Shown here: positions 1-60,577 of the stretch, in pieces
How the letters are laid out: every line of letters begins with the position of its first letter
Position numbering within the stretch: the first letter of the stretch is position 1
Assembly (NCBI RefSeq): GCF_003337555.1
Contig: NZ_QPJK01000019.1
Span: 1-60,577 of the forward strand
From: Pseudorhodoferax soli
GTDB taxonomy: Bacteria > Pseudomonadota > Gammaproteobacteria > Burkholderiales > Burkholderiaceae_C
DNA length: 60,577 nt
Direction of reading: 5' to 3'
Position numbers and translations under genes: made by a program
Notes under the pieces: model-generated
Databases searched by the model: none
What the model saw: only the letters and a program-made list of their open reading frames with translations
What the model was told of the DNA's origin: nothing

Positions 1-1464
1 CGCGCGCTGGTGGTGGACGACAACGACGCGGCGCGTGAACTCATGGGCACGCAGCTGTCGGGCATGGGCTTTGCGGTGGACACCGTGGGCAGCGGCGAAG
101 ATGCGCTGGCCGCGGTGGCGCGTGCGCAGTCCGGCAAACCCTATGGCCTGATGGTGGTGGACTGGCAGATGCCGGGCATGGACGGCATCGAGACGGCCAA
201 GCGCGTGCGCGGGCTCAACGATGGGCTGCGCATCGTGATGGCCACAGCCTACGGGCGAGACGAGGTGCGCGCGCATGCCGACGAGGCGGGCATCGAGGCC
301 TTCGTGGTCAAGCCCGTGAGCGCCTCCGCGCTGGTCGACGCGCTGATGACGGCGCTGGTGCCGAACACCGCACCGTCCTCGCGCGCCGTGCAGATCCAGG
401 AGATCGCACCGGACCTGCTGCGCGGCGTGCGGCTCCTGCTGGCCGAGGACAACGAGATCAACCAGCAGATCGCGATCGAGCTGCTGGAAGGGGCGGGCGC
501 CACCGTGCGGGTGGCCGGCAACGGCAAGGAGGCCTTCGACCTGGTGCAGGCCGGCGAGTCCTTCGACGCCGTGCTGATGGACCTGCAGATGCCCGTGATG
601 GGCGGTCTGGAGGCCACCGGCTTGATCCGCGCGGACGCACGCTTCGCCACGCTGCCCATCATCGCCATGACCGCACATGCGATGGTGGAGGAGCGCGAGC
701 GCTGCCTGGCGGCCGGCATGGTGGACCACATCACCAAGCCGCTGGACCCGCCTTCGATGTTCAAGGCGTTGCTGCGCTGGGTGCAGGCGCGCCCGGTGGA
801 AGCTGCGGCGGCGCGGCCAGATGCGCCTGCCCCGCAGGCCGAACACGACTTGCCCGACATCGCGGGGCTGGACCTCGCCGCCGGCCTGCGCCGCGTGGGC
901 GGCAACCGCGCGCTGTACCTGCGGCTGCTGCACCAGTTCGCGGACGGGCAGGCCGATGTCGTGCAGCGCATCGAGGCCGCCCTGGCCGGCGGCAAGCGGG
1001 AAGAGGCCGAGCGGGCGGCGCACACCGTGCGCGGCGTGGCGGGCAACATGGGCCTGGCCAGCCTGCAGACGGCAGCCGCCGCCCTGGAAGAGAGCCTGCG
1101 CCACGGGCGCGACGTGTCCGCCGCGCTGGCGGCCTTCGGTGCCGAACTGTCGGCCTGCGTGCAGGCGCTGCGCGCAGCCTGGGGTGCACAAAGCGCCCAG
1201 GCCGTGCCCGTTGCCGCCGCGCCGGCCATCGACGCGGCCGAGGCGGCAGGCCATGCACAGCAGTTCGCGCGCCTGCTGGCCGACTGCGATGCGCAGGCCG
1301 AGGACTACCTGGCCGCGCACCGCGGGGCACTGGTGCAAATCTGCGGCGCCGAGGCGGTGGCCGCCACCGCGCTGGCCGTGCAGGCCTTCGATTTCGACGC
1401 CGCGCTGCAGGCCGTGCGCGATGCGGCCGCGCAGCAGGGCGTGGTGATCGAAGCGACCGCCTGA
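1..1464 (+). CDS. Hybrid sensor kinase/response regulator, C-terminal part (REC-REC-HPt)
   Basis: The reading frame is open from the first base, so the 5' part, with any sensor and kinase domains, lies outside the window; 487 residues are visible. Two receiver domains follow each other: the first has its phospho-acceptor Asp at visible residue 54 (VVDWQMPG), the second at residue 194 (VLMDLQMPV). An HPt domain carries the phosphotransfer His at residue 341 (AHTVRG). This order is typical of BarA/ArcB-like phosphorelay kinases, in which phosphate moves from REC to HPt and then to a separate regulator. The same REC-REC-HPt order recurs in the MHYT kinase at 20048-23062. The input signal cannot be judged. 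Confidence 0.9.
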   Translation, partial: RALVVDDNDAARELMGTQLSGMGFAVDTVGSGEDALAAVARAQSGKPYGLMVVDWQMPGMDGIETAKRVRGLNDGLRIVMATAYGRDEVRAHADEAGIEAFVVKPVSASALVDALMTALVPNTAPSSRAVQIQEIAPDLLRGVRLLLAEDNEINQQIAIELLEGAGATVRVAGNGKEAFDLVQAGESFDAVLMDLQMPVMGGLEATGLIRADARFATLPIIAMTAHAMVEERERCLAAGMVDHITKPLDPPSMFKALLRWVQARPVEAAAARPDAPAPQAEHDLPDIAGLDLAAGLRRVGGNRALYLRLLHQFADGQADVVQRIEAALAGGKREEAERAAHTVRGVAGNMGLASLQTAAAALEESLRHGRDVSAALAAFGAELSACVQALRAAWGAQSAQAVPVAAAPAIDAAEAAGHAQQFARLLADCDAQAEDYLAAHRGALVQICGAEAVAATALAVQAFDFDAALQAVRDAAAQQGVVIEATA

Positions 1465-1531
1465 GCGCGCTGCGCAGGCCGGGTGCCGGCTCTATCATGG
1501 CCGGCTCTTTCTTCCTGCACACCTTCATCCC

Positions 1532-2508
<977 letters not shown>

Positions 2509-2512
<4 letters not shown>

Positions 2513-2907
2513 CCGCGGCCTTGCTGGCCGCGGCGCGGGCGGCGCAGGCCAACGCCCATGCGCCGTACTCGCGTTACAAGGTCGGCGCCGCGCTCGCCAC
2601 GCCGGATGGCCGCGTGTTCGCAGGCTGCAACGTGGAGAACGCGGCCTATCCCAGCGGCACCTGCGCCGAGGCCGGCGCCATCGCGGCCATGGTCGCGGCC
2701 GGCGGGCGCGCCATCGCCGAGATCCTCGTCGTGGGCGACGGCCCCGAGCCCATCACGCCCTGCGGCAACTGCCGACAGCGCATCCGCGAGTTCGCCATGG
2801 CCGGCACGCGCGTGCATGCGGCAGGCGCGCCTGGCGTGCTGGCCAGCTTCACGCTGGACGAGCTGCTGCCCGCTTCGTTCGGCCCCCAACACCTGCCGCC
2901 CGCCTAG
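2509..2907 (+). CDS. cdd: Cytidine deaminase
   Basis: A 132-residue protein that hydrolyses cytidine and deoxycytidine to uridine forms (pyrimidine salvage, EC 3.5.4.5). The zinc site is visible as TCAEAG (Cys52, Glu54) with PCGNC (Cys85, Cys88), the arrangement of the small homotetrameric cytidine deaminases. The substrate-side motif GCNVENAAY is also present. I chose the GTG at 2509, which overlaps the stop of the aldo/keto reductase. The frame stays open upstream, but only as a shadow of that gene. Confidence 0.9.
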
Positions 2908-2922
2908 CGCGGGCCACTGCCC

Positions 2923-3288
2923 ATGCCCCACATCGTCATCGAATACACCCCCAACCTCGGCGCGCTGCCGTTCGACGCCATGCTGGCCTCGACCACGCAG
3001 GCGCTGTCGGAAAGCCCCGAAGTCCAGGACGAGGCAGACCTCAAGGCGCGCGTGTTGCGCGCCGACCATTTCCGCGTGGGCCTGGCCGACAGCGGCCGCG
3101 GCTACCTGCATGTGCAACTGCGCATCCTGGCCGGCCGCACGCCCGAGGCCAAAAAGGACCTGAGCCGCCGCGTGGCGGATGCGCTGCGCGGCCACCTGGA
3201 TGCGCTGCCGCCGGGGCTCCAGGCCTACCTCAGCGTGGAGGTGGTCGACATGGACCGCGGCAGCTACACCAAGGTCCGCCTGGCCTGA
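2923..3288 (+). CDS. 5-carboxymethyl-2-hydroxymuconate delta-isomerase family protein
   Basis: A 121-residue protein of the CHMI family (HpaF/HpcD type), tautomerase-like enzymes that use the N-terminal proline, here Pro2 in MPHIVIEYTPNL. Classic members isomerise a ring-cleavage product in homoprotocatechuate degradation. No other hpa gene lies nearby, so this looks like an orphan copy and the true substrate is uncertain. It follows cdd by 15 bp in the same direction and may share its transcript. Confidence 0.8.
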   Translation: MPHIVIEYTPNLGALPFDAMLASTTQALSESPEVQDEADLKARVLRADHFRVGLADSGRGYLHVQLRILAGRTPEAKKDLSRRVADALRGHLDALPPGLQAYLSVEVVDMDRGSYTKVRLA

Positions 3289-4653
<1,365 letters not shown>

Positions 4654-4655
4654 GC

Positions 4656-5726
4656 ATGCTGACCGAAGTCAAGAACCCGGCCGCGGAAACTGCACAGACG
4701 GCAGAGATGGCCAGCAGGCCCATGACCATGATCCAGGCCCTGCGCTCGGCGCTGGACGTGGTGATGGCGCGCGACCCCGACGTGGTCGTGTTCGGCCAGG
4801 ACGTGGGCTATTTCGGCGGCGTGTTCCGCGTCACCGAAGGCCTGCAGGCCAAGTACGGCAAGACCCGCTGCTTCGATGCGCCGATCAGCGAGGGCGGCAT
4901 CGTCGGCGTGGCCGTGGGCATGGGGGCCTACGGCCTGCGCCCGGTGGCCGAGATCCAGTTCGCCGACTACTTCTACCCGGCCTCCGACCAGCTGGTCTCC
5001 GAGGCGGCGCGGCTGCGCTACCGCTCGGCCGGCGACTTCACCTGCCCGATCACCGTGCGCATGCCCTGCGGTGGCGGCATCTACGGCGGGCAGACGCACA
5101 GCCAGAGCCCGGAGGCGCTGTTCACCCATGTGAGCGGGCTGCGCACCGTGCTGCCCAGCAACCCTTACGACGCCAAGGGCCTGCTGATCTCGGCCATCGA
5201 GTGCAACGACCCGGTGATCTTCCTGGAGCCCAAGCGGCTGTACAACGGCCCGTTCGACGGGCACCACGACCGGCCGGTCGTGCCCTGGTCCAAGCATCCC
5301 ATGGGCAACGTGCCCGAGGGCTACTACACGGTGCCGCTGGAATCGGCCGCGGTGTTCCGGCCTGGCAACCAGTTGACCGTGCTGACCTACGGCACCATGA
5401 CCTGGGTGGCCGAATGCGCCGCGCGCGAGACCGGCATCGACGCCGAGATAATCGACCTGCGCTCGATCTGGCCGCTGGACCTCGCCACCATCGTCGCTTC
5501 GGTCAAGAAGACCGGCCGCTGCGTGATCGTGCACGAGGCCACCAAGACCAGCGGCTTCGGCGCCGAGCTCTCTGCCCTCGTGCAGGAGCATTGCTTCTAC
5601 CAGCTGGAGGCGCCGATCGAGCGCGTGACCGGCTGGGACACGCCGTACCCGCACGCCCAGGAATGGGCGTACTTCCCGGGGCCCGACCGCGTCGGCGCGG
5701 CCTTCAAGCGCGCGATGGAGAGCTGA
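4656..5726 (+). CDS. bkdA2: Branched-chain 2-oxoacid dehydrogenase E1 beta subunit
   Basis: A 356-residue transketolase-fold subunit that pairs with E1alpha and contributes to the ThDP pocket and E2 contacts. Family hallmarks include VVFGQDVGYFGGVFRVTEGL, FDAPISEGGIVG and the C-terminal HEATKTSGFGAELSA segment. It starts 2 bp after the E1alpha stop and ends 1 bp before the E2 start, so the four subunits must be made from one message. Confidence 0.93.
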   Translation: MLTEVKNPAAETAQTAEMASRPMTMIQALRSALDVVMARDPDVVVFGQDVGYFGGVFRVTEGLQAKYGKTRCFDAPISEGGIVGVAVGMGAYGLRPVAEIQFADYFYPASDQLVSEAARLRYRSAGDFTCPITVRMPCGGGIYGGQTHSQSPEALFTHVSGLRTVLPSNPYDAKGLLISAIECNDPVIFLEPKRLYNGPFDGHHDRPVVPWSKHPMGNVPEGYYTVPLESAAVFRPGNQLTVLTYGTMTWVAECAARETGIDAEIIDLRSIWPLDLATIVASVKKTGRCVIVHEATKTSGFGAELSALVQEHCFYQLEAPIERVTGWDTPYPHAQEWAYFPGPDRVGAAFKRAMES

Positions 5727-5727
5727 C

Positions 5728-7035
5728 ATGGGCCACTACACCATCAAGATGCCCGACATCGGCGAAGGCATCGCCGAAGTGGAACTCGTCGAGTGGCGGG
5801 TCAAGCCGGGCGACACCGTCGCCGAGGACCAGATCCTGGCCGACGTCATGACCGACAAGGCCACCGTCGAGATTCCGTCGCCGGTGGCAGGCACCGTGCT
5901 CGAACTGGGCGGCCAGCCCGGGGCGTTGCTGGCCGTCGGTGCCGAATTGATCCGGCTCGAAGTGGCGGGCGCCGGCAATGTGGCGGCCAAGGCCGTGCAG
6001 GTGGCCGCGGTCGCCGCGCCGGCGCAGGCACCAGCTGCTGCGCCTGCCGCACCAGCGGCACCAGCCGCACCCGCTGCAACCGCCGCCCCCGCGGCGGCTG
6101 CACCGGTCCCCGTGCAACGCCCGCCGGTCGCCGCCCCGGTGGCCATGCGCGCACCCGGCGAGAAGCCCATCGCTTCACCGGCCGTGCGCCAGCGCGCCTG
6201 GGAGCTCGGCATCGAACTGCAGTTCGTGCACGGCAGCGGCCCGGCCGGCCGCATCACGCACGAGGACCTGGACATCTACCTGGTCTCGGGCGGCCAGCCG
6301 CGCGTCGCCAGTGCCGGCGGCGCCTACGCGCAGCGCCAGGGCGAGGAGGCCATCCCGCTGATCGGCCTGCGCCGCAAGATCGCGCAGAAGATGCAGGAGG
6401 CCAAGCGCCGCATCCCGCACTTCAGCTACGTGGAGGAGATCGACGTCACCGACCTCGAGGCCCTGCGCGCGCAGCTCAACGAACGTTACGGCGCTGCACG
6501 CGGCAAGCTCACCTTGCTGCCCTTGCTGGCCCGCGCGCTGGTGATCGCGCTGCGCGACTTCCCGCAGATGAACGCACGTTTCGACGACGACGCCGGCGTG
6601 GTGACACGCTACGCGGCCGTGCACCTGGGCATGGCCACGCAGACCGACAGCGGCCTGCTGGTGCCCGTGCTGCGCCATGCCGAGACGCTGGACCCCTGGG
6701 CCTGCGCGCGCGAGATCGCACGCCTGGCCGAGGCCGGCCGCAGCGGCAAGGCCGGGCGTGACGAGCTCTCCGGCTCCACCATCACCATCAGCAGCCTGGG
6801 GCCGCTGGGCGGCATCGTGACCACGCCCGTCATCAACCACCCCGAGGTGGCCATCGTCGGCGTGAACAAGATCGTCGAGCGCCCGGTGTTCCGCGGTGGC
6901 GCGGTGGTGGGGCGCAAGCTCATGAACCTGTCGTCGTCCTTCGACCACCGCGTGGTCGACGGCATGGACGCGGCGCAGTTCATCCAGGCCGTGCGCGCAT
7001 TGCTCGAGTCGCCGGCCCTGCTGTTCGTGGAGTGA
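5728..7035 (+). CDS. bkdB: Dihydrolipoamide acyltransferase (E2) of the 2-oxoacid dehydrogenase complex
   Basis: A 435-residue core enzyme that carries the acyl group from E1 on a lipoyl arm and transfers it to CoA. Domains in order: an N-terminal lipoyl domain with lipoylated Lys44 in VMTDKATVE; a flexible Ala/Pro-rich linker at about 90-150; a peripheral subunit-binding domain at about 150-185 ([13 protein letters not shown]); and the catalytic domain with His407 and Asp411 in DHRVVDG. A single lipoyl domain is normal for BkdB. Confidence 0.94.
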
Positions 7036-7037
7036 AG

Positions 7038-8438
7038 ATGGCATCGAAGACAACGACATTGCTCGTCATCGGCGGCGGGCCGGGCGGCTACGTGGCCGCC
7101 ATCCGCGCGGCGCAGCTGGGCGTGGCGACCATGTTGGTGGAAGGCATGGCGCCCGGCGGCACCTGCCTGAACATCGGCTGCATCCCGTCGAAGGCCCTGA
7201 TCCATGCGGCCGACGAATTCGACCGCGTGCGCCGCGCCACACCCGGTGCGGTCAGTTCGCCGCTGGGCATCCGTGCCGAAGCTGCCAGCATCGACCTTGC
7301 GGTCACGCAGGCCTGGAAAGAGGGCGTGGTCGGCAAGCTCACGGGCGGCGTGGCCGCGCTGCTACGCAAGGCCGGCGTGCAGGTGGTGGCCGGCTGGGCG
7401 CGCATCGTCGACGGCAAGACGGTGGACGTGGCGCAAGAGAGCGGCGAGACGCTGCGCATCCAGTGCGAGCACCTGCTGCTGGCCACGGGCTCCGAGCCGA
7501 TGGCGCTGCCGCAGTTGCCGTTCGCAGGCAAGGTGCTGTCGTCCACCGAGGCGCTGGCACTGACGGAGGTGCCGCGGCACCTGGTCGTGGTCGGTGCGGG
7601 CTATATCGGCCTGGAACTCGGCATGGCCTGGCGCAAGCTGGGCGCCGAGGTCACCGTCGTCGACGTGGCCGAGCGCGTCCTGCCCGGCTACGACGAAGAC
7701 CTGGGCAAGCCGGTGCTGGCTGCGCTCAAGCGCATGGGCATCGTGCTGCACCTGGGCTGCACGGCCGAAGGCCTCACGGTCGACGGCGCAGGGCTGCGCG
7801 TGCGCAGCCGCCATGCCGACGAGTTCGTGCTGCCCGCGGACAAGGTGCTCGTGGCTGCAGGCCGGCGCCCGCTCACGGCCGGCCTCGAATCGCTGCAGCT
7901 GGACATGGATGGCCGCGCGGTGAAGGTCGACGCCAGCTGCCGCACCTCCATGCGCAATGTCTGGGCCATCGGCGACCTCACGGGCGAGCCCATGCTCGCG
8001 CACCGGGCCATGGCCCAGGGCGAGGTGGCGGCCGAATGCATCGCGGGCCACAAGCGGCGCTTCGCGCCGCTCGCCATCGCGGCGGTGTGCTTCACCGACC
8101 CGGAGGTCGTGGCCGTGGGCCTGACGCAGGCGCAGGCTGCGCAGGCCGGCATCGAGACGCTGAGCGCGCAGTTCCCGTTCGCGGCCAATGGCAGGGCCTT
8201 GACCATGGAAGGCGGCGAGGGCTTCGTGCGGGTGGTGGCGCGCCAGCACGACCACCTGGTGCTGGGCTGGCAGGCCGTGGGACAGGGCGTGTCCGAGCTG
8301 GCCGCGGCCTTCAGCTACGCGATCGAGATGGGCGCGCGGCTGGAGGATGTGGGCGGCATCGTCCATGCCCATCCGACGCTGGGCGAGGCGGTGCAGGAAG
8401 CCGCCCTGCGCGCGCTGGGACGGGCCATCCACCTGTAG
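7038..8438 (+). CDS. lpdV: Dihydrolipoamide dehydrogenase (E3) of the branched-chain complex
   Basis: A 466-residue FAD disulfide oxidoreductase that re-oxidises the E2 lipoyl groups with NAD+. Visible are the FAD fingerprint [10 protein letters not shown], the redox cysteines Cys43 and Cys48 (TCLNIGC), a second Rossmann motif [12 protein letters not shown] and the catalytic HPT motif near the C-terminus. I prefer the ATG at 7038, which has GGAG 5 bases upstream, over the in-frame GTG at 7032 that overlaps the E2 stop. Having its own E3 makes the operon self-sufficient. Confidence 0.93.
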
Positions 8439-8459
8439 CCACGGCCCGGCGGGCCCCGG

Positions 8460-8690
8460 TCAGCCGACGAAGGCGAACCGGGGCTGCGCCCGGCCGTCGA
8501 TCTCGACCTGGCCGACGAACATGGCGTGTGGCCGCACCCACCAGCCCGTGGCGTTGTACAGCGGGCGGTAGACCACGAGCGGCTCCAGCGTCTCGCTGTG
8601 CCGCGCGACGGCGAGCACCTCGTACTCGCCGCCCTTGTAGTGGCGGTAGCGGCCGGGCGCGACGGGGGGCAGGGGAGGCAGGTCGTCCAT
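8460..8690 (-). CDS. DUF1653 domain protein
   Basis: A 76-residue protein that is almost entirely a DUF1653 domain: GRYRHYKGGEYEVLAVARHSE at residues 12-32, then VVYRPLYNATGWWVRP. The domain is common in proteobacteria and resembles a small SH3-like fold, but no biochemical role is known to me. The frame stays open upstream to 8915, but conservation-type motifs begin only after the ATG at 8690, so I use that start. It converges on lpdV with a 21 bp gap. Confidence 0.8.
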   Translation of the reverse strand: MDDLPPLPPVAPGRYRHYKGGEYEVLAVARHSETLEPLVVYRPLYNATGWWVRPHAMFVGQVEIDGRAQPRFAFVG

Positions 8691-9035
8691 GGTGCAGGTG
8701 GGCAAAGCGGCAGAGCTTGCCACAGCGGTGCAGACCTGCGGTGCCCTTCGCGGTGGGCGGCGCTGCCCCGGCTTGCGGGCGACTTGTGGCCGGCTCCCGG
8801 GCCGGCCTCGGCCTGACGCCGGCCGAATGGCGGGCGCGGCCCCAGGCCGCTGCGCGCGCCACACCGAGGCTGTCCGCCGCGCAGCACCAGCCGCCTGTGC
8901 GATGGCCGGTCGCACCAGCGTCGCCAGCGGATATTTCGATCAAATTTCTGAAAGAATTTGCGCGGAAAATAGACAAATTGTTTCTGGGCTCCGCTGGAGC
9001 CGGATCGCGCCTTTGTCCTTTTCCGCTCTCCTCCC
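8691..9035. other. 345-base gap upstream of the chemoreceptor gene
   Basis: No convincing gene is present. The left two thirds are GC-rich without obvious signals. Positions 8930-8985 are strikingly AT-rich for this genome and hold a near-palindrome of 20 bases at 8941-8960 (CAAATTTCTGAAAGAATTTG). A short hairpin, GGCTCC-GCT-GGAGCC at 8987-9001, follows in what is probably the chemoreceptor 5' leader. A flagellar sigma-28 promoter would be expected here, but no good match to its consensus is visible. Confidence 0.5.
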
Positions 9036-10742
9036 ATGAAGAATCTACGCATCGGTACCCGCCTGGGCGGCGGTTTCGCGCTCATCCTCGTCGTGATGGC
9101 CCTCATCACGGCGGTCGGACTGTGGCGCCTGCAAACGGTGGCCCAGGCGACCAACGACATGACGCAGCAGCCGCTGGCCATGGAACGCATGATCAGCGAC
9201 TGGTACCGCTACGTGTACAGCGGCGCGCGGCGCACCACGGCCATCGTCAAGAGCACCGACCCTTCGCTCGGCCAGTTCTTCGCCGCGGATGCGGCCAGCA
9301 GCACCAAGGAATCCGGTGAACTGCAAAAGCGCATCGAGCCGCTGCTGACCAGCCCCGAGGAGCAGGCCCTGTGGGCGCAGATCCAGCAGGCACGCGTTCT
9401 CTACCTGTCCTCGCGCGACCAGGCCGTCAAGGCCAAGGGCGATGGCCTGGCCGAGGAGGCCGAACGGCTGCTCACGCAGACCTATCTGCCGGCCACGGAC
9501 AAGTACACCGACCTGATCCAGAAGCTGCTGGACATGCAGCGCGCGCGCATCGACGCCACCGCCCAGCGCATCGACGGCATCTACGGCGAGAGCCGCCTGC
9601 TGATGCTGGGCCTGGGCCTGCTCGGCCTGCTGGCCGGCGGCCTGTTCGCCTGGCGCCTGACCGTGGGCATCACGCAGCCGCTGGCCGAGGCCGTGCGCGT
9701 GGCGCGCGCCGTTGCAGGGAACGATCTGACCAGCCGTGTGACGGTACAGTCGCGCGACGAGACCGGCCAGCTGCTGCAGGCCCTGCAGGACATGAACGCC
9801 AGCCTGTCCGCGGTGGTGGCCAGCGTGCGTTCGGGCACCGACAGCATCGCCACGGCGTCCAGCGAGATCGACGCGGGCAACCAGGACCTGTCCTCCCGCA
9901 CCGAGGAGCAGGCCAGCTCGCTGCAGCAGACCGCTGCCTCCATGGAGCAATTGACCAGCACCGTGCGCCAGAACGCAGACAACGCGCGCCAGGCCAACCA
10001 ACTGGCGGCCTCGGCGTCCAAGACGGCCGTGGAGGGCGGTCAGGTGGTGGCCGGCGTGGTCGGCACCATGGGCGCCATCAACGACAGCAGCCGCAAGATC
10101 GCCGACATCATCGGCGTGATCGACGGCATCGCGTTCCAGACCAACATCCTGGCGCTCAACGCGGCCGTGGAAGCTGCACGGGCTGGCGAGCAGGGCCGCG
10201 GCTTTGCCGTCGTGGCGGGCGAGGTGCGGGCGCTGGCGCAGCGCTCGGCCGCCGCGGCCAAGGACGTCAAGCAGCTGATCGGCGACTCGGTGGCCAAGGT
10301 GGAGGAGGGCAGCGCCCAGGTGGCCGAGGCCGGCCGCACCATGGACGCCATCGTGCAGAGCGTGCAACGCGTGAGCGACCTCGTGGCCGAGATCACGGCC
10401 GCCAGCCAGGAACAGAGCCAGGGCATCGAACAGGTGCACCAGGCGGTCTCGCAGATGGACACGGTGACGCAGCAGAACGCCGCCCTGGTCGAAGAAGCGG
10501 CCGCCGCCACCGGCGCCTTGAAGGCCCAGGCCGGCCAGCTCGCAAGCGCCGTGAGCGTGTTCCGCATCGAGGGTGAACGGGCTCCGCGCCCCGTGGCAGC
10601 GGCCCCGCAGCTGCCGCGCAAGAAGCCGCAGCCGGCGCCGGCCGCCCGTCCTGTGGCCGCGGCCAAGGCGGCTCGCCCGGCCATGGCGGCCGCGCGCGCG
10701 CCGGCGCTGGCAAAAGACCCGGGCGACTGGGAGTCCTTCTGA
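9036..10742 (+). CDS. Methyl-accepting chemotaxis protein with CheR-docking tail
   Basis: A 568-residue Tsr/Tar-like chemoreceptor. It has an N-terminal membrane segment (about 10-30), a periplasmic four-helix-type sensor (about 31-185), a second membrane segment (about 190-210), a HAMP domain (about 210-262) and a long cytoplasmic signalling coiled coil. The hairpin tip is at about 362-397 ([20 protein letters not shown]). The protein ends in DWESF after an Ala/Pro-rich linker. This matches the NWETF-type pentapeptide that recruits CheR and CheB, so it is likely a high-abundance receptor. The ligand is unknown. Confidence 0.93.
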
Positions 10743-10766
10743 TCGCCACCCGGCTGGCGCGGGCGT

Positions 10767-10791
10767 AAAAAAACCCCGCCAGGGCGGGGTT
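10767..10791 (-). terminator. Rho-independent terminator after the PEP-CTERM gene
   Basis: Perfect 9-bp arms AACCCCGCC (10772-10780) and GGCGGGGTT (10783-10791) are separated by 2 bases. Read on the minus strand the stem is followed by a run of seven Ts (the As at 10767-10773), so it terminates transcription from the gene ending at 10813. The plus-strand reading has no T tract after the stem. Confidence 0.85.
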
Positions 10792-10812
10792 CGCGGGGGC
10801 TGAACGAGACGC

Positions 10813-11622
10813 TCAGGCCTTGGTCTGCCGGCGGCGGCGCATGCCGGCCAGGCCGACGAGGCCAACACCCAGCAGCGCGATCGAAGCGGGTTCGGGCACT
10901 TCGACCACCAGCGGCGTGCTGGTCACCTTCAGCAGGAAGTTGACGGCGTTCTCCTGGCCTTCGACCGTCGTGAAACCGATGCAACCGTTGGCCGCGCCGG
11001 CAGCGGCACAGACGGCGTTGGGCAGCGTGGCCAGTGCGGGCGAGGCGAAGAAGCTGAAGAAGTACTCGTCGCCAGCCAGGGTGATGGACTTGTTCAGCGA
11101 GCCGTCCAACACCCAGATGTCATTGCAGGGATTGCCGACCGGGCTGTTCGCCACGCAGGTGCCGGCGGAGTTGGGCGTCTCGGCAAACAGGATCTTGTAG
11201 GTGGCGGTCTCGTAGACGTAGGCATCGGCCGTGCCAGCCGCCCGCAGGCCGAGCGTGGCGCTGATGGTCGCACTGCGTAGCGTCGCAAAGGCCCCGGACA
11301 CCACGTTGTTGCTGTGCGTGTAGGTGTTGGCGCTCTCGGCTGCGCCATTGGTGGCCAGCGTGCCGGTCTGGGGGTTGTTGCTGATGCCGATGCCGCTGCG
11401 GCCCGGACCGGCGGGGCCGGTGGGGCATGCGCCCCAGGTGATCGCCGAGCCGGAGACGCTCTGGCAACCCGCGCCACCAGTGAAAGCGGTCGAACCGGGC
11501 ATGGTCACGAAGGAACTGGTGACCGTGTAGTCCCAGTTGATCGGAGCGGCGGCGGCGTTGCCGCTCGCGATGGCCATGGCAAGGCCGATGGCACCCAGTG
11601 CGCCGATGGATGTGGTTCGCAT
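10813..11622 (-). CDS. PEP-CTERM sorting domain protein (exported, function unknown)
   Basis: A 269-residue secreted protein. The N-terminus is a Sec signal peptide (MRTTSIGALGAIGLAMAIAS, then NAAAAP). The C-terminus has the PEP-CTERM tripartite signal: VPEPAS, a hydrophobic segment (IALLGVGLVGLAG) and an Arg cluster (RRRR). Exosortase (EpsH/XrtA-type) is known to cleave such tails, often in exopolysaccharide- or floc-forming bacteria. The middle is Thr/Ser/Asn-rich with paired cysteines and no domain I recognise. The ATG at 11622 has AAGGAA upstream. No exosortase or polysaccharide gene is nearby. Confidence 0.88.
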   Translation of the reverse strand: MRTTSIGALGAIGLAMAIASGNAAAAPINWDYTVTSSFVTMPGSTAFTGGAGCQSVSGSAITWGACPTGPAGPGRSGIGISNNPQTGTLATNGAAESANTYTHSNNVVSGAFATLRSATISATLGLRAAGTADAYVYETATYKILFAETPNSAGTCVANSPVGNPCNDIWVLDGSLNKSITLAGDEYFFSFFASPALATLPNAVCAAAGAANGCIGFTTVEGQENAVNFLLKVTSTPLVVEVPEPASIALLGVGLVGLAGMRRRRQTKA

Positions 11623-11665
11623 GTGTATTCCTTTTTTGCACTCAATTGAGCGTGGACAAAAACAA

Positions 11666-11681
11666 GTCGACCGTGGTCGAC
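11666..11681. promoter_or_regulatory. 16-base perfect palindrome in the PEP-CTERM leader
   Basis: GTCGACC-GT-GGTCGAC is a perfect inverted repeat with 7-base arms. It sits right at or just downstream of the start point predicted from the sigma-54-type promoter at 11694-11708. It could be an operator or an RNA hairpin in the leader; no T tract suggests termination. A second perfect 10-base palindrome (CTCAATTGAG) lies at 11641-11650. Confidence 0.4.
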
Positions 11682-11693
11682 CTGACAGAAATA

Positions 11694-11708
11694 GCAGCAT
11701 GCGTGCCA
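11694..11708 (-). promoter_or_regulatory. Sigma-54 (-24/-12) promoter of the PEP-CTERM gene
   Basis: On the minus strand the sequence reads TGGCACG-CATG-CTGC. This matches the RpoN consensus TGGCACG-N4-TTGC at all but one position, with the obligatory GG and GC exactly 10 bases apart. The predicted start site is near 11683, giving a leader of about 60 bases before the ATG at 11622. PEP-CTERM genes of floc-forming Betaproteobacteria are known to depend on RpoN with the PrsK/PrsR two-component pair, so the assignment fits. The activator genes are not in this window. Confidence 0.7.
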
Positions 11709-11750
11709 TGTGAACAACAGCACTGTTTTTGAACGCAATTTGTATGGAAT

Positions 11751-12806
11751 TTAGTGATGCATTGATTGCTGTGAAAAAATTGTCGACAGTGAAAATTTCA
11801 CGTTGAGATGGCATGGAAATTCGATAGGCTGTATTGCAGCCGAATGCCCACGACCATTTGTACAGCCAGCGGTTATGCGGTCAATGCCGCGCGGTCTGCC
11901 CAGCAGCTTGACCAGCGCCCACATGGCACGGTTGACCGGCGTGGCAATGCCATGCGCCTCACCGCGGCGCACCACCAGGCCGTTCAGGTGGTCGATCTCG
12001 GTGGGTTTGCCGCGCGCCAGGTCCTGCGCGGTGGACGAGCTTTGCGTGGGCATGGTCTGCGCCAAGCGCTCCACGGCCTGGTGGATGTCGGCCGGCAGCG
12101 CCACCCCTTCGGCGCTGGCCACGGCCAGGCACTCGGCCACCAGGTCGGCCATGACCTGCGGCACGCCAGTGCCCAGCACCATGCGGCCATAGGGCAGTTG
12201 GGTGATGGCCGACAAGGCGTTGTAGGCGCAGTTGAGCACCAGCTTGGACCACAGCGCCGCACGCGCGTTGGCGGACACCTCCGTCGGCACGCCGGCCGCA
12301 CGCAGTTGCTGCGCCAGTGCCTCGCTGCGCGGGCCGGGCTCGATGACGAGCTCGCCGCGGCCATGGTGGCGCATGTGGCCGGGGCCGGCCATCTCCGTGG
12401 CGACGTAGACCACGGCTGCCGCCACCTCCTGCGGCAGTACCGTGCGCAGCCGCTCGGCGTTGTCCACGCCGTTCTGCAACGTCAACACGAAGGCCTGGGC
12501 CGGCAGGTGCGCCAGCAACTGGCGGCCCGTGGCCTCGGTGTCGGGCGATTTCACGCTGAACAGCACGAGGTCGGCGCCGGCCACCGCGGCCGGCTCGGTG
12601 CTGGCCTGCACGCGCACCTGCTCGTCGAAGCCGAGCGTCTGCATGCGCAGGCCCCGGGCCTGCACGGCGTCCACATGTTGCGGCCGTCCGATCAGCGTCA
12701 CCGCGTGGCCGGCGCGCGCCAGCATGCCGCCGTAGTAGCAGCCGACGGCGCCGGCGCCGACGACAGCAACCTGCAAAGTGGTGGGGAGCAGTGTGGACTG
12801 GGACAT
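11751..12806 (-). CDS. panE: 2-dehydropantoate 2-reductase (ketopantoate reductase) with extended tail
   Basis: A 351-residue NADPH-dependent reductase of the ApbA/PanE family, which makes pantoate for coenzyme A. The Rossmann motif VAVVGAGAVGCYYGG is at the N-terminus, and the family C-terminal domain runs to about residue 305 (TPVNRAMWALVKLLG). Beyond that, some 45 residues resemble no PanE. They are encoded by AT-rich DNA overlapping the PEP-CTERM control region, so the original stop appears to be lost. Such enzymes often occur as several paralogues, so the substrate may differ from ketopantoate. Confidence 0.8.
   Translation of the reverse strand: MSQSTLLPTTLQVAVVGAGAVGCYYGGMLARAGHAVTLIGRPQHVDAVQARGLRMQTLGFDEQVRVQASTEPAAVAGADLVLFSVKSPDTEATGRQLLAHLPAQAFVLTLQNGVDNAERLRTVLPQEVAAAVVYVATEMAGPGHMRHHGRGELVIEPGPRSEALAQQLRAAGVPTEVSANARAALWSKLVLNCAYNALSAITQLPYGRMVLGTGVPQVMADLVAECLAVASAEGVALPADIHQAVERLAQTMPTQSSSTAQDLARGKPTEIDHLNGLVVRRGEAHGIATPVNRAMWALVKLLGRPRGIDRITAGCTNGRGHSAAIQPIEFPCHLNVKFSLSTIFSQQSMHH
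11789..11801. promoter_or_regulatory. Palindrome upstream of the sigma-54 promoter (possible enhancer site)
   Basis: GTGAAA-A-TTTCAC is a perfect 13-base palindrome about 85 bases upstream of the -24 element, the distance usual for enhancer-binding activators of sigma-54 promoters. The surrounding bases (about 11740-11850) are AT-rich compared with the genome. The site falls inside the unusual 3' tail of the ketopantoate reductase frame. Confidence 0.35.
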
Positions 12807-12865
12807 GGGGCTGTGGTCGAAAGAGGGGGGCTGCATTGTGGCTGCCCCGCCTACACTGCGGCCCC

Positions 12866-13531
12866 ATGCCCACCGCAAGCCGTCTTTCGCTCCACCGCCT
12901 GTGCCTGGCCGCTGCGCTGGTGCTGTCCTGGCCCACCCACGCGCAGTCGCCCGCCGCGGGCGCGGCGCCAGAGATGGCCGCCCGGCCCGCGGGGCCGCCT
13001 CAGCCCGGCGGCCGCTACGTGGTGGACCCGACCCACACCTTCGTGCTCTACGAGATGGGCCACTACGGCACCAGCACCAACCGCGGGCGCTTCGGCACGC
13101 GCGATGGCCAGGTGCAGGTCGACGCCGCCGGCCAGCTGGCACGCGTGGACGTCAGCTTCGACATGGCCAGCATCAACACCGGCGTCGACCTGCTGAACCG
13201 CCATGTGCAGAGCAGCGACTTCCTGAACGTCGCCGATTTCCCCACCGGCCGCTACGAGGCCGAGGATGTGCGCATCGAGGAAGGCCGCGTGCAAGTGCTG
13301 CGCGGCCGGCTGACGCTGATGGGCCAGACCCATCCGGTGGACATGCGGGCCGTGCGCTTCAACTGCTATGTGAGCCCCTTGCATGGGCGCCAGGTGTGCG
13401 GCGGCGATTTCGAGGCCGAGATCCTGCGCAGCCAATGGGGCATCAACTGGGGCCTGCAGTTCGGCTTCGAGGACCGCGTGCGGCTGCTGGTGCAGGTCGA
13501 GACGGTGCTGGTGCCCGCGGCCGCGCGCTGA
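12866..13531 (+). CDS. YceI family periplasmic protein
   Basis: A 221-residue protein with a Sec signal peptide (residues 1-27, ending WPTHAQ). It is followed by a Pro/Ala-rich linker and a YceI domain from about residue 50 (YVVDPTHTFVLYEMGHYG). YceI proteins are lipocalin-like beta barrels that bind isoprenoid-type lipids such as octaprenyl derivatives in the periplasm. Their function in most bacteria is unsettled. It is divergent from panE with only 59 bp between the two starts, so the promoters must be back to back. Confidence 0.87.
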   Translation: MPTASRLSLHRLCLAAALVLSWPTHAQSPAAGAAPEMAARPAGPPQPGGRYVVDPTHTFVLYEMGHYGTSTNRGRFGTRDGQVQVDAAGQLARVDVSFDMASINTGVDLLNRHVQSSDFLNVADFPTGRYEAEDVRIEEGRVQVLRGRLTLMGQTHPVDMRAVRFNCYVSPLHGRQVCGGDFEAEILRSQWGINWGLQFGFEDRVRLLVQVETVLVPAAAR

Positions 13532-13532
13532 A

Positions 13533-15149
13533 CTACAGCATGTGCTCGGGCGTGAACGGCGCCACCAGCTCCAGCAGCAGCCGGTCCCACCAACTGGCGT
13601 CGGGTTCGGTGTGCAGCACGGTGGGCGCGCCGTCGTCCTCGCCATGCCACTCCAGCGCACCGTCCGCGCCGGCCTGTACGCGCCAGACGCCTTGCTCGCG
13701 CAGCACCTGGGCCAGCCGCAGCATCTGGGCTGCCAGTGGGCGGCTGCGGATGAACAGGCCGATCTCGGTGTTGTGCTGTTCCGAGCGCGGGTCGAAGTTC
13801 AGCGAGCCGACGAACAGCAGCTCGCCATCGAGCACGGCGGTCTTGGTGTGCAGGCGCCCCACGGCCGCGCCGAACAGTGGCAGCTTGGGGCTGCCAGCCA
13901 CGCGCCGGCTGCTGACTTCGTCGATCTCCACGCCCAGGGTCACGAGCTCGGCGCGGTAGCGCCGGTAGGCGGTGTGCACGAAAGGCTCGTCGCTGGCCGC
14001 CAGGGAGTTGGTGATCAGCTGCACCTTGGCGCCACGGGCGCGTGCCTCGCGCAGCACCTGCAGGCCGTGCGCACCGGGCACCAGGTAGGGCGAGCACAGC
14101 AGCACGCTGGTGCGCGCGCGGCGGATGCCTTCCACCAGGTTGTAGCGCACGCTGTCCACGTCCTGCAGCGGCACGCCGCCGTACTGCGCCTGGTAGCCGA
14201 TGGCACGCTCGGGCGTGTCGGCGTAGGCCTGGGCCGTGGCCCAGATGAGGCTGAGCCGGCCCGCCTGCAGCTCCTGCGAGACCGGCGCATAGCCCAGCAT
14301 GTCGTTGGGCGGCGGCGGGCGCGGCGCGGGGGCATGGGTCGCATCGGTCAGGGCCTCGAAGCGGGCCTGCCGGGCGGCAGCATCTCCATCGGGTGCCACC
14401 AGGCGTGCCAGGGGCACCACATGCGCGCTGTTCCAGTAGCGGTCGAACAGCTCGCCCAGGCGCGGCAGCAGCGCGCCGGCCACCAGCACGTCCAGGTCCA
14501 GGAAGTTCTCGCCCGCGGTCTGGAAGAAGTAGCGCCCGCCGATGTTGCGCCCACCGGCCACGGCCAGCGCCCCGTCGGCCACCAGCAGCTTGTTGTGCAT
14601 GCGCCGCTGCAGCCGGTCGAAGTGCCACAGCGATGCGGCGAAGCGCAGCGCCACCTTCGGGCTGCGCAGGGGAATCGGGTTGTACAGCCGCAGCTCCAGG
14701 TTGGGCGTGGCGGCCAGCGCGTCGAGCAACGCGCTGTCGCCGCCCGTGTACAGGTCGTCCAGCAGCAGGCGCACGCGCACGCCGCGCGCAGCTGCATCGC
14801 GCAGCGCCCGCAGGAAGTGCAGTCCCGTGGCATCGGTTTCCAGGTGGTAGTACTGCACGTCCAGCGACTGGCGGGCCCGGGCGATCAGCGCGAGCCGGGC
14901 GTCGAGCCCGTAGTCTCCGCTGGGAATCAGGCGAAAGCCGCTCAGCTCGGCATCGGGCTGGGCGGCGCGGGCGGTGCGCACCAGCGGTGCATCCGCCACC
15001 GCGGGCAGGGCCTGGGCGGGCAGGCCGGCCAGGTCCGGCGGCAGGCTGGCGCAGCCGGTCAGCAGCATGGCCAGCGCCCAGGCGAGCAGCCGGCAGGCCA
15101 GCCGGGCCAGGGGCGCGGCGCGAACGGGCATGGGCGGATGCAGGTGCAT
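13533..15149 (-). CDS. Phospholipase D family lipoprotein (cardiolipin-synthase-like)
   Basis: A 538-residue protein with two HKD motifs, HNKLLVAD and HTKTAVLD, the signature of phospholipase-D-fold phosphatidyltransferases. The layout resembles ClsC (YmdC), which makes cardiolipin from phosphatidylglycerol and phosphatidylethanolamine. The N-terminus has a hydrophobic stretch ending in a lipobox (LLTGC, Cys33), so it is probably membrane-anchored. Possible starts are the ATGs at 15170, 15149 and 15131; I chose 15149 because it gives a normal signal-peptide length. It converges tail to tail with the YceI gene at a 1-base gap. Confidence 0.87.
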   Translation of the reverse strand: MHLHPPMPVRAAPLARLACRLLAWALAMLLTGCASLPPDLAGLPAQALPAVADAPLVRTARAAQPDAELSGFRLIPSGDYGLDARLALIARARQSLDVQYYHLETDATGLHFLRALRDAAARGVRVRLLLDDLYTGGDSALLDALAATPNLELRLYNPIPLRSPKVALRFAASLWHFDRLQRRMHNKLLVADGALAVAGGRNIGGRYFFQTAGENFLDLDVLVAGALLPRLGELFDRYWNSAHVVPLARLVAPDGDAAARQARFEALTDATHAPAPRPPPPNDMLGYAPVSQELQAGRLSLIWATAQAYADTPERAIGYQAQYGGVPLQDVDSVRYNLVEGIRRARTSVLLCSPYLVPGAHGLQVLREARARGAKVQLITNSLAASDEPFVHTAYRRYRAELVTLGVEIDEVSSRRVAGSPKLPLFGAAVGRLHTKTAVLDGELLFVGSLNFDPRSEQHNTEIGLFIRSRPLAAQMLRLAQVLREQGVWRVQAGADGALEWHGEDDGAPTVLHTEPDASWWDRLLLELVAPFTPEHML

Positions 15150-15209
15150 GGCGGGCCGTAGTGTGCCCATTCCCGGGCGCCTGACCGCACCTGTGGTGAA
15201 AATGCCGCG

Positions 15210-15500
15210 ATGCCCGACGCCAGCCCCGCAGCCACCACGGTGCACGTGGAGTTCGCCGCCAGCCTGCAGCGCCACCAGGCCTGCCCGCCGCAGCGCGTGG
15301 CACGGGGTTCCTTGCGCGACGTGCTGGAGGCGGCCCTGGCCGGCACACCGGCGCTGGCCGGCTATGTGTTCGACGACCAGCGCCAGGTGCGCAAGCATGT
15401 GGCGGTGTTCGTCAACGGCCAGATGGTGCACGACCGGCAGCGGCTGGCCCTGGCCCGGGGCGACCGGGTGGTGGTTCTGCAGGCCCTGACGGGCGGCTGA
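15210..15500 (+). CDS. MoaD/ThiS-like sulfur-carrier family protein
   Basis: A 96-residue protein with the beta-grasp layout of MoaD/ThiS: a short first strand, a helix, then KHVAVFVNGQ, and a final strand ending VVVLQALTGG. The terminal Gly-Gly is the hallmark that is adenylated and thiocarboxylated in sulfur carriers. No molybdopterin or thiamine gene is adjacent. The partner seems to have been the BNR-repeat gene that follows 11 bp later and is now decayed. Its start is 60 bp from the divergent phospholipase D gene. Confidence 0.75.
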   Translation: MPDASPAATTVHVEFAASLQRHQACPPQRVARGSLRDVLEAALAGTPALAGYVFDDQRQVRKHVAVFVNGQMVHDRQRLALARGDRVVVLQALTGG

Positions 15501-15511
15501 AACGAGGATGC

Positions 15512-15781
15512 ATGCGCACGATGCTCGTTGGCACGCGCAAGGGCCTGGTCGGCGCACGGACGACGGCGGCGCGAGCTTCCAGAGCTTCGGCGATGGGCTG
15601 CCGCAGCACGACGCCTTCCACCTGGTCTACCGCCAGGGCCTGGCTGTCGCGCCGGACGGCCGCACGCTGGCCATGGCCTCGACGACCGGCGCGCTGTGGG
15701 CCAGCGCGGACGCGGGCGAGAGCTGGCAGGTGCTTGCGCGCGACCTGGCGCCAGTGGCGGCGGTATGCTTCGCCGGCTGGC
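15512..15781 (+). pseudogene. Remnant of a BNR/WD40-like repeat (exo-alpha-sialidase-like) gene
   Basis: The start is intact: ATG at 15512 with GAGG upstream, reading MRTMLVGTRKGLV, which looks like the first residues of the BNR-repeat glycosidase-like family. At about 15550-15556 the reading frame shifts and the sequence jumps to what looks like the family's end: TDDGGASFQSFGDGLP, then a final repeat (TGALWASADAGESWQVLARD). Full-length relatives have roughly 350 residues, so most of the middle is deleted. The original stop also seems lost, since the frame runs into the convergent acyl-CoA synthetase gene. Confidence 0.75.
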
Positions 15782-18472
15782 CTACAGCGCGTGCGTCACG
15801 AGCCGGAAGTCCGGGTCTTCCGCAAACGGCTTGATCGAGAACCCGAGCGAGCGCATGAGCTTGAGCATGTTCGGGTTGACCGACAGCACCAAGCCCTGGA
15901 TCTCCGACAGCCCCTTGTCGCGCGCCACCTGCATGATGGCGTCCATGAGGCGTGAGCCGATGCCCTTGCCGGCCATGTCGTCGGCCACCACGAGCGAGAA
16001 CTCGCAGCTGGTCTGGTCCGGGTTGGTCACGTAGCGCGAGACGCCGATCACGCGCTGCGTCTCGACGATGGAGCCGTCGGTGGCGGCGCTGCGCTGCTTC
16101 AACACCGCCACCAGCGCCATCTCGCGGTCATAGTCGATCAGCGCGAAGCGCGCCAGCATGCCGGGTGGCAGCTGCGTCATCGACGATACATAGCGGAAGT
16201 AGCGGCTTTCGGGCGAGAGCGCCTGCACGAAGGTCTGCAGCATCTGGGCGTCGCCCGGGTGGATCGGCCGGATCGTGTATTCGCCGCCGCCGCGCAGCGG
16301 CAGTTGCTGCTCGTAGCGGGCGGGGTAGGGCAGGATGGCCAGGTGGTCGTAGCTGCCGCCAGCGGTGCCCAGGCTCTGCGGCGCGTGGTCGACGACGATG
16401 CGGGCGTCCACCGCCACCACGCCGTTCTCGTCGACGATGAGCGGGTTGATGTCCATCTCGCGCAGCTGGGGCAGCTCGCAGACCATCTCGGACACGCGCA
16501 GCAGCACGCGCTCGAGCGCCTCCATGTCGACCGGCGCCGCGCCGCGCCATTCGGCCAGCGTCTCGGCCACGCGGGCACGCTCGATCAACCGGCGCGCGAG
16601 GAACTGGTTCAGCGGCGGCAACTCCATGGCGCGGTCGCGGATCAGCTCGATCATGGTGCCGCCCGCGCCGAACACGATCACCGGGCCGAACGGGTCGTCC
16701 GTGACCATGCCGATGCAGATCTCGCGGCCGCGCTGGGCACGCGCCATCTTCTGCACCGTCACGCCGTGGATGCGCGCGCCGGGCTGCAGGCGCGCCACGC
16801 GCTCGACCATGTCCTGGTAGCTGTCGCGCACGGCCGTGCCGCTCATGATGTTGAGCGCCACGCCCTGCACGTCGCTCTTGTGGGTGATGTCGGGCGAGTC
16901 GATCTTCAGCGCCACCGGAAACCCGAGCTGCGTGGCGATCATCATGGCCTCGTTGGCGTTGCGGGCCAGCGTGGTCTGCGTGATGGGGATGTGGAAGGCC
17001 GACAGCAGCGTCTTGCTCTCCATCTCGGTCAGCACCTTGCGGCGCTCCGCGAGCACGCTCTCGATGACCAGGCGGGCAGCCTCGATGTCGGGCTTGGCCA
17101 AAGTGGACAGCGGCGCCGGCGTCTGCTGCAGCAGCTGCTGGTTCTGGTAGAACGAAGCGATGTTGCCGAAGGCGCCGACCGCGGCCTCGGGCGTGCGGAA
17201 GTTCGGGATCGCGGCCGCGTTGAGCACCTGGCGTGCCGCGCCCACCGAGGCATCGCCCATCCAGCAGGCCAGGAGCGGCTTGGCAATGCCGGCCTTGGCC
17301 GCAGCCAGGGCCTGCGCCACGTCGTCGGCCGCGCCGCCGGGCTTGGCCGAGTGGATGGCCAGCACACCGTCGACCTGGCGGTCGCGCGCTGCGGCTTCCA
17401 CCGCCGCGCGGTACTGCGCGGCATCCGCGTCCTCGGACAGGTCGATCAGTTCGCTCAGCGAGGCATGGGCCGGCAGCTGCGGCTTGAGCGCGGCCACCGT
17501 CGCATCGGACAGCCGGCCCAGCTCCAGGCCGATCTCGTTGGCCCAGTCGGCCGCCAGCACGCCGGGGCCGCCACCGTTGGTGACCACGGCCAGGCGCCGG
17601 CCCACCGGCCGGTAGCGCGAGGCCAGGCACTTGGCGGCCGAGAACAGCTCGACGAAGGAGCGCACGCGCACGGCACCGGCGCGGCGCAGTGCGGCGTCGA
17701 ACACGTCGTCGGCGCCGACGATGGCGCCGCTGTGCGTCTGCGCCGCCGCGTTGCCGGCCGGGCGCCGTCCGGCCTTGAGCACCAGCACCGGCTTGGCGTT
17801 GGCGGCCGAGCGCAGCGCGCTCATGAACCGGCGCGCACAGAGGATGCCTTCCAGGTACAGGATGATGCTGTGCGTGGCCGGGTCGCTGGCCATGAAGTCC
17901 AGCGCCTGGGCGATGTCCACGCCCGGGTTGGGCCCCAGCGCCACCACGGACGAGAAGCCCACGGCATTGCTGCGCGCCCAGTCCAGCATGGCGGCCGTCA
18001 ATGCCCCCGATTGCGCGACCAGGCCCAGCGGCCCGGGCGCTGCCAGTGCGCCGAGGGCCGAGGCGTTCAGGCCCAGCGCCGGGCGTTGCAGGCCCAGGCC
18101 GTTGGGGCCCATCAGGTGGAAGCCCTCGCGGTGGGCGATGCGCTGCAGTTCCGTGGCGAGGTCGGCATCGATGCCGGTGCCCAGCACCAGCGCCGCGCGG
18201 CAGGCGATGCGGCCGACCAGGGCCAGCGCCTGGGCGATCTCGGCGGGCGGCAGCGCGACGATGGCCAGGTCGGCGCGGGCCTGGGCCAGGTCCGCCAGCG
18301 TGCCGCTGGTGCGCACGTCCAGAAAGCTGAGCGTGCCCTGGAAGCGCTGCCCACGCAGGGCCTGGTGCAGCTGGCGCGCCTCGCGCGTGAGGCTGTCGGG
18401 CGCATCCGGGTTGCCGGCCAGCACGACGATGGCCTGCGGTGCGAAGAGCGGGGTCAGGTAGTGCTTGTCCAT
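15782..18472 (-). CDS. NDP-forming acyl-CoA synthetase fused to a GNAT acetyltransferase (Pat/Pka-like)
   Basis: An 896-residue fusion. Residues about 1-460 hold the CoA-binding and succinyl-CoA-synthetase-like domains, about 480-690 an ATP-grasp domain, and about 730-896 a GNAT domain (acetyl-CoA loop near MAGKGIGSRLMDAI). Salmonella Pat and E. coli Pka have this layout and acetylate lysines, for example in acetyl-CoA synthetase. In those enzymes the synthetase half is reported inactive because the phosphohistidine is missing. Here the corresponding loop reads THSGAIVG, which keeps a histidine, so an active acyl-CoA synthetase is possible. Confidence 0.9.
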   Translation of the reverse strand: MDKHYLTPLFAPQAIVVLAGNPDAPDSLTREARQLHQALRGQRFQGTLSFLDVRTSGTLADLAQARADLAIVALPPAEIAQALALVGRIACRAALVLGTGIDADLATELQRIAHREGFHLMGPNGLGLQRPALGLNASALGALAAPGPLGLVAQSGALTAAMLDWARSNAVGFSSVVALGPNPGVDIAQALDFMASDPATHSIILYLEGILCARRFMSALRSAANAKPVLVLKAGRRPAGNAAAQTHSGAIVGADDVFDAALRRAGAVRVRSFVELFSAAKCLASRYRPVGRRLAVVTNGGGPGVLAADWANEIGLELGRLSDATVAALKPQLPAHASLSELIDLSEDADAAQYRAAVEAAARDRQVDGVLAIHSAKPGGAADDVAQALAAAKAGIAKPLLACWMGDASVGAARQVLNAAAIPNFRTPEAAVGAFGNIASFYQNQQLLQQTPAPLSTLAKPDIEAARLVIESVLAERRKVLTEMESKTLLSAFHIPITQTTLARNANEAMMIATQLGFPVALKIDSPDITHKSDVQGVALNIMSGTAVRDSYQDMVERVARLQPGARIHGVTVQKMARAQRGREICIGMVTDDPFGPVIVFGAGGTMIELIRDRAMELPPLNQFLARRLIERARVAETLAEWRGAAPVDMEALERVLLRVSEMVCELPQLREMDINPLIVDENGVVAVDARIVVDHAPQSLGTAGGSYDHLAILPYPARYEQQLPLRGGGEYTIRPIHPGDAQMLQTFVQALSPESRYFRYVSSMTQLPPGMLARFALIDYDREMALVAVLKQRSAATDGSIVETQRVIGVSRYVTNPDQTSCEFSLVVADDMAGKGIGSRLMDAIMQVARDKGLSEIQGLVLSVNPNMLKLMRSLGFSIKPFAEDPDFRLVTHAL

Positions 18473-18513
18473 GGTGGAACGATTGTGAAGGGAGCGGGCG
18501 CGAGAATCCTGGG

Positions 18514-19998
18514 ATGCAAAGCAAGCAGAACAAGGGGCCGGCGCGCTGCGTCATGGTGCTGGGCACGACCAGCGGTGCGGGCAAGAGCTGGCTCACCACG
18601 GCGCTGTGCCGCTGGTATGCGCGCCAGGGCTGGAAGGTGGCGCCGTTCAAGGCCCAGAACATGAGCAACAACGCGCGCGTGGTGGAGGGCGGCGAGATCG
18701 GCAGTGCACAGTACTTCCAGGCGCTGGCGGCCGGTGCCGTGCCGGACGTGCGCATGAACCCGCTGCTGCTCAAGCCCGAACGCGACACGCACAGCCAGGT
18801 GGTGCTGCTGGGGCGTGTCGATGCCGAGTTGACGGGCATGCCCTGGCGCGGGCGCAGCGCCAGGGTCTGGCCGCAGGTGGCGCAGGCGCTGGACGCGCTG
18901 CGGGCCGAGAACGACGTGGTGGTGATCGAGGGCGCGGGCTCGCCGGCCGAGATCAACCTGGCCGACAGCGACATCGTCAACATGCGCGTGGCCGAGCACG
19001 CCGGCGCCCGCTGCCTGCTCGTGACCGACATCGACCGCGGCGGCGCCTTCGCCCACCTGTACGGCACCTGGGCGCTGCTGCCCCCGGCCCAGCGCGCGCT
19101 GATCCATGGCTTCGTGCTCAACAAGTTCCGCGGCGACGCCGCGCTGCTGGCGCCCGGCCCGCAGATGCTGGAGCAGATGACCGGCGTGCCCACGGTGGCC
19201 ACGCTGCCGATGTGGTGGCAGCACGGCCTGCCCGAGGAGGACGGCGTGTTCGACGACCGGACGCAGCAGGCGGGGGCCGTGCAGCGCACGGTGGCCGTCA
19301 TCGCCTACCCGCGCATCAGCAACCTCGACGAGTTCCAGCCGCTCAAGAACGTGGCGGGCCTGCGCCTGGCCTGGGTGCGCTCGCCGGCGCAGTTGGCCGG
19401 CCTGTCGGCCGCGACCGACTGGATCGTGCTGCCGGGCTCCAAGCACACCAGTGGCGACCTGGCCTGGCTGCGGGCCCAGGGCCTGGATGCCGCGATCACC
19501 CGCCACGCCCAGGCCGGCGGCGCGGTGCTGGGCATCTGCGGCGGGCTGCAGATGCTGGGCGAGGCGCTGGTCGACCCGCACGGCATCGACGGCAACGCGC
19601 CCGGGCTGGGCCTGTTGCCGCTGGTCACGCAGTTCGCGCCCGACAAGACGGTGCGCGCCACGTGCACGCGGTTCGGCGCGGTGCAGGGGCCATGGCAGGC
19701 CTTGTCCGGCCTGGCGGTGCGGGGCTACGAGATCCACCACGGCCAGACGGCAGCCCATGCGGCCATGGCCCGCAGTGGCGACCTGGCGACCGCGGTGCTG
19801 CCCGAGGGCCTGGGCTGGCAGGGCGGCCAGGGCCGGGTGCTGGGCGTGTACCTGCATGGCTTGTTCGAGGATCCGGGCGTGTTGCAGGCGCTGTTCGGCG
19901 CTGCCGGCAAGACGCTGGACCAGGTCTTCGACGGCCTGGCGGATTTTCTGGAAGCCCATGTCGACGCGGGTGTGCTGGACAAACTATTGCGCTCATAA
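18514..19998 (+). CDS. cobQ: Cobyric acid synthase
   Basis: A 494-residue glutamine-dependent amidotransferase that amidates four carboxyl groups of adenosylcobyrinic a,c-diamide in B12 synthesis. The N-terminal DTBS-like domain begins [14 protein letters not shown] (P-loop) and continues with [11 protein letters not shown], a CobQ signature. The glutaminase domain is C-terminal, with the nucleophile Cys in [11 protein letters not shown] and a His in GYEIHHG. It is divergent from the synthetase/GNAT gene by 41 bp. No other corrin-ring genes adjoin it; cobT lies 5 kb away. Confidence 0.95.
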
Positions 19999-20047
19999 TG
20001 CAACAAATCGGTACACTTTGCCGCTCATAAACCGCGCGGCCGAAACC

Positions 20048-23000
20048 TTGACCACCAGCTACAACCTCTGGCTCGTTGCGTTGTCGGTGGCCATCGCCGT
20101 GGTGGCGGCCTACGCCACACTCGGCCTGGCCGGGCGCCTGGCCTACAGCCGCGACAACTCCTGGCGTGGCTGGCTGGCCGGCGGCTCGCTGGCCATGGGG
20201 TTCGGCATCTGGGCCATGCATTTCGTCGGCATGCTCGCCCTGCGCGTGCCGATCGAGTTCAGCTACCAGGCGCTCTGGACCGGGTTGTCCATGCTGCCGG
20301 CCACGCTGGCGTCGGCCGGCCTGCTGATGCTGATCCGCAAGGTGGCCAGGCCGCACGCCGGCCACATCCTGCTGGGTTCGGTGATCCTGGGTTCTGGCAT
20401 CGGCGCCATGCACTACAGCGGCATGCTGGCGATCGAGCTGGCGCCGCCGATCCGCTTCGACTGGGGCATGGTGCTGGTGTCCGTGGGCGTCGCCGTGGGC
20501 CTGTCCATCGCCGGCGTCTGGCTGGCCTTCCGCCACGCGCGCCAGGCCGGCGCCGCCTGGACGCGCGCACTCGGTGCTCTGGTCATGGGCTGCACCGTGG
20601 CGGCCATGCACTACACCGGCATGGCCGCGGCGCGCTTTGCCGACAACTGCGTGAGCGTGCCCAGCGCCTGGGGCCTGCCGGGCACGGGCCTGGCGGCGGC
20701 CGTCAGCGTGCTGGCCTTCGTGGTGCTGGGCTTCACCATCTTGCTGACGGTGCTGGACGCGCGCATGAGCGAGCGCAACTCCGAGCTCATGCACGACCTG
20801 ATGGCCGCCAAGGAGCAGGCCGAGCAGGCGGCGCGCGCCAAGAGCGACTTCCTGGCCAACATGAGCCATGAGATCCGTACGCCGATGAACGCCATCATCG
20901 GCATGTCGCTGCTGGCGCTGCAGACCGACCTCACGCCGCGCCAGCGCAACTATGTGGAGAAGGCGCACCGCGCGGCCAAGGGCCTCTTGGGCATCATCAA
21001 CGACATCCTGGATTTCTCGAAGATCGAGGCTGGCAAGCTGACCATCGAGCAGGTGCCCTTCCGCCTGGAGCAGGTGCTGGACGACCTGGCCAACCAGGTC
21101 GGCTTCAAGGCCGACGAGAAAGACCTGGAGCTGGTGTTCGACCTGCCGAGCGAGGTGCCGGTCCTGCTGGTGGGCGATCCGCTGCGGCTGGGCCAGGTGC
21201 TGCTCAACCTGGCCAACAACGCGGTCAAGTTCACCGACCGGGGCGAGGTGACGGTGGGCGTGCGGGCGGTGCGCACCGATGCCGGCCATGCCGAGCTGCA
21301 GTTCCATGTGCGCGATACCGGCATCGGCATGACGGCGGCACAGGTCGAGAAGGTGTTCGAGTCCTTCACCCAGGCCGACAGCTCCACCTCGCGCCGCTAT
21401 GGCGGCACCGGCCTGGGCCTGGCCATCTCGCGCCATCTGGTCGAGCTGATGGACGGGCGGATCTGGGCCGACAGCCAGCCCGGCAAAGGCTCGTGCTTCC
21501 AGTTCGTGCTGCCCTTCGTGCGCCAGACCGAGGTCACCGAGCAGGCCGCGCCGCGCATGCCGCTGGCGCAGCAGATCGAGGGGCTGCGCGCGCTGGTGGT
21601 GGACGACAACGCCATGGCCCGCGACATCACGGCCGCGCTGGCCACCGAGATGGGGCTCAAGGTGGACACCGTGACCAGCGGCGAGGCCGCCGTGAAGGCC
21701 GCGGCCGAGGCGGCGCGCATCGGCATGCCCTACGAGCTGCTGCTGGTGGACTGGAAGATGCCCGGCATCAGCGGCGTGGAAGCCTTGCGCCAGCTGCAGG
21801 AGCAGAAGGTCGACCATGCGCGCGCCAGCATCATGGTGACCGCTTATGCGCGCGAAGAGGTCATGGAATCGGCCCGCTCGGCCGGCGTGTCGCTGCAGGC
21901 CGTGCTGACCAAGCCGGTCACGCCGTCCACGCTGCTGGAAACCATCGGCGAGGTGCTGGCGCCCAAGGCCGCCACGGCGCCCGCCACCCCCACGCTGCTG
22001 CCGGGTGCTGCCGCCACGGCGCTGGCCGGCGCGCGCGTGCTGCTGGTGGAAGACAACGCGCTGAACCAGGAACTGGCGCTGGACCTGCTGGGCCAGGCCG
22101 GCCTGCATGTGGTGGTGGCCGAGCATGGCCGCCAGGCGCTGGAGATGCTCACGCGCGACGGCGATTTCGACGGCGTGCTGATGGACTGCCAGATGCCCGT
22201 GATGGACGGCTTCGAGGCCACGCGCGCGATCCGCGCCGAGGCGCGCTGGGCCAAGCTGCCGGTGCTGGCCATGACGGCCAACGCCATGGCCGGCGACCGC
22301 GAGCGGGTGCTCGCCGCCGGCATGAACGACCACATCTCCAAGCCCATCGACGTGGACGAGATGTTCGTCACCATGGCCCGCTGGATCCGGCCCAAGGTGC
22401 GGCGCCCGGCGGTGGTGGCCAAGGCGGCTGCGCCGGTGCCGGTCAGCCACACCCCCGGCGCATTGCCCGGCATCGATGTGGCCGGCGGCCTGCGCCGCAC
22501 CCAGAACAATGCCCAGCTGTACCGCCGCATGCTGGACAAATTCGCCAGCAGCAATGCGCGCTTCTCGCAGGCCTTCACGGCGGCGCTGGACAGCGGCGAC
22601 CTGACCCTGGCGGCGCGGCTGGCGCACACCCTGCGCGGCACCGCCGGCACCATTGGCGCGAACGGCGTCTGGGAGGCGGCCACCGAACTGGAGCTGGCCT
22701 GCAACCAGGGGCGTGCGCGCGCGCAGCAGATGGCGGCGCTGGCACGCGTGGGGCGCGAGCTGTCGCCCGTGCTCGCCGGGCTGGCCACACTGCTGGCACC
22801 GGCGGACGAGCCGGTGGTGCCCGCGGCCAGTGTGGCGCCGGCGCAGGCCCAGGAGCGCCTGCTCGAGCTGGCGGGCGAGTTGCGCGCGCTGCTGCTGGAA
22901 TCCGACCCCGATGCCGTGAACCTCAGCGAGGCGCTGCGCGCGGCTGCCGCCGGCAGCACCGCGCAGCCGGTCATGGAGGAGGTGATGGAGGCCGTGGGCG

Positions 23001-23062
23001 ACTACCGCTTCGACGAGGCGCTGGACGCGCTGGACCGCTGGAGCGCCCACGCCCGTCCCTGA
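20048..23062 (+). CDS. MHYT-domain hybrid sensor histidine kinase (HK-REC-REC-HPt)
   Basis: About 1004 residues. The first 230 form a seven-helix MHYT membrane sensor with three motifs (MHFVG, MHYSG, MHYTG), thought to bind copper and sense a gas such as O2, CO or NO. Next come HisKA with His274 ([10 protein letters not shown]), a HATPase, a receiver with Asp568, a second receiver with Asp713 and an HPt with His860 (AHTLRG). The likely start is TTG at 20048, because no in-frame ATG exists before the first membrane helix. The output partner is unknown. It starts 49 bp after cobQ. Confidence 0.9.
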
Positions 23063-23080
23063 GCGCAGCGGCGTTGGCCC

Positions 23081-23938
23081 CTACGCGATGGCCGGCGAGT
23101 CGGCGCCCGATGCCAGCACCCTGCCGCTGGCCGAGTGCAGTGCCTTGGCTCCGGTCCTGTCGCGTGCGGCGGCCTTGCGGCTGCGGGCGGCCTCCGCCTC
23201 TTCCTTGGCGCCCTTGACCATCTCGCAGACCCAGTTGACCAGCACGTTGGTGTAGGACTGGCTCCAGGCCTTTTGCGAGAGCGCGTGGTCCGCGCCCTTG
23301 ATCACGCGGTAGGTCATGGAATGCGCCTTCTGGAAGGCGTCCAGGTAGTTCTTGATGACCGGGTGCGGCACCATCGTGTCGAACTCCGATTCGACCAGCA
23401 GCACATCGCCCTCGAACTGCGCCGCCGCCGACAGCGCGCGGTTGCTGGCCGGCGCGACCACGCTGTTGCGGTAGGCCACGAGTTCCTCGCGGCTCAATGC
23501 GCGCTTGGGCACCAGCCAGTCGGCGTCCTTGTAGAGCGCCGGCACGCGCATGCCGAGCCAGCGCACCGGCCGCAGGGTGGACAGGATGGCCGCCAGGTAA
23601 CCGCCATAACTGCTGCCCACCACGGCCACCGCGGAGCCGTCCACCGAAGGGTGGCCGACCAGCACGTCGTAGGCGGCCAGCATGTCCGCCAGATTGTCCT
23701 CGCGCGTGACGGCGTCGCGGGCGGCGCGGTCCTGGGCGTGGCCGCGCAGGTCGAAGGTCAGGCAGATGCAGCCCAGCGCGGCGATCTCGTGGGCCCGCGC
23801 GATGTACTGCTCCTGGCTGCCGTCCCAGCCGTGCACGAGCATGACGCCAGGCATCAGGCTGTTGGGGCCGACCAGGGTGCCGGCGATGCTCCGGTCGCCG
23901 ACGGGAATGTGGATGCTGTTATGTCGTGTGGTGGTCAT
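23081..23938 (-). CDS. Alpha/beta hydrolase (dienelactone-hydrolase-like)
   Basis: A 285-residue serine hydrolase. The nucleophile elbow is GSSYGG (Ser110), and the acid (near SEFDTMVP) and histidine (GADHALS) are in the right order. An oxyanion-type HGWDGS sits near residue 36. The last 40 residues are charged and low in complexity. It lacks a signal peptide. Its ATG lies inside the end of the DUF3182 gene (20 bp overlap), so the two are tightly coupled and probably act on the same compound, which I cannot name. Confidence 0.83.
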   Translation of the reverse strand: MTTTRHNSIHIPVGDRSIAGTLVGPNSLMPGVMLVHGWDGSQEQYIARAHEIAALGCICLTFDLRGHAQDRAARDAVTREDNLADMLAAYDVLVGHPSVDGSAVAVVGSSYGGYLAAILSTLRPVRWLGMRVPALYKDADWLVPKRALSREELVAYRNSVVAPASNRALSAAAQFEGDVLLVESEFDTMVPHPVIKNYLDAFQKAHSMTYRVIKGADHALSQKAWSQSYTNVLVNWVCEMVKGAKEEAEAARSRKAAARDRTGAKALHSASGRVLASGADSPAIA

Positions 23939-25124
23939 CGCTCGCCGTGACGGTGTACTTGGTGAGCGGGCCGACCTGGTCGTCCACGCCGCGGAAATAG
24001 ACCACCGCCCCGGGCGGTAGCGCGTCGCAAGGGCCGAAGACCTCGTAGCCGCTGGCGCGCACGACACGGCGCTGGGGGTCGGCCTGGAAGGCTTCGAGCG
24101 CGGCGATTTCCGCCCCGGTGGCGCCGCCGGCGCGCCAGGACTGCTCCAGCACGCCGGAGCGCCACTGGCCGTCGGGCATCAGGCCCTGCGCCACGTCGTA
24201 GTTGATGCGCGATGCGAAGAAGCCGGGGAAGCAGGCCTGCGCGGCGCTGTCGTACAGCAGCGCCTGCTCGACCGCCGTGCGCACTTCGGCTGCCAGCGCG
24301 AGCGACAGGAGCGCCTGGAAGTCACCGCGCACCACGGTCAGGTCGGAGCCGCCGTAGACCTCGGCGCCGTGGTGGTTGTGGGTGAGCCGCTGCTGGCCGA
24401 AGTAGGTAGCCACCATGCCGGCCACATGAACCTGGCCGACGCTGAGCGTCTGCACCTGGCGCAGGTTCTGCTCGATGACCACGCCGTCCTGGTCCAGCAT
24501 GTCGTCGGCGACGCCGGCCAGGCAGGTGTCGAAGGCGGCGCGGTCCTTGGCCACGGTCTGGCCGTTGCCGCCGGTCTCGCGCACCAGCTTGATGCGGATG
24601 GGGCCGGCCTGGAGCAGCTCGTCGGCCGCCGCGGCCGCGTCGGCCCGCGTGAAGGCCGTGTAGCCCGGCAGCACGGCGTCGCCGACCATGCGGCTGAAGG
24701 CCGGGTTCCAGCCCTCGGGCGCCATGGCATCGGCAGCGACCAGCGGATGGGTGATGGCCTTGGTGGAGACGAAGGGGTAGGGCACCACGCCGCCGAAGAA
24801 GTCGTCGCGGCCATGGATGCCCAGGGCCTGCGCGCGCTCGGGGCCGACCAGCGTGTCGCTGGGCACGAGGTACACCGGGCCCAGCGGCGCCTGGGCAAAT
24901 TCTTCGGACACGGCATAGCCCTTGAGGCGGGCCAGGCGGCGCACCACCTCCATGCGCGTCATCTGCTCGTGCGCACTGGCATAGCCGCGCAGGCCCTGGC
25001 TATAAGCCATGGCCGTGCCCGCGCTGCGCGGGGCGGCAGGCGCGGCCATGCTGTCCATCGGCCCAGCCAGGTCCGCAGCGGGCAGCGCGCTCATGGCGCC
25101 GGCGGGGTACGGTGGCAATGTCAT
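23919..25124 (-). CDS. DUF3182 family protein (possible ATP-grasp-type enzyme)
   Basis: A 401-residue protein of the DUF3182 family, found mainly in Burkholderiales. Blocks such as PIRIKLVRETGGNGQTV and DGVVIEQNL resemble the nucleotide-binding core of ATP-grasp ligases, which would suggest forming an acyl-phosphate and an amide or ester bond. That is inference, not an established activity. The start ATG at 25124 gives a short Ala/Pro-rich leader; a second ATG at 25094 is possible. It overlaps the following hydrolase by 20 bp and is divergent from cobT. Confidence 0.75.
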   Translation of the reverse strand: MTLPPYPAGAMSALPAADLAGPMDSMAAPAAPRSAGTAMAYSQGLRGYASAHEQMTRMEVVRRLARLKGYAVSEEFAQAPLGPVYLVPSDTLVGPERAQALGIHGRDDFFGGVVPYPFVSTKAITHPLVAADAMAPEGWNPAFSRMVGDAVLPGYTAFTRADAAAAADELLQAGPIRIKLVRETGGNGQTVAKDRAAFDTCLAGVADDMLDQDGVVIEQNLRQVQTLSVGQVHVAGMVATYFGQQRLTHNHHGAEVYGGSDLTVVRGDFQALLSLALAAEVRTAVEQALLYDSAAQACFPGFFASRINYDVAQGLMPDGQWRSGVLEQSWRAGGATGAEIAALEAFQADPQRRVVRASGYEVFGPCDALPPGAVVYFRGVDDQVGPLTKYTVTASDDHHTT

Positions 25125-25244
25125 CGTGCACCTCGTGCGAAAAGTTGCGCCTACTGTCGCCAAGGTGGCCCCGTGGCCGCCATCCGCCAAGGGCGTCATT
25201 GCGCGTGGGTGCCGGCCTACACCACGGCGCGCGACAATTGCGGT

Positions 25245-26318
25245 GTGACCGAATCCGACATCCTTTCCCTGCTGCGCCTGCCGGCCATCGCCGATGCCGA
25301 CGACAGTGCGCAGGCCCAGCGGTTGCAACAACTGCTGGACAACAAGACCAAGCCGCCCGGTTCGCTGGGCCGCATCGAACAACTGGCCCAGCAGCTGGGC
25401 CTGATCCTGGCCAGCGAGGCGCCGGTGCTGCAGGCGCCGCAGATGCTGGTGTGCGCGGCCGACCATGGGCTGGCCGCCCAGGGCGTGTCGGCCTTCCCGC
25501 AGGAGGTGACACGCCAGATGGTGGAGAACTTCCTGGCCGGCGGCGCCGCGGTGAGTGTGCTGGCACGCCAGCACGGCATTGCGCTGACAGTGGTCGATTG
25601 CGGCGTGGCGCACGACTTCGGCGGCGACCGGCCGGGCCTGCGCGTGCGCAAGGCCGCGGCCGGCGCGGCCGACGCCTCGCTCGGGCCGGCGATGGCCGCC
25701 GCCCAGTGCGCCGAGGCCATCGGCCATGGCATGGACCTGGTGCGCGATCTACCCGGCAACGCGCTGCTGCTGGGCGAGATGGGCATCGGCAACAGCTCGG
25801 CCGCAGCGCTGCTCACTGCACGGCTGACCGGCCACGACGTGGCCGCCTGCACCGGTTCGGGCACCGGCATGGCCGGCACGGCCCTGGCGCACAAGCTGCG
25901 CGTGCTGCAGGCCGTGTACCTGCGCCATGCCCATGCGCGCACGCCGCTGGCGGCGCTGGCCGCCTTCGGCGGGCTGGAGATCGCCACGCTGGTGGGCGTG
26001 TTGCTGCAGGGCGCGCGCGAACGCCGTGTGCTGGTGGTCGACGGCTTCATCACCACGGCGGCCGTGCTGGTGGCGCAGGCGCTGGCGCCGGCCGTGCGGG
26101 GCTACTGCGTGTTCTCGCACCTGTCGGGCGAGCGCGGCCACGCGATCGCGCTGGCGCACCTGGGCGTGCGGCCGCTGCTGGACCTGGGCCTGCGGCTGGG
26201 CGAAGGCTCGGGCGCCGCGCTGGCCTGGCCGCTGCTGCAGTCGGCCAGCCTGTTGTTGCGCGAAATGGCCAGTTTCTCGGGCGCGGGCGTGTCCAACCGC
26301 GGCGAACTCGCCGTATAG
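25245..26318 (+). CDS. cobT: Nicotinate-nucleotide--dimethylbenzimidazole phosphoribosyltransferase
   Basis: A 357-residue enzyme that activates the lower ligand of cobalamin by transferring phosphoribose from nicotinate mononucleotide to dimethylbenzimidazole. Family motifs include NKTKPPGSLGRIE at the N-terminus, ADHGLAAQGVSA, and LGEGSGAAL with the catalytic Glu320 (Glu317 in Salmonella CobT). The start is GTG at 25245. The frame is open further upstream, but the CobT homology begins here. The 120-bp gap to the divergent DUF3182 gene must hold both promoters. Confidence 0.94.
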   Translation: MTESDILSLLRLPAIADADDSAQAQRLQQLLDNKTKPPGSLGRIEQLAQQLGLILASEAPVLQAPQMLVCAADHGLAAQGVSAFPQEVTRQMVENFLAGGAAVSVLARQHGIALTVVDCGVAHDFGGDRPGLRVRKAAAGAADASLGPAMAAAQCAEAIGHGMDLVRDLPGNALLLGEMGIGNSSAAALLTARLTGHDVAACTGSGTGMAGTALAHKLRVLQAVYLRHAHARTPLAALAAFGGLEIATLVGVLLQGARERRVLVVDGFITTAAVLVAQALAPAVRGYCVFSHLSGERGHAIALAHLGVRPLLDLGLRLGEGSGAALAWPLLQSASLLLREMASFSGAGVSNRGELAV

Positions 26319-26327
26319 ACTTTCCCG

Positions 26328-28499
26328 ATGTCCCACGACGCTTCCCTGCAGAACCTGGCGGCGCTCGTGGTCGAGGCCAGCGACAACGCGGTCGTGGTCT
26401 GTGGGCCCGATCTGCGCACGCTGTACGTCAACCCCGGCTTCTGCCGGCTGATGGGCTACCAGCTGGAGGACCTGCAGGGCAAGCGGCCGGCCGACGTGCT
26501 GGCGGGCCCCTCGACGGACCTGCGGGCCCTGGCCGCCGCGCGCGACCCCGAGCGGCCGGCCAACTTCCGGCTCGAACTGCTGCTCTACACGCGCAGCGGA
26601 CAGCCGCTGTGGGTTGCGATCACCAGCAACGTGGTGCGCGATGACCAGGGCAAGGCCCAGTACATCTGCTCGATGTTCTCGGACATCACGCTGACCAAGG
26701 TGCACGAGGTGCTGCAGCACCGCGTGCTCGACGCCATGGTGCACGAGCTGCCCGTGGCGGCGTTGATGGGCCTGGTCTGCGAAGAGGTCGAGCGCATCGC
26801 GCCCGAACTGCTCTGCACCGTGCTGGACGTGGACGATTTCGGCCGGCTGCATCCCCTGGCCGGCCCCAGCCTGCCGGTGGCGCTGGGCGAGGCGCTGGAT
26901 GGGGTGCCGGTCGGGCCCCAGGCCGGCGGCGGAGGGGCAGCCGCCTGGACGGGAGACGCGGTGGAGGTGGCCGACATCGCCGCCGATCCGGCCTGGCAGG
27001 GCCTGGCGCATTTGGTGCTGCCGCAGGGCCTGCGGGCTTGTTGGTCCTGCCCGGTGCGGGCCAGCGACGGCACCGTGGTTGGCGTGTTCGCGCTGTATTT
27101 CGCCAGCCGCCACGGCCCGAGCGAATTCCACCGCAGCCTGGCCGGGATCTGCGTGCGCCTGTGTGCGCTGGCCCTGGAGCGCGAGCGCGCCAGGCTGCGC
27201 ATGGAGCGCCTGGCCAGCGTCGACATGCTGACCGGCCTGGCCAACCGCATGGCGCTGAAGTCGCGCGCCACGCAGCTCCTGGAGGAATTGGCTGGCAAGG
27301 GCGCGCCCATGGCCGTGCTGTGCATCGACCTGGACCGCTTCCGGCTCGTCAACGAAACCCAGGGCCCGGACAGTGGCGACCAATTGCTGCGCGAGACCGC
27401 CCGCCGGCTGATGGGCTGCGTGCGCAGCATCGACCTGACCGGCCGGCTGGGTGGTGACGAGTTCGCAGTGATCCTGCCGTCCTGCCCGGTGCGGCAGGCC
27501 GCCACGGCGGCCGAGCGGCTGCTGGCGGCGGTGGCGGCGCCGCTGCTGCTCCCGGGCGTGACGCTGCAGCCGACCGCCAGCATCGGTGTGGCCATGTTCC
27601 CGGACGACGGCACCGATGTGGACACCTTGCTGCACCACGCCGACATGGCCCGCACGCAGGCCAAGCTGGGCGGGCGCGGCGGTGCACGCTTCTTCAACGA
27701 GGAGATGCAGCAGCGCACGCGCGAACGCGTGGCGCTGGAGGCCGCGCTGCGCCTGGGCCTGCGCGACGGCGGCCTGCGCCTGCACTACCAGCCGCAGATC
27801 GACCGGCGTTCGGGCAGCCTGTACGGCGTGGAGGCGCTGGCGCGCTGGTCGCACCCGCAGCTGGGCGAGATTCCGCCGGCGCGCTTCATCCCGCTGGCCG
27901 AGGAGGCCGGCATGGTGGCCGAGCTGGGCCGCTGGGCGCTCGCCGAGGCCTGCCGCCAGATGGCGCAGTGGCGCGGCGAGGGCCTGCGGGTGCCGCGCGT
28001 GGCGGTGAACCTGTCCACCCGCAACTTCGAGGAGGAGGGGCTGGTGCCCCTCGTGGCCGGGCTGCTGGACGCCCATGGCCTGGTGGCCGGCGACCTGACG
28101 CTGGAGATGACCGAGAGCATGCTGCTGGACGCCACGCCCAGCGTGCTGGCCGCGCTGCACGCGCTGCGCGCCATGGGCGTGCACCTGTCGCTGGACGACT
28201 TCGGCACCGGTTACTCCAGCCTGAGCTATCTGCACCGCCTGCCGATCCACGAACTCAAGCTGGACCAGAGCTTCGTGCGCGACCTGGCCGACAACGCCAC
28301 CGCACGCGCGCTGACCAACACCATCCTGCGCATCGGCGACAGCCTGAAACTCACCGTGGTGGCCGAGGGCGTGGAAAACGCCGTGCAGGCGCAGCTGCTG
28401 GCCGAGCGCGGCAGCACCATCGTGCAGGGCTATCTGTACGGCCGGCCGATGCCGGCGCAGGCACTGGCCGACTGGCTCGCCGGCAACCCGCAGCCGTAG
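26328..28499 (+). CDS. PAS-GAF-GGDEF-EAL cyclic-di-GMP enzyme
   Basis: A 723-residue sensor enzyme resembling E. coli DosP in layout: PAS at about 10-125, GAF-like domain at about 135-285, GGDEF at about 295-455 and EAL at about 470-720. Both catalytic halves look intact. LGGDEF is at 374-379. The EAL domain has EALAR (502), TESMLL, DDFGTGYS, the Lys in LKLDQSFV and AEGVE. It could therefore both make and degrade c-di-GMP, with PAS/GAF input choosing. It begins 10 bp after cobT. No membrane segment is seen, so the protein is cytosolic. Confidence 0.93.
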   Translation: MSHDASLQNLAALVVEASDNAVVVCGPDLRTLYVNPGFCRLMGYQLEDLQGKRPADVLAGPSTDLRALAAARDPERPANFRLELLLYTRSGQPLWVAITSNVVRDDQGKAQYICSMFSDITLTKVHEVLQHRVLDAMVHELPVAALMGLVCEEVERIAPELLCTVLDVDDFGRLHPLAGPSLPVALGEALDGVPVGPQAGGGGAAAWTGDAVEVADIAADPAWQGLAHLVLPQGLRACWSCPVRASDGTVVGVFALYFASRHGPSEFHRSLAGICVRLCALALERERARLRMERLASVDMLTGLANRMALKSRATQLLEELAGKGAPMAVLCIDLDRFRLVNETQGPDSGDQLLRETARRLMGCVRSIDLTGRLGGDEFAVILPSCPVRQAATAAERLLAAVAAPLLLPGVTLQPTASIGVAMFPDDGTDVDTLLHHADMARTQAKLGGRGGARFFNEEMQQRTRERVALEAALRLGLRDGGLRLHYQPQIDRRSGSLYGVEALARWSHPQLGEIPPARFIPLAEEAGMVAELGRWALAEACRQMAQWRGEGLRVPRVAVNLSTRNFEEEGLVPLVAGLLDAHGLVAGDLTLEMTESMLLDATPSVLAALHALRAMGVHLSLDDFGTGYSSLSYLHRLPIHELKLDQSFVRDLADNATARALTNTILRIGDSLKLTVVAEGVENAVQAQLLAERGSTIVQGYLYGRPMPAQALADWLAGNPQP

Positions 28500-28502
28500 C
28501 GC

Positions 28503-29141
28503 TCAGGGCGTGGCCGTCTTGGGCTCGTAGTCGCACCAGCGCGCCACGCTGCAGCGCCAGCATTGGGGCTTGCGCGCCTGGCACACATAGCGGCCATGCA
28601 GGATCAGCCAGTGGTGGGCGTCGACCAGGTAGCGCGGCGGCACGCGCGCGAGCAGGCCTTGCTCGACCTTGTCCGGCGTCTTGCCCGGGGCCAGGCCGGT
28701 GCGGTTGGCGACGCGGAAGATGTGCGTGTCCACCGCCATGGTCGGCTCGCCGAAGGCCACGTTGAGCACCACGTTGGCGGTCTTGCGGCCGACGCCGGGC
28801 AGCGCCTGCAGCGCCTCGCGCGTGCGCGGCACCTCGCCGCCGTGCTGTTCGACCAGGATGCGGCACGTGGCCATGAGGTTCCTGGCCTTGGTGCGGTACA
28901 GGCCGATGGTGCGGATGTAGCTCTCCAGCCCCTCCAGGCCCAGCGCCAGGATCCTGGCCGGCGTGTTGGCCACAGGGTACAGGCGGCGCGTGGCCTTGTT
29001 GACGCCCACGTCGGTCGCCTGGGCCGACAACAGAACGGAAGCCAGCAGTTCGAACACGCTGGTGTATTCGAGCTCGGTGACGGGGGTGGGGTTGGCTTCC
29101 TGCAGCGTGGCGAAGAAGTGCTCGATGTGGTCGGGAGTCAT
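28503..29141 (-). CDS. nth: Endonuclease III
   Basis: A 212-residue DNA glycosylase/AP lyase that removes oxidised pyrimidines in base excision repair. The helix-hairpin-helix carries LPGVGRKTANVVL with the Schiff-base Lys120; Asp138 follows in VDTHIFR, the same numbers as in E. coli. The iron-sulfur cluster is complete: Cys-X6-Cys-X2-Cys-X5-Cys near the C-terminus. It converges on the c-di-GMP gene with a 3-bp gap. Confidence 0.97.
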   Translation of the reverse strand: MTPDHIEHFFATLQEANPTPVTELEYTSVFELLASVLLSAQATDVGVNKATRRLYPVANTPARILALGLEGLESYIRTIGLYRTKARNLMATCRILVEQHGGEVPRTREALQALPGVGRKTANVVLNVAFGEPTMAVDTHIFRVANRTGLAPGKTPDKVEQGLLARVPPRYLVDAHHWLILHGRYVCQARKPQCWRCSVARWCDYEPKTATP

Positions 29142-29222
29142 GGCGCGGCAGTGTAGGAGCCCGGGCCGCTCGTGCGCAGGGCGCACTCCTAGAATGGCGG
29201 GCTTGCCAGGAGAGCGCCCGCC

Positions 29223-30833
29223 ATGCATTTCGACTTCGCCAATCCCTACACCTCCGTGCGCACGCCTGTGTTCGCACGCAACGTCTGCAGCACCTCGCAT
29301 CCGCTGGCGGCCCAGGCCGGCCTGCGCATGCTGCAAAAGGGCGGCAACGCGGTCGATGCCGCGGTGGCAGCGGCCGCCGTGATGACCATCGTCGAGCCGG
29401 TCAGCAACGGCCTGGGCTCGGACGCCTTCTGCATCCTGTGGGACGGCCGGCAGCTGCATGGCCTCAATGCCTCCGGCCGCGCGCCGGCCAACTGGTCGCC
29501 GGCGTACTTCCAGGGCAAATACGGCAAGGACGCGGCCAATCCGCCCAAGCGCGGCCTGGACTCCGTCACCGTGCCGGGCGCCGTGAGCGCCTGGGCCGCG
29601 CTCTCGGAGCGCTTCGGCAAGCTTGCCTTCGCCGACCTCATGGAGCCGGCCATCGACATCGCCGAGCGTGGCTACCTGATGCCTGTGGTGGTGCAGCAGA
29701 AGTGGGAGGCCGCCACGCAGGAGCTGCGCAGCCAGCCCGGTTTTGCCGACGCCTTCCTGCCCTGGGGCCGGGCGCCGCGCGTGGGCGAGCTGTTCCAGTT
29801 CAAGGCGGCCGCTCGCGGGCTGCGTGCGATTGCCGAGACACGCGGCGCGGCCTTCTACGGCGGCGAGATCGCGGCGGCCATCGCCAAATTTTCGGCCGCG
29901 CATGGCGGCAGCCTCACGGCGCAGGACTTCGCCGGCTACCAGCCCGAGTGGGTCACCCCGATCGCGCGCGACTACCGCGGCCACACGCTGCACGAGATCC
30001 CGCCGAACGGCCAGGGCATCGCGGCGCTCATCGCGCTGGGCATCCTGGAGAAGTTCGACATCGCCGGCATGGAAGTGGACGGCGTGGAGTCGCAGCACGT
30101 GCAGATCGAGGCCATGAAGCTGGCCTTCGCCGACGTCTACCGCTACGTGGGCGAGCCCGGCAGCATGGAGGTGACGGCCGAGCAACTGCTGGACGACGCC
30201 TACCTGGCCTCGCGCGCCAAGTTGATCGACCTGGGCCGCGCGCAGGACTTCGGCGCCGGCAACCCGGTCAAGGGCGGCACCATCTACCTGACCGCGGCCG
30301 ACGAGAACGGCATGATGGTCAGCTTTATCCAGAGCAACTACATGGGCTTCGGCTCGGGCGCGGTGGAGCCGGACTTCGGCATCAGCCTGCAGAACCGCGG
30401 CCATGCCTTCTCGCTGCAGCCGGGCCACAACCAGGTGGCGCCGGGCAAGCGGCCCTTCCACACCATCATCCCGGCCTTCCTGACCAAGGACGGCCAGCCC
30501 GTCATGAGCTTTGGCGTGATGGGCGCCAACATGCAGCCCCAGGGCCATCTGCAGACCCTGGTGCGCATGCTGGACTACGGCCAGAACCCGCAGGCCGCCT
30601 GCGACGCGCCGCGCTGGCGCTACAACGCTGGCCTGGAGCTCAACGTCGAGTCGGCCATGCGGCCCGCCACCATCGAGGGGCTGGCCGCGCGCGGCCACCG
30701 CATGGAGGTGATCCAGGATTCCTACCAGGACTTCGGCGCGGGCCAGTTCATCTGGCGCGCCGGCGACCCCAAGGTCGAAGGCTACGTGGCCGCCAGCGAT
30801 GCGCGCCGCGACGGCCTGGCCGCGGGCTTCTAG
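29223..30833 (+). CDS. ggt: Gamma-glutamyltransferase family protein
   Basis: A 536-residue Ntn-hydrolase of the gamma-glutamyltranspeptidase family, which transfers or hydrolyses gamma-glutamyl groups, classically of glutathione. The GGNAVDAAVAA motif is near the N-terminus. The self-processing region that exposes the catalytic Thr lies near GGTIYLTAADENG. No signal peptide is visible, unlike E. coli Ggt, so this is one of the cytosolic-looking homologues, some of which act on other amides. A good RBS (CAGGAGAG) precedes it, and a -10-like TAGAAT lies at 29190. Confidence 0.88.
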   Translation: MHFDFANPYTSVRTPVFARNVCSTSHPLAAQAGLRMLQKGGNAVDAAVAAAAVMTIVEPVSNGLGSDAFCILWDGRQLHGLNASGRAPANWSPAYFQGKYGKDAANPPKRGLDSVTVPGAVSAWAALSERFGKLAFADLMEPAIDIAERGYLMPVVVQQKWEAATQELRSQPGFADAFLPWGRAPRVGELFQFKAAARGLRAIAETRGAAFYGGEIAAAIAKFSAAHGGSLTAQDFAGYQPEWVTPIARDYRGHTLHEIPPNGQGIAALIALGILEKFDIAGMEVDGVESQHVQIEAMKLAFADVYRYVGEPGSMEVTAEQLLDDAYLASRAKLIDLGRAQDFGAGNPVKGGTIYLTAADENGMMVSFIQSNYMGFGSGAVEPDFGISLQNRGHAFSLQPGHNQVAPGKRPFHTIIPAFLTKDGQPVMSFGVMGANMQPQGHLQTLVRMLDYGQNPQAACDAPRWRYNAGLELNVESAMRPATIEGLAARGHRMEVIQDSYQDFGAGQFIWRAGDPKVEGYVAASDARRDGLAAGF

Positions 30834-30855
30834 AACACGCACAAGAAAGGCACCC

Positions 30856-32037
30856 ATGCAATTCGCCGACCGCCTGAAGAACGTCGAAACCTCCGCCATC
30901 CGCGAGCTGTTCAAGCTGCTCGGCAAGCCCGGCATCATCAGCTTTGCCGGGGGCTTCCCGGACCCCACGCTGTTCGATGCCGAGGGCATCGCCATGTCCA
31001 CGGCGGCGGTGCTGCGCGACACGCCCGGCCCGGTGCTGCAATACGGCGCGACCGAGGGCTACGGACCGCTGCGCGAGCAACTCTCGCTGTTCATGGCCAA
31101 CAAGGGTGCCCAGGTCCAGCCCGAGGGCCTGATCGTGACCACGGGCAGCCAGCAGGCGCTGGACCTGATCGGCAAGACCATGATCTCGCCGGGCGACAAG
31201 GTCATCGTCGAGGCGCCGACCTTCCTGGCCACGATCCAGTGCTTCCGGCTGTACGGCGCGAACGTGATCGGCGCGCCCATCGATGCCGACGGCGTGCTGG
31301 TCGAGCCGCTCGAGCGCCTGATCGAGGAGCACAAGCCCAAGCTCGTGTACCTGATCCCCAACTTCGGCAACCCGCACGGCGCCATGCTGAGCCTGGAACG
31401 GCGCCGCCGCATCCTGGAGATCGCCGCGCGCACCGGCACGCTGGTGGTCGAGGACGATCCCTATGGCGAGCTCTACTTCGGCCAGCCAGCGCCGCCTTCG
31501 CTGCTGGCGCTGTCCGCCGAAGTGCCGGGCAGCCGCGAGTGGCTCGCGCACTGCGGATCGATGAGCAAGATCCTGTCGCCAGGCCTGCGCGTGGGCTGGC
31601 TGATCGCCCAGCCGGCGCTGCTCGCCAATGCCACCATGTGCAAGCAGTTCAGCGACGCCCACACCTCCAACCTGACGCAGGCCACGGCTGCGCATTACCT
31701 GACGCTGAACCGCCTGGACGGCGCGCTCGGCCAGGTGCGCAAGGTCTACGCGGAGCGCGCACGCGTGATGGCCGAGCGCCTGCGCGCCGAACTGGGCGAC
31801 GCCATCACCTTCGACGCGCCCAAGGGCGGAATGTTCTTCTGGGCCCGGCTGACCGGCGGCCGCGACGCGGGCGCGTTCGCCCAGCGTGCGATCGAGAAGC
31901 TCGTGGCCTTCGTGCCCGGCGCGCCGTTCTTCGCGCACGACCCCGATCTGTCCACGCTGCGGCTGAGCTTCGCGACGGCCGACGTGGCCAAGATCGAGGA
32001 AGGCATCGCGCGCCTGGGCCAGGCGCTGCCGCAATGA
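30856..32037 (+). CDS. PLP-dependent aminotransferase (class I/II, 2-aminoadipate/AlaA-like)
   Basis: A 393-residue fold-type I aminotransferase close to the LysN/ARO8-like group, which has a broad range covering 2-aminoadipate, aromatic and branched amino acids. Visible are IISFAGGFPDP, the PLP ring region YGATEGYGPLR, IPNFGNPHG and the Schiff-base Lys238 in GSMSKIL, followed by an Arg. The start ATG has AAGAAAGG upstream. It begins 22 bp after ggt and overlaps the next start as ATGA, forming a three-gene unit. Confidence 0.9.
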   Translation: MQFADRLKNVETSAIRELFKLLGKPGIISFAGGFPDPTLFDAEGIAMSTAAVLRDTPGPVLQYGATEGYGPLREQLSLFMANKGAQVQPEGLIVTTGSQQALDLIGKTMISPGDKVIVEAPTFLATIQCFRLYGANVIGAPIDADGVLVEPLERLIEEHKPKLVYLIPNFGNPHGAMLSLERRRRILEIAARTGTLVVEDDPYGELYFGQPAPPSLLALSAEVPGSREWLAHCGSMSKILSPGLRVGWLIAQPALLANATMCKQFSDAHTSNLTQATAAHYLTLNRLDGALGQVRKVYAERARVMAERLRAELGDAITFDAPKGGMFFWARLTGGRDAGAFAQRAIEKLVAFVPGAPFFAHDPDLSTLRLSFATADVAKIEEGIARLGQALPQ

Positions 32038-32390
32038 AGGGCGGGGGTGGCGGCCTGGTCTATTCGACCGAGGCCGGGCGCATGTGCCCCGTGTGCCGCC
32101 AGCCCGTGGCGCAATGCGCGTGCAAGAAGGCCGCGGCCGTTCCACAGGGCGACGGCACGGTGCGCGTGCGGCTGGAGACCAAGGGCCGCAAGGGCAAGGG
32201 CGTGACCGTGGTCTGGGGCGTTCCCGTCGACGAGGAAGGCCTGCAGAAGCTGGGCAAGCAACTGAAAGCTGCCTGCGGCACCGGCGGCACCGTCAAGGAC
32301 GGGCAGATCGAGGTGCAGGGCGACCACCTCACGCAGGTCATGGAGGCCCTGCGCAAGCAGGGCTACCAGGTCAAGCGCTCGGGCGGCTAG
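32034..32390 (+). CDS. SUI1/eIF-1-like translation factor family protein (YciH type)
   Basis: A 118-residue YciH-type protein. A short Cys-rich N-terminus (CPVCRQPVAQCAC) that could bind zinc precedes an SUI1 domain with LETKGRKGKGVTVVWGVP and a C-terminal GDHLTQVMEAL. In E. coli, YciH has been linked to initiation-codon fidelity and stress, but its role is not settled. The ATG overlaps the aminotransferase stop (ATGA). The final TAG sits in a CTAG shared with the stop of the convergent GST gene. Confidence 0.88.
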   Translation: MKGGGGGLVYSTEAGRMCPVCRQPVAQCACKKAAAVPQGDGTVRVRLETKGRKGKGVTVVWGVPVDEEGLQKLGKQLKAACGTGGTVKDGQIEVQGDHLTQVMEALRKQGYQVKRSGG

Positions 32391-33013
32391 GCACCGGCTG
32401 CTTCCTCGGCCAGGGCCTTCTGCACGGCCGGCCGCTGCTCCATGCGGTCGCGGTGGGCGCGGGTGGCGGGCAGGCCGGCCAGGTCCACCCCGTCGCCTTC
32501 GAGCCAGCCGGCGAGCGTGTAGAGGTAGGCGTCGGCCACCGAATACTGCTCGCCCAGCACCCAGGGGCTGCCCAGCATCGTCGATTCGATGAGCTCGAAG
32601 CACTCGCGCATGTTGGACGCCACCTTGCGCTGCATGGATTCGTGCGCCGACTTGTCGTCGGCCCAGCGCGCGGCGCGGAAGCGGTGGGCATGCGCCACAT
32701 GCACCGTCGAGCACAGGTAGGCGTTGACGGCCTGCATCTGCGCGTACGCGAATGCGTCGTCCAAGGGGGCCAGCCGCGCTTGCGGGGCGCTTTGCGCGAT
32801 GTAGGCCAGGATGGCGGGCGTCTCGGTCAGCGTCCCGCGTTCGGTCACCAGGGCCGGCACCCGGCCTTTGGGGTTGATCGCCAGGTAGGCGGGCTGGCGC
32901 TGCTCGCCTTCGGCGAAATTGAGCCGCTGGGTGCGGTAGGGCAGGCCGCTCTCTGCCAGGGCGATGTGGGATGCGCGCGCGCAGGTCTTGGGGGCGTAGT
33001 AGAGCGTCAGCAT
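32387..33013 (-). CDS. Glutathione S-transferase family protein
   Basis: A 208-residue GST. The thioredoxin-like N-domain has a typical start (LTLYYAPKTCARASHIALAE), NPKGRVPAL with the cis-Pro, and TETPAIL for gamma-glutamyl binding. The helical C-domain contains SVADAYLYTL. The N-terminal Cys10 suggests a beta-class type with a cysteine near glutathione. The substrate is unknown; roles in detoxification or thiol repair are common. The 3' end overlaps the SUI1 gene by 4 bases. Confidence 0.9.
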   Translation of the reverse strand: MLTLYYAPKTCARASHIALAESGLPYRTQRLNFAEGEQRQPAYLAINPKGRVPALVTERGTLTETPAILAYIAQSAPQARLAPLDDAFAYAQMQAVNAYLCSTVHVAHAHRFRAARWADDKSAHESMQRKVASNMRECFELIESTMLGSPWVLGEQYSVADAYLYTLAGWLEGDGVDLAGLPATRAHRDRMEQRPAVQKALAEEAAGA

Positions 33014-33176
33014 GGCGAGTTGCGGTTGTGGAGGCTGCGGGAGTGTAGGCGCGCCCTGTTGTCCTACAGCGGTCTCGGCATTCGGGGCGCAGCCTGCGCC
33101 GGTGCCGTCCGGCGTGCCGGGTCGTGGCGCTTTTCTAGACTAGGTCCATCGTCAGCACGACCCAACGAGGTTCAAC

Positions 33177-33659
33177 ATGTCAGTGCAACAAGCTTGTCAA
33201 CCGTTCCAACGCAGCCGGCCTTTCGCGTACTTCGGGCTGGTGTGCGCACTGGCGGCGGGTGCCGCTGGCGCCCAGGTCGCCGCCTCGGGCAACACCGGCA
33301 TCGACAACTCGGGCAGCTATGAGCGCGAGCGCGCCGCCTGCCTGAACGGCGCAACGCCGCAGGCGCAGGAAACCTGTCTGCGTGAAGCCGCCAATGCCCA
33401 GGCTGACAAGCGCAAGGGAGAGCTGCAGACCCAAGGGCAGGACCAGCTCGTGGCCAATGCCATGCGCCGCTGCGATGCGCTGGGTGGCGAAGACCACGCC
33501 GCCTGTACCGCGCGCGTTCTGGGCTATGGCAACCAGAGCGGCAGCGTAGGCGGCGGCGGCGTGATCCGCGAGGTCGAGACGGTGGTCGTTCCCCCGGGCC
33601 AGACCGAAGTCACGATCGAACCCAAGACCGACAACCCGGTCCTGGTGGTGCCGCGCTGA
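33177..33659 (+). CDS. Exported protein of unknown function
   Basis: A 160-residue protein with a signal peptide (about 1-32, ending AAGAAGAQ). The mature part has conserved-looking cysteine spacing (RERAACLNG, ETCLREAA, MRRCDALGG, AACTARVLG), so two disulfides are likely in the periplasm. A glycine-rich turn and a strand-rich tail (VETVVVPPGQTEVTIEP) follow. I recognise it as a type of hypothetical protein frequent in Comamonadaceae, without known function. An RBS (CGAGG) precedes the ATG. It converges on the ProQ/FinO gene. Confidence 0.75.
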   Translation: MSVQQACQPFQRSRPFAYFGLVCALAAGAAGAQVAASGNTGIDNSGSYERERAACLNGATPQAQETCLREAANAQADKRKGELQTQGQDQLVANAMRRCDALGGEDHAACTARVLGYGNQSGSVGGGGVIREVETVVVPPGQTEVTIEPKTDNPVLVVPR

Positions 33660-33668
33660 AGCGGCCGC

Positions 33669-34379
33669 TCAGCGCCCGGCGCGCACGCGCCGGTCGTCGC
33701 GGGCCTGGGCGAGCAGGGGCGCCACCGCGTCGGGCGCCAGACCATATTGGTCGGCGAACTGGGCTTCGCTGAGGCCGCCCAGCTCAAAGGCACGCAACAA
33801 GGCCTCGCGGCGGGCGATCTCGGCGGCTTGGTCGTGGTCGGCTTCGTCCAGCAAGGCGGCCAGTGCCTCCGGATTGACCTTGGCCGCAGCGGCGTAGCCG
33901 GCACGGTCGAGCCCACTCTGCACGAACAGCTCGCGCACGCGCGCGCGCAGTGCGGGCTGCAGGTCTTCCTTGCTACGCGCCTGGCGGCGCTTGAACAGCT
34001 CGACCAGCGCATGGTGGTGGTGGTCCACCGCCAGCGGCGCGACCGGCTGGCCGTCCAGGTCATGGCGCTGGTCGCCGCGCGCCAGGCATTCCAGATAGCG
34101 TGAGGAACGGGCATGCTGCCCCAGGGCTTCTTTGAGTGCCGCGGGCTGGAACACGCCAGGGTGGCGTTCCATCAGGTCCTGGAAGGTACCCAACTTGAGC
34201 GGGCGAAAGCGCGCACCAAACAGCGCAGGATGCAGTTCAGCCAGCTGCTCGAGCAGCGGATGGATGGGGCGGCCCTGCGGACGCTGCTGCGGGCCTTTGC
34301 GGCCGGGTTGCCGGCGACGCTGGTGTGGCTGGGCGGGAGCGTCGGCCGGGGCCGAAGAGGTGATGGAAGCGTCAGTCAT
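33669..34379 (-). CDS. proQ: ProQ/FinO family RNA chaperone
   Basis: A 236-residue RNA-binding protein. The FinO/ProQ domain spans about residues 40-130, with PLKLGTFQDL near its start and RSSRYLECLARG then HDLDGQPVAPL near its end. It binds structured sRNAs and mRNA 3' ends post-transcriptionally. The N-terminus is a basic, Gln/Pro-rich tail. The C-terminal 100 residues are helical and charged, without the Tudor-like domain of E. coli ProQ. Such long C-terminal extensions are seen in several betaproteobacterial members, so the name is by family only. Confidence 0.88.
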   Translation of the reverse strand: MTDASITSSAPADAPAQPHQRRRQPGRKGPQQRPQGRPIHPLLEQLAELHPALFGARFRPLKLGTFQDLMERHPGVFQPAALKEALGQHARSSRYLECLARGDQRHDLDGQPVAPLAVDHHHHALVELFKRRQARSKEDLQPALRARVRELFVQSGLDRAGYAAAAKVNPEALAALLDEADHDQAAEIARREALLRAFELGGLSEAQFADQYGLAPDAVAPLLAQARDDRRVRAGR

Positions 34380-34536
34380 TGCGGGGTGATTGTAGAAAGC
34401 CCGCTGGTGTCACAGCCGCTTGCAAATTTATGGGTCGAAAACGTGCATGCGTCACGTTGCGTGCGTGCCGATGTCACGCCTTGTTCATCGTCCGCTCCTT
34501 ACACTTTCGTTGCCCGAACGCAACAGGAGCCGCGCC

Positions 34537-34737
34537 ATGCCAAACCCCTACGACGCAACCCTTTCCGCCCCGTCATTGGTCACGTCCGCACTGCACGAAG
34601 GACAGCAATTCATGCAGCGCCTGGCAGGCCGCGTGAGCGCTGGATCAGAGTCTGCGTCGCAGGCACCGCAGGCCACCGACGGCCAGGGCGACTGGCCCGA
34701 TCTGGACCAGCGTGTGCGCGCCGTCGGCGAATGGTGA
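34537..34737 (+). CDS. Small protein of unknown function
   Basis: A 66-residue protein from an ATG with a good RBS (ACAGGAG, 34523-34528). It is acidic and soluble, with an amphipathic helix around residues 12-34 (LVTSALHEGQQFMQRLAG), a Ser/Gln-rich middle and a Trp-ending tail. I recognise no domain. It lies in the 360-bp space between the divergent ProQ/FinO gene and the convergent luciferase-like oxidoreductase, whose stop is 1 bp away. The codon bias and RBS argue that it is real. Confidence 0.6.
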   Translation: MPNPYDATLSAPSLVTSALHEGQQFMQRLAGRVSAGSESASQAPQATDGQGDWPDLDQRVRAVGEW

Positions 34738-34738
34738 A

Positions 34739-35725
34739 TCAGCCCTGGTGCACCTGCGCCAGGATCTCGTAAGACCGCACACGGGCCGCGTGGTCGAAGA
34801 TCTGCGTGGCGACCATCAGCTCATCGGCGCCCGTGCGGGCAATGAACTCCTTCAACTGGCGACGCACCGTGTCCGGTGACCCGATCGCCGCAGCGCTCAT
34901 GGTCTGGGCCAGGATGGCCTGTTCGGGCGCGCTGAGCTGCTCCAGGTAGCCCGGCTTGGGCGGCTGCAGCCGCGACGGCCGGCCGCTGCGCAGGTTGACG
35001 AAGGCCTGTTGCATGGAACTGGCGAGCAACTGGGCCTCTTCGTCGGTGTCGGCCGCGAACACCCCCATCCCCAGCATCACATGCGGCTTTGCCAGCTGGG
35101 CCGAAGGCTTGAAGCGCGACCGGTAGATGGCGATGGCGTCCATCATCGCGGCCGGCGCGAAGTGCGAGGCGAAGGCGTAGGGCAGGCCCAGTTCGGCTGC
35201 CAGCTGGGCGCCGAACAGGCTGGAACCCAGGATCCAGACCGGCACCTGCAACCCCGTACCCGGGATCGCCTGGATGCGGGCGTTGGCCGCTTCGGGCGAG
35301 AGGTAGTGCATGAGTTCCACCACGTCCTGCGGGAACTGGTCTGGCGATTCGAAGGCGTCGCGGCGTAGCGCGCGCGCCGTGGCTTGGTCGGAGCCCGGCG
35401 CGCGGCCCAGGCCCAGGTCGATGCGGCCCGGGTACAGCGAGGCCAGCGTGCCGAACTGCTCGGCGATCACGAGCGGCGAGTGGTTGGGCAGCATGATGCC
35501 GCCTGCGCCGACCCGGATGGTCTTGGTCCCGCCCGCCACATGGGCGATGACGACCGAGGTCGCAGCGCTGGCGATGCCGGGCATGCCGTGGTGCTCGGCC
35601 AGCCAGAAGCGCTGGTAGCCCAGGCGTTCGGCGTGCTGCGCCAGGTCGCGGCTGTTGTGGAAGGCCTGGGCGGCGTCGCCGCCTTCCACGATGGGGCAGA
35701 GGTCGAGTACGGAGAGTGCGGTCAT
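34739..35725 (-). CDS. Luciferase-like (LLM class) flavin-dependent oxidoreductase
   Basis: A 328-residue TIM-barrel flavoprotein of the MsnO8/YhbW group. Typical motifs are [37 protein letters not shown] and [14 protein letters not shown], which form the reduced-flavin site. These enzymes are two-component monooxygenases that need an external FMN reductase; none is in the window. The substrate is unknown. It follows the haloacid-dehalogenase-like gene by 47 bp on the same strand and may be co-transcribed with it. Confidence 0.9.
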
Positions 35726-35772
35726 GGCCGGAGATCGTAGCCAGACCCGCTAAACCGTGCTGGCGTGGTGCT

Positions 35773-36471
35773 TCAGCAGTCCAGCTGGTCGGCGAGGTCG
35801 CCGAAGTCGTGGCAGTGCAGGTCGTTGCCGGGCCGCGGCGACACATCCTTGAGATGGCCCACGCCGAACTCCAGCGGCCGCTCGATGTAGGCGGTCTGCA
35901 AGCCGCAGGCGCGCGCGCCGGCCAGGTCGCTGTGGTGCGCGGCCACCAGCATGACTTGTTCGGGCGGCACGTCGAACACACGCGCCACGCCCAGGTAGGT
36001 CGCCGGGTCGGGCTTGTAGGCTCGAAACACTTCGGCCGACAGGATGCAATCCCAGGGCAGGCCGGCGCGCTTGGCCATGTTGGTCAAGAGGCCGATGTTG
36101 CCGTTGGACAGCGTGCAGATGGTGTACCTGCGCTTGAGACGCGCCAGGCCTGTGAGCACATCAGGCCAGGGATCCAGCCGGTGCCAGGCCTTGTTGAGAT
36201 CGCGGCGTGCCTGCTCGGACATGCCCTGCAGGCCGAAGCGCGGCAGGATCTCGTCCAGGATCAGCCGGTGCAGGTCGTCGATGAGCGTCCAACCCAGCTC
36301 GCCCGAGCGCACGCGCTGCATGGCCGGTTGGTAGCCGTCGCGCCAGGCGCGCGCGAAGTCGTCGCCATCGACCTCCGGGTGCAGCGCGCGAATCTCGCGT
36401 GCGATGCTGCCGTGCCAGTCGACCACGGTACCGAAGGTGTCGAAGGCCAGCACGGCTGGTGGCTGTGGCAT
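35773..36471 (-). CDS. Haloacid dehalogenase type II family protein
   Basis: A 232-residue HAD hydrolase of the L-2-haloacid dehalogenase group. The nucleophile is Asp11 in AFDTFGTVVDW, the Ser/Asn motif is CTLSNGN, the Lys is in YKPDP and the last motif is VAAHHSDLAGA. The type II dehalogenase pattern usually has Asn or Trp near that last motif (HNWD or SNPWD). The HHSD here deviates, so real dehalogenase activity is uncertain and a phosphatase-like role is possible. Cytosolic. Confidence 0.85.
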   Translation of the reverse strand: MPQPPAVLAFDTFGTVVDWHGSIAREIRALHPEVDGDDFARAWRDGYQPAMQRVRSGELGWTLIDDLHRLILDEILPRFGLQGMSEQARRDLNKAWHRLDPWPDVLTGLARLKRRYTICTLSNGNIGLLTNMAKRAGLPWDCILSAEVFRAYKPDPATYLGVARVFDVPPEQVMLVAAHHSDLAGARACGLQTAYIERPLEFGVGHLKDVSPRPGNDLHCHDFGDLADQLDC

Positions 36472-36753
36472 GCGGAATCTCCTTTTCGGTGCGCTTTACA
36501 CCCGATTCATGACCAAATGTATCAAGCCGGTGTATCGTTGCATGTTCGCCGCAGGCGCTGCGCGGCCGGTTCAGGCCTCGCACTTGCTTGTGGTTCGGGG
36601 ATCCCGCCATTGTGTCTGCTGTGCAAAGCTGGCCGCTGGCGGGCCGTGGATGGGAACTCACCGGAGCCGGCCCGATCCACCGTGCGCCAATGCGGCCACG
36701 CCCGAATCCGGCAGTTCCGGTTTCGAGAGCACGCCGCCCCACAGGTCTCTTCC
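36472..36753. promoter_or_regulatory. Intergenic control region of the RND efflux operon
   Basis: 282 bases lie between the divergent dehalogenase-like gene and the efflux operon. Positions 36495-36545 are relatively AT-rich. A TTTACA at 36495-36500 with a 17-base spacer leads to TGTATC at 36518-36523, a weak plus-strand -35/-10 pair. TGTATC is repeated directly at 36531-36536, so a regulator could bind there. No regulator gene sits next to the operon, although RND operons commonly have a divergent TetR or LysR gene. Confidence 0.35.
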
Positions 36754-38025
36754 ATGCCGATTCTGAAAAGTTACTTGCGTCCCCGTGACCTGTGTCTGCC
36801 ACTGGTGCTCGCATTGCTGGCCACTGCCGGCTGTTCACGTGGCACGGGCGACAGCAAGGCCGCCGCGCCGGCTGCGGCGCCCCAGGTGAAGGACGTGGGC
36901 GTGGTGACGCTCAAGACCGAGCGCATGCCGGTGACCACCGAGCTGGCAGGCCGCACCGTGGCGCCTGTGATCGCGCAGATCCGGCCCCAGGTTGGCGGCA
37001 TCGTGCAGCAGCGCCTGTTCACCGAAGGTTCGCAGGTCAAGGCAGGCCAGGTGCTGTACCAGCTGGACCCGGCCAGCTTCGAGGCCACGGCCGCCAGCGC
37101 CCGCGCCAATGTGCGCCGCGCCGAGACCACGCTGGCCACGGCCCGCAGCGTGGCCAAGCGCAATGCCGAGCTGGTCAAGATCGACGCCATCAGCCAGCAG
37201 GTCAACGAACAGACCCAGGCCGCCGCCGACCAGGCCGAAGCCGATGTGGCCGTGGCCCGCGCGGCCGAGCAGACCGCCCGCATCAACCTAGCGCGCACGC
37301 GCATCGTGGCACCCATCAGCGGCTGGATCGAGCTGTCCAGCGTGACGGCCGGTGCGCTGGTCACGGCCGACCAGGCCACGCCGCTGACCACCGTGCAGCA
37401 ACTGGACCCCATCAATGTGCACGTGACCCAATCCAGTGCCGAGTTGCTGCGCCTCAAGCGCGAACTGGCCAGCGGCCGCCTGTCGCGCGGCCGCGCCGAC
37501 GAGGCACCGATCCGCGTGCTGCTGGAGGACGGCAGCGTCTACCCCCATGCCGGCAAGCTGACCTTCGCCGGCGTGACCGTGGACGCCGGCACCGGCAGCG
37601 TGACGCTGCGCGCCGTGGTGCCCAACCCCGACCGCATGCTGATGCCCGGCATGTACGTGCGCGCCGTGCTGGAGGAGGGCGTGGCCGAGGACGCGCTGCT
37701 GGTGCCCCAGCAGGCCGTGACGCGCGCGCCCGACGGCAGCGCTTCCTCGCTGGTCGTCGGGCCGGACGACAAGCTGGTCAGGCGGGCGGTGACCGTCGGC
37801 CGCGCCGTCGCCAACCGCTGGCAGGTGCTGGAAGGTTTGCAAGCCGGCGACCGGGTGCTGGTCGAAGGCTCGCAGCGCGCACGCGCCGGCGATCAGGTGC
37901 GCGCCAGCGAAGTGGTGCCCAAGCCCGGCCCCGGTGCGCCCGCGCCGGTGAACGGCAAGGGCGGCCCGGGCCCCGGTTCGGTGGCCAGTGCCGGCCCGCT
38001 CGCCAACGCCAAGATCGTGCGCTGA
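36754..38025 (+). CDS. RND efflux system periplasmic adaptor (MexA/AcrA-like) lipoprotein
   Basis: A 423-residue membrane-fusion protein linking the inner-membrane pump to the outer-membrane channel. A lipobox (LLATAGC) ends the signal peptide near residue 28. The barrel-sandwich halves are visible (IRPQVGGIVQQRLFTEGS and INLARTRIVAPISGWI) around a coiled-coil hairpin at about 110-170. A beta-barrel and membrane-proximal domain follow. The last 45 residues are a Pro/Gly-rich tail. It is the first gene of a three-gene operon. Confidence 0.93.
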   Translation: MPILKSYLRPRDLCLPLVLALLATAGCSRGTGDSKAAAPAAAPQVKDVGVVTLKTERMPVTTELAGRTVAPVIAQIRPQVGGIVQQRLFTEGSQVKAGQVLYQLDPASFEATAASARANVRRAETTLATARSVAKRNAELVKIDAISQQVNEQTQAAADQAEADVAVARAAEQTARINLARTRIVAPISGWIELSSVTAGALVTADQATPLTTVQQLDPINVHVTQSSAELLRLKRELASGRLSRGRADEAPIRVLLEDGSVYPHAGKLTFAGVTVDAGTGSVTLRAVVPNPDRMLMPGMYVRAVLEEGVAEDALLVPQQAVTRAPDGSASSLVVGPDDKLVRRAVTVGRAVANRWQVLEGLQAGDRVLVEGSQRARAGDQVRASEVVPKPGPGAPAPVNGKGGPGPGSVASAGPLANAKIVR

Positions 38026-38043
38026 GCGCCGGGAGACCGTTCC

Positions 38044-41000
38044 ATGGCGCACTTTTTCATCGAGCGCCCCATCTTTGCGTGGGTGCTGTCCATCATCGTC
38101 ATGCTGGCGGGGGTCATGTCGATCCGCACGCTGCCGCTGGAGCAATACCCCGACATCGCGCCGCCGCGCGTGTCGGTGGGCTCCACCTACACCGGCGCCT
38201 CGGCCAAGACGGTCGAGGACTCGGTGACCCAGATCATCGAGCAGCAGATGAAGGGGCTGGACAACCTGCTGTACATGCAGAGCACCAGCAACTCCTCGGG
38301 CCAGTCGCGCATCACGCTGACCTTCGCGCCGGGCACCGACATCGACGTCGCCCAGATGCAGGTGCAGAACAAGATGCAGCCCGCCATGTCGCGGCTGCCG
38401 CAGCAGGTGCAGAGCCGCGGCGTGTTCGTGACCAAGGGCGGCAACGATTTCCTGATGGTCATCGCCTTCTATTCGGGTGACGGCAGCGCCTCGGCGGTGG
38501 ACGTGGGCGACTACATCAACAGCAACCTCGTCGACGTCATCAGCCGCGTCGATGGCGTGGGCGATGTGCAGGTGCTGGGCACCGGCTACGCCATGCGCAT
38601 CTGGCTGGACCCGGACAAGCTGCGCAAGTACGCACTGATGCCGTCGGACATCAACACCGCGTTGCAGGCCCAGAACGCCCAGGTCTCGGCCGGCCAGTTG
38701 GGTGCGCTGCCGGCCGTGGCCGAGCAGCAGCTGACGGCCACCATCACCGCGCGCAGCAAGCTCGAGACCGTGGAGCAGTTCGGCAACGTGGTGCTGCGCG
38801 TGACGCCCGACGGCGCCGTGGTGCGCCTGAAGGACGTGGCGCGTCTCGAACTCGGTGCCGAGAACCTGACCGTGCGTTCCATCCTGCGCGGCAACCCGGG
38901 CGCCGGCCTGGGCATCGTGCTGTCCGATGGTGCCAACGCGGTCAAGGTGGCCGAGGCCGTCAACGCCAAGATCGCCGAACTGCAGCCCTTCTTCCCGAAC
39001 CAGCTGCAGACCTTCGTGACCTACGACACCACGCCCTTCGTGAGCGCGTCGATCGAGGAGGTGGTCAAGGCCTTGTTCGAGGCGGTGTTGCTGGTCGTGA
39101 TCGTGATGTATGTGTTCCTGCAGAACTTCCGCGCCACGCTGATCCCGGCGATCACGGTGCCGGTGGTGCTGCTCGGCACGTTCGGCGTGCTGTCGGCCGC
39201 CGGTTACTCGATCAACACGCTGACCATGTTCGCCATGGTGCTGGCCATCGGCCTGCTGGTGGACGACGCCATCGTGGTGGTCGAGAACGTCGAGCGGGTG
39301 ATGAGCGAGGAGGGTCTGCCGCCCAAGGAGGCGACCAAGAAATCCATGGCCGAGATCACGCCGGCGCTGATCGGCATCGCGCTGGTGCTCTCGGCCGTGT
39401 TCATCCCCATGGCCTTCTTCGGCGGCTCCACGGGCGTGATCTACCGGCAGTTCTCGATCACCATCGTCTCGTCCATGGTGCTGTCGGTGCTGGTGGCGCT
39501 GTCGCTCACGCCGGCCCTGTGCGCCACGCTGCTCAAGCCCATCCCCAAAGGTGCGCACGGACCGCATGGCCAGGCACCGCGCCGCGGGCCGCTGGGCTGG
39601 GTCGACCGCTTCTTCGCCAAGTTCAACCACGGCTTCGACCGCGGCGCCAATGCCTACCAGGGGACGGTGGGCGGCATCCTCAAGCGCGGCAAGCGCACGT
39701 TGATCGTCTACGCGCTCATCATCGCGGGCGTGGTCGTGCTGTTCTCGCGCCTGCCCACGGCCTTCCTGCCCGACGAGGACCAGGGCTTCGTCACGGTGCA
39801 GATGAACCTGCCGCCGGGCGCCTCCAACGCGCGGTTGCAGCCGGTGGTGGCCGAGGTGCAGGAGTACTTCGGCAAGTTTCCCGAAGTGGTCAGCATCAAC
39901 GTGCTGACCGGCCAGAACGGCGACCAGAGTTCGGCGCGCGCCTTCGTCAAGCTCAAGGACTGGGACGAGCGCACCGAGGCGTCGAGTTCGGCCGCTGCCA
40001 TCGCCGCGCGCGCCAGCCGCGACCTGGCGAAGATCCGCGACGCGCGCATCATCGTGCAGCTGCCGCCGGCGGTGCGCGGCCTGGGCGCGGCCTCGGGCTT
40101 CAACTTCTTCCTCAAGGACATCAACGGCCTGGGCCACGAGGCGCTGGTCGCCGCGCAACGCAAGACGCTGGAGATGCTGCAGGCCCGGGCCGAGCTGCGC
40201 AACGTGCGCATGAACGGCCTGGACGACACGCCCGAATTCCGCATCGACATCGACGATGCGCGGGCCGGCGCGCTGAGCCTGACCACGAGCGCCATCGACA
40301 GCACGCTGTCCACCGCCATGGGCGGCACCTACGTCAACGACTTCCTGAACAATGGCCGCGTCAAGCGCGTCTACATGCAGGGCGATGCGGCCTTCCGCAT
40401 GCTGCCGGCCGACATCGAGCGCTGGAGCGTGCGCAATTCGTTGGGGCAGATGGTGCCCTTCCATGCGTTCTCCAGTTCGCGCTGGAGCTACGGCTCGCCG
40501 CAGCTGGCGCGCTACAACGGCGCGCCGGCCTACGAGTTCACGGGCGATGCCGCGCCGGGCGTGAGTTCGGGTGCGGCCATGGCCGGGGTCGAGCAGGTCA
40601 TGAAGGAGATGCCGGTCGGCATCGACTACGAATGGACCGGCGCCTCCTACCAGGAGCGGCTCTCGGGCGCGCAGGCGCCGGTGCTCTATGCCATTTCCAT
40701 CCTGTTCGTGTTCCTGTGCCTGGCGGCGCTGTACGAAAGCTGGTCCGTGCCGTTCTCGGTGATCCTGGTGGTGCCCCTGGGGATCATCGGCGCGCTGCTG
40801 TTCACCAGCACGCGCGGACTGACCAATGACGTGTACTTCCAGGTCGGGCTGCTCACCACGGTGGGCCTGTCGTCCAAGAACGCGATCCTGATCGTGGAGT
40901 TCGCCAAGCAGCTGCAGGAGCAGGGCAGGAGCGTGTTCGACGCCACGATGGCGGCTGTGCGCCTGCGACTGCGCCCGATCCTGATGACGTCACTGGCCTT

Positions 41001-41220
41001 CGGCTTCGGCGTGCTGCCGCTGGCCATCGGCACCGGTGCCGGGGCCGGCGGCCGGGTGGCCATCGGCACCTCGGTGCTGGGCGGCATGGCCATCGGCACG
41101 GCACTGGGCATCTTCTTCGTGCCGCTGTTCTTCGTGCTGATCCGCGGCTGGCTCGAGCGGCGCGGCAAGCGCCGGGAAGCAGCGGCGCCGACATCCTTGG
41201 TCGAGCAGGGAGGCCACTGA
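38044..41220 (+). CDS. RND multidrug efflux transporter (AcrB/MexB-like, HAE1 family)
   Basis: A 1058-residue inner-membrane proton/drug antiporter with twelve helices and two large periplasmic loops. The proton-relay residues are in place: Asp407 and Asp408 in GLLVDDAIVV, and Lys945 in GLSSKNAILI. The start MAHFFIERPIFAWVLSI is the usual HAE1 N-terminus. The substrate range cannot be read from sequence. A Pro/Gly-rich cytoplasmic segment after helix 6 (about 500-520) is slightly longer than in AcrB. Confidence 0.95.
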   Translation: MAHFFIERPIFAWVLSIIVMLAGVMSIRTLPLEQYPDIAPPRVSVGSTYTGASAKTVEDSVTQIIEQQMKGLDNLLYMQSTSNSSGQSRITLTFAPGTDIDVAQMQVQNKMQPAMSRLPQQVQSRGVFVTKGGNDFLMVIAFYSGDGSASAVDVGDYINSNLVDVISRVDGVGDVQVLGTGYAMRIWLDPDKLRKYALMPSDINTALQAQNAQVSAGQLGALPAVAEQQLTATITARSKLETVEQFGNVVLRVTPDGAVVRLKDVARLELGAENLTVRSILRGNPGAGLGIVLSDGANAVKVAEAVNAKIAELQPFFPNQLQTFVTYDTTPFVSASIEEVVKALFEAVLLVVIVMYVFLQNFRATLIPAITVPVVLLGTFGVLSAAGYSINTLTMFAMVLAIGLLVDDAIVVVENVERVMSEEGLPPKEATKKSMAEITPALIGIALVLSAVFIPMAFFGGSTGVIYRQFSITIVSSMVLSVLVALSLTPALCATLLKPIPKGAHGPHGQAPRRGPLGWVDRFFAKFNHGFDRGANAYQGTVGGILKRGKRTLIVYALIIAGVVVLFSRLPTAFLPDEDQGFVTVQMNLPPGASNARLQPVVAEVQEYFGKFPEVVSINVLTGQNGDQSSARAFVKLKDWDERTEASSSAAAIAARASRDLAKIRDARIIVQLPPAVRGLGAASGFNFFLKDINGLGHEALVAAQRKTLEMLQARAELRNVRMNGLDDTPEFRIDIDDARAGALSLTTSAIDSTLSTAMGGTYVNDFLNNGRVKRVYMQGDAAFRMLPADIERWSVRNSLGQMVPFHAFSSSRWSYGSPQLARYNGAPAYEFTGDAAPGVSSGAAMAGVEQVMKEMPVGIDYEWTGASYQERLSGAQAPVLYAISILFVFLCLAALYESWSVPFSVILVVPLGIIGALLFTSTRGLTNDVYFQVGLLTTVGLSSKNAILIVEFAKQLQEQGRSVFDATMAAVRLRLRPILMTSLAFGFGVLPLAIGTGAGAGGRVAIGTSVLGGMAIGTALGIFFVPLFFVLIRGWLERRGKRREAAAPTSLVEQGGH

Positions 41221-41221
41221 G

Positions 41222-42643
41222 ATGCGCCGCGCCCTGATTCCCCTGGTCGCATTGGCCCTGTTGTCCGGCTGTGCCAACCTGGCCCCGGGCTACCAGCAAC
41301 CCGCCGCGCCCATTCCCCAGACCTGGCCCGGCGCGCCCGCCGCCATGCCGGCCCAGCCGCTGGCCGGGTGGCAGGAGTTCTTCGTCGACGAGCGCCTGCG
41401 CGGCGCGCTGGCGCTCGCGCTCGACAACAACCGCGACCTGCGATCGGCCGCGCTCAGCATCGAACGGGCGCGTGCGCTGTACGGCGTGACCAGCGCGGCC
41501 ACGCTGCCGTCGGTGGATGTCGGCGCCGCTGCCAGCCGCGCGCGCACGCCTGCCGCCCTGACCACGAACGGCAACGCCAGCATCGCCGACCGCTTCAGCA
41601 CCAACTTCGGCTTGACGGCGTACGAGCTCGACTTCTTCGGCCGCGTGCGCAACCTGTCCGATTCGGCGCTGGAGGAATTCTTCCGCACCGAAGACGCGCG
41701 CCGCAGCGTACAGATCAGCCTGGTGGCTTCCGTCGCGCAGGCCTGGCTGCAGCTGGCGACCGACCAGCAGCGCCTGCGCCTGGCGCGCGAGACCCTGCAG
41801 AGCCAGCAGCGCTCGTACGACCTGATCCGCCAGGCGCATGCGCTGGGGGCGCAGTCCGGCGTGGCGCTGGCCCAGGCCCAGACCACGGTGGAATCGGCGC
41901 GCGGCCAGGTGGCAAGCTTCGATAGCCTGGTCGAGCAGGGCCGCAACGCGCTAGCGCTGCTGGCCGGCACGCAGCTGCCGGCGGACCTGCTGCCGGGCGA
42001 CCAGTCGGTCATGGTCGCGTCGCTGCCGACGCCGCCGGCCGACCTGCCGTCCAGCGTGCTGCAGCAGCGTCCCGACGTGTTGGCGGCCGAGCACGCGCTG
42101 CGCGCCGCGCACCACGACATCGGCGTCGCACGCGCTGCCCTGTACCCGCGCATCACGCTGACGGGCTCGGCCGGCGTGGCCAGCCCCAGCCTGTCCAACC
42201 TGTTCGAGGGCGGCAGCCGGGCCTGGAGCTTCGGCCCTTCGATCAACCTGCCGCTGTTCGACAACGGTGCGCGCCGCAACCAGCTGCGCGCGACCGAGGT
42301 GCAGCGCGACATCGTGTTGTCCAGCTACGAGAAGACGTTGCAGACGGCCTTCCGCGAGGTTGCCGACGCGTTGGCCGAGCGCCGCACGCTGGCAGAACGC
42401 CTGGACGCACAGCGCGCACTGGTCGCGGCCACGACACGCAGCTTCGACCTGGCCCAGGCCTTGTTCAAGGGCGGCGGCGGCAGCTACCTGGAGGTTCTGG
42501 ATGCGCAGCGCACGCTGTACACGGCCCAGCAGACGCTGATCGGACTGCAGCTGACCGACCAGGCCAACCGCGTCCAGCTCTACAAGGTCCTGGGCGGCGG
42601 CTGGCAGGGCCAGGCGGCTGCGCCGTCCGCGACAGCGGGCTGA
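41222..42643 (+). CDS. RND efflux outer-membrane lipoprotein (NodT/OprM family)
   Basis: A 473-residue TolC-like channel. The signal peptide ends in a lipobox (LLSGCANL, Cys at residue 17). Two OEP repeats of the trimeric alpha-barrel follow, with ALALDNNRDLRSAALSIERAR at the first helix and PDVLAAEHALRAAHHDIGVAR in the second half. It begins 1 base after the pump stop, so the tripartite system is encoded by one transcript and is complete. Confidence 0.94.
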   Translation: MRRALIPLVALALLSGCANLAPGYQQPAAPIPQTWPGAPAAMPAQPLAGWQEFFVDERLRGALALALDNNRDLRSAALSIERARALYGVTSAATLPSVDVGAAASRARTPAALTTNGNASIADRFSTNFGLTAYELDFFGRVRNLSDSALEEFFRTEDARRSVQISLVASVAQAWLQLATDQQRLRLARETLQSQQRSYDLIRQAHALGAQSGVALAQAQTTVESARGQVASFDSLVEQGRNALALLAGTQLPADLLPGDQSVMVASLPTPPADLPSSVLQQRPDVLAAEHALRAAHHDIGVARAALYPRITLTGSAGVASPSLSNLFEGGSRAWSFGPSINLPLFDNGARRNQLRATEVQRDIVLSSYEKTLQTAFREVADALAERRTLAERLDAQRALVAATTRSFDLAQALFKGGGGSYLEVLDAQRTLYTAQQTLIGLQLTDQANRVQLYKVLGGGWQGQAAAPSATAG

Positions 42644-42671
42644 AGGGCATCGCGGGCAGAATCGGCGCCGC

Positions 42672-42691
42672 CGGCGGTCAGGTGACCGCCG
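42672..42691. promoter_or_regulatory. 20-base palindromic operator candidate upstream of the ABM gene
   Basis: CGGCGGTCA-GG-TGACCGCCG: 9-base perfect arms with a 2-base centre. It lies between the efflux operon stop and the monooxygenase ATG at 42718, just after a -10-like CAGAAT (42657-42662). That places it where a repressor would block transcription. The 2-base loop is too tight for a good RNA hairpin and no T tract follows, so a protein-binding DNA site is favoured over a terminator. Confidence 0.5.
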
Positions 42692-42717
42692 ATCCTCAAG
42701 CTCAAGGAGACCGATTC

Positions 42718-43032
42718 ATGATCCAGGTTCTGGCCATCATCACCACCCATCCGGGCAAGCGCGCCGACGTGTTGGCAGCCTTCAACGAGAACCGCGCTGC
42801 CGTGCTGGCCGAGACCGGTTGCATCGAGTACGGCGCGGTCGTCGATGCTGCGAACCTGCCGGCTGGCTGGGCCACCTTCGGCGCCGACACCTTCATCGTG
42901 GTCGAGAAGTGGGAAAGCTTCGACGCGTTGAAGGCCCATGCCAAGGCCCCGCACATGGCGGCCTATGCGGCCAAGACCAAGGAGATGGTGGCCACGCGCG
43001 CCATTCACGTGCTGGAGCCCGTGGCCGGCTGA
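42718..43032 (+). CDS. Antibiotic biosynthesis monooxygenase (ABM) domain protein, YgiN-like
   Basis: A 104-residue single-domain dimeric alpha+beta protein of the ABM family. Motifs include LAIITTHPGKRADVLAAF, ETGCIEYG and the C-terminal FIVVEKWESFDALKAH. Relatives include the quinol monooxygenase YgiN and heme-degrading IsdG-type proteins; which applies here is unclear. The RBS AAGGAGA precedes the ATG. Its stop abuts the stop of the convergent OmpA-family gene with no base between them. It is not clearly part of the efflux operon, since 74 bp and a palindrome intervene. Confidence 0.82.
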   Translation: MIQVLAIITTHPGKRADVLAAFNENRAAVLAETGCIEYGAVVDAANLPAGWATFGADTFIVVEKWESFDALKAHAKAPHMAAYAAKTKEMVATRAIHVLEPVAG

Positions 43033-43932
43033 TCAGCCCGCGCCGCCGATCACGATCTCGACCCGGCGGTTGCGCTGGCGGCCTTCGGCCGAGCTGTTGC
43101 TGGCCACCGGCACGGCCTTGCCCAGGCCCTTGGTCTGGATGCGCGCGCCATCCACGCCACGCTGCACCAGCGCCGCGCGGACCGATTCCGCGCGCTGCTG
43201 CGACAGCGCCACATTCAACACGTCCGAGCCCACCGAGTCGGTGTGGCCTTCGACTTCGAGTCGGCGTTCGGGGTTGTCGCGCATGAATGCAGCCAGCCGG
43301 TCCAGCGTGGCGAAGGCGCCGGGCTTGAGTTCGGCGCGGCCGGTATCGAACAGCACATCACCGAGCGTCAGCACCATGCCACGGTCGGTCTGCTGGGCCT
43401 GCAGTGCGGCCATTTCCTGTTGCAGCTTGGCCACCCGGTCCTGGGCTGCCTGTGCGGACGCGCCTTGCCTGGCGGCCTGCTCGCGGGCCAATTCGGCCTG
43501 CGTGCGTGCGCTCTGGGCCTGCGTGCGGGCCTGCTCGGCCTCCTGCGAACGCGCGGCCATCAGGATGCGGTTGCGCTCGGCGCCTGCCACCGCCACCGAT
43601 TGCTCGGCGCGGGCGATGTCACCCGACTGCAGTGCGGTGGCTGCGCGCTGGCGGGCCAGTTGGGCGTAGTGCGCCACATCCTGGGGGTCCTTTCCGTCCT
43701 TGAACGCGGCTTCGGCCTGTTGCAGCGCCTGCTCGGCCTGGCGCAGATCCACAGGCGCGCTGCGCACCGTGTCGGCGTCGCTGGCAGCGCGGCTGTAGAT
43801 GGCGCGTGCTTCGTCCAATGCCGGGTTGTTGGCGGGCGTGGAGGCACAGGCGGCCAGCAGCAAGGCGCTGGCCGGGACCAGCAGCGCAAGGCCGCGGCGA
43901 ACATCCTGGGTGGTCTGGTGGAAGGTCTTCAT
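43033..43932 (-). CDS. OmpA-family envelope lipoprotein
   Basis: A 299-residue protein with a lipobox (LLAACAS) after its signal peptide. A long Ala/Gln-rich helical region (about 30-175) carries repeated ARTQAQ-type segments, probably a coiled coil. It is followed by a C-terminal OmpA-like domain (about 180-295) with GHTDSVGSDVLNVALSQQRA, which binds peptidoglycan diaminopimelate. The protein likely tethers the outer membrane to the wall. The DUF4398 gene 82 bp upstream on the same strand has a similar helical design, and the two commonly form a pair. Confidence 0.9.
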   Translation of the reverse strand: MKTFHQTTQDVRRGLALLVPASALLLAACASTPANNPALDEARAIYSRAASDADTVRSAPVDLRQAEQALQQAEAAFKDGKDPQDVAHYAQLARQRAATALQSGDIARAEQSVAVAGAERNRILMAARSQEAEQARTQAQSARTQAELAREQAARQGASAQAAQDRVAKLQQEMAALQAQQTDRGMVLTLGDVLFDTGRAELKPGAFATLDRLAAFMRDNPERRLEVEGHTDSVGSDVLNVALSQQRAESVRAALVQRGVDGARIQTKGLGKAVPVASNSSAEGRQRNRRVEIVIGGAG

Positions 43933-44014
43933 GGCGCGAATCTCGGAAAAGTGGTTCGGCAAGGGCGGCGCATGGCGCGCAGCCCATCGCGGTGGAAATG
44001 GCTGGCGGACGGGG

Positions 44015-44440
44015 TCACTGGCGCGTGGTGCGCGAGCCCAGTTCCTGCTGCAGCGTGGTGTTGGAGCGCTGCAGCTCCGCAGCGGCCAGCCGGGCGCGTT
44101 CTGCGCGCGACTTGCGCTCGGCCAACGCGCCATCGGCGGTGGCCTGGTCGGCCAGGCGGCGCGCCTGGTCGAACTCCTCGGCGGCGAGGGCAGCATCGGC
44201 CTTGGCCAGCTTGTCACGGGTGGACAGCAACTCCACCGGCGCCAACTGCCCGGCGCCGGCGGCCTCGGCCTGTGCCAGGGCGGCGCGGGCGGCCGTCATG
44301 GCTTCGAGCGGCGGCGGGCCCTTGCTGGCGCAGGCGCCCAGGAAAAGCGCCGAGGCGGCCAGGACGGCGATGGCGGACGTGCGGCTGAAACGGCTGGCGC
44401 TGGAACGGCCGGTCAGCGTGGGGTGGTTCTTGTGGTGCAT
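44015..44440 (-). CDS. DUF4398 domain lipoprotein
   Basis: A 141-residue small envelope protein. The signal peptide ends in a lipobox (LFLGACAS), and the mature part is a DUF4398 helical domain of repeated Ala/Leu-rich heptads (AARAALAQAEAAGAGQL, KADAALAAEEFDQARRLAD). DUF4398 proteins often sit upstream of OmpA-family genes, as here, and may form a periplasmic coiled-coil partner. Function is unproven. I chose ATG 44440, since the residues before it do not look like a signal peptide. Confidence 0.83.
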   Translation of the reverse strand: MHHKNHPTLTGRSSASRFSRTSAIAVLAASALFLGACASKGPPPLEAMTAARAALAQAEAAGAGQLAPVELLSTRDKLAKADAALAAEEFDQARRLADQATADGALAERKSRAERARLAAAELQRSNTTLQQELGSRTTRQ

Positions 44441-44542
44441 GGCCGCAGTGTTGCGGACATGGCTTGCGGCGGCTGCAAGCTGCGGCGAGCGGCGGCGGTC
44501 AGCCAATGCGCCGTTCTGGCGCCCTCCATGCGCCAGACCAGC

Positions 44543-44563
44543 GGCAGGGATGGCGTCCCTGCC
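44543..44563 (-). terminator. Hairpin downstream of the 3-hydroxybutyrate dehydrogenase gene
   Basis: GGCAGGGA-TGGCG-TCCCTGCC forms a perfect 8-bp stem with a 5-base loop, just past the stop of the minus-strand dehydrogenase gene at 44570. It lacks a T tract on either strand, so it may stabilise the message end or act weakly rather than being a classic terminator. The rest of the 129-bp gap (44441-44569) shows nothing else. Confidence 0.45.
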
Positions 44564-44569
44564 GGGGAG

Positions 44570-45349
44570 TCACTCCATGGCCCAGCCGTGGCTCACGATC
44601 AGCGACTGCCCCGTCAGCGCGTTGCTCGGGAAGGCCGCGAACAGCAGCGCCACCTCGGCCACATCGGCCACGGTGGTGAACTCGCCGTCCACCGTGTCCT
44701 TGAGCATGACCTTCTTGATCACGTCCTCTTCGCTGATCTTCAGCGTGGCGGCCTGCTCGGGGATCTGCTTGTCCACCAGCGGCGTGCGCACGAAACCCGG
44801 GCAGATCACGTTGGCGCGCACGTTGTGCGGGCCGCCTTCCTTGGCCAGCACGCGGGCCAGGCCCAAGAGGCCGTGCTTGGCCGTCACATAGGGCGCCTTC
44901 AGCACCGAGGCCAGCTTGGAGTGCACCGAGCCCATCAGGATGATGGAGCCGCTGTTCTGCTTGTACATGTGCGGCAGCACGGCCTTGGTGGTCAGGAAGG
45001 CGCCGTCCAGGTGGATCGCCAGCATCTTCTTCCACTCGGCGAAAGGGAAGTCCTCGATGGGGTGCACGATCTGGATGCCGGCGTTGCTGACCAGCACGTC
45101 CACCGTGCCCCAGGCCGCCACCACCTCGGCCACGCCGGCGTTGACCTGCTCCTCGCTGGTCACGTCCATGGCCACGCCCATGGCCTCGTGGCCGGCGGCA
45201 CGCAGTTCGGCGGCCGTGGCATCGGCCGCGGCCTTGTTCATGTCGGCGATGGCCACGCGTGCGCCTTCGCGCGCATAGGTGCAGGCGATCTCCTTGCCGA
45301 TGCCGCTGGCGGCGCCGGTGACGAGCGTGACTTTGTCCTTGAGTTTCAT
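44570..45349 (-). CDS. bdhA: 3-hydroxybutyrate dehydrogenase
   Basis: A 259-residue short-chain dehydrogenase that interconverts (R)-3-hydroxybutyrate and acetoacetate with NAD+, the exit step from polyhydroxybutyrate. The Rossmann motif is [12 protein letters not shown]; the catalytic residues are Ser141, Tyr154 and Lys158. The substrate-loop region [20 protein letters not shown] matches bacterial HBDH closely. It follows the patatin gene by 35 bp and is likely co-transcribed with it. Confidence 0.92.
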
Positions 45350-45384
45350 GGCGGGTCCTTTCGGGGAGCGGGGTGTGGAGCGGT

Positions 45385-46560
45385 TCAACGGCCCGAGGGC
45401 CGCGGGGCGAGATCGAGCACCGTCATGCCGGCCTTCTTGCGTGGGCGGTCGCGCCAGCGCGGGTTGGCGAAGCTGGCCTCCACGTCAGCGCGGCCTGCGG
45501 CCCAGTGGTCGGCCACGGTCTGGCGGGAGAACTCGTAGTCCTTGGACTGGCCGGCGTGGCTCTTGCTGCGGTGGATCAGGTGCATGACGGTGACCGCGTT
45601 GCAGTTCCCGGCATTGAGCAGGGCCTGGAGGTCCGGGTCGTCCTGCAGCGCCGCAGGCAGCTTGTCGGCCAGGCGCTGGGCGGCCTCGGCCAGGCGCTGC
45701 TGCGCGGCCACGAGATCGGTGTTCATGCGCGTGCGGCTGGCGTACTGGATGTCCTTGGCGCGCTCGGCCACCTCGTCCAGGTTGCGCGGCAGCGCGCCGC
45801 GCGCGCTGAACAAATCGACCTGGAACACCAGCATGTCCAGCACCGTCGGCTGGTCGATCACGTACTGCAACGGCGTGTTGGAGACCACACCGCCGTCCCA
45901 GTACCACTTGCCGTCCACGGGCACCGGCGCGAAGCCCGGCGGCAGCGCGCCGCTGGCCATCACGTGCTGGGGCCCGATGGGGTGGGTGCAAGTCGGGTCG
46001 GCCGAGTCGAAGTAGACCGAGTTGCCGGTCTCCAGCTCCACCGCGCCGACCGACAGCCGCACCTTGCCACGGCAATGCGCGTCGTTGATGCGGTCGAAGT
46101 CGACCAGGCGTTCCAGCGTGCTTCGGAGCGGCGAGGTGTCGTACCAGCTCAGCGCGGCGGCGGTGCCGGCTGGCTGCAACGGCGCCGGCGGGATGCGCGG
46201 CATGAAGAAGCCCGGCACGCCGAAGCTGGCCGTGAGCGCAGCGCTCGAGGCATTGAACAGGCTGCGCGCCTCGTCGCCGTAGCTGGCAGGCAAAGCCGGC
46301 ATGGGCAGGCCGGACGAGACCTGGGCCCAGAACGCACGCAGCTGGTCGACGCGACGCTCCGGAGGGTTCCCGGCGATCAGCGCGGCGTTGATCGCGCCGA
46401 TGGAGACCCCGGCCACCCAGTCGGGCGCCACGCTGCGTTCGGCGAGGGCCTCGTACACGCCGGCCTGGTAGGCGCCGAGGGCGCCGCCGCCCTGCAGTAC
46501 GAGCACGCACTGTTCCGCGGGCGCGGCGACGCTGCGCGCGAGGGAAGGAGATGTAGCCAC
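45385..46560 (-). CDS. Patatin-like phospholipase family protein (with DUF3734-type C-terminus)
   Basis: A 391-residue lipid hydrolase. The oxyanion motif is [14 protein letters not shown], the nucleophile Ser53 sits in GVSIG, and the catalytic Asp is in YWDGGVVSN. The C-terminal third (about 280-375) matches the DUF3734 domain often fused to such patatins. Paired with 3-hydroxybutyrate dehydrogenase it could have a role in storage-polymer or lipid turnover, but that is inference from the neighbour only. No signal peptide. Confidence 0.88.
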
Positions 46561-46663
46561 GGGGAAGCCTTCTGGGATGGCGGAACTGGGGTCCGATTGC
46601 TGCGATGCAGTATAGGGCGCTCACAGCACCTGCCGCGGTGCATGGGATGCAGCGCCGGCTGGC

Positions 46664-46669
46664 CATAAT
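46664..46669 (+). promoter_or_regulatory. Candidate -10 element for the FKBP gene
   Basis: CATAAT matches TATAAT at five of six positions and stands out in GC-rich surroundings, 37 bases before the ATG at 46706. No clear -35 is present. The 145-bp gap also serves the divergent patatin gene. Confidence 0.35.
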
Positions 46670-46705
46670 GGCCGGCTTTGTCCCATGGCTTTCGAAGGAG
46701 ACCGC

Positions 46706-47146
46706 ATGCCCATCCGTACCCCCGCCATCGTGCTCGCCGCACTGCTCGCCAGCACGGCCTGGGGCCAGACCGTCACCACCCTCGATGCCGCCGCCAAAGA
46801 ACCTGGCGCGCAGACCACGGCGTCCGGCCTCGTCTACCGCTCGCTGCAAGACGGCAGCGGCGCCAGCCCTGGTGCCAGCGACAAGGTCAAGGTGCACTAC
46901 CGCGGCACCTTCCTGGACGGCAAGGAGTTCGACAGCTCCTACAAGCGCAACGCGCCGATCGAATTCCCGCTGAATGGCGTGATCCCCTGCTGGACCGAGG
47001 GCGTGCAGAAGATGAAGGTGGGCGGCAAGGCCAAGCTGACCTGCCCGGCCGCAATCGCCTACGGCAGCCGCGGCGCAGGCGGTGTCATCCCGCCGAACGC
47101 CACGCTGCAGTTCGAAGTGGAGCTCCTGGGCATCAACGGCCGCTGA
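46706..47146 (+). CDS. FKBP-type peptidyl-prolyl isomerase, exported
   Basis: A 146-residue FKBP that speeds proline isomerisation during protein folding. A signal peptide (MPIRTPAIVLAALLASTAWG) sends it to the periplasm. The FKBP domain covers residues about 45-145: VKVHYRGTFLDGKEFDSS, FPLNGVIPCWTEGVQ and AYGSRGAGGVIPPNATL, with a complete active site. The ATG at 46706 has GAAGGAG directly upstream; an ATG at 46685 would add 7 charged residues in front of the signal. Confidence 0.92.
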   Translation: MPIRTPAIVLAALLASTAWGQTVTTLDAAAKEPGAQTTASGLVYRSLQDGSGASPGASDKVKVHYRGTFLDGKEFDSSYKRNAPIEFPLNGVIPCWTEGVQKMKVGGKAKLTCPAAIAYGSRGAGGVIPPNATLQFEVELLGINGR

Positions 47147-47163
47147 CCACGGAGACCGGCGCC

Positions 47164-47568
47164 ATGCGCGGCCTGCACCTGACCGCCGACCTGCACGGCT
47201 GCCGCTGCGCACCGCAGTGGCTGGTCGACGCACCGCTGCTCGGCGCCTGGTGCGTGCAGGCCGTGCGCGATGCCGGTCTGCAGCCCGTGGGCCAACTCTT
47301 CCACCGCTTTCCCGCCACAGACCAGGGCCCGGGCGGCGTGACGGCGACGGTGCTGCTGGCCGAATCGCACCTGTGCGTGCACACCTGGCCCGAGCAGGCG
47401 GCCGTGACGCTGGATGTCTACGTCTGCAACTTCGGCGCCGACCACCGTGGCCAGGCCCAGGCCTTGCTCGACGCACTGGTGGCGCGTTTCGCGCCCGAAC
47501 AGGTGCTGCGCCAGGCGCTGGAACGCGGCCTCAGCCCGCCGCCAGGCCCGCCAGGTGGCCGCGGGTGA
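47164..47568 (+). CDS. speD: S-adenosylmethionine decarboxylase proenzyme
   Basis: A 134-residue pyruvoyl enzyme of the small bacterial class (SpeH/SpeD type). It decarboxylates S-adenosylmethionine to the aminopropyl donor for polyamine synthesis. Self-cleavage is expected between Glu67 and Ser68 in LAESHLCVHTWPE, with His73 and Cys88 (LDVYVCNFG) as the processing and proton-transfer residues. Its 3' end overlaps by 38 bases the convergent FAD oxidase gene. That operon also encodes an aminopropyltransferase that would use this enzyme's product. It starts 17 bp after the FKBP gene. Confidence 0.9.
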   Translation: MRGLHLTADLHGCRCAPQWLVDAPLLGAWCVQAVRDAGLQPVGQLFHRFPATDQGPGGVTATVLLAESHLCVHTWPEQAAVTLDVYVCNFGADHRGQAQALLDALVARFAPEQVLRQALERGLSPPPGPPGGRG

Positions 47569-49108
47569 AGGCCTCCTCGAACACCGAGTAACCCGACCAG
47601 TCCGCGTGCGCGAACAGCAGCGGCCCGGACCGCGGCGTCGCCGGGTTGGCGCGCAGGCGCTGCACCAGCCCCGGCACCGGCGTCGCCATGGCGTGGCCAT
47701 AGCGCGTGATCGCGATGTGCGTGGCCTTGGCGCGCAGGTCCGGATGGGCCTCGCGGAGTTCGGCGAACATCTGCTCGGCCCAGTGCTGCCAGGGCTGTTG
47801 CAGCAGCGCGTTGCGCGCATCCGGCGCCAGGCCCAGCGCGTGGTACCAGCTGAGCACCCGCGGGCTGTCCGGGCGGCGCTGTTCCAGGCCCTGGTGGCCC
47901 GCATCGACATAGCCCAGCGCATTGCTGCCGTAGACCACGTTGTCCCAGCTCGGCGCAGCGCCGCCCTGGTCGGCCAGCGCGGCGCGCAGGTGCACGTTGG
48001 CCACCAGCCAGGGGCTGTAGCGCAGCGCCGCGGCCGCCTCGCGCACGCAGGCCGGCGGCTCGGCCAGCACCCGCGCCGCCACGAACACCGGCAGCGCGAC
48101 GATGCAGTGCGTGGCGTCCCACTGTTCGAGCTGGCCGCTGGCCGTGTCCAGCGCCTGCACCGTCACGCCCTGGCGGTGCGTGGCGATGCGGCTGACCACG
48201 CGCGCGCAGCGCAGCCGTTCGCCCAGCGGCTGCGCCAGGCGCTGCGTTAGCCAGGCATTGCCCTCGGGCCAGGTCAGCACCGCCTCACGCTCGGCTTCGG
48301 CGTCGCCAGGCGCATGGAAGCCGTGCCGGCTGGCGAAGTAGTGGATGCCGGCCCAGGCCGACACGCCCGCCAGGCCGGCGCCGAAGTCGTCGCGGCAGCA
48401 GTAGTCCAGATACCAGTGCAGTTGCGCGTCGTCCAGGCCCTCGCGGCCCAGCCACTGGGCCATGGTCTGGGCGTCCAGCGCCGCGTGCTCGGGGGCGAAG
48501 GCCGCGCGCTGCGCCGGCAGGGCGAACGGGGCGCTGCGCATCAGCGCGGCCACGCGCGCGGCGAAGCGCCGGTACTGCGCCAGCGTACCGGCGCCGATGT
48601 CCTGCAGGGGCAGCAGGCCGTCCTGCCAGTGGCCGTTGCGGTAGAGCCGCTCCTGCGGGCTGTGGCACAGGTGGCGTTCGTCATACTCCCAGCGGCCAGC
48701 CACGCGCTGGCGCAGGCCGAACTCTTCGAGCAGGCCCTGCACCTCGTGCGCGGCGTCCATGGGCAAGGGCAGGTAGTGCGCGCCGAGCGGGCAGGGCAGG
48801 CCACCCAGCTGCGTGGCGCGGCTGTTGCCGCCGGCCTGGTCTTCCAGCTCCAGCAGCACGAAGTCCTCGATGCCGCGCTGGCGCAGTGCGCGTGCCGCGG
48901 CCAGGCCGGCCACGCCACCGCCGGCGATGACCACGCGCGTGCGCTGCGTGCGGGCCGGCCTCTGCGCCATGGCCGACCGCAGCAGGTGGCCACGCTCGGG
49001 GCTGGTGCCCACGAAACCGCCGGCCAGTGGCGTGTCCGGCGCGTCGCAGCCCTGGGTTGCCAGCAGGGGCAGCGCGGCGCCGGCCAGCCAGGCGCGCCGC
49101 GAGATCAT
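47531..49108 (-). CDS. Exported FAD-dependent oxidoreductase (amine-oxidase-like)
   Basis: A 525-residue flavoprotein. An RR-containing signal (MISRRAWLAGAALPLLATQGC) with a possible lipobox at Cys24 suggests export by the Tat route with FAD bound, and perhaps lipid anchoring. The FAD motif is VVIAGGGVAGLAAARAL, followed by QAGGNSRA and, near the C-terminus, a motif like that of protoporphyrinogen and amine oxidases. Its place in a polyamine cluster suggests it oxidises an aminopropylated compound, but the substrate is unproven. Its ATG overlaps the stop of the aminopropyltransferase gene by 4 bases. Confidence 0.8.
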   Translation of the reverse strand: MISRRAWLAGAALPLLATQGCDAPDTPLAGGFVGTSPERGHLLRSAMAQRPARTQRTRVVIAGGGVAGLAAARALRQRGIEDFVLLELEDQAGGNSRATQLGGLPCPLGAHYLPLPMDAAHEVQGLLEEFGLRQRVAGRWEYDERHLCHSPQERLYRNGHWQDGLLPLQDIGAGTLAQYRRFAARVAALMRSAPFALPAQRAAFAPEHAALDAQTMAQWLGREGLDDAQLHWYLDYCCRDDFGAGLAGVSAWAGIHYFASRHGFHAPGDAEAEREAVLTWPEGNAWLTQRLAQPLGERLRCARVVSRIATHRQGVTVQALDTASGQLEQWDATHCIVALPVFVAARVLAEPPACVREAAAALRYSPWLVANVHLRAALADQGGAAPSWDNVVYGSNALGYVDAGHQGLEQRRPDSPRVLSWYHALGLAPDARNALLQQPWQHWAEQMFAELREAHPDLRAKATHIAITRYGHAMATPVPGLVQRLRANPATPRSGPLLFAHADWSGYSVFEEAFTRGHLAGLAAG

Positions 49109-50628
49109 GGCTTGGCCTTGCCCCATTCGTCCTCGTAGAGGTTCACGAGCACCTGGTTGGAGAGCCGGTTCACCTCGGCCGGCACGCGCGCCATGTCGCG
49201 CGGAAAGTCGAACAGCGCCGGCACGCCGGCCAGGTCGAGAAAGCGCAGCCCCTCCGGCAGCTGCGGCGGCGTGCGCCAGGGCCGGCGCCCGGCCAGCACG
49301 AAGCCCCATTCGCCGAAGCTCGGCACATGGGCGTGGTAGGGCGCGGTCTTGAGGCCGACGGACTCGATGGTCTGCACCACTGTCCAGAAGCTCTGGCGCG
49401 CCAGCAGCGGTGAGGTCGACTGCACCACGGCGTAGCCGCTGGCCGCCAGGTGCCGGTCCAGCAGCGCGTAGAACGAATTCGTGTAGAGCTTGCCGATGGA
49501 GAAATTGGTCGGGTCGGGAAAGTCCACCACGATCACGTCGTAGATCTCGCGCGCCTCCTCGAGCCAGCGGAAGGCGTCGGTGTTGACCACGGTCACCTTG
49601 GGCGAGCGCAGCGCGTGGCCGTTCAGCGCTGCCAGCGGTTCGTGGTCGCGGAAGAGGCGCGTCATCGCCGGGTCCAGCTCGACCAGCGTGACCCGCTCCA
49701 CCGTGGGGTACTTCAGGATCTCGCGCACGGCCATGCCGTCGCCGCCACCCAGCACCGCCACCTTGCGCGGCGAGCCGTGGGCGGCCATGGCCGGGTGCAC
49801 CAGCGCCTCGTGGTAGCGGTATTCGTCGTGCTCGGCGAACTGCAGATTGCCGTTCAGGTACAGGCGGTGGCCGCTGCGCCCGTGCGTGACGACGATGCGC
49901 TGGTAGGGCGTCTGCGCGCTGAACACGGCGCGGTCCTGGTAGAAGCGGTCCTCGGCCAGCGTGGTGATGTGGTCGGCGCCGACGAAGCCCGTGGCCAGCA
50001 CGGCCAGCGTGAGCCCGCAGGCCAGTGCGTGGGCCTTGAGGCGGCGCAGCTCATGGCGGAACAGCCACAGCGCCCACAGCGCCACCGCCGCGTTCATGAA
50101 GCCGAACAGCAGCCCCGTGCGCACGAGCCCCAGGTGCGGCACCAGCAGCAGCGGGAAGGCGACGGACACCGCCAGCGCGCCCAGGTAGTCGAAGGTCAGC
50201 ACCTGCGAGACCAGGTCTTTGAGCGCCACGTCGCGCTTCAGGATGCGCATCACCAGCGGGATCTCCAGCCCCACGAGCGTGCCGACCAGGAACACCAGCC
50301 CGTACAGCAGCAGGCGGAACGCGTCGGGCGTCCAGGCGTTGGCGATGAACAGGATCGCCGGCAGCGCGCCGCCCACCAGTGCCACCAGCAGCTCGATGCG
50401 CAGGAAGTGCGCGGGCAGCTGGCGCTCGAAGTAGCGCGACAGCCAGGAGCCCACGCCCATCGCGAACAGGTAGCTGCCGATGATGGTGGAGAACTGCAGG
50501 ATGGAGTCGCCCAGCACATAGGAGGCCAGGGCGCCCGCGGCCAGCTCGTAGACCAGCCCGCAGGCGGCCACGACGAAGACGCTGGCCAGCAGCGCGACCG
50601 CCACCGGCCGCGAAGCGGCGGTCGTCAC
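49105..50628 (-). CDS. speE: Membrane-embedded spermidine-synthase-like aminopropyltransferase
   Basis: A 507-residue fusion of about seven transmembrane helices (residues 8-215) with a spermidine-synthase domain (about 235-470). The latter has the dcSAM-binding GGGDGMAVREIL, the acidic pair after VELD, and DFPDPTN in place of the usual D-x-x-DPxGP active-site segment. Soluble SpeE proteins lack the membrane half, so this enzyme probably modifies something at the membrane rather than making bulk spermidine. It overlaps the next gene by 4 bases and follows the DUF350 gene by 4 bp. Confidence 0.88.
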   Translation of the reverse strand: MTTAASRPVAVALLASVFVVAACGLVYELAAGALASYVLGDSILQFSTIIGSYLFAMGVGSWLSRYFERQLPAHFLRIELLVALVGGALPAILFIANAWTPDAFRLLLYGLVFLVGTLVGLEIPLVMRILKRDVALKDLVSQVLTFDYLGALAVSVAFPLLLVPHLGLVRTGLLFGFMNAAVALWALWLFRHELRRLKAHALACGLTLAVLATGFVGADHITTLAEDRFYQDRAVFSAQTPYQRIVVTHGRSGHRLYLNGNLQFAEHDEYRYHEALVHPAMAAHGSPRKVAVLGGGDGMAVREILKYPTVERVTLVELDPAMTRLFRDHEPLAALNGHALRSPKVTVVNTDAFRWLEEAREIYDVIVVDFPDPTNFSIGKLYTNSFYALLDRHLAASGYAVVQSTSPLLARQSFWTVVQTIESVGLKTAPYHAHVPSFGEWGFVLAGRRPWRTPPQLPEGLRFLDLAGVPALFDFPRDMARVPAEVNRLSNQVLVNLYEDEWGKAKP

Positions 50629-50632
50629 GCGC

Positions 50633-50854
50633 TCAGCCGTGCACCGCGGCAGCCACGATGATGGAGATGCCCAGGCACATCGCGCCGACCACGATGCCCA
50701 GCGCCACGTTCTGCTTCTCGACCAGTTCCTGCCACAGGTCGTACGGCGTGATCTTGTCGATCACGACGAAGGCCAGCCAGAACACCACCACGCCGATCAG
50801 CGCGTACAGGATGGAGCCGAAGAAGGCGCCGGGTTTCAACCATTCCAGTCCCAT
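50633..50854 (-). CDS. DUF350 small membrane protein
   Basis: A 73-residue protein with two transmembrane helices (about 12-34 and 50-70) joined by a short polar loop (VIDKITPYDLWQELVEKQN). This is a single DUF350 unit; YjfL of E. coli contains two. DUF350 proteins recur next to spermidine-synthase-like and SPFH genes and are presumed membrane subunits of one complex. Function unknown. It sits 25 bp after the DUF4178 gene. Confidence 0.87.
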   Translation of the reverse strand: MGLEWLKPGAFFGSILYALIGVVVFWLAFVVIDKITPYDLWQELVEKQNVALGIVVGAMCLGISIIVAAAVHG

Positions 50855-50879
50855 GGGGAACCTCCGTCAGAAAGAGTCT

Positions 50880-52391
50880 TCATTTGTGGCCGCCGCCGGT
50901 GCTGAAGCCGCCGTACGAAGCGCCGCTCGAGCGGCTGCTGTTCTGGCTGCAGTTCTCGCGACGGGGATCGCAGTCGTCGCAGCGCGCCACGAGCAGGACG
51001 ACCAGCACCAGCAGCACGACCAGCACGATGGTCGTGCGGCTCATGCCGGACGCCACGCTGAGCGGCGCTGCATCGCTGCGCTTGAACAGGTCCTTGCGGC
51101 TGTCCAGCTTGAACGCCTGGGCCACCGTGGCGCTGTCCAGCTGCCCGCCGGTGGACCAGGTGATCTCGCCCGCCGTCTGCTCCATGGACAGCAGCGTGCG
51201 TCCCTTGGCGAAGTCGCGGTTCTGGGTCTTCTGGCCGCGCTGCACGGGCCAGTAGAACTCGCCGGCCACGTAGTCGGTCTCGGCCGCGTAGCGCTCGCGC
51301 AGTTCGTAGCGGCTGCCCAGGTAGCTCGCGGTGCGCCCGTCGCCCGACAGCTGGGGCGCGCCCGTGGTGGGTGCGACCATGCTCCAGCCGTCCTGCGCAT
51401 CGACGAGGAAGGAGAAGCCACGCTTGGCGTGGTAGAGCAGGTACTCGCTCCAGCCGAAGGTCTCGTCCGGGTCTTCCGGGTCGCGCCCCAGCCGGTGCTG
51501 GAAGCCCACCACCTGCCAGTCCACGCCCTGCAGCCGGCCGATGCTGCCCAGCGCGATGAGCGGGCGCAGCGGCTCGTCCTGCAGCACGTGGCGCAGTTCG
51601 CGACCGATGCCGGCGGTCAGGTCGATCACGGCGTGGCACTGCGCGCAGGTGATGGTCTTGCTGCTGGCCAGCGTCACCTGCACGGGCGCGCCGCACTGCG
51701 GGCAGGCGAACTGGCGCGCGCGCTCTTCCTTCGCGATGGCATCGCGCAGGCCGCGCAGTTGCAAGTCCTCGAGCAGCACCGCCCGGCCGCGCGCCACCAG
51801 CGGCGGCTGGCGGCCGTAGTCGATGCTGAGCACCTCGCCCTCGGCGCTGCGCAGCTCCACCATCTCGAAGGCCTGGCCCAGCGGCGGCAGGTGCGGCAGT
51901 TCGCCTGCGGCAGCGATCAGCGCGGTCTGGTCACGGCTGGCGACGCTGTAGACGGTGCCCGACAGTTCGACGCGCTGGCCCAAGCGCAGCGTGCCGGCCG
52001 CGGGCAAGGCCTGCTGCAGCACGCCGGGCCGGCTGAACACATAGCTGCCGTTGTCCTCGCCCAAGGTGGCCAGGCTGCCGTCGGCGAGCATGGCCTCCCA
52101 TTCGGTCCAGGTGCCGTTGCTGCCGCGGTACTGCAGCCGGCCGATCAGCGTGAAGGCCTGCGCCTGTCCTTTGTCCACCCACTGGCCGCTCGCCTGCAGC
52201 TGCAGCGGGCTGTGGTCGTCGAACAGCTCGGCCATCTTGCCCAGGCGGCGCAGCACCTCGCCATCGCGCACCACGGTGCTCTGGCAGTAGGCGCAGATGG
52301 CGTGCGTGGACTGCGCGTGCAGGAAGGTGACCGGCGCGCCGCAGCCGGGGCAGGGCGCGGTGTAGCTGCGCAAAGGGGTGTCGTTGGCCAT
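50880..52391 (-). CDS. DUF4178 zinc-ribbon membrane protein
   Basis: A 503-residue protein. Two zinc ribbons are visible: CPGCGAP with CAYC at the N-terminus and CPQCGAP with CAQC at about 240-265. Each is followed by a DUF4178 beta-rich domain (about 75-200 and 290-440). One strong transmembrane helix near residues 450-468 (TTIVLVVLLVLVVLLVA) leaves a short Ser/Gly-rich tail. Such proteins resemble the zinc-ribbon membrane partners of YdjI-like SPFH proteins in Bacillus. It probably presents its large domain in the cytoplasm. Confidence 0.87.
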   Translation of the reverse strand: MANDTPLRSYTAPCPGCGAPVTFLHAQSTHAICAYCQSTVVRDGEVLRRLGKMAELFDDHSPLQLQASGQWVDKGQAQAFTLIGRLQYRGSNGTWTEWEAMLADGSLATLGEDNGSYVFSRPGVLQQALPAAGTLRLGQRVELSGTVYSVASRDQTALIAAAGELPHLPPLGQAFEMVELRSAEGEVLSIDYGRQPPLVARGRAVLLEDLQLRGLRDAIAKEERARQFACPQCGAPVQVTLASSKTITCAQCHAVIDLTAGIGRELRHVLQDEPLRPLIALGSIGRLQGVDWQVVGFQHRLGRDPEDPDETFGWSEYLLYHAKRGFSFLVDAQDGWSMVAPTTGAPQLSGDGRTASYLGSRYELRERYAAETDYVAGEFYWPVQRGQKTQNRDFAKGRTLLSMEQTAGEITWSTGGQLDSATVAQAFKLDSRKDLFKRSDAAPLSVASGMSRTTIVLVVLLVLVVLLVARCDDCDPRRENCSQNSSRSSGASYGGFSTGGGHK

Positions 52392-52458
52392 TGCAGGCGT
52401 GCGTCGGGCGCGCGGCGGGCCGGGCCCGTGGGGCCGGGCCGCTGCCGCGCCGTCGGGA

Positions 52459-53493
52459 TCAGACCAGCTTCTTGAGCAACTCGGCCTTCTTGCTGGCGAA
52501 CTCTTCGTCCGTCAGGATGCCCTTGGCCTTGAGTTCGCCCAGCCGCTCCAGCGTGGCCAGCACGTCCTCCGGCTTGAGCGCCGCGGCGGCGGCCGCAGGC
52601 ACGGCCGGGGCCGGCTGCTGCAAGCCCTGCTGCAGGTTCTGCGCCAGCACCTGGCCCAGCGCCACGCCGGCGCCCAGGCCCATGGCGTCGCCGGCCACGC
52701 CGCTGCCGCCACCCGCGCCCTCGGCGAACTTCGGGATCGCCTGGGCGGTCTGGTACTGCATGAACTTGCCCATGTCGTTGCCCACCATGCCCATGCCGAT
52801 CTTCTGGTCCAGGATCTTCTGCAGCTCCTCGGGCAGCGAGATGCTTTGCACCGTCATGCCGTCGAGCTGCAGGCCGATGGCCGCGAAGGCCGGCCCCAGC
52901 TCGGCCGCCAGGGCCTTGGCGAATTCGATCTGGTTGGCCGCCAGGTCGAGAAACGGGATGCCGCTCTGCGCGATGCCGTCCGACAGGTGCTGCAGCACCA
53001 GCCCGCGCAGCTGGCCATCGAGGTCGGCCGTGCCGTAGGCAGCGCGCGTGCCCGAGATCTCGGTGTGGAACAGCCTGGGGTCGGCGATGCGGAAGCTGTA
53101 GTTGCCGAAGGCGCGCAGCCGCACCGCGCCGAAGTCCTTGTCGCGGATCGTCACTGGCTGGGGCGTGCCCCACTTCTGGTCGACCTGCTGGCGCGTGCTG
53201 AAGAAGTAGACATCGCTCTTGAACGGCGACTCGAACAGCTTGTCCCAGTTCTTGAGGTTGGTCAGCAGCGGAATGTTCTGCGTGGTGAGCTTGTACAGGC
53301 CCGGGCCGAACACATCGGCCACCTTGCCCTCGTTCACGAAGACCGCCATCTGCGACTCGCGCACGGTCAGCGAGGCGCCGTACTGGATCTCCATGTCCTG
53401 CATGGGAAAGCGCCACGCCAGCGTGCCGTCGCCGTCCTCCGTCCACTGGATGACGTCGATGAATTGCTTGCGGATGAAGTCCATCAAGGCCAT
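52459..53493 (-). CDS. SPFH (YdjI/virion-core-like) protein with SHOCT tail
   Basis: A 344-residue protein of the SPFH/band-7 superfamily, subgroup 'virion core protein' (YdjI of Bacillus subtilis). The SPFH domain spans about 15-230 (SQMAVFVNEGKVADVFGPG). A Gly/Ala-rich segment and a C-terminal SHOCT motif (KAKGILTDEEFASKKAELLKKL) follow. No transmembrane helix is present, so it is probably recruited to the membrane by partners. It is the first gene of the minus-strand operon that continues through DUF4178, DUF350, the aminopropyltransferase and the FAD oxidase. Confidence 0.9.
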   Translation of the reverse strand: MALMDFIRKQFIDVIQWTEDGDGTLAWRFPMQDMEIQYGASLTVRESQMAVFVNEGKVADVFGPGLYKLTTQNIPLLTNLKNWDKLFESPFKSDVYFFSTRQQVDQKWGTPQPVTIRDKDFGAVRLRAFGNYSFRIADPRLFHTEISGTRAAYGTADLDGQLRGLVLQHLSDGIAQSGIPFLDLAANQIEFAKALAAELGPAFAAIGLQLDGMTVQSISLPEELQKILDQKIGMGMVGNDMGKFMQYQTAQAIPKFAEGAGGGSGVAGDAMGLGAGVALGQVLAQNLQQGLQQPAPAVPAAAAAALKPEDVLATLERLGELKAKGILTDEEFASKKAELLKKLV

Positions 53494-53545
53494 GGTGCGC
53501 TCCTCCTGGTTCTGGGTCGCGGGATCATAGCCCCGTGCAGTGGCG

Positions 53546-53962
53546 CTATTGCGCGTCGTACACCGTGGCCAGCGAGCGGAAGCCCTTGACCTCGATCGGG
53601 TTGCCGAACGGGTCGAGGAAGAACATGGTCCATTGCTCGCCGGGCTGGCCTTCGAAGCGGCCTTGCGGCTCCAGCACGAACTCGGTGCCGGCGTCGGTGA
53701 GCCGCTTCGCCATGGCCTGCCAGTCGGCCAGTTGCAGGATCAGGCCGAAGTGCGGCATCGGCACCAGCTTGTCGCCCACATGGCCGGTGCGCGCGGTGGC
53801 GAAGGGCTCGCCCAGGTGCAGCGAGATCTGGTGGCCGAAGAAGTCGAAGTCGACCCAGGTGTCGGTGCTGCGGCCTTCGCGGCAGCCCAGCACGCCGCCA
53901 TAGAAACGGCGCGCCGCATCCAGGTCACGGACATTGAAGGCGAGGTGGAAGATGCTTTGCAT
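53546..53962 (-). CDS. VOC-family (glyoxalase-like) protein
   Basis: A 138-residue vicinal-oxygen-chelate protein with two beta-alpha-beta-beta-beta units (FHLAFNVRDLDAARRFYGGV and MPHFGLILQLADWQ). Metal-ligand candidates are His6, a Glu near the C-terminus (NPIEVKGF) and His75 of PHFG. The family includes dioxygenases, isomerases and resistance proteins; the substrate cannot be told. It lies upstream of the SPFH operon on the same strand, 52 bp apart, and might share its promoter. It is divergent from the MBL-fold gene (64 bp). Confidence 0.83.
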   Translation of the reverse strand: MQSIFHLAFNVRDLDAARRFYGGVLGCREGRSTDTWVDFDFFGHQISLHLGEPFATARTGHVGDKLVPMPHFGLILQLADWQAMAKRLTDAGTEFVLEPQGRFEGQPGEQWTMFFLDPFGNPIEVKGFRSLATVYDAQ

Positions 53963-54026
53963 GGGACGCCATTGTGCGCTGGCGCGACAGCACACCGCGG
54001 GTGCCCTCTGGTATGGTGCCGAGCCC

Positions 54027-54968
54027 ATGGACGCCCCCCAGACCGCTGCCCGCGACCCTGCGCCACGTGCCGGCGTGCAGCACGTCACCTTCGGCCGCGT
54101 CTCGGTCTTCTTCGGCGAGCGCAACGGCAAGTACCCCGATGGCAACCAGGTGCTGGTGCGCGGCACGGACACGCGCGCCGCCATGGACACGCCCATCGTC
54201 TCCAACTTCATCGGCGCGGCCTTCGACGCCAGCGAGCTCGTGGTCATGGGCCATGTGCACGAGGACCACATGGCCGGGCTGCACCGCCTGCCCCGGGCCA
54301 GCGTGCACGTGCACCATGCGGACCTGCCGGCGGCGCAGAGCTGGCCGGGCCTGCTCGCGGCCATGGGCGTGGCCGACGCGGCGCTCGGCCAGGAGGTGCT
54401 GGCGCGCTACCAGCGCGAGTTCTTCTACGGGCCGCGGCCGGATGCCCAGGGCTATGCCGACGGTGCCTGCTGGGAACTGGGCGGCTGCAGGATCCGCGCC
54501 TTCCACATGCCGGGCCACACGGCTGGCCACACCGTGCTGCTGGTCGAGCCCGAAGGCGTGGCCTTCATCGGCGACATCGACCTGAGCGGCTTCGGCCCCT
54601 ACTACGGCGATGCGGGCTCCAACCTGCGCGATTTCCGCGCCACCTTGCAGCGGCTGCCGGAGCTGCCGGCCAAGGTCTGGGTGACCTCGCACCACCGCGG
54701 CGTCTACACCGAGCGCGACCGCTTCCTGCGCGACCTGGCCGCCTTCGCGGCCAAAATCGACGAACGCAGCGCGCGGCTGCGCGCGCTGCTGGCCGAGTCG
54801 CCGAAGACGCTGGCCCAGCTGGTCGCGTGCCGGCTGCTGTATCCGCCGGGCCACCAGAGCTGGTGGGTCGATTCCGCCGAGGCCCGCACCATCGTGCAGC
54901 ACCTGGACGAACTGCAAGCCGCCGGCCAGGTGCAGGTCGATGCCGAGGGCGTCTGGCGGCTCTGCTGA
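54027..54968 (+). CDS. MBL-fold metallo-hydrolase
   Basis: A 313-residue metallo-beta-lactamase-fold hydrolase. The dinuclear-metal motif HVHEDH is at residues 76-81, with GHTAGHT supplying the next His and FIGDIDLSGF the bridging Asp. A C-terminal helical extension (about 225-313) is of the type seen in RNase Z/glyoxalase II relatives. Substrate unknown. A -10-like GGTATGGT lies about 15 bases before the ATG at 54027, implying a very short leader. Its stop is 3 bp from the convergent dioxygenase stop. Confidence 0.85.
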   Translation: MDAPQTAARDPAPRAGVQHVTFGRVSVFFGERNGKYPDGNQVLVRGTDTRAAMDTPIVSNFIGAAFDASELVVMGHVHEDHMAGLHRLPRASVHVHHADLPAAQSWPGLLAAMGVADAALGQEVLARYQREFFYGPRPDAQGYADGACWELGGCRIRAFHMPGHTAGHTVLLVEPEGVAFIGDIDLSGFGPYYGDAGSNLRDFRATLQRLPELPAKVWVTSHHRGVYTERDRFLRDLAAFAAKIDERSARLRALLAESPKTLAQLVACRLLYPPGHQSWWVDSAEARTIVQHLDELQAAGQVQVDAEGVWRLC

Positions 54969-54971
54969 GCT

Positions 54972-55952
54972 TCAGTACTTCTTGAAGTTGGCCGCGATGC
55001 GCTGCTGCAGGAAGTCGCCGGCCGTGATGCTGGGGTACTTGGCCGAGGGGCTGTCGATCACCACGCTGCGGTTGGCCTGGGCGAAGAAGGCCAGGCTGTA
55101 GCGCGCGCCCTGGTACTCGTGCGCCGCGGGGTTCTTCACGCGGTGGAAGTTGCTGGGCAGCTGGTCGTCGCTCCAGCGCATCAGCATGTCGCCGATGTTG
55201 CAGGTGATGAGTTCGTCGGCCGGTGTGATCGAGGTCCAGGCCTGCGAATCCATGTCCTTGCCCGGCAGCAGCTGCAGGCCGCCCTGGCCGCTGCGCTGGA
55301 ACAGCAGCGTGAGACAGTCGAAGTCGGTGTGCGCGCCCGCACGCCACAAGCCCAGCTGGTCGCGCAGCGCGGGATCCACGGCAAAGTAATGCAGCATGCG
55401 CAGCGTGCTCTGGTAGTCCGGCTGGCTCGGGTCGTGCGCAGCGGTGAAGAACTCGCGCGCAAAACCCAGCTTCACGGCGAAGCACGACAGCACGCGCATC
55501 GCCACGCTCCAGGCCTGGGCCTCGAAGGCCAGCATGGTCTGCTCGAAGCCGGGCAGGGTCTCCTCGCCGGGCCACAGGCCCTCCATGTGCGGGCGCGTGA
55601 TCTGGTAGCTCTCCTTCTGGTCCGGCGTGCCCGTGGAGGGGCGCACCTGGGCGCGGCTCTCCCACCCTGCGTTCAGTCCCTTCTTGAGCGGGTGGCGTGC
55701 CTTGACGGCGTCCGGCAGCGCGAAGAAGCGCTCGGTCATCGCGAAGGCGCCGCGCACCTTGTCCAGCGCGATGCCGTGGTTGGACAGCTGGAAGAAGCCC
55801 ACGTCGACCGCGGCGTCCCACAGCTGGTCGGCGATCTCGGCATGGCGGCGCTCGAAGTCCGACAGGTCGATCACGCGCACCTCGCGCGCGGCCTCGCTGC
55901 CGACTGCGCCCATGCGCGATTCCTTGGTCAGTTCATGCAGTGCGTAGCTCAT
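54972..55952 (-). CDS. Isopenicillin-N-synthase-like 2-oxoglutarate/Fe(II) dioxygenase
   Basis: A 326-residue non-heme iron oxygenase. The facial triad is His208, Asp210 (GAHTDFD) and His270 (SNFHRV); Arg284 and Ser286 in RYSLAFF bind 2-oxoglutarate. The N-terminal DIOX_N-like part begins VRVIDLSDF. Bacterial members hydroxylate or demethylate small molecules. It is the last gene of an operon with a substrate-binding protein and a nucleoside deaminase, so a nucleobase-like substrate is a reasonable guess. Confidence 0.87.
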   Translation of the reverse strand: MSYALHELTKESRMGAVGSEAAREVRVIDLSDFERRHAEIADQLWDAAVDVGFFQLSNHGIALDKVRGAFAMTERFFALPDAVKARHPLKKGLNAGWESRAQVRPSTGTPDQKESYQITRPHMEGLWPGEETLPGFEQTMLAFEAQAWSVAMRVLSCFAVKLGFAREFFTAAHDPSQPDYQSTLRMLHYFAVDPALRDQLGLWRAGAHTDFDCLTLLFQRSGQGGLQLLPGKDMDSQAWTSITPADELITCNIGDMLMRWSDDQLPSNFHRVKNPAAHEYQGARYSLAFFAQANRSVVIDSPSAKYPSITAGDFLQQRIAANFKKY

Positions 55953-56011
55953 GTTGGTTCCTTCGGCCTCGCGGCCTTCGATGCGATTGCCTTCGGGCGG
56001 ACGGGCGGCGC

Positions 56012-56488
56012 TCATTCCATTCCCCAATAGGCCTGGTGGGGCGCGCTGGCTTCGGCGAGAAGCGCAGGGCCGATCACGGTGAAAGGTTCCGCGCTGTGCG
56101 CGAACACATCGCGGCAGGACATCTGCAGGTCGGCCGCCGTGGCGTCCTTGGCGCGAAAGCGCCGCAGGCTCACCGCGTCGATGCCGAACACCACGCGGCG
56201 GATGCCGCTCCAGAAGATGGCCCCGGCGCACATCACGCAGGGCTCGCCCGAGGCGTACATCGTGGCGCCGGCCATGGCTTCGCGCTTCAACTGGCGCAGG
56301 GCATTGACCTCGGCATGGGCCGTGCAGTCGCCCGTGGCCGCGTTGTCGTTGTGGGCCTCGGCCAGCAGCTGGCCATCGGCGCCCACGACGACGGCACCGA
56401 AGGGCCGGTTGCCGCGCGCGCTGCCGAGGGCCGACAGTGCGATGGCCTGGCGCAGGTAGCGGCCGTCCGTGGCATTCAGTTCTTCCAT
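56012..56488 (-). CDS. Nucleoside/nucleobase deaminase (CDA superfamily)
   Basis: A 158-residue zinc deaminase. The site is HAE (His58, Glu60) with PCVMC (Cys84, Cys87). The length and C-terminal helix (DLQMSCRDVFAHS) fit the guanine-deaminase/nucleoside-deaminase group rather than tRNA adenosine deaminase TadA, which is usually unlinked to transport genes. Substrate candidates are guanine, adenine-type bases or a plant-like analogue. It begins 2 bp after the transporter binding-protein gene and precedes the dioxygenase gene by 59 bp. Confidence 0.83.
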   Translation of the reverse strand: MEELNATDGRYLRQAIALSALGSARGNRPFGAVVVGADGQLLAEAHNDNAATGDCTAHAEVNALRQLKREAMAGATMYASGEPCVMCAGAIFWSGIRRVVFGIDAVSLRRFRAKDATAADLQMSCRDVFAHSAEPFTVIGPALLAEASAPHQAYWGME

Positions 56489-56490
56489 GC

Positions 56491-57501
56491 TCACGCCTTG
56501 ACAGCCCGTTCGGAGGCCGCAGGCAGGAAGCTGGCGTTGAACACCTGGCTGGCGGGCGGCGCCGCCTTGAGCCCGAAGGTCTGGGTGATCTCCTCGATCT
56601 GGCGCGCCAGCAGTTCCGGCTGCACGGCGCCCAGGCCATGGGCGCGCGTGTCGGCCGTGACCATGTACTTGGCCGTCAATGCGAAGCGCTGGGCCTCGAG
56701 CTTCTCGTCGACCATGGGCTCGCGCTGCTTGACGAAGGCCATGGCGGCCACCGGATCGGCCAGCGCATCCTGCACGCCGCGGTTGGTGGCGCGCAGGAAG
56801 GCGCGCACGGTCTCTGGCTTCTCGCTGACCAGCTTGCTCGAGGCCAGGATCGCGTTGCCATACAGGCTGGCGCCGATGTCGGCATAGGAGAGCACGGCCA
56901 GCTGGGCCGGGTCCACGCGCTGGAACAGCGACAGGGCGGAGTCGTGGAAATAGGTCGCGCCGTCCACGTCGCCGCGCACGATCACGTTGTCGCGCTGCGA
57001 GAAGTCGGTCGTCACCCACTCGAAGGCATCGGCCTTCAGGCCCGCATGCCGGGCCGCGATCGGCCAGGCCCGGCGCGTGGACTCCACGGCCGCCGCGGCG
57101 ATGCGCTTGCCGGCGAGGCTCTTGAAATCGGTCACGCCGCGGTCCTTGCGCGCGATGATCACGAAGGGGGCGCGGTTGTAGTACTGGTAGACAGCCTGCA
57201 CCAGCGGCCCCTGCGCAGCCTGGAACTCCATCAGCGCGCTGAGGTCGCCGAAGCCCATGTCGTAGGCGCCGCTGGCCACGCGCGTGATCGCGGCCACCGA
57301 GCCGCTGCCCACGTCGAAGCTGGGCGCCAGGCCCTCCTGCGCGTAGTAGCCCTTGGCCAGCGCCACGAAGAAGGGCGCGACCTGGCCCGAGATGCGGAAG
57401 TCCAGCGTGAACTTGAGCGGCTGGGGCTTGCCGCCCTGCGCGAAGCTGAACGCGGGCAGGGCGGCGGCGGTGGCCAGGGTGAGAAGGCGGCGGCGTTGCA
57501 T
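56491..57501 (-). CDS. ABC transporter substrate-binding protein (NMT1/THI5-like)
   Basis: A 336-residue periplasmic binding protein with a signal peptide (MQRRRLLTLATAAALPAFSFA). The mature domain (from KPQPLKFTLDF) belongs to the NMT1/SsuA-like family, which binds sulfonates, thiamine-precursor pyrimidines or similar ligands. The region VAPFFVALAKGYYAQEGL is typical. The matching permease and ATPase are not encoded nearby, so it must use a transporter elsewhere. I chose ATG 57501; an ATG at 57564 would add 21 residues ahead of the signal. Confidence 0.88.
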   Translation of the reverse strand: MQRRRLLTLATAAALPAFSFAQGGKPQPLKFTLDFRISGQVAPFFVALAKGYYAQEGLAPSFDVGSGSVAAITRVASGAYDMGFGDLSALMEFQAAQGPLVQAVYQYYNRAPFVIIARKDRGVTDFKSLAGKRIAAAAVESTRRAWPIAARHAGLKADAFEWVTTDFSQRDNVIVRGDVDGATYFHDSALSLFQRVDPAQLAVLSYADIGASLYGNAILASSKLVSEKPETVRAFLRATNRGVQDALADPVAAMAFVKQREPMVDEKLEAQRFALTAKYMVTADTRAHGLGAVQPELLARQIEEITQTFGLKAAPPASQVFNASFLPAASERAVKA

Positions 57502-57581
57502 GGTGGGGCTCCTGGAATGCTTTCGAACGCAGTCTAGGAACCCGTGCGCCATGGCAACAGCCACGGCCAGGCCATGTCCGG

Positions 57582-57599
57582 CATAACAGGCTTGTTATG
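57582..57599. promoter_or_regulatory. Palindrome between the binding-protein gene and the B12 riboswitch
   Basis: CATAAC-AGGCTT-GTTATG is a perfect inverted repeat with 6-base arms, AT-rich in a GC-rich setting. It lies 81 bases upstream of the minus-strand binding-protein ATG and before the plus-strand riboswitch, so a regulator could control either side. The spacing suits a dimeric helix-turn-helix protein. A plus-strand -10-like GATAAT follows at 57627-57632. Confidence 0.45.
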
Positions 57600-57638
57600 G
57601 CGACACGGCGGTGCGTGTGGCTGGACGATAATCCGCGC

Positions 57639-57678
57639 GGGCCGCGGCGCCCCTCCACACCGGAGGGGCGCCGGGCCC
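57639..57678 (+). promoter_or_regulatory. Very stable hairpin just 5' of the cobalamin aptamer
   Basis: GGCGCCCCTCC (57646-57656) pairs perfectly with GGAGGGGCGCC (57662-57672) around a 5-base loop, extended by GGGCC (57639-57643) with GGCCC (57674-57678). It begins about where transcription from the GATAAT element would start. It is not part of the known aptamer and has no T tract. It may stabilise the leader's 5' end. Confidence 0.5.
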
Positions 57679-57877
57679 CGGTTGCAAGGTGCCGCCGGCC
57701 GCAAGGCCGGAGGTCAAACGGGAAGCAGGTGAGATGCCTGCGCTGCCCCCGCAACGGTCAGCGGATCACGACCCCTCATGCCGGCGCCTCGCGCCGGCAG
57801 CCACTGCGCCCCCGGGCGTGGGAAGGCGAGGGGCCTGGTGCCTTGAAGGCACCGCTCCGCGAGCCCGGATACCGGCC
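57676..57877 (+). promoter_or_regulatory. Cobalamin (B12) riboswitch aptamer
   Basis: The order of conserved blocks matches the cobalamin riboswitch. P1 5' strand CCGGT is at 57678-57682, AAGGTGCC at 57686-57693, and GGGAAGCAGGTGAGATGCCTG from 57720. The core GCTGCCCCCGCAACGGT begins at 57743, GGGAAGG is near 57820, and the B12 box GCCCGGATACCGGCC ends near 57876, closing P1. It precedes a BtuB-like receptor gene, so adenosyl- or another cobalamin should repress uptake. The expression platform seems to be at the RBS hairpin 57986-58007. Confidence 0.9.
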
Positions 57878-57985
57878 TTGCAGTCGATTCGGACACCGCG
57901 GGCGTGCGCTGGTCCGACGCGGGTGCGCGCCCTCGCGGCGCGGCCCGGGTCGTGCCTTGTGCGGCTGCGGTGTGTTCCAGAGATC

Positions 57986-58007
57986 GGCCCTGCGGGAGAG
58001 CGGGGCC
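57986..58007 (+). promoter_or_regulatory. Hairpin sequestering the btuB ribosome-binding site
   Basis: GGCCC (57986-57990) can pair with GGGCC (58003-58007), enclosing the Shine-Dalgarno-like GGGAGAG (57994-58000) 11 bases before the ATG at 58011. This fits translational control downstream of the riboswitch. Another possible helix (TCGGAC 57889-57894 with GTCCGA 57912-57917) lies between. Pairing is my inference from complementarity. Confidence 0.5.
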
Positions 58008-58010
58008 TGA

Positions 58011-60224
58011 ATGCAACGGCACATGCACGACCACCAGCCATCCGGCCGCCCACGCGCGGCTGCGCTTCGCGGATTCCTTCCCCCATCCTCCGTCCTGGCC
58101 ACCGCACTGGCGCTGTGCGGCATGGCCCAGGCCCAGGCACCTGCCAAGGGCGCCCTGGAAGAGGTCTTCGTCACGGCCACGGCCCGGCCCGAGGACCGCA
58201 GCCGCATCGCAGCCACCACGCAGACCATCGGCCGCGAGACGATCGAGCGCTCCAGCGCGCGCTCGGTCACCGACCTGCTGGCCGAGAACGCGGTCGGGTT
58301 CCTGAGCGAGTGGACCGCCGCGCAGACCTCGATGAACATCCGCGGCGCGGCCACCGACGGCCAGGGCCGCGACTTCCGCAGCCAGGTGCTGGTGCTCCTG
58401 AACGGGCGCCGCGCCGGCACGGCCAACCTGTCCAAGCTGAGTCCGTCCGACGTGGAGCGCATCGAGATCGTGCGCGGCCCGGGCTCCGTGGTCTACGGCA
58501 GCCAGAACATGGGCGGCGTGGTCAACATCATCATGAAGACCGGCGCGACGACGCCCGGCTCCAGCGCGGACCTCACGGCTGGCTCCTGGGGCCTGTGGCG
58601 CGCCCATGCGCAGACGGCGGGTGCCAGCGACACGTTCGACTGGTACATCGGGTTCAGCGGCGGCGAGCGCGGCGACTACGACTCCGGCCAGGGCGGCACG
58701 ACCATGGCCAACACCGCCTGGGAGGGCCGCGGCGCGAGCGCTGCGCTGGGCTGGCAGCTGGCCGCGCACCACCGCGTGGCGCTGCAATTGCGCACCGACG
58801 GCATCTACAACGCGGGCTTCCGCGGATCGGGCGCCAACATCCACAGCCGCGACGACCGCGACAACCGCTCGCTCGACTTGACGTACGAGGGCGCCACGGC
58901 CGACCACCGCGTCAGCTGGCTGGCCCAGGTCTACGACCTCAGCGATGTCGACGAATTCAACTGGGCCTCGCCCGTCATCCGTGCGGGCACCGCCGCCGTG
59001 CCCGGCACTTCGCGCGACCACAACCGGCGCACGCTGGACGTGAGCGGCCTGCGCCTGCAGCCGCGCTTCAGGCTGGGGCAGGGCAACGACCTGCTGCTGG
59101 GCCTGGACTGGGAGAAGAGCCGCCTGCGCTCCGTCCGCGAGCGCGTGGCGATGCCAGGTGGCCCCAGCGGGCAGGTCGCCCCCTACGACAACAACCAGAC
59201 CGAAGCGGTGCACGCGCTGTACTTCGAGGATGCACAGACCCTGCTGGACGACCGGCTCACGCTGCGCGCCGGCCTGCGCCAGACCTGGGGCCGGACGCGC
59301 TTCGACGCCACCCCCAACCTGCCGCTGGCCGTCAGCACCACGCGCAGCTACGACACCCACACCTGGTCCATGGGCGCGACCTGGAAGGCCAGCGATGCTC
59401 TGCACCTGCGCGCGGGCGCCTCCACGGGTTTCCGCGCGCCGACGGCGACCGAGCTGGCCTCGGACTTCACGGCCGTGGGCGGCGGCCGCATCTTCGGCAA
59501 CGCCGACCTGGAGCCGGAGACCAGCCGGCAGATCGAGGTAGGCGCCACGCTGCAGGTGCCCGGCTGGCGGCTGGACACCGCGCTGTTCCAGAACACGATC
59601 TCCGACCGCATCACCACGGTCTCGCGCGGGCCCGCGACCAACACCTCGGACTATGCCAACAACACGGCCGACACCGTGGCGCGCGGTGTCGAGTTCAACG
59701 GCAAGTTCGACCTGGCCCACGCACTGCAGCTGCCGGGGCGCGTGCTCGACGCCTTCGCCAGCGGCTACTACCACTTCGACATGCGCGACAAGGGCGCGGC
59801 CGCCACGGCCAGCACAGACAAGGTGCAGCGCATGTACCGCTACGAGGCTTCGGCCGGCGTGCGCTACGGCGAAGGCGGCCCGCGCGATGCGGGCGCCTGG
59901 ACGCTGCAGCTTTCGGCGTTGCTGCGCGGGCCGATGTGGTACGACACCGAGGAGAACCTGCTGGTGCCGCAGGGCGAGCCCGGCAGCACCTTCATCCACC
60001 GCAAGGGCGCCTTCACGGTCTGGAACCTGCGCGCGGACTACCGCGTGTCGCCGGGCGTCAAGCTCTATGCGGGCGTGAACAACCTGTTCGACCTGAACCG
60101 CCACCCGATCTTCATCGCGCTGGACCGTTCTCCCTGCACCGCGAACGCGGCCTTCCAGAACGGCGGCTGCGGCACCTCCATGCCGGGGCGCGAGCTGCTG
60201 GTCGGCCTGCACGTCGATTTCTGA
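58011..60224 (+). CDS. btuB: TonB-dependent receptor, BtuB-like (vitamin B12 uptake)
   Basis: A 737-residue outer-membrane receptor. A signal peptide (to about residue 42, AQAQAP) precedes a TonB box (EEVFVTATA). The plug domain runs to about 160 (VRGPGSVVYGSQNMGGVVNI), then a 22-strand barrel ends with the Phe-terminated LLVGLHVDF required for assembly. The cobalamin riboswitch in its leader makes corrinoid uptake the best assignment, although ligand specificity is not visible in the protein itself. The ABC transporter genes btuCDF are not in the window. Confidence 0.88.
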   Translation: MQRHMHDHQPSGRPRAAALRGFLPPSSVLATALALCGMAQAQAPAKGALEEVFVTATARPEDRSRIAATTQTIGRETIERSSARSVTDLLAENAVGFLSEWTAAQTSMNIRGAATDGQGRDFRSQVLVLLNGRRAGTANLSKLSPSDVERIEIVRGPGSVVYGSQNMGGVVNIIMKTGATTPGSSADLTAGSWGLWRAHAQTAGASDTFDWYIGFSGGERGDYDSGQGGTTMANTAWEGRGASAALGWQLAAHHRVALQLRTDGIYNAGFRGSGANIHSRDDRDNRSLDLTYEGATADHRVSWLAQVYDLSDVDEFNWASPVIRAGTAAVPGTSRDHNRRTLDVSGLRLQPRFRLGQGNDLLLGLDWEKSRLRSVRERVAMPGGPSGQVAPYDNNQTEAVHALYFEDAQTLLDDRLTLRAGLRQTWGRTRFDATPNLPLAVSTTRSYDTHTWSMGATWKASDALHLRAGASTGFRAPTATELASDFTAVGGGRIFGNADLEPETSRQIEVGATLQVPGWRLDTALFQNTISDRITTVSRGPATNTSDYANNTADTVARGVEFNGKFDLAHALQLPGRVLDAFASGYYHFDMRDKGAAATASTDKVQRMYRYEASAGVRYGEGGPRDAGAWTLQLSALLRGPMWYDTEENLLVPQGEPGSTFIHRKGAFTVWNLRADYRVSPGVKLYAGVNNLFDLNRHPIFIALDRSPCTANAAFQNGGCGTSMPGRELLVGLHVDF

Positions 60225-60252
60225 GATGGCGCAGTCCCCGACGCCCAGCAGG

Positions 60253-60303
60253 GGCCGAGCGCAGCGATGGCCCGAGCCCCAGGCCGAGCGCAGCGATGGC
60301 CCG
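60253..60303 (+). repeat. Direct repeat after btuB
   Basis: Two exact copies of GGCCGAGCGCAGCGATGGCC plus CG lie at 60253-60274 and 60282-60303, 29 bases apart. This GAGCGCAGCGA-type repeat looks like the short intergenic repeats of Comamonadaceae. Both copies are outside any gene. Confidence 0.8.
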
Positions 60304-60343
60304 TGTGGGACTTCCCCCTGTGCCCCTGCAGAGGAGCGCAGTG

Positions 60344-60448
60344 CCATGGGCTGCGCGGGGAACCTCGCGCTTCAACATCTGACTCATTGCGCTTGTCCGA
60401 GCGTAGTGAACGCAGTGAACGGTGCGAGTTGCGCAATGCAGCCCATGG
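60344..60448. repeat. Nested inverted repeat in the terminal intergenic region
   Basis: CCATGGGCTGC (60344-60354) has a perfect inverted copy at 60438-60448. Inside it CATTGCGC (60385-60392) pairs with GCGCAATG (60431-60438), enclosing two AGTGAACG units (60405-60420). The nesting would give a long structured RNA or cruciform of about 105 bases. No open frame explains it. Confidence 0.7.
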
Positions 60449-60513
60449 CGCGAGCACCGCAGGTTGCCCGGAGCGTTAGCGGAGGGACAGGGGCACCGGG
60501 GTCGCCTTCTTTT

Positions 60514-60547
60514 GCTTACTTTTCTTGGCGAAGCAAGAAAAGTGAGT
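60514..60547. repeat. REP-like palindrome near the right edge
   Basis: ACTTTTCTTG (60518-60527) and CAAGAAAAGT (60534-60543) form a perfect 10-bp stem with loop GCGAAG, extended to about 14 bp with wobble pairs. TTGCTTACTTTTCTT-type elements are familiar as dispersed intergenic repeats in Burkholderiales and Xanthomonas. A further stem, GCGGGG (60554-60559) with CCCCGC (60567-60572), follows. The whole stretch 60225-60577 has no gene that I can support. Confidence 0.7.
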
Positions 60548-60577
60548 CGTCGTGCGGGGGCGAAATCCCCGCCTCCT

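Follow-up and report, generated by a model that had tools for sequence, protein, structure and literature searches.

A set of six genes conserved among soil and water bacteria, found here in a 60,577-nucleotide stretch of Pseudorhodoferax soli DNA (the window), is strongly supported by sequence comparison as one system, inherited together, and appears to transfer a small group with an amine to some target at the cell membrane. Five of the genes form a minus-strand block, encoding in order an SPFH-SHOCT protein, a DUF4178 protein, a DUF350 protein, an aminopropyltransferase with seven membrane helices (7TM) and a Tat-lipoprotein flavoenzyme, and converge on a SAM decarboxylase gene; from the SPFH gene on, the gaps are 67, 25 and 4 bases, followed by a 4-base overlap and the 38-base convergent overlap. 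An earlier reading of this DNA made without database searches (the sequence-only reading) had described this packing and convergence, and all six genes were found by Pfam:

52459..53493, minus strand: SPFH/Band_7_1 (YdjI-type) protein with C-terminal SHOCT, 344 aa, first operon gene (Pfam)
50880..52391, minus strand: double zinc-ribbon DUF4178 protein, 503 aa (PF13785)
50633..50854, minus strand: short DUF350 (YjfL-type) protein, 73 aa (PF03994)
49105..50628, minus strand: membrane aminopropyltransferase, seven helices plus spermidine-synthase fold, 507 aa (NF002956)
47531..49108, minus strand: flavin amine-oxidase-like protein, 525 aa (PF01593)
47164..47568, plus strand: class 1b S-adenosylmethionine decarboxylase, 134 aa (PF02675), convergent
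53524..53529, minus strand: possible -10 element TATGAT, 30 bases upstream of the SPFH start

Extent and co-occurrence of the gene set

The sequence-only reading had begun the cluster at 46706, a position that belongs to an FKBP isomerase gene (46685/46706-47146); of 80 named loci, the top-ranking 80 out of at least 592 and skewed toward close relatives, one has this gene close to the operon, so it is not a part. Among these same 80 loci, a patatin gene (45385-46560) is close to the operon in one, a glyoxalase-like gene (53546-53962) in two and a metallo-beta-lactamase-fold gene (54027-54968) in none; these were rejected too.

That the genes act as one system had been proposed before, and the neighbourhood survey bears it out. 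In 150 genomes of the host's order, a fairer count than the named loci, the 24 that have the membrane transferase are exactly the 24 that have DUF4178, and the two vary together within seven families of mixed presence (f1, f3, f4, f8, f15, f21, f35); since the genomes are related, Fisher p-values overstate their independence, and the mixed families are the better argument. PF13421 SPFH proteins above 200 bits are found in all 24 transferase genomes versus 10 of the 126 others. A SAM decarboxylase is encoded somewhere in each of the 24, including all 21 that lack a SpeE-like enzyme (defined by NF002956 matches that cover the C-terminal part at 139 to 178 bits), and in the 99 genomes with neither enzyme, many of which still hold weaker, MFS-type NF002956 matches, it is matched once, weakly. 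Among the 62 long named loci, the flavoenzyme is present in 60, DUF350 in 60, DUF4178 in 59 and SPFH in 54, one of the last being a 38% match about 9 kb away (L134).

Of the 24 order genomes, only 14 have the decarboxylase inside or just outside the 20-kb stretch, and of the 62 long named loci 20 have it in their flanks; it is therefore better seen as a partner at genome level than as a member of the operon. In 7 of the 24 order loci SPFH falls beyond the 20-kb stretch, some 21 kb off in one locus and at another place in the remaining six. Outside the host's order the gene set is looser: tblastn on 16 loci finds the decarboxylase in nine, DUF4178 in four (plus one by Pfam), SPFH in one and the flavoenzyme in one. 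In some relatives, two further genes lie between transferase and flavoenzyme, one for an MHYT hybrid kinase and one for an HD-type response regulator.

The decarboxylase as donor source

The decarboxylase matches AdoMet_dc (PF02675, 2.7e-25), falls slightly below the TIGR03330 cut-off (74.4 versus 75.65 bits) and is the single AdoMet_dc match in the host genome. Class 1b enzymes, according to the excerpted text of PMC10407285, use a Ser (pyruvoyl), a His and a Cys for processing and catalysis, and a Pro separates them from arginine decarboxylases; the alignment retains ESH, HTWPE and C, and the P of HTWPE would be this diagnostic proline. The same excerpts describe neofunctionalised homologues that act instead as ornithine or arginine decarboxylases, an option considered because no soluble SpeE was found; it is less likely here, given that Ser, His, Cys and the HTWPE proline are kept and that the gene tracks aminopropyltransferases across genomes. 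Retained residues and genome distribution thus strongly support the earlier proposal that the enzyme is the source of the decarboxylated-SAM donor.

The membrane aminopropyltransferase

The transferase is a Spermine_synth protein (Pfam, 9.9e-37) of the PRK03612/NF002956 family (NCBIfam, 698.7 bits against a cut-off of 472), below the cut-off of the soluble-type TIGR00417 (149.1 versus 249.55 bits). Its predicted structure (pLDDT 86.1, pTM 0.60) contains seven long helices (7-39, 42-66, 71-99, 101-130, 136-166, 168-189, 197-216), in agreement with the number of membrane helices read earlier from the sequence. The best Foldseek match is 1uir (E 2.6e-17, TM by target 0.72); with this and 3anx, soluble spermidine synthase/triamine-agmatine aminopropyltransferase structures, the enzyme shares fold and catalytic residues, and it differs from them in its seven-helix membrane domain, acceptor-side residues and predicted membrane side.

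The sequence-only reading had called the active site altered, which holds for the acceptor side and fails for the donor and catalytic residues. Of 104 membrane sequences, 103 or all 104 carry Y272, H273, E274, GGGDG, D319, D351, D369 and D372, as do at least 8 of 9 soluble SpeE; GGGDG, D319, D351, D369, D372 and Y272 are the donor-binding and catalytic positions. The 104 membrane sequences are just as uniform at R271, F370, Q403, T405, H432, F438 and E440, residues that occur in none or one of the nine soluble SpeE, with R271, T405, F438 and E440 departing from the SpeE-type acceptor site. The alignment thus strongly supports that the enzyme retains the donor-side and catalytic residues known from spermidine synthases, and its acceptor side appears invariantly altered relative to soluble SpeE (nine soluble sequences). 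The membrane part is as conserved as the catalytic part (63 of 208 versus 74 of 271 positions invariant in 24 sequences), and 20 of its invariant residues are polar or charged, with Cys and Tyr counted in.

The charge pattern is N-in/C-out in all 122 distinct homologues, which together with the seven helices suggests that the transferase domain lies in the periplasm, at the outer face of the inner membrane. Cysteine content (per 100 residues, 0.05 in the transferase part and 0.92 in its membrane part) is not diagnostic, SPFH proteins, presumed cytosolic, being at 0.02, and is therefore not counted as evidence for location. With a periplasmic catalytic domain, decarboxylated SAM would need to cross the membrane, for which we know of no precedent.

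The exported flavoenzyme

The flavoenzyme (Amino_oxidase, PF01593, 9.2e-22) begins with a twin-arginine motif and a lipobox (MISRRAWLAG...LLATQGC), both of which are found by pattern in 54 of 71 relatives; its export had been predicted earlier, and this N terminus agrees. Its model (pLDDT 90.9) has a flavin amine-oxidase fold, predicted to be putrescine-oxidase-like: the best match is putrescine oxidase 2yg6 (E 3.8e-25), which together with the monoamine oxidase 8p84 gives the best fold matches, at 15-20% identity among the matches listed and with the difference that the host protein is an exported lipoprotein. Where the putrescine/monoamine oxidase family usually has GGR, the flavoenzyme has GGN. 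Polyamine and monoamine oxidases carry a catalytic lysine near the FAD; unlike them, the flavoenzyme lacks a conserved lysine, no Lys column reaching 90% in a sequence-based alignment of 28 proteins.

The SPFH, DUF4178 and DUF350 proteins and known systems

The SPFH protein matches PF13421 (Band_7_1, 4.3e-77), as does Bacillus subtilis among the control genomes, which upholds the earlier comparison with YdjI; it carries SHOCT (PF09851, 9.7e-09), and no membrane segment was found by hydropathy, all 19-residue windows being at or below 1.6. The SPFH and zinc-ribbon pairing of the sequence-only reading stands as far as the DUF4178 protein is concerned (PF13785, 4.4e-29, in two stretches), which has two zinc ribbons (CxxC at 14, 33, 230 and 249) and a single C-terminal membrane helix (453-471); at the end of the SPFH protein itself stands SHOCT and no zinc ribbon. 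The DUF350 protein (PF03994, 4.8e-15) has two membrane helices by hydropathy.

In the PspA-YdjGHI membrane-stress complex of B. subtilis, the SPFH protein YdjI needs the membrane partners YdjG/H (PMC8581546, excerpts), and YdjG has two zinc ribbons and a membrane segment, features that recur in the host DUF4178 protein (Ravi et al. 2024, PMC11237479, excerpts). As far as these excerpts go, both sets have a PF13421 SPFH protein without a membrane anchor; the host's ends in SHOCT where YdjI has a zinc finger, and the host set lacks PspA and adds polyamine-type enzymes. No TPM-domain protein is among the ten genes scanned at 45385-54968.

The sequence-only reading knew of no function for the whole set, but operons of this kind are already in print. 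The excerpts of Ravi et al. (PMC11237479) describe PSP-associated operons of 7TM-spermidine synthase, DUF350 and DUF4178. Variants with band-7/SHOCT, AdoMet decarboxylase and polyamine oxidase are reported as well, and other substrates of aminopropylation are mentioned; the core group of these operons has a CesT/Tir-PspA dyad, or band-7 + 2TM + SHOCT replacing it, and a third group an ATP-grasp glutathionylspermidine-synthetase-like gene, a family of which the ten scanned genes contain none. The host locus has the same 7TM-spermidine synthase, DUF350 and DUF4178 neighbours and matches the band-7 variant in its AdoMet decarboxylase and oxidase-family genes, with the decarboxylase convergent, not co-directional. 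Relative to the excerpted operons, it lacks the PspA-CesT/Tir pair, its DUF4178 protein has two zinc ribbons and a membrane helix, and the Tat-lipoprotein flavoenzyme follows directly downstream. Band-7 and SHOCT are both present in its SPFH protein, in which hydropathy shows no membrane segment. PspA (PF04012) has no match in the host genome at E 0.001; the PspA version of the operon is found in three loci outside the order (L170, L172, L177). New here are the co-occurrence counts, the PspA-free host genome, an intact site for donor and catalysis beside an acceptor side that is invariantly changed, the predicted putrescine-oxidase-like fold, and the charge pattern that would place the transferase domain in the periplasm in 122 of 122 homologues.

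Li et al. (2019, doi 10.1042/BCJ20190561) reportedly found a role for AdoMet decarboxylase outside polyamines, together with a membrane-fused transferase. The excerpts of PMC12803844, citing Li et al. 2019, state that bacterial membrane-fused transferases are uninvolved in spermidine/spermine synthesis; the likeness lies in the membrane-fused transferase and in a decarboxylase role outside polyamines, and the enzyme may or may not be of the host's NF002956 family.

Proposed mechanism and alternatives

The reading we favour, to which we give not quite an even chance, is a membrane system fed by decarboxylated SAM. In it, the decarboxylase makes this aminopropyl donor, and the 7TM enzyme, its transferase domain at the periplasmic face, would hand the aminopropyl group on to an amine that is not free cytosolic putrescine; the simplest candidate would be one on a membrane component such as a lipid head group or envelope peptide. 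The sequence-only reading had put forward a lipid, peptide or polyamine at the membrane as acceptor and the transfer product as substrate of the flavoenzyme. The Tat-exported flavoenzyme, on the same face, would oxidise the product or its amine, and SPFH, zinc-ribbon DUF4178 and DUF350 may form a YdjGHI-like membrane platform that places and controls the enzymes; the overall role might be tuning of envelope charge or membrane state, in this host without PspA. Counting against this proposal are the frequent location of decarboxylase and SPFH genes away from the operon, the looser set outside the order, the missing flavoenzyme lysine and the membrane crossing of the donor. A more specific form is possible but doubtful: the seven-helix domain itself passes decarboxylated SAM, an outer-leaflet or envelope amine is tagged, and the Tat lipoprotein amine oxidase reverses or matures the mark. 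If true, this would amount to a writable and erasable positive envelope charge that an SPFH/zinc-ribbon platform controls without need of PspA or free polyamines.

It is unlikely, in our estimate, that the transferase is a plain spermidine or free polyamine synthase tethered to the membrane, taking in putrescine and releasing spermidine, with its partners as regulators. The host genome fits plain spermidine synthesis too, the transferase being its only strong Spermine_synth match and the decarboxylase its only AdoMet_dc match, and an OKR-type decarboxylase could supply the diamine. Its two PF02784 genes, a family that a carboxyspermidine-type decarboxylase would presumably match, are LysA and an exosortase-associated enzyme, so no decarboxylase of that type is seen. 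Across the order sample, soluble SpeE is neither avoided nor favoured (SpeE-like in 3 of 24 versus 27 of 126; mutual exclusion not significant, p=0.41), which suits a tethered synthase, whereas the three genomes with both enzymes and the constant company of DUF4178 in every enzyme-bearing genome do not. Within the protein, the catalytic Asp pair and Tyr are retained, but the acceptor-side differences are fixed (against nine soluble sequences only), the predicted topology points away from the cytosol, and the excerpted statement on membrane-fused transferases goes against such a role.

The same excerpted statement and the acceptor-site changes weigh against a free polyamine made on or across the membrane for the surface, as an exported spermidine-like outer-membrane coat whose excess the flavoenzyme degrades; no polyamine exporter is among the ten genes scanned at 45385-54968, and we find this improbable despite the predicted periplasmic domain and the exported partner with its putrescine-oxidase-like fold. 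Surface spermidine, reportedly present in Pseudomonas aeruginosa, counts in its favour. Least probable to us is a non-catalytic membrane protein that serves as sensor or transporter of decarboxylated SAM or polyamines, with signalling through SPFH/DUF4178: the equally conserved membrane part with its 20 invariant polar or charged residues and the kinase and regulator genes of some relatives would suit such a role, but loss of catalysis would not preserve the checked catalytic and donor residues in 103 or 104 of 104 sequences.

Polyamine synthesis is the use generally assumed for decarboxylated SAM. The genomes at issue retain the decarboxylase, and the one strong aminopropyltransferase that they have is membrane-bound, with its acceptor side altered, and always paired in the order sample with the same uncharacterised partner, DUF4178. 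The acceptor, once found, would link DUF4178, DUF350 and YdjI-type SPFH proteins to a chemical reaction, and might reveal a new covalent modification of bacterial membranes.

Upstream sequences

A stress-sigma promoter was looked for upstream of 58 operons with a sigma-E-like pattern, which had no match there. The TATGAT before the SPFH gene is weakly indicated as a possible -10 element; among 58 dereplicated loci, the -10-like variants upstream of the operon are GTATCAT (15), GCAATAT (10) and CTATGAT (9).

Gene cluster and co-inheritance within Burkholderiales

The cluster lies on contig 19 of an 8.16-Mb host genome and has the spacing, overlap and families that a sequence-only reading had ascribed to it:

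53493 down to 47531, minus strand: five-gene collinear operon, gaps of 67, 25 and 4 bases, last overlap 4 bases
47164-47568, plus strand: S-adenosylmethionine decarboxylase gene, overlapping the last minus-strand gene tail to tail by 38 bases

The profile families are Band_7_1 with SHOCT (the SPFH protein), DUF4178, DUF350, Spermine_synth (the membrane transferase), Amino_oxidase (the flavoenzyme) and AdoMet_dc (the decarboxylase). The transferase matches NCBIfam PRK03612 with 698.7 bits, and its closest named relative among the matches listed is from Pseudorhodoferax sp. Leaf274 (95% identity). The FKBP gene at which the earlier interval began is a chance neighbour outside the cluster, lying near the operon in 1 of 80 named loci (the best 80 of at least 592 relatives); a gene for a patatin-like phospholipase with DUF3734 (45385-46560), which adjoins the cluster, is likewise nearby in 1 of these 80.

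In an even draw of 150 genomes across Burkholderiales, the membrane transferase, scored by an NF002956 match above cut-off, occurs in 24, and DUF4178 in the identical 24; because both change together in 7 of the 7 families that have positive and negative genomes, this match goes beyond shared ancestry alone. AdoMet_dc is present in 52 of the 150: in all 24 with the membrane transferase, in all 27 having only a soluble SpeE-like enzyme (a class scoring 139 to 178 bits in this sample), and in one of the 99 with neither transferase type, where the match reaches 37 bits and has an internal stop. YdjI-type SPFH genes above 200 bits are found in 24/24 membrane-transferase genomes versus 10/126 others. 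Within the order there is strong support for the proposal that the six genes form one system, DUF4178 and the transferase sharing their genomes and the decarboxylase and SPFH families accompanying them throughout.

Regional presence of operon partners, as number of loci. The order loci are 23 fetched ones and the window. Named loci are the best 80 of at least 592 relatives; 62 of them exceed 18 kb.
Partner; 24 order loci; 62 named loci >18 kb; all 80 named loci, short ones included
DUF4178; 23; 59; 76
DUF350; 22 (long or short); 60; 77
Flavoenzyme; 20 by clustering, 21 by tblastn; 60; 75
SPFH; 17; 54; 64
Decarboxylase; 13 within the region, a fourteenth just beyond the stretch; 20; 23

Two layouts occur, the collinear one of the window and a divergent one, with flavoenzyme and transferase on one side and DUF350, SPFH, DUF4178 and decarboxylase on the other. 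Three genomes (G093, G133, G105) carry, besides the membrane operon, a separate pair of decarboxylase and soluble SpeE genes (L063:6785-7903, L064:2699-3922, L062:4868-6751), and the sole decarboxylase match of each genome sits with SpeE.

The host has a single AdoMet_dc match and a single strong Spermine_synth match, each inside the cluster. Its second, weak Spermine_synth match is a 916-residue MFS/spermidine-synthase-like protein (L061:5922-8672, contig C1), in which two tandem membrane units, also N-in by charge pattern, precede a distant spermidine-synthase-like domain. Two PF02784 genes (LysA and an exosortase-associated decarboxylase) and one OKR-type decarboxylase are also present. A search for PspA gave no match in the host genome and was positive in 9 of 14 control genomes; the operon is therefore a PspA-free form.

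The membrane transferase

Y272, H273, E274, GGGDG, D319, D351, D369, D372, P436, G439 and W441 are present in 103 or 104 of 104 membrane sequences and in at least 8 of nine soluble SpeE proteins, whereas N259, R271, F370, Q403, T405, H432, F438 and E440 are fixed differences between the two sets. The enzyme has thus kept its donor-binding and catalytic machinery and is altered on the acceptor side, so that the 'altered active-site segment' described earlier holds for the acceptor side but not for the donor and catalytic residues. By structure, it comes closest to the Thermus triamine/agmatine enzyme (E 2.6e-17) and to the Pyrobaculum enzyme (E 2.6e-15).

The predicted structure (pLDDT 86.1, pTM 0.60, the latter making the domain arrangement less certain) has exactly seven long helices, in agreement with the number first read from the sequence, followed by a short eighth helix (residues 218-229) and then by the transferase domain. 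Across 24 sequences, 63 of 208 positions are invariant in the membrane part versus 74 of 271 in the enzyme part; this similar conservation, together with 20 invariant polar or charged residues in the membrane part (Cys and Tyr included), argues against a mere anchor.

By the positive-inside rule, Lys and Arg concentrate in cytoplasmic loops. Averaged over 122 distinct homologues, the loops that follow helices 2, 4 and 6 hold 2.82, 3.86 and 2.89 such residues, against 0.07, 0.00 and 0.12 for the loops that follow helices 1, 3 and 5; with segmentation per sequence, the N-in/C-out pattern holds in 122/122, and in 25/25 cluster representatives at 70% identity. The transferase domain is thus predicted to be periplasmic, provided that helix 7 is membrane-spanning; the highest 19-residue hydropathy of this helix is at least 1.29 in all 122 (median 1.92). 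Cysteine content does not decide sidedness. This predicted periplasmic location of an aminopropyltransferase is what most deserves a test, and the available part of Ravi et al. 2024 (PMC11237479) yielded no statement of it.

The flavoenzyme

At its start the flavoenzyme has a twin-arginine motif plus a lipobox, and a pattern search recovers the two together in 54 of 71 relatives; among the 17 misses, some show the pair on visual inspection (for example L123, L134 and L141), some have RR but lack a lipobox (L037, L049, L050, L165), and in others the search anchor was misplaced. In the structural model (pLDDT 90.9) the nearest fold is putrescine oxidase (E 3.8e-25), with monoamine oxidase and protoporphyrinogen oxidase also matched, at 15-20% identity to the listed structures. 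The protein has GGN in place of the family's usual GGR, and no column of its alignment reaches 90% lysine; on these two grounds its chemistry may differ from that of the family.

Published relatives and distribution outside the order

The likeness of the SPFH partner to Bacillus YdjGHI proteins was rightly recognised from sequence, as it belongs to PF13421, the YdjI type. The DUF4178 protein resembles YdjG in having two zinc ribbons and one helix. YdjI lacks a membrane anchor and, according to the work on YdjGHI (PMC8581546), depends on YdjG and YdjH for membrane recruitment; by analogy, the DUF4178 protein could take the YdjG role.

The kind of operon is already published: Ravi et al. 2024 describe operons in which 7TM-spermidine synthase, DUF350 and DUF4178 accompany PspA-CesT/Tir, as well as variants that contain band-7/SHOCT, AdoMet decarboxylase and polyamine oxidase, and suggest polyamine monitoring or aminopropylation of other substrates. 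The window holds the PspA-free, SPFH-SHOCT, exported-oxidase variant. PMC12803844, citing Li et al. 2019, reports bacterial membrane-fused transferases to be experimentally uninvolved in spermidine/spermine synthesis. No functional study of the six-gene set was found in the literature searched, which mostly excludes subscription papers and in which a single paper names DUF4178.

A sample of 200 genomes from across the phylum, three of them from the window's own family, contains 22 with the membrane transferase, and 16 of 19 outside-family loci were fetched. PspA adjoins the transferase in 3/3 loci scanned, L170 (same class), L172 and L177 (same phylum), with CesT_Tir_1 and DUF4178 also at L172 and DUF2170 at L177. 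With order homologues as tblastn queries, the 16 loci gave the decarboxylase in 9, DUF4178 in 4 (L172 being one more by Pfam), and SPFH and the flavoenzyme in 1 each, although divergence may hide some. The SPFH-flavoenzyme form looks restricted to the part of the phylum near Burkholderiales.

Additional genes in related loci

Some Comamonadaceae have insertions that separate DUF350 from the transferase gene: L066 (2933-9947) carries a type III restriction-modification set together with a Schlafen/AlbA_2 gene, and L073 (5383-7269) and L076 (7837-9594) carry AlbA_2 genes. The operon appears to serve as an insertion site for defence genes. Between transferase and flavoenzyme, three loci (L073:11594-16386, L076:11549-16383, L078:11609-16314) encode a hybrid histidine kinase of MHYT/PAS type along with a response regulator that bears an HD-type domain, and L127:11622-12779 at least the regulator (the domain scan covered the kinase of L073 and the regulators of L073 and L127); these proteins may feed a signal into the system. 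A PlsY-type glycerol-3-phosphate acyltransferase gene lies inside the fetched stretch in 4 of the 24 order loci, assigned by scanning in L040 (14566-15168) and L044 (6688-7383) and by the same sequence cluster in L046 and L050.
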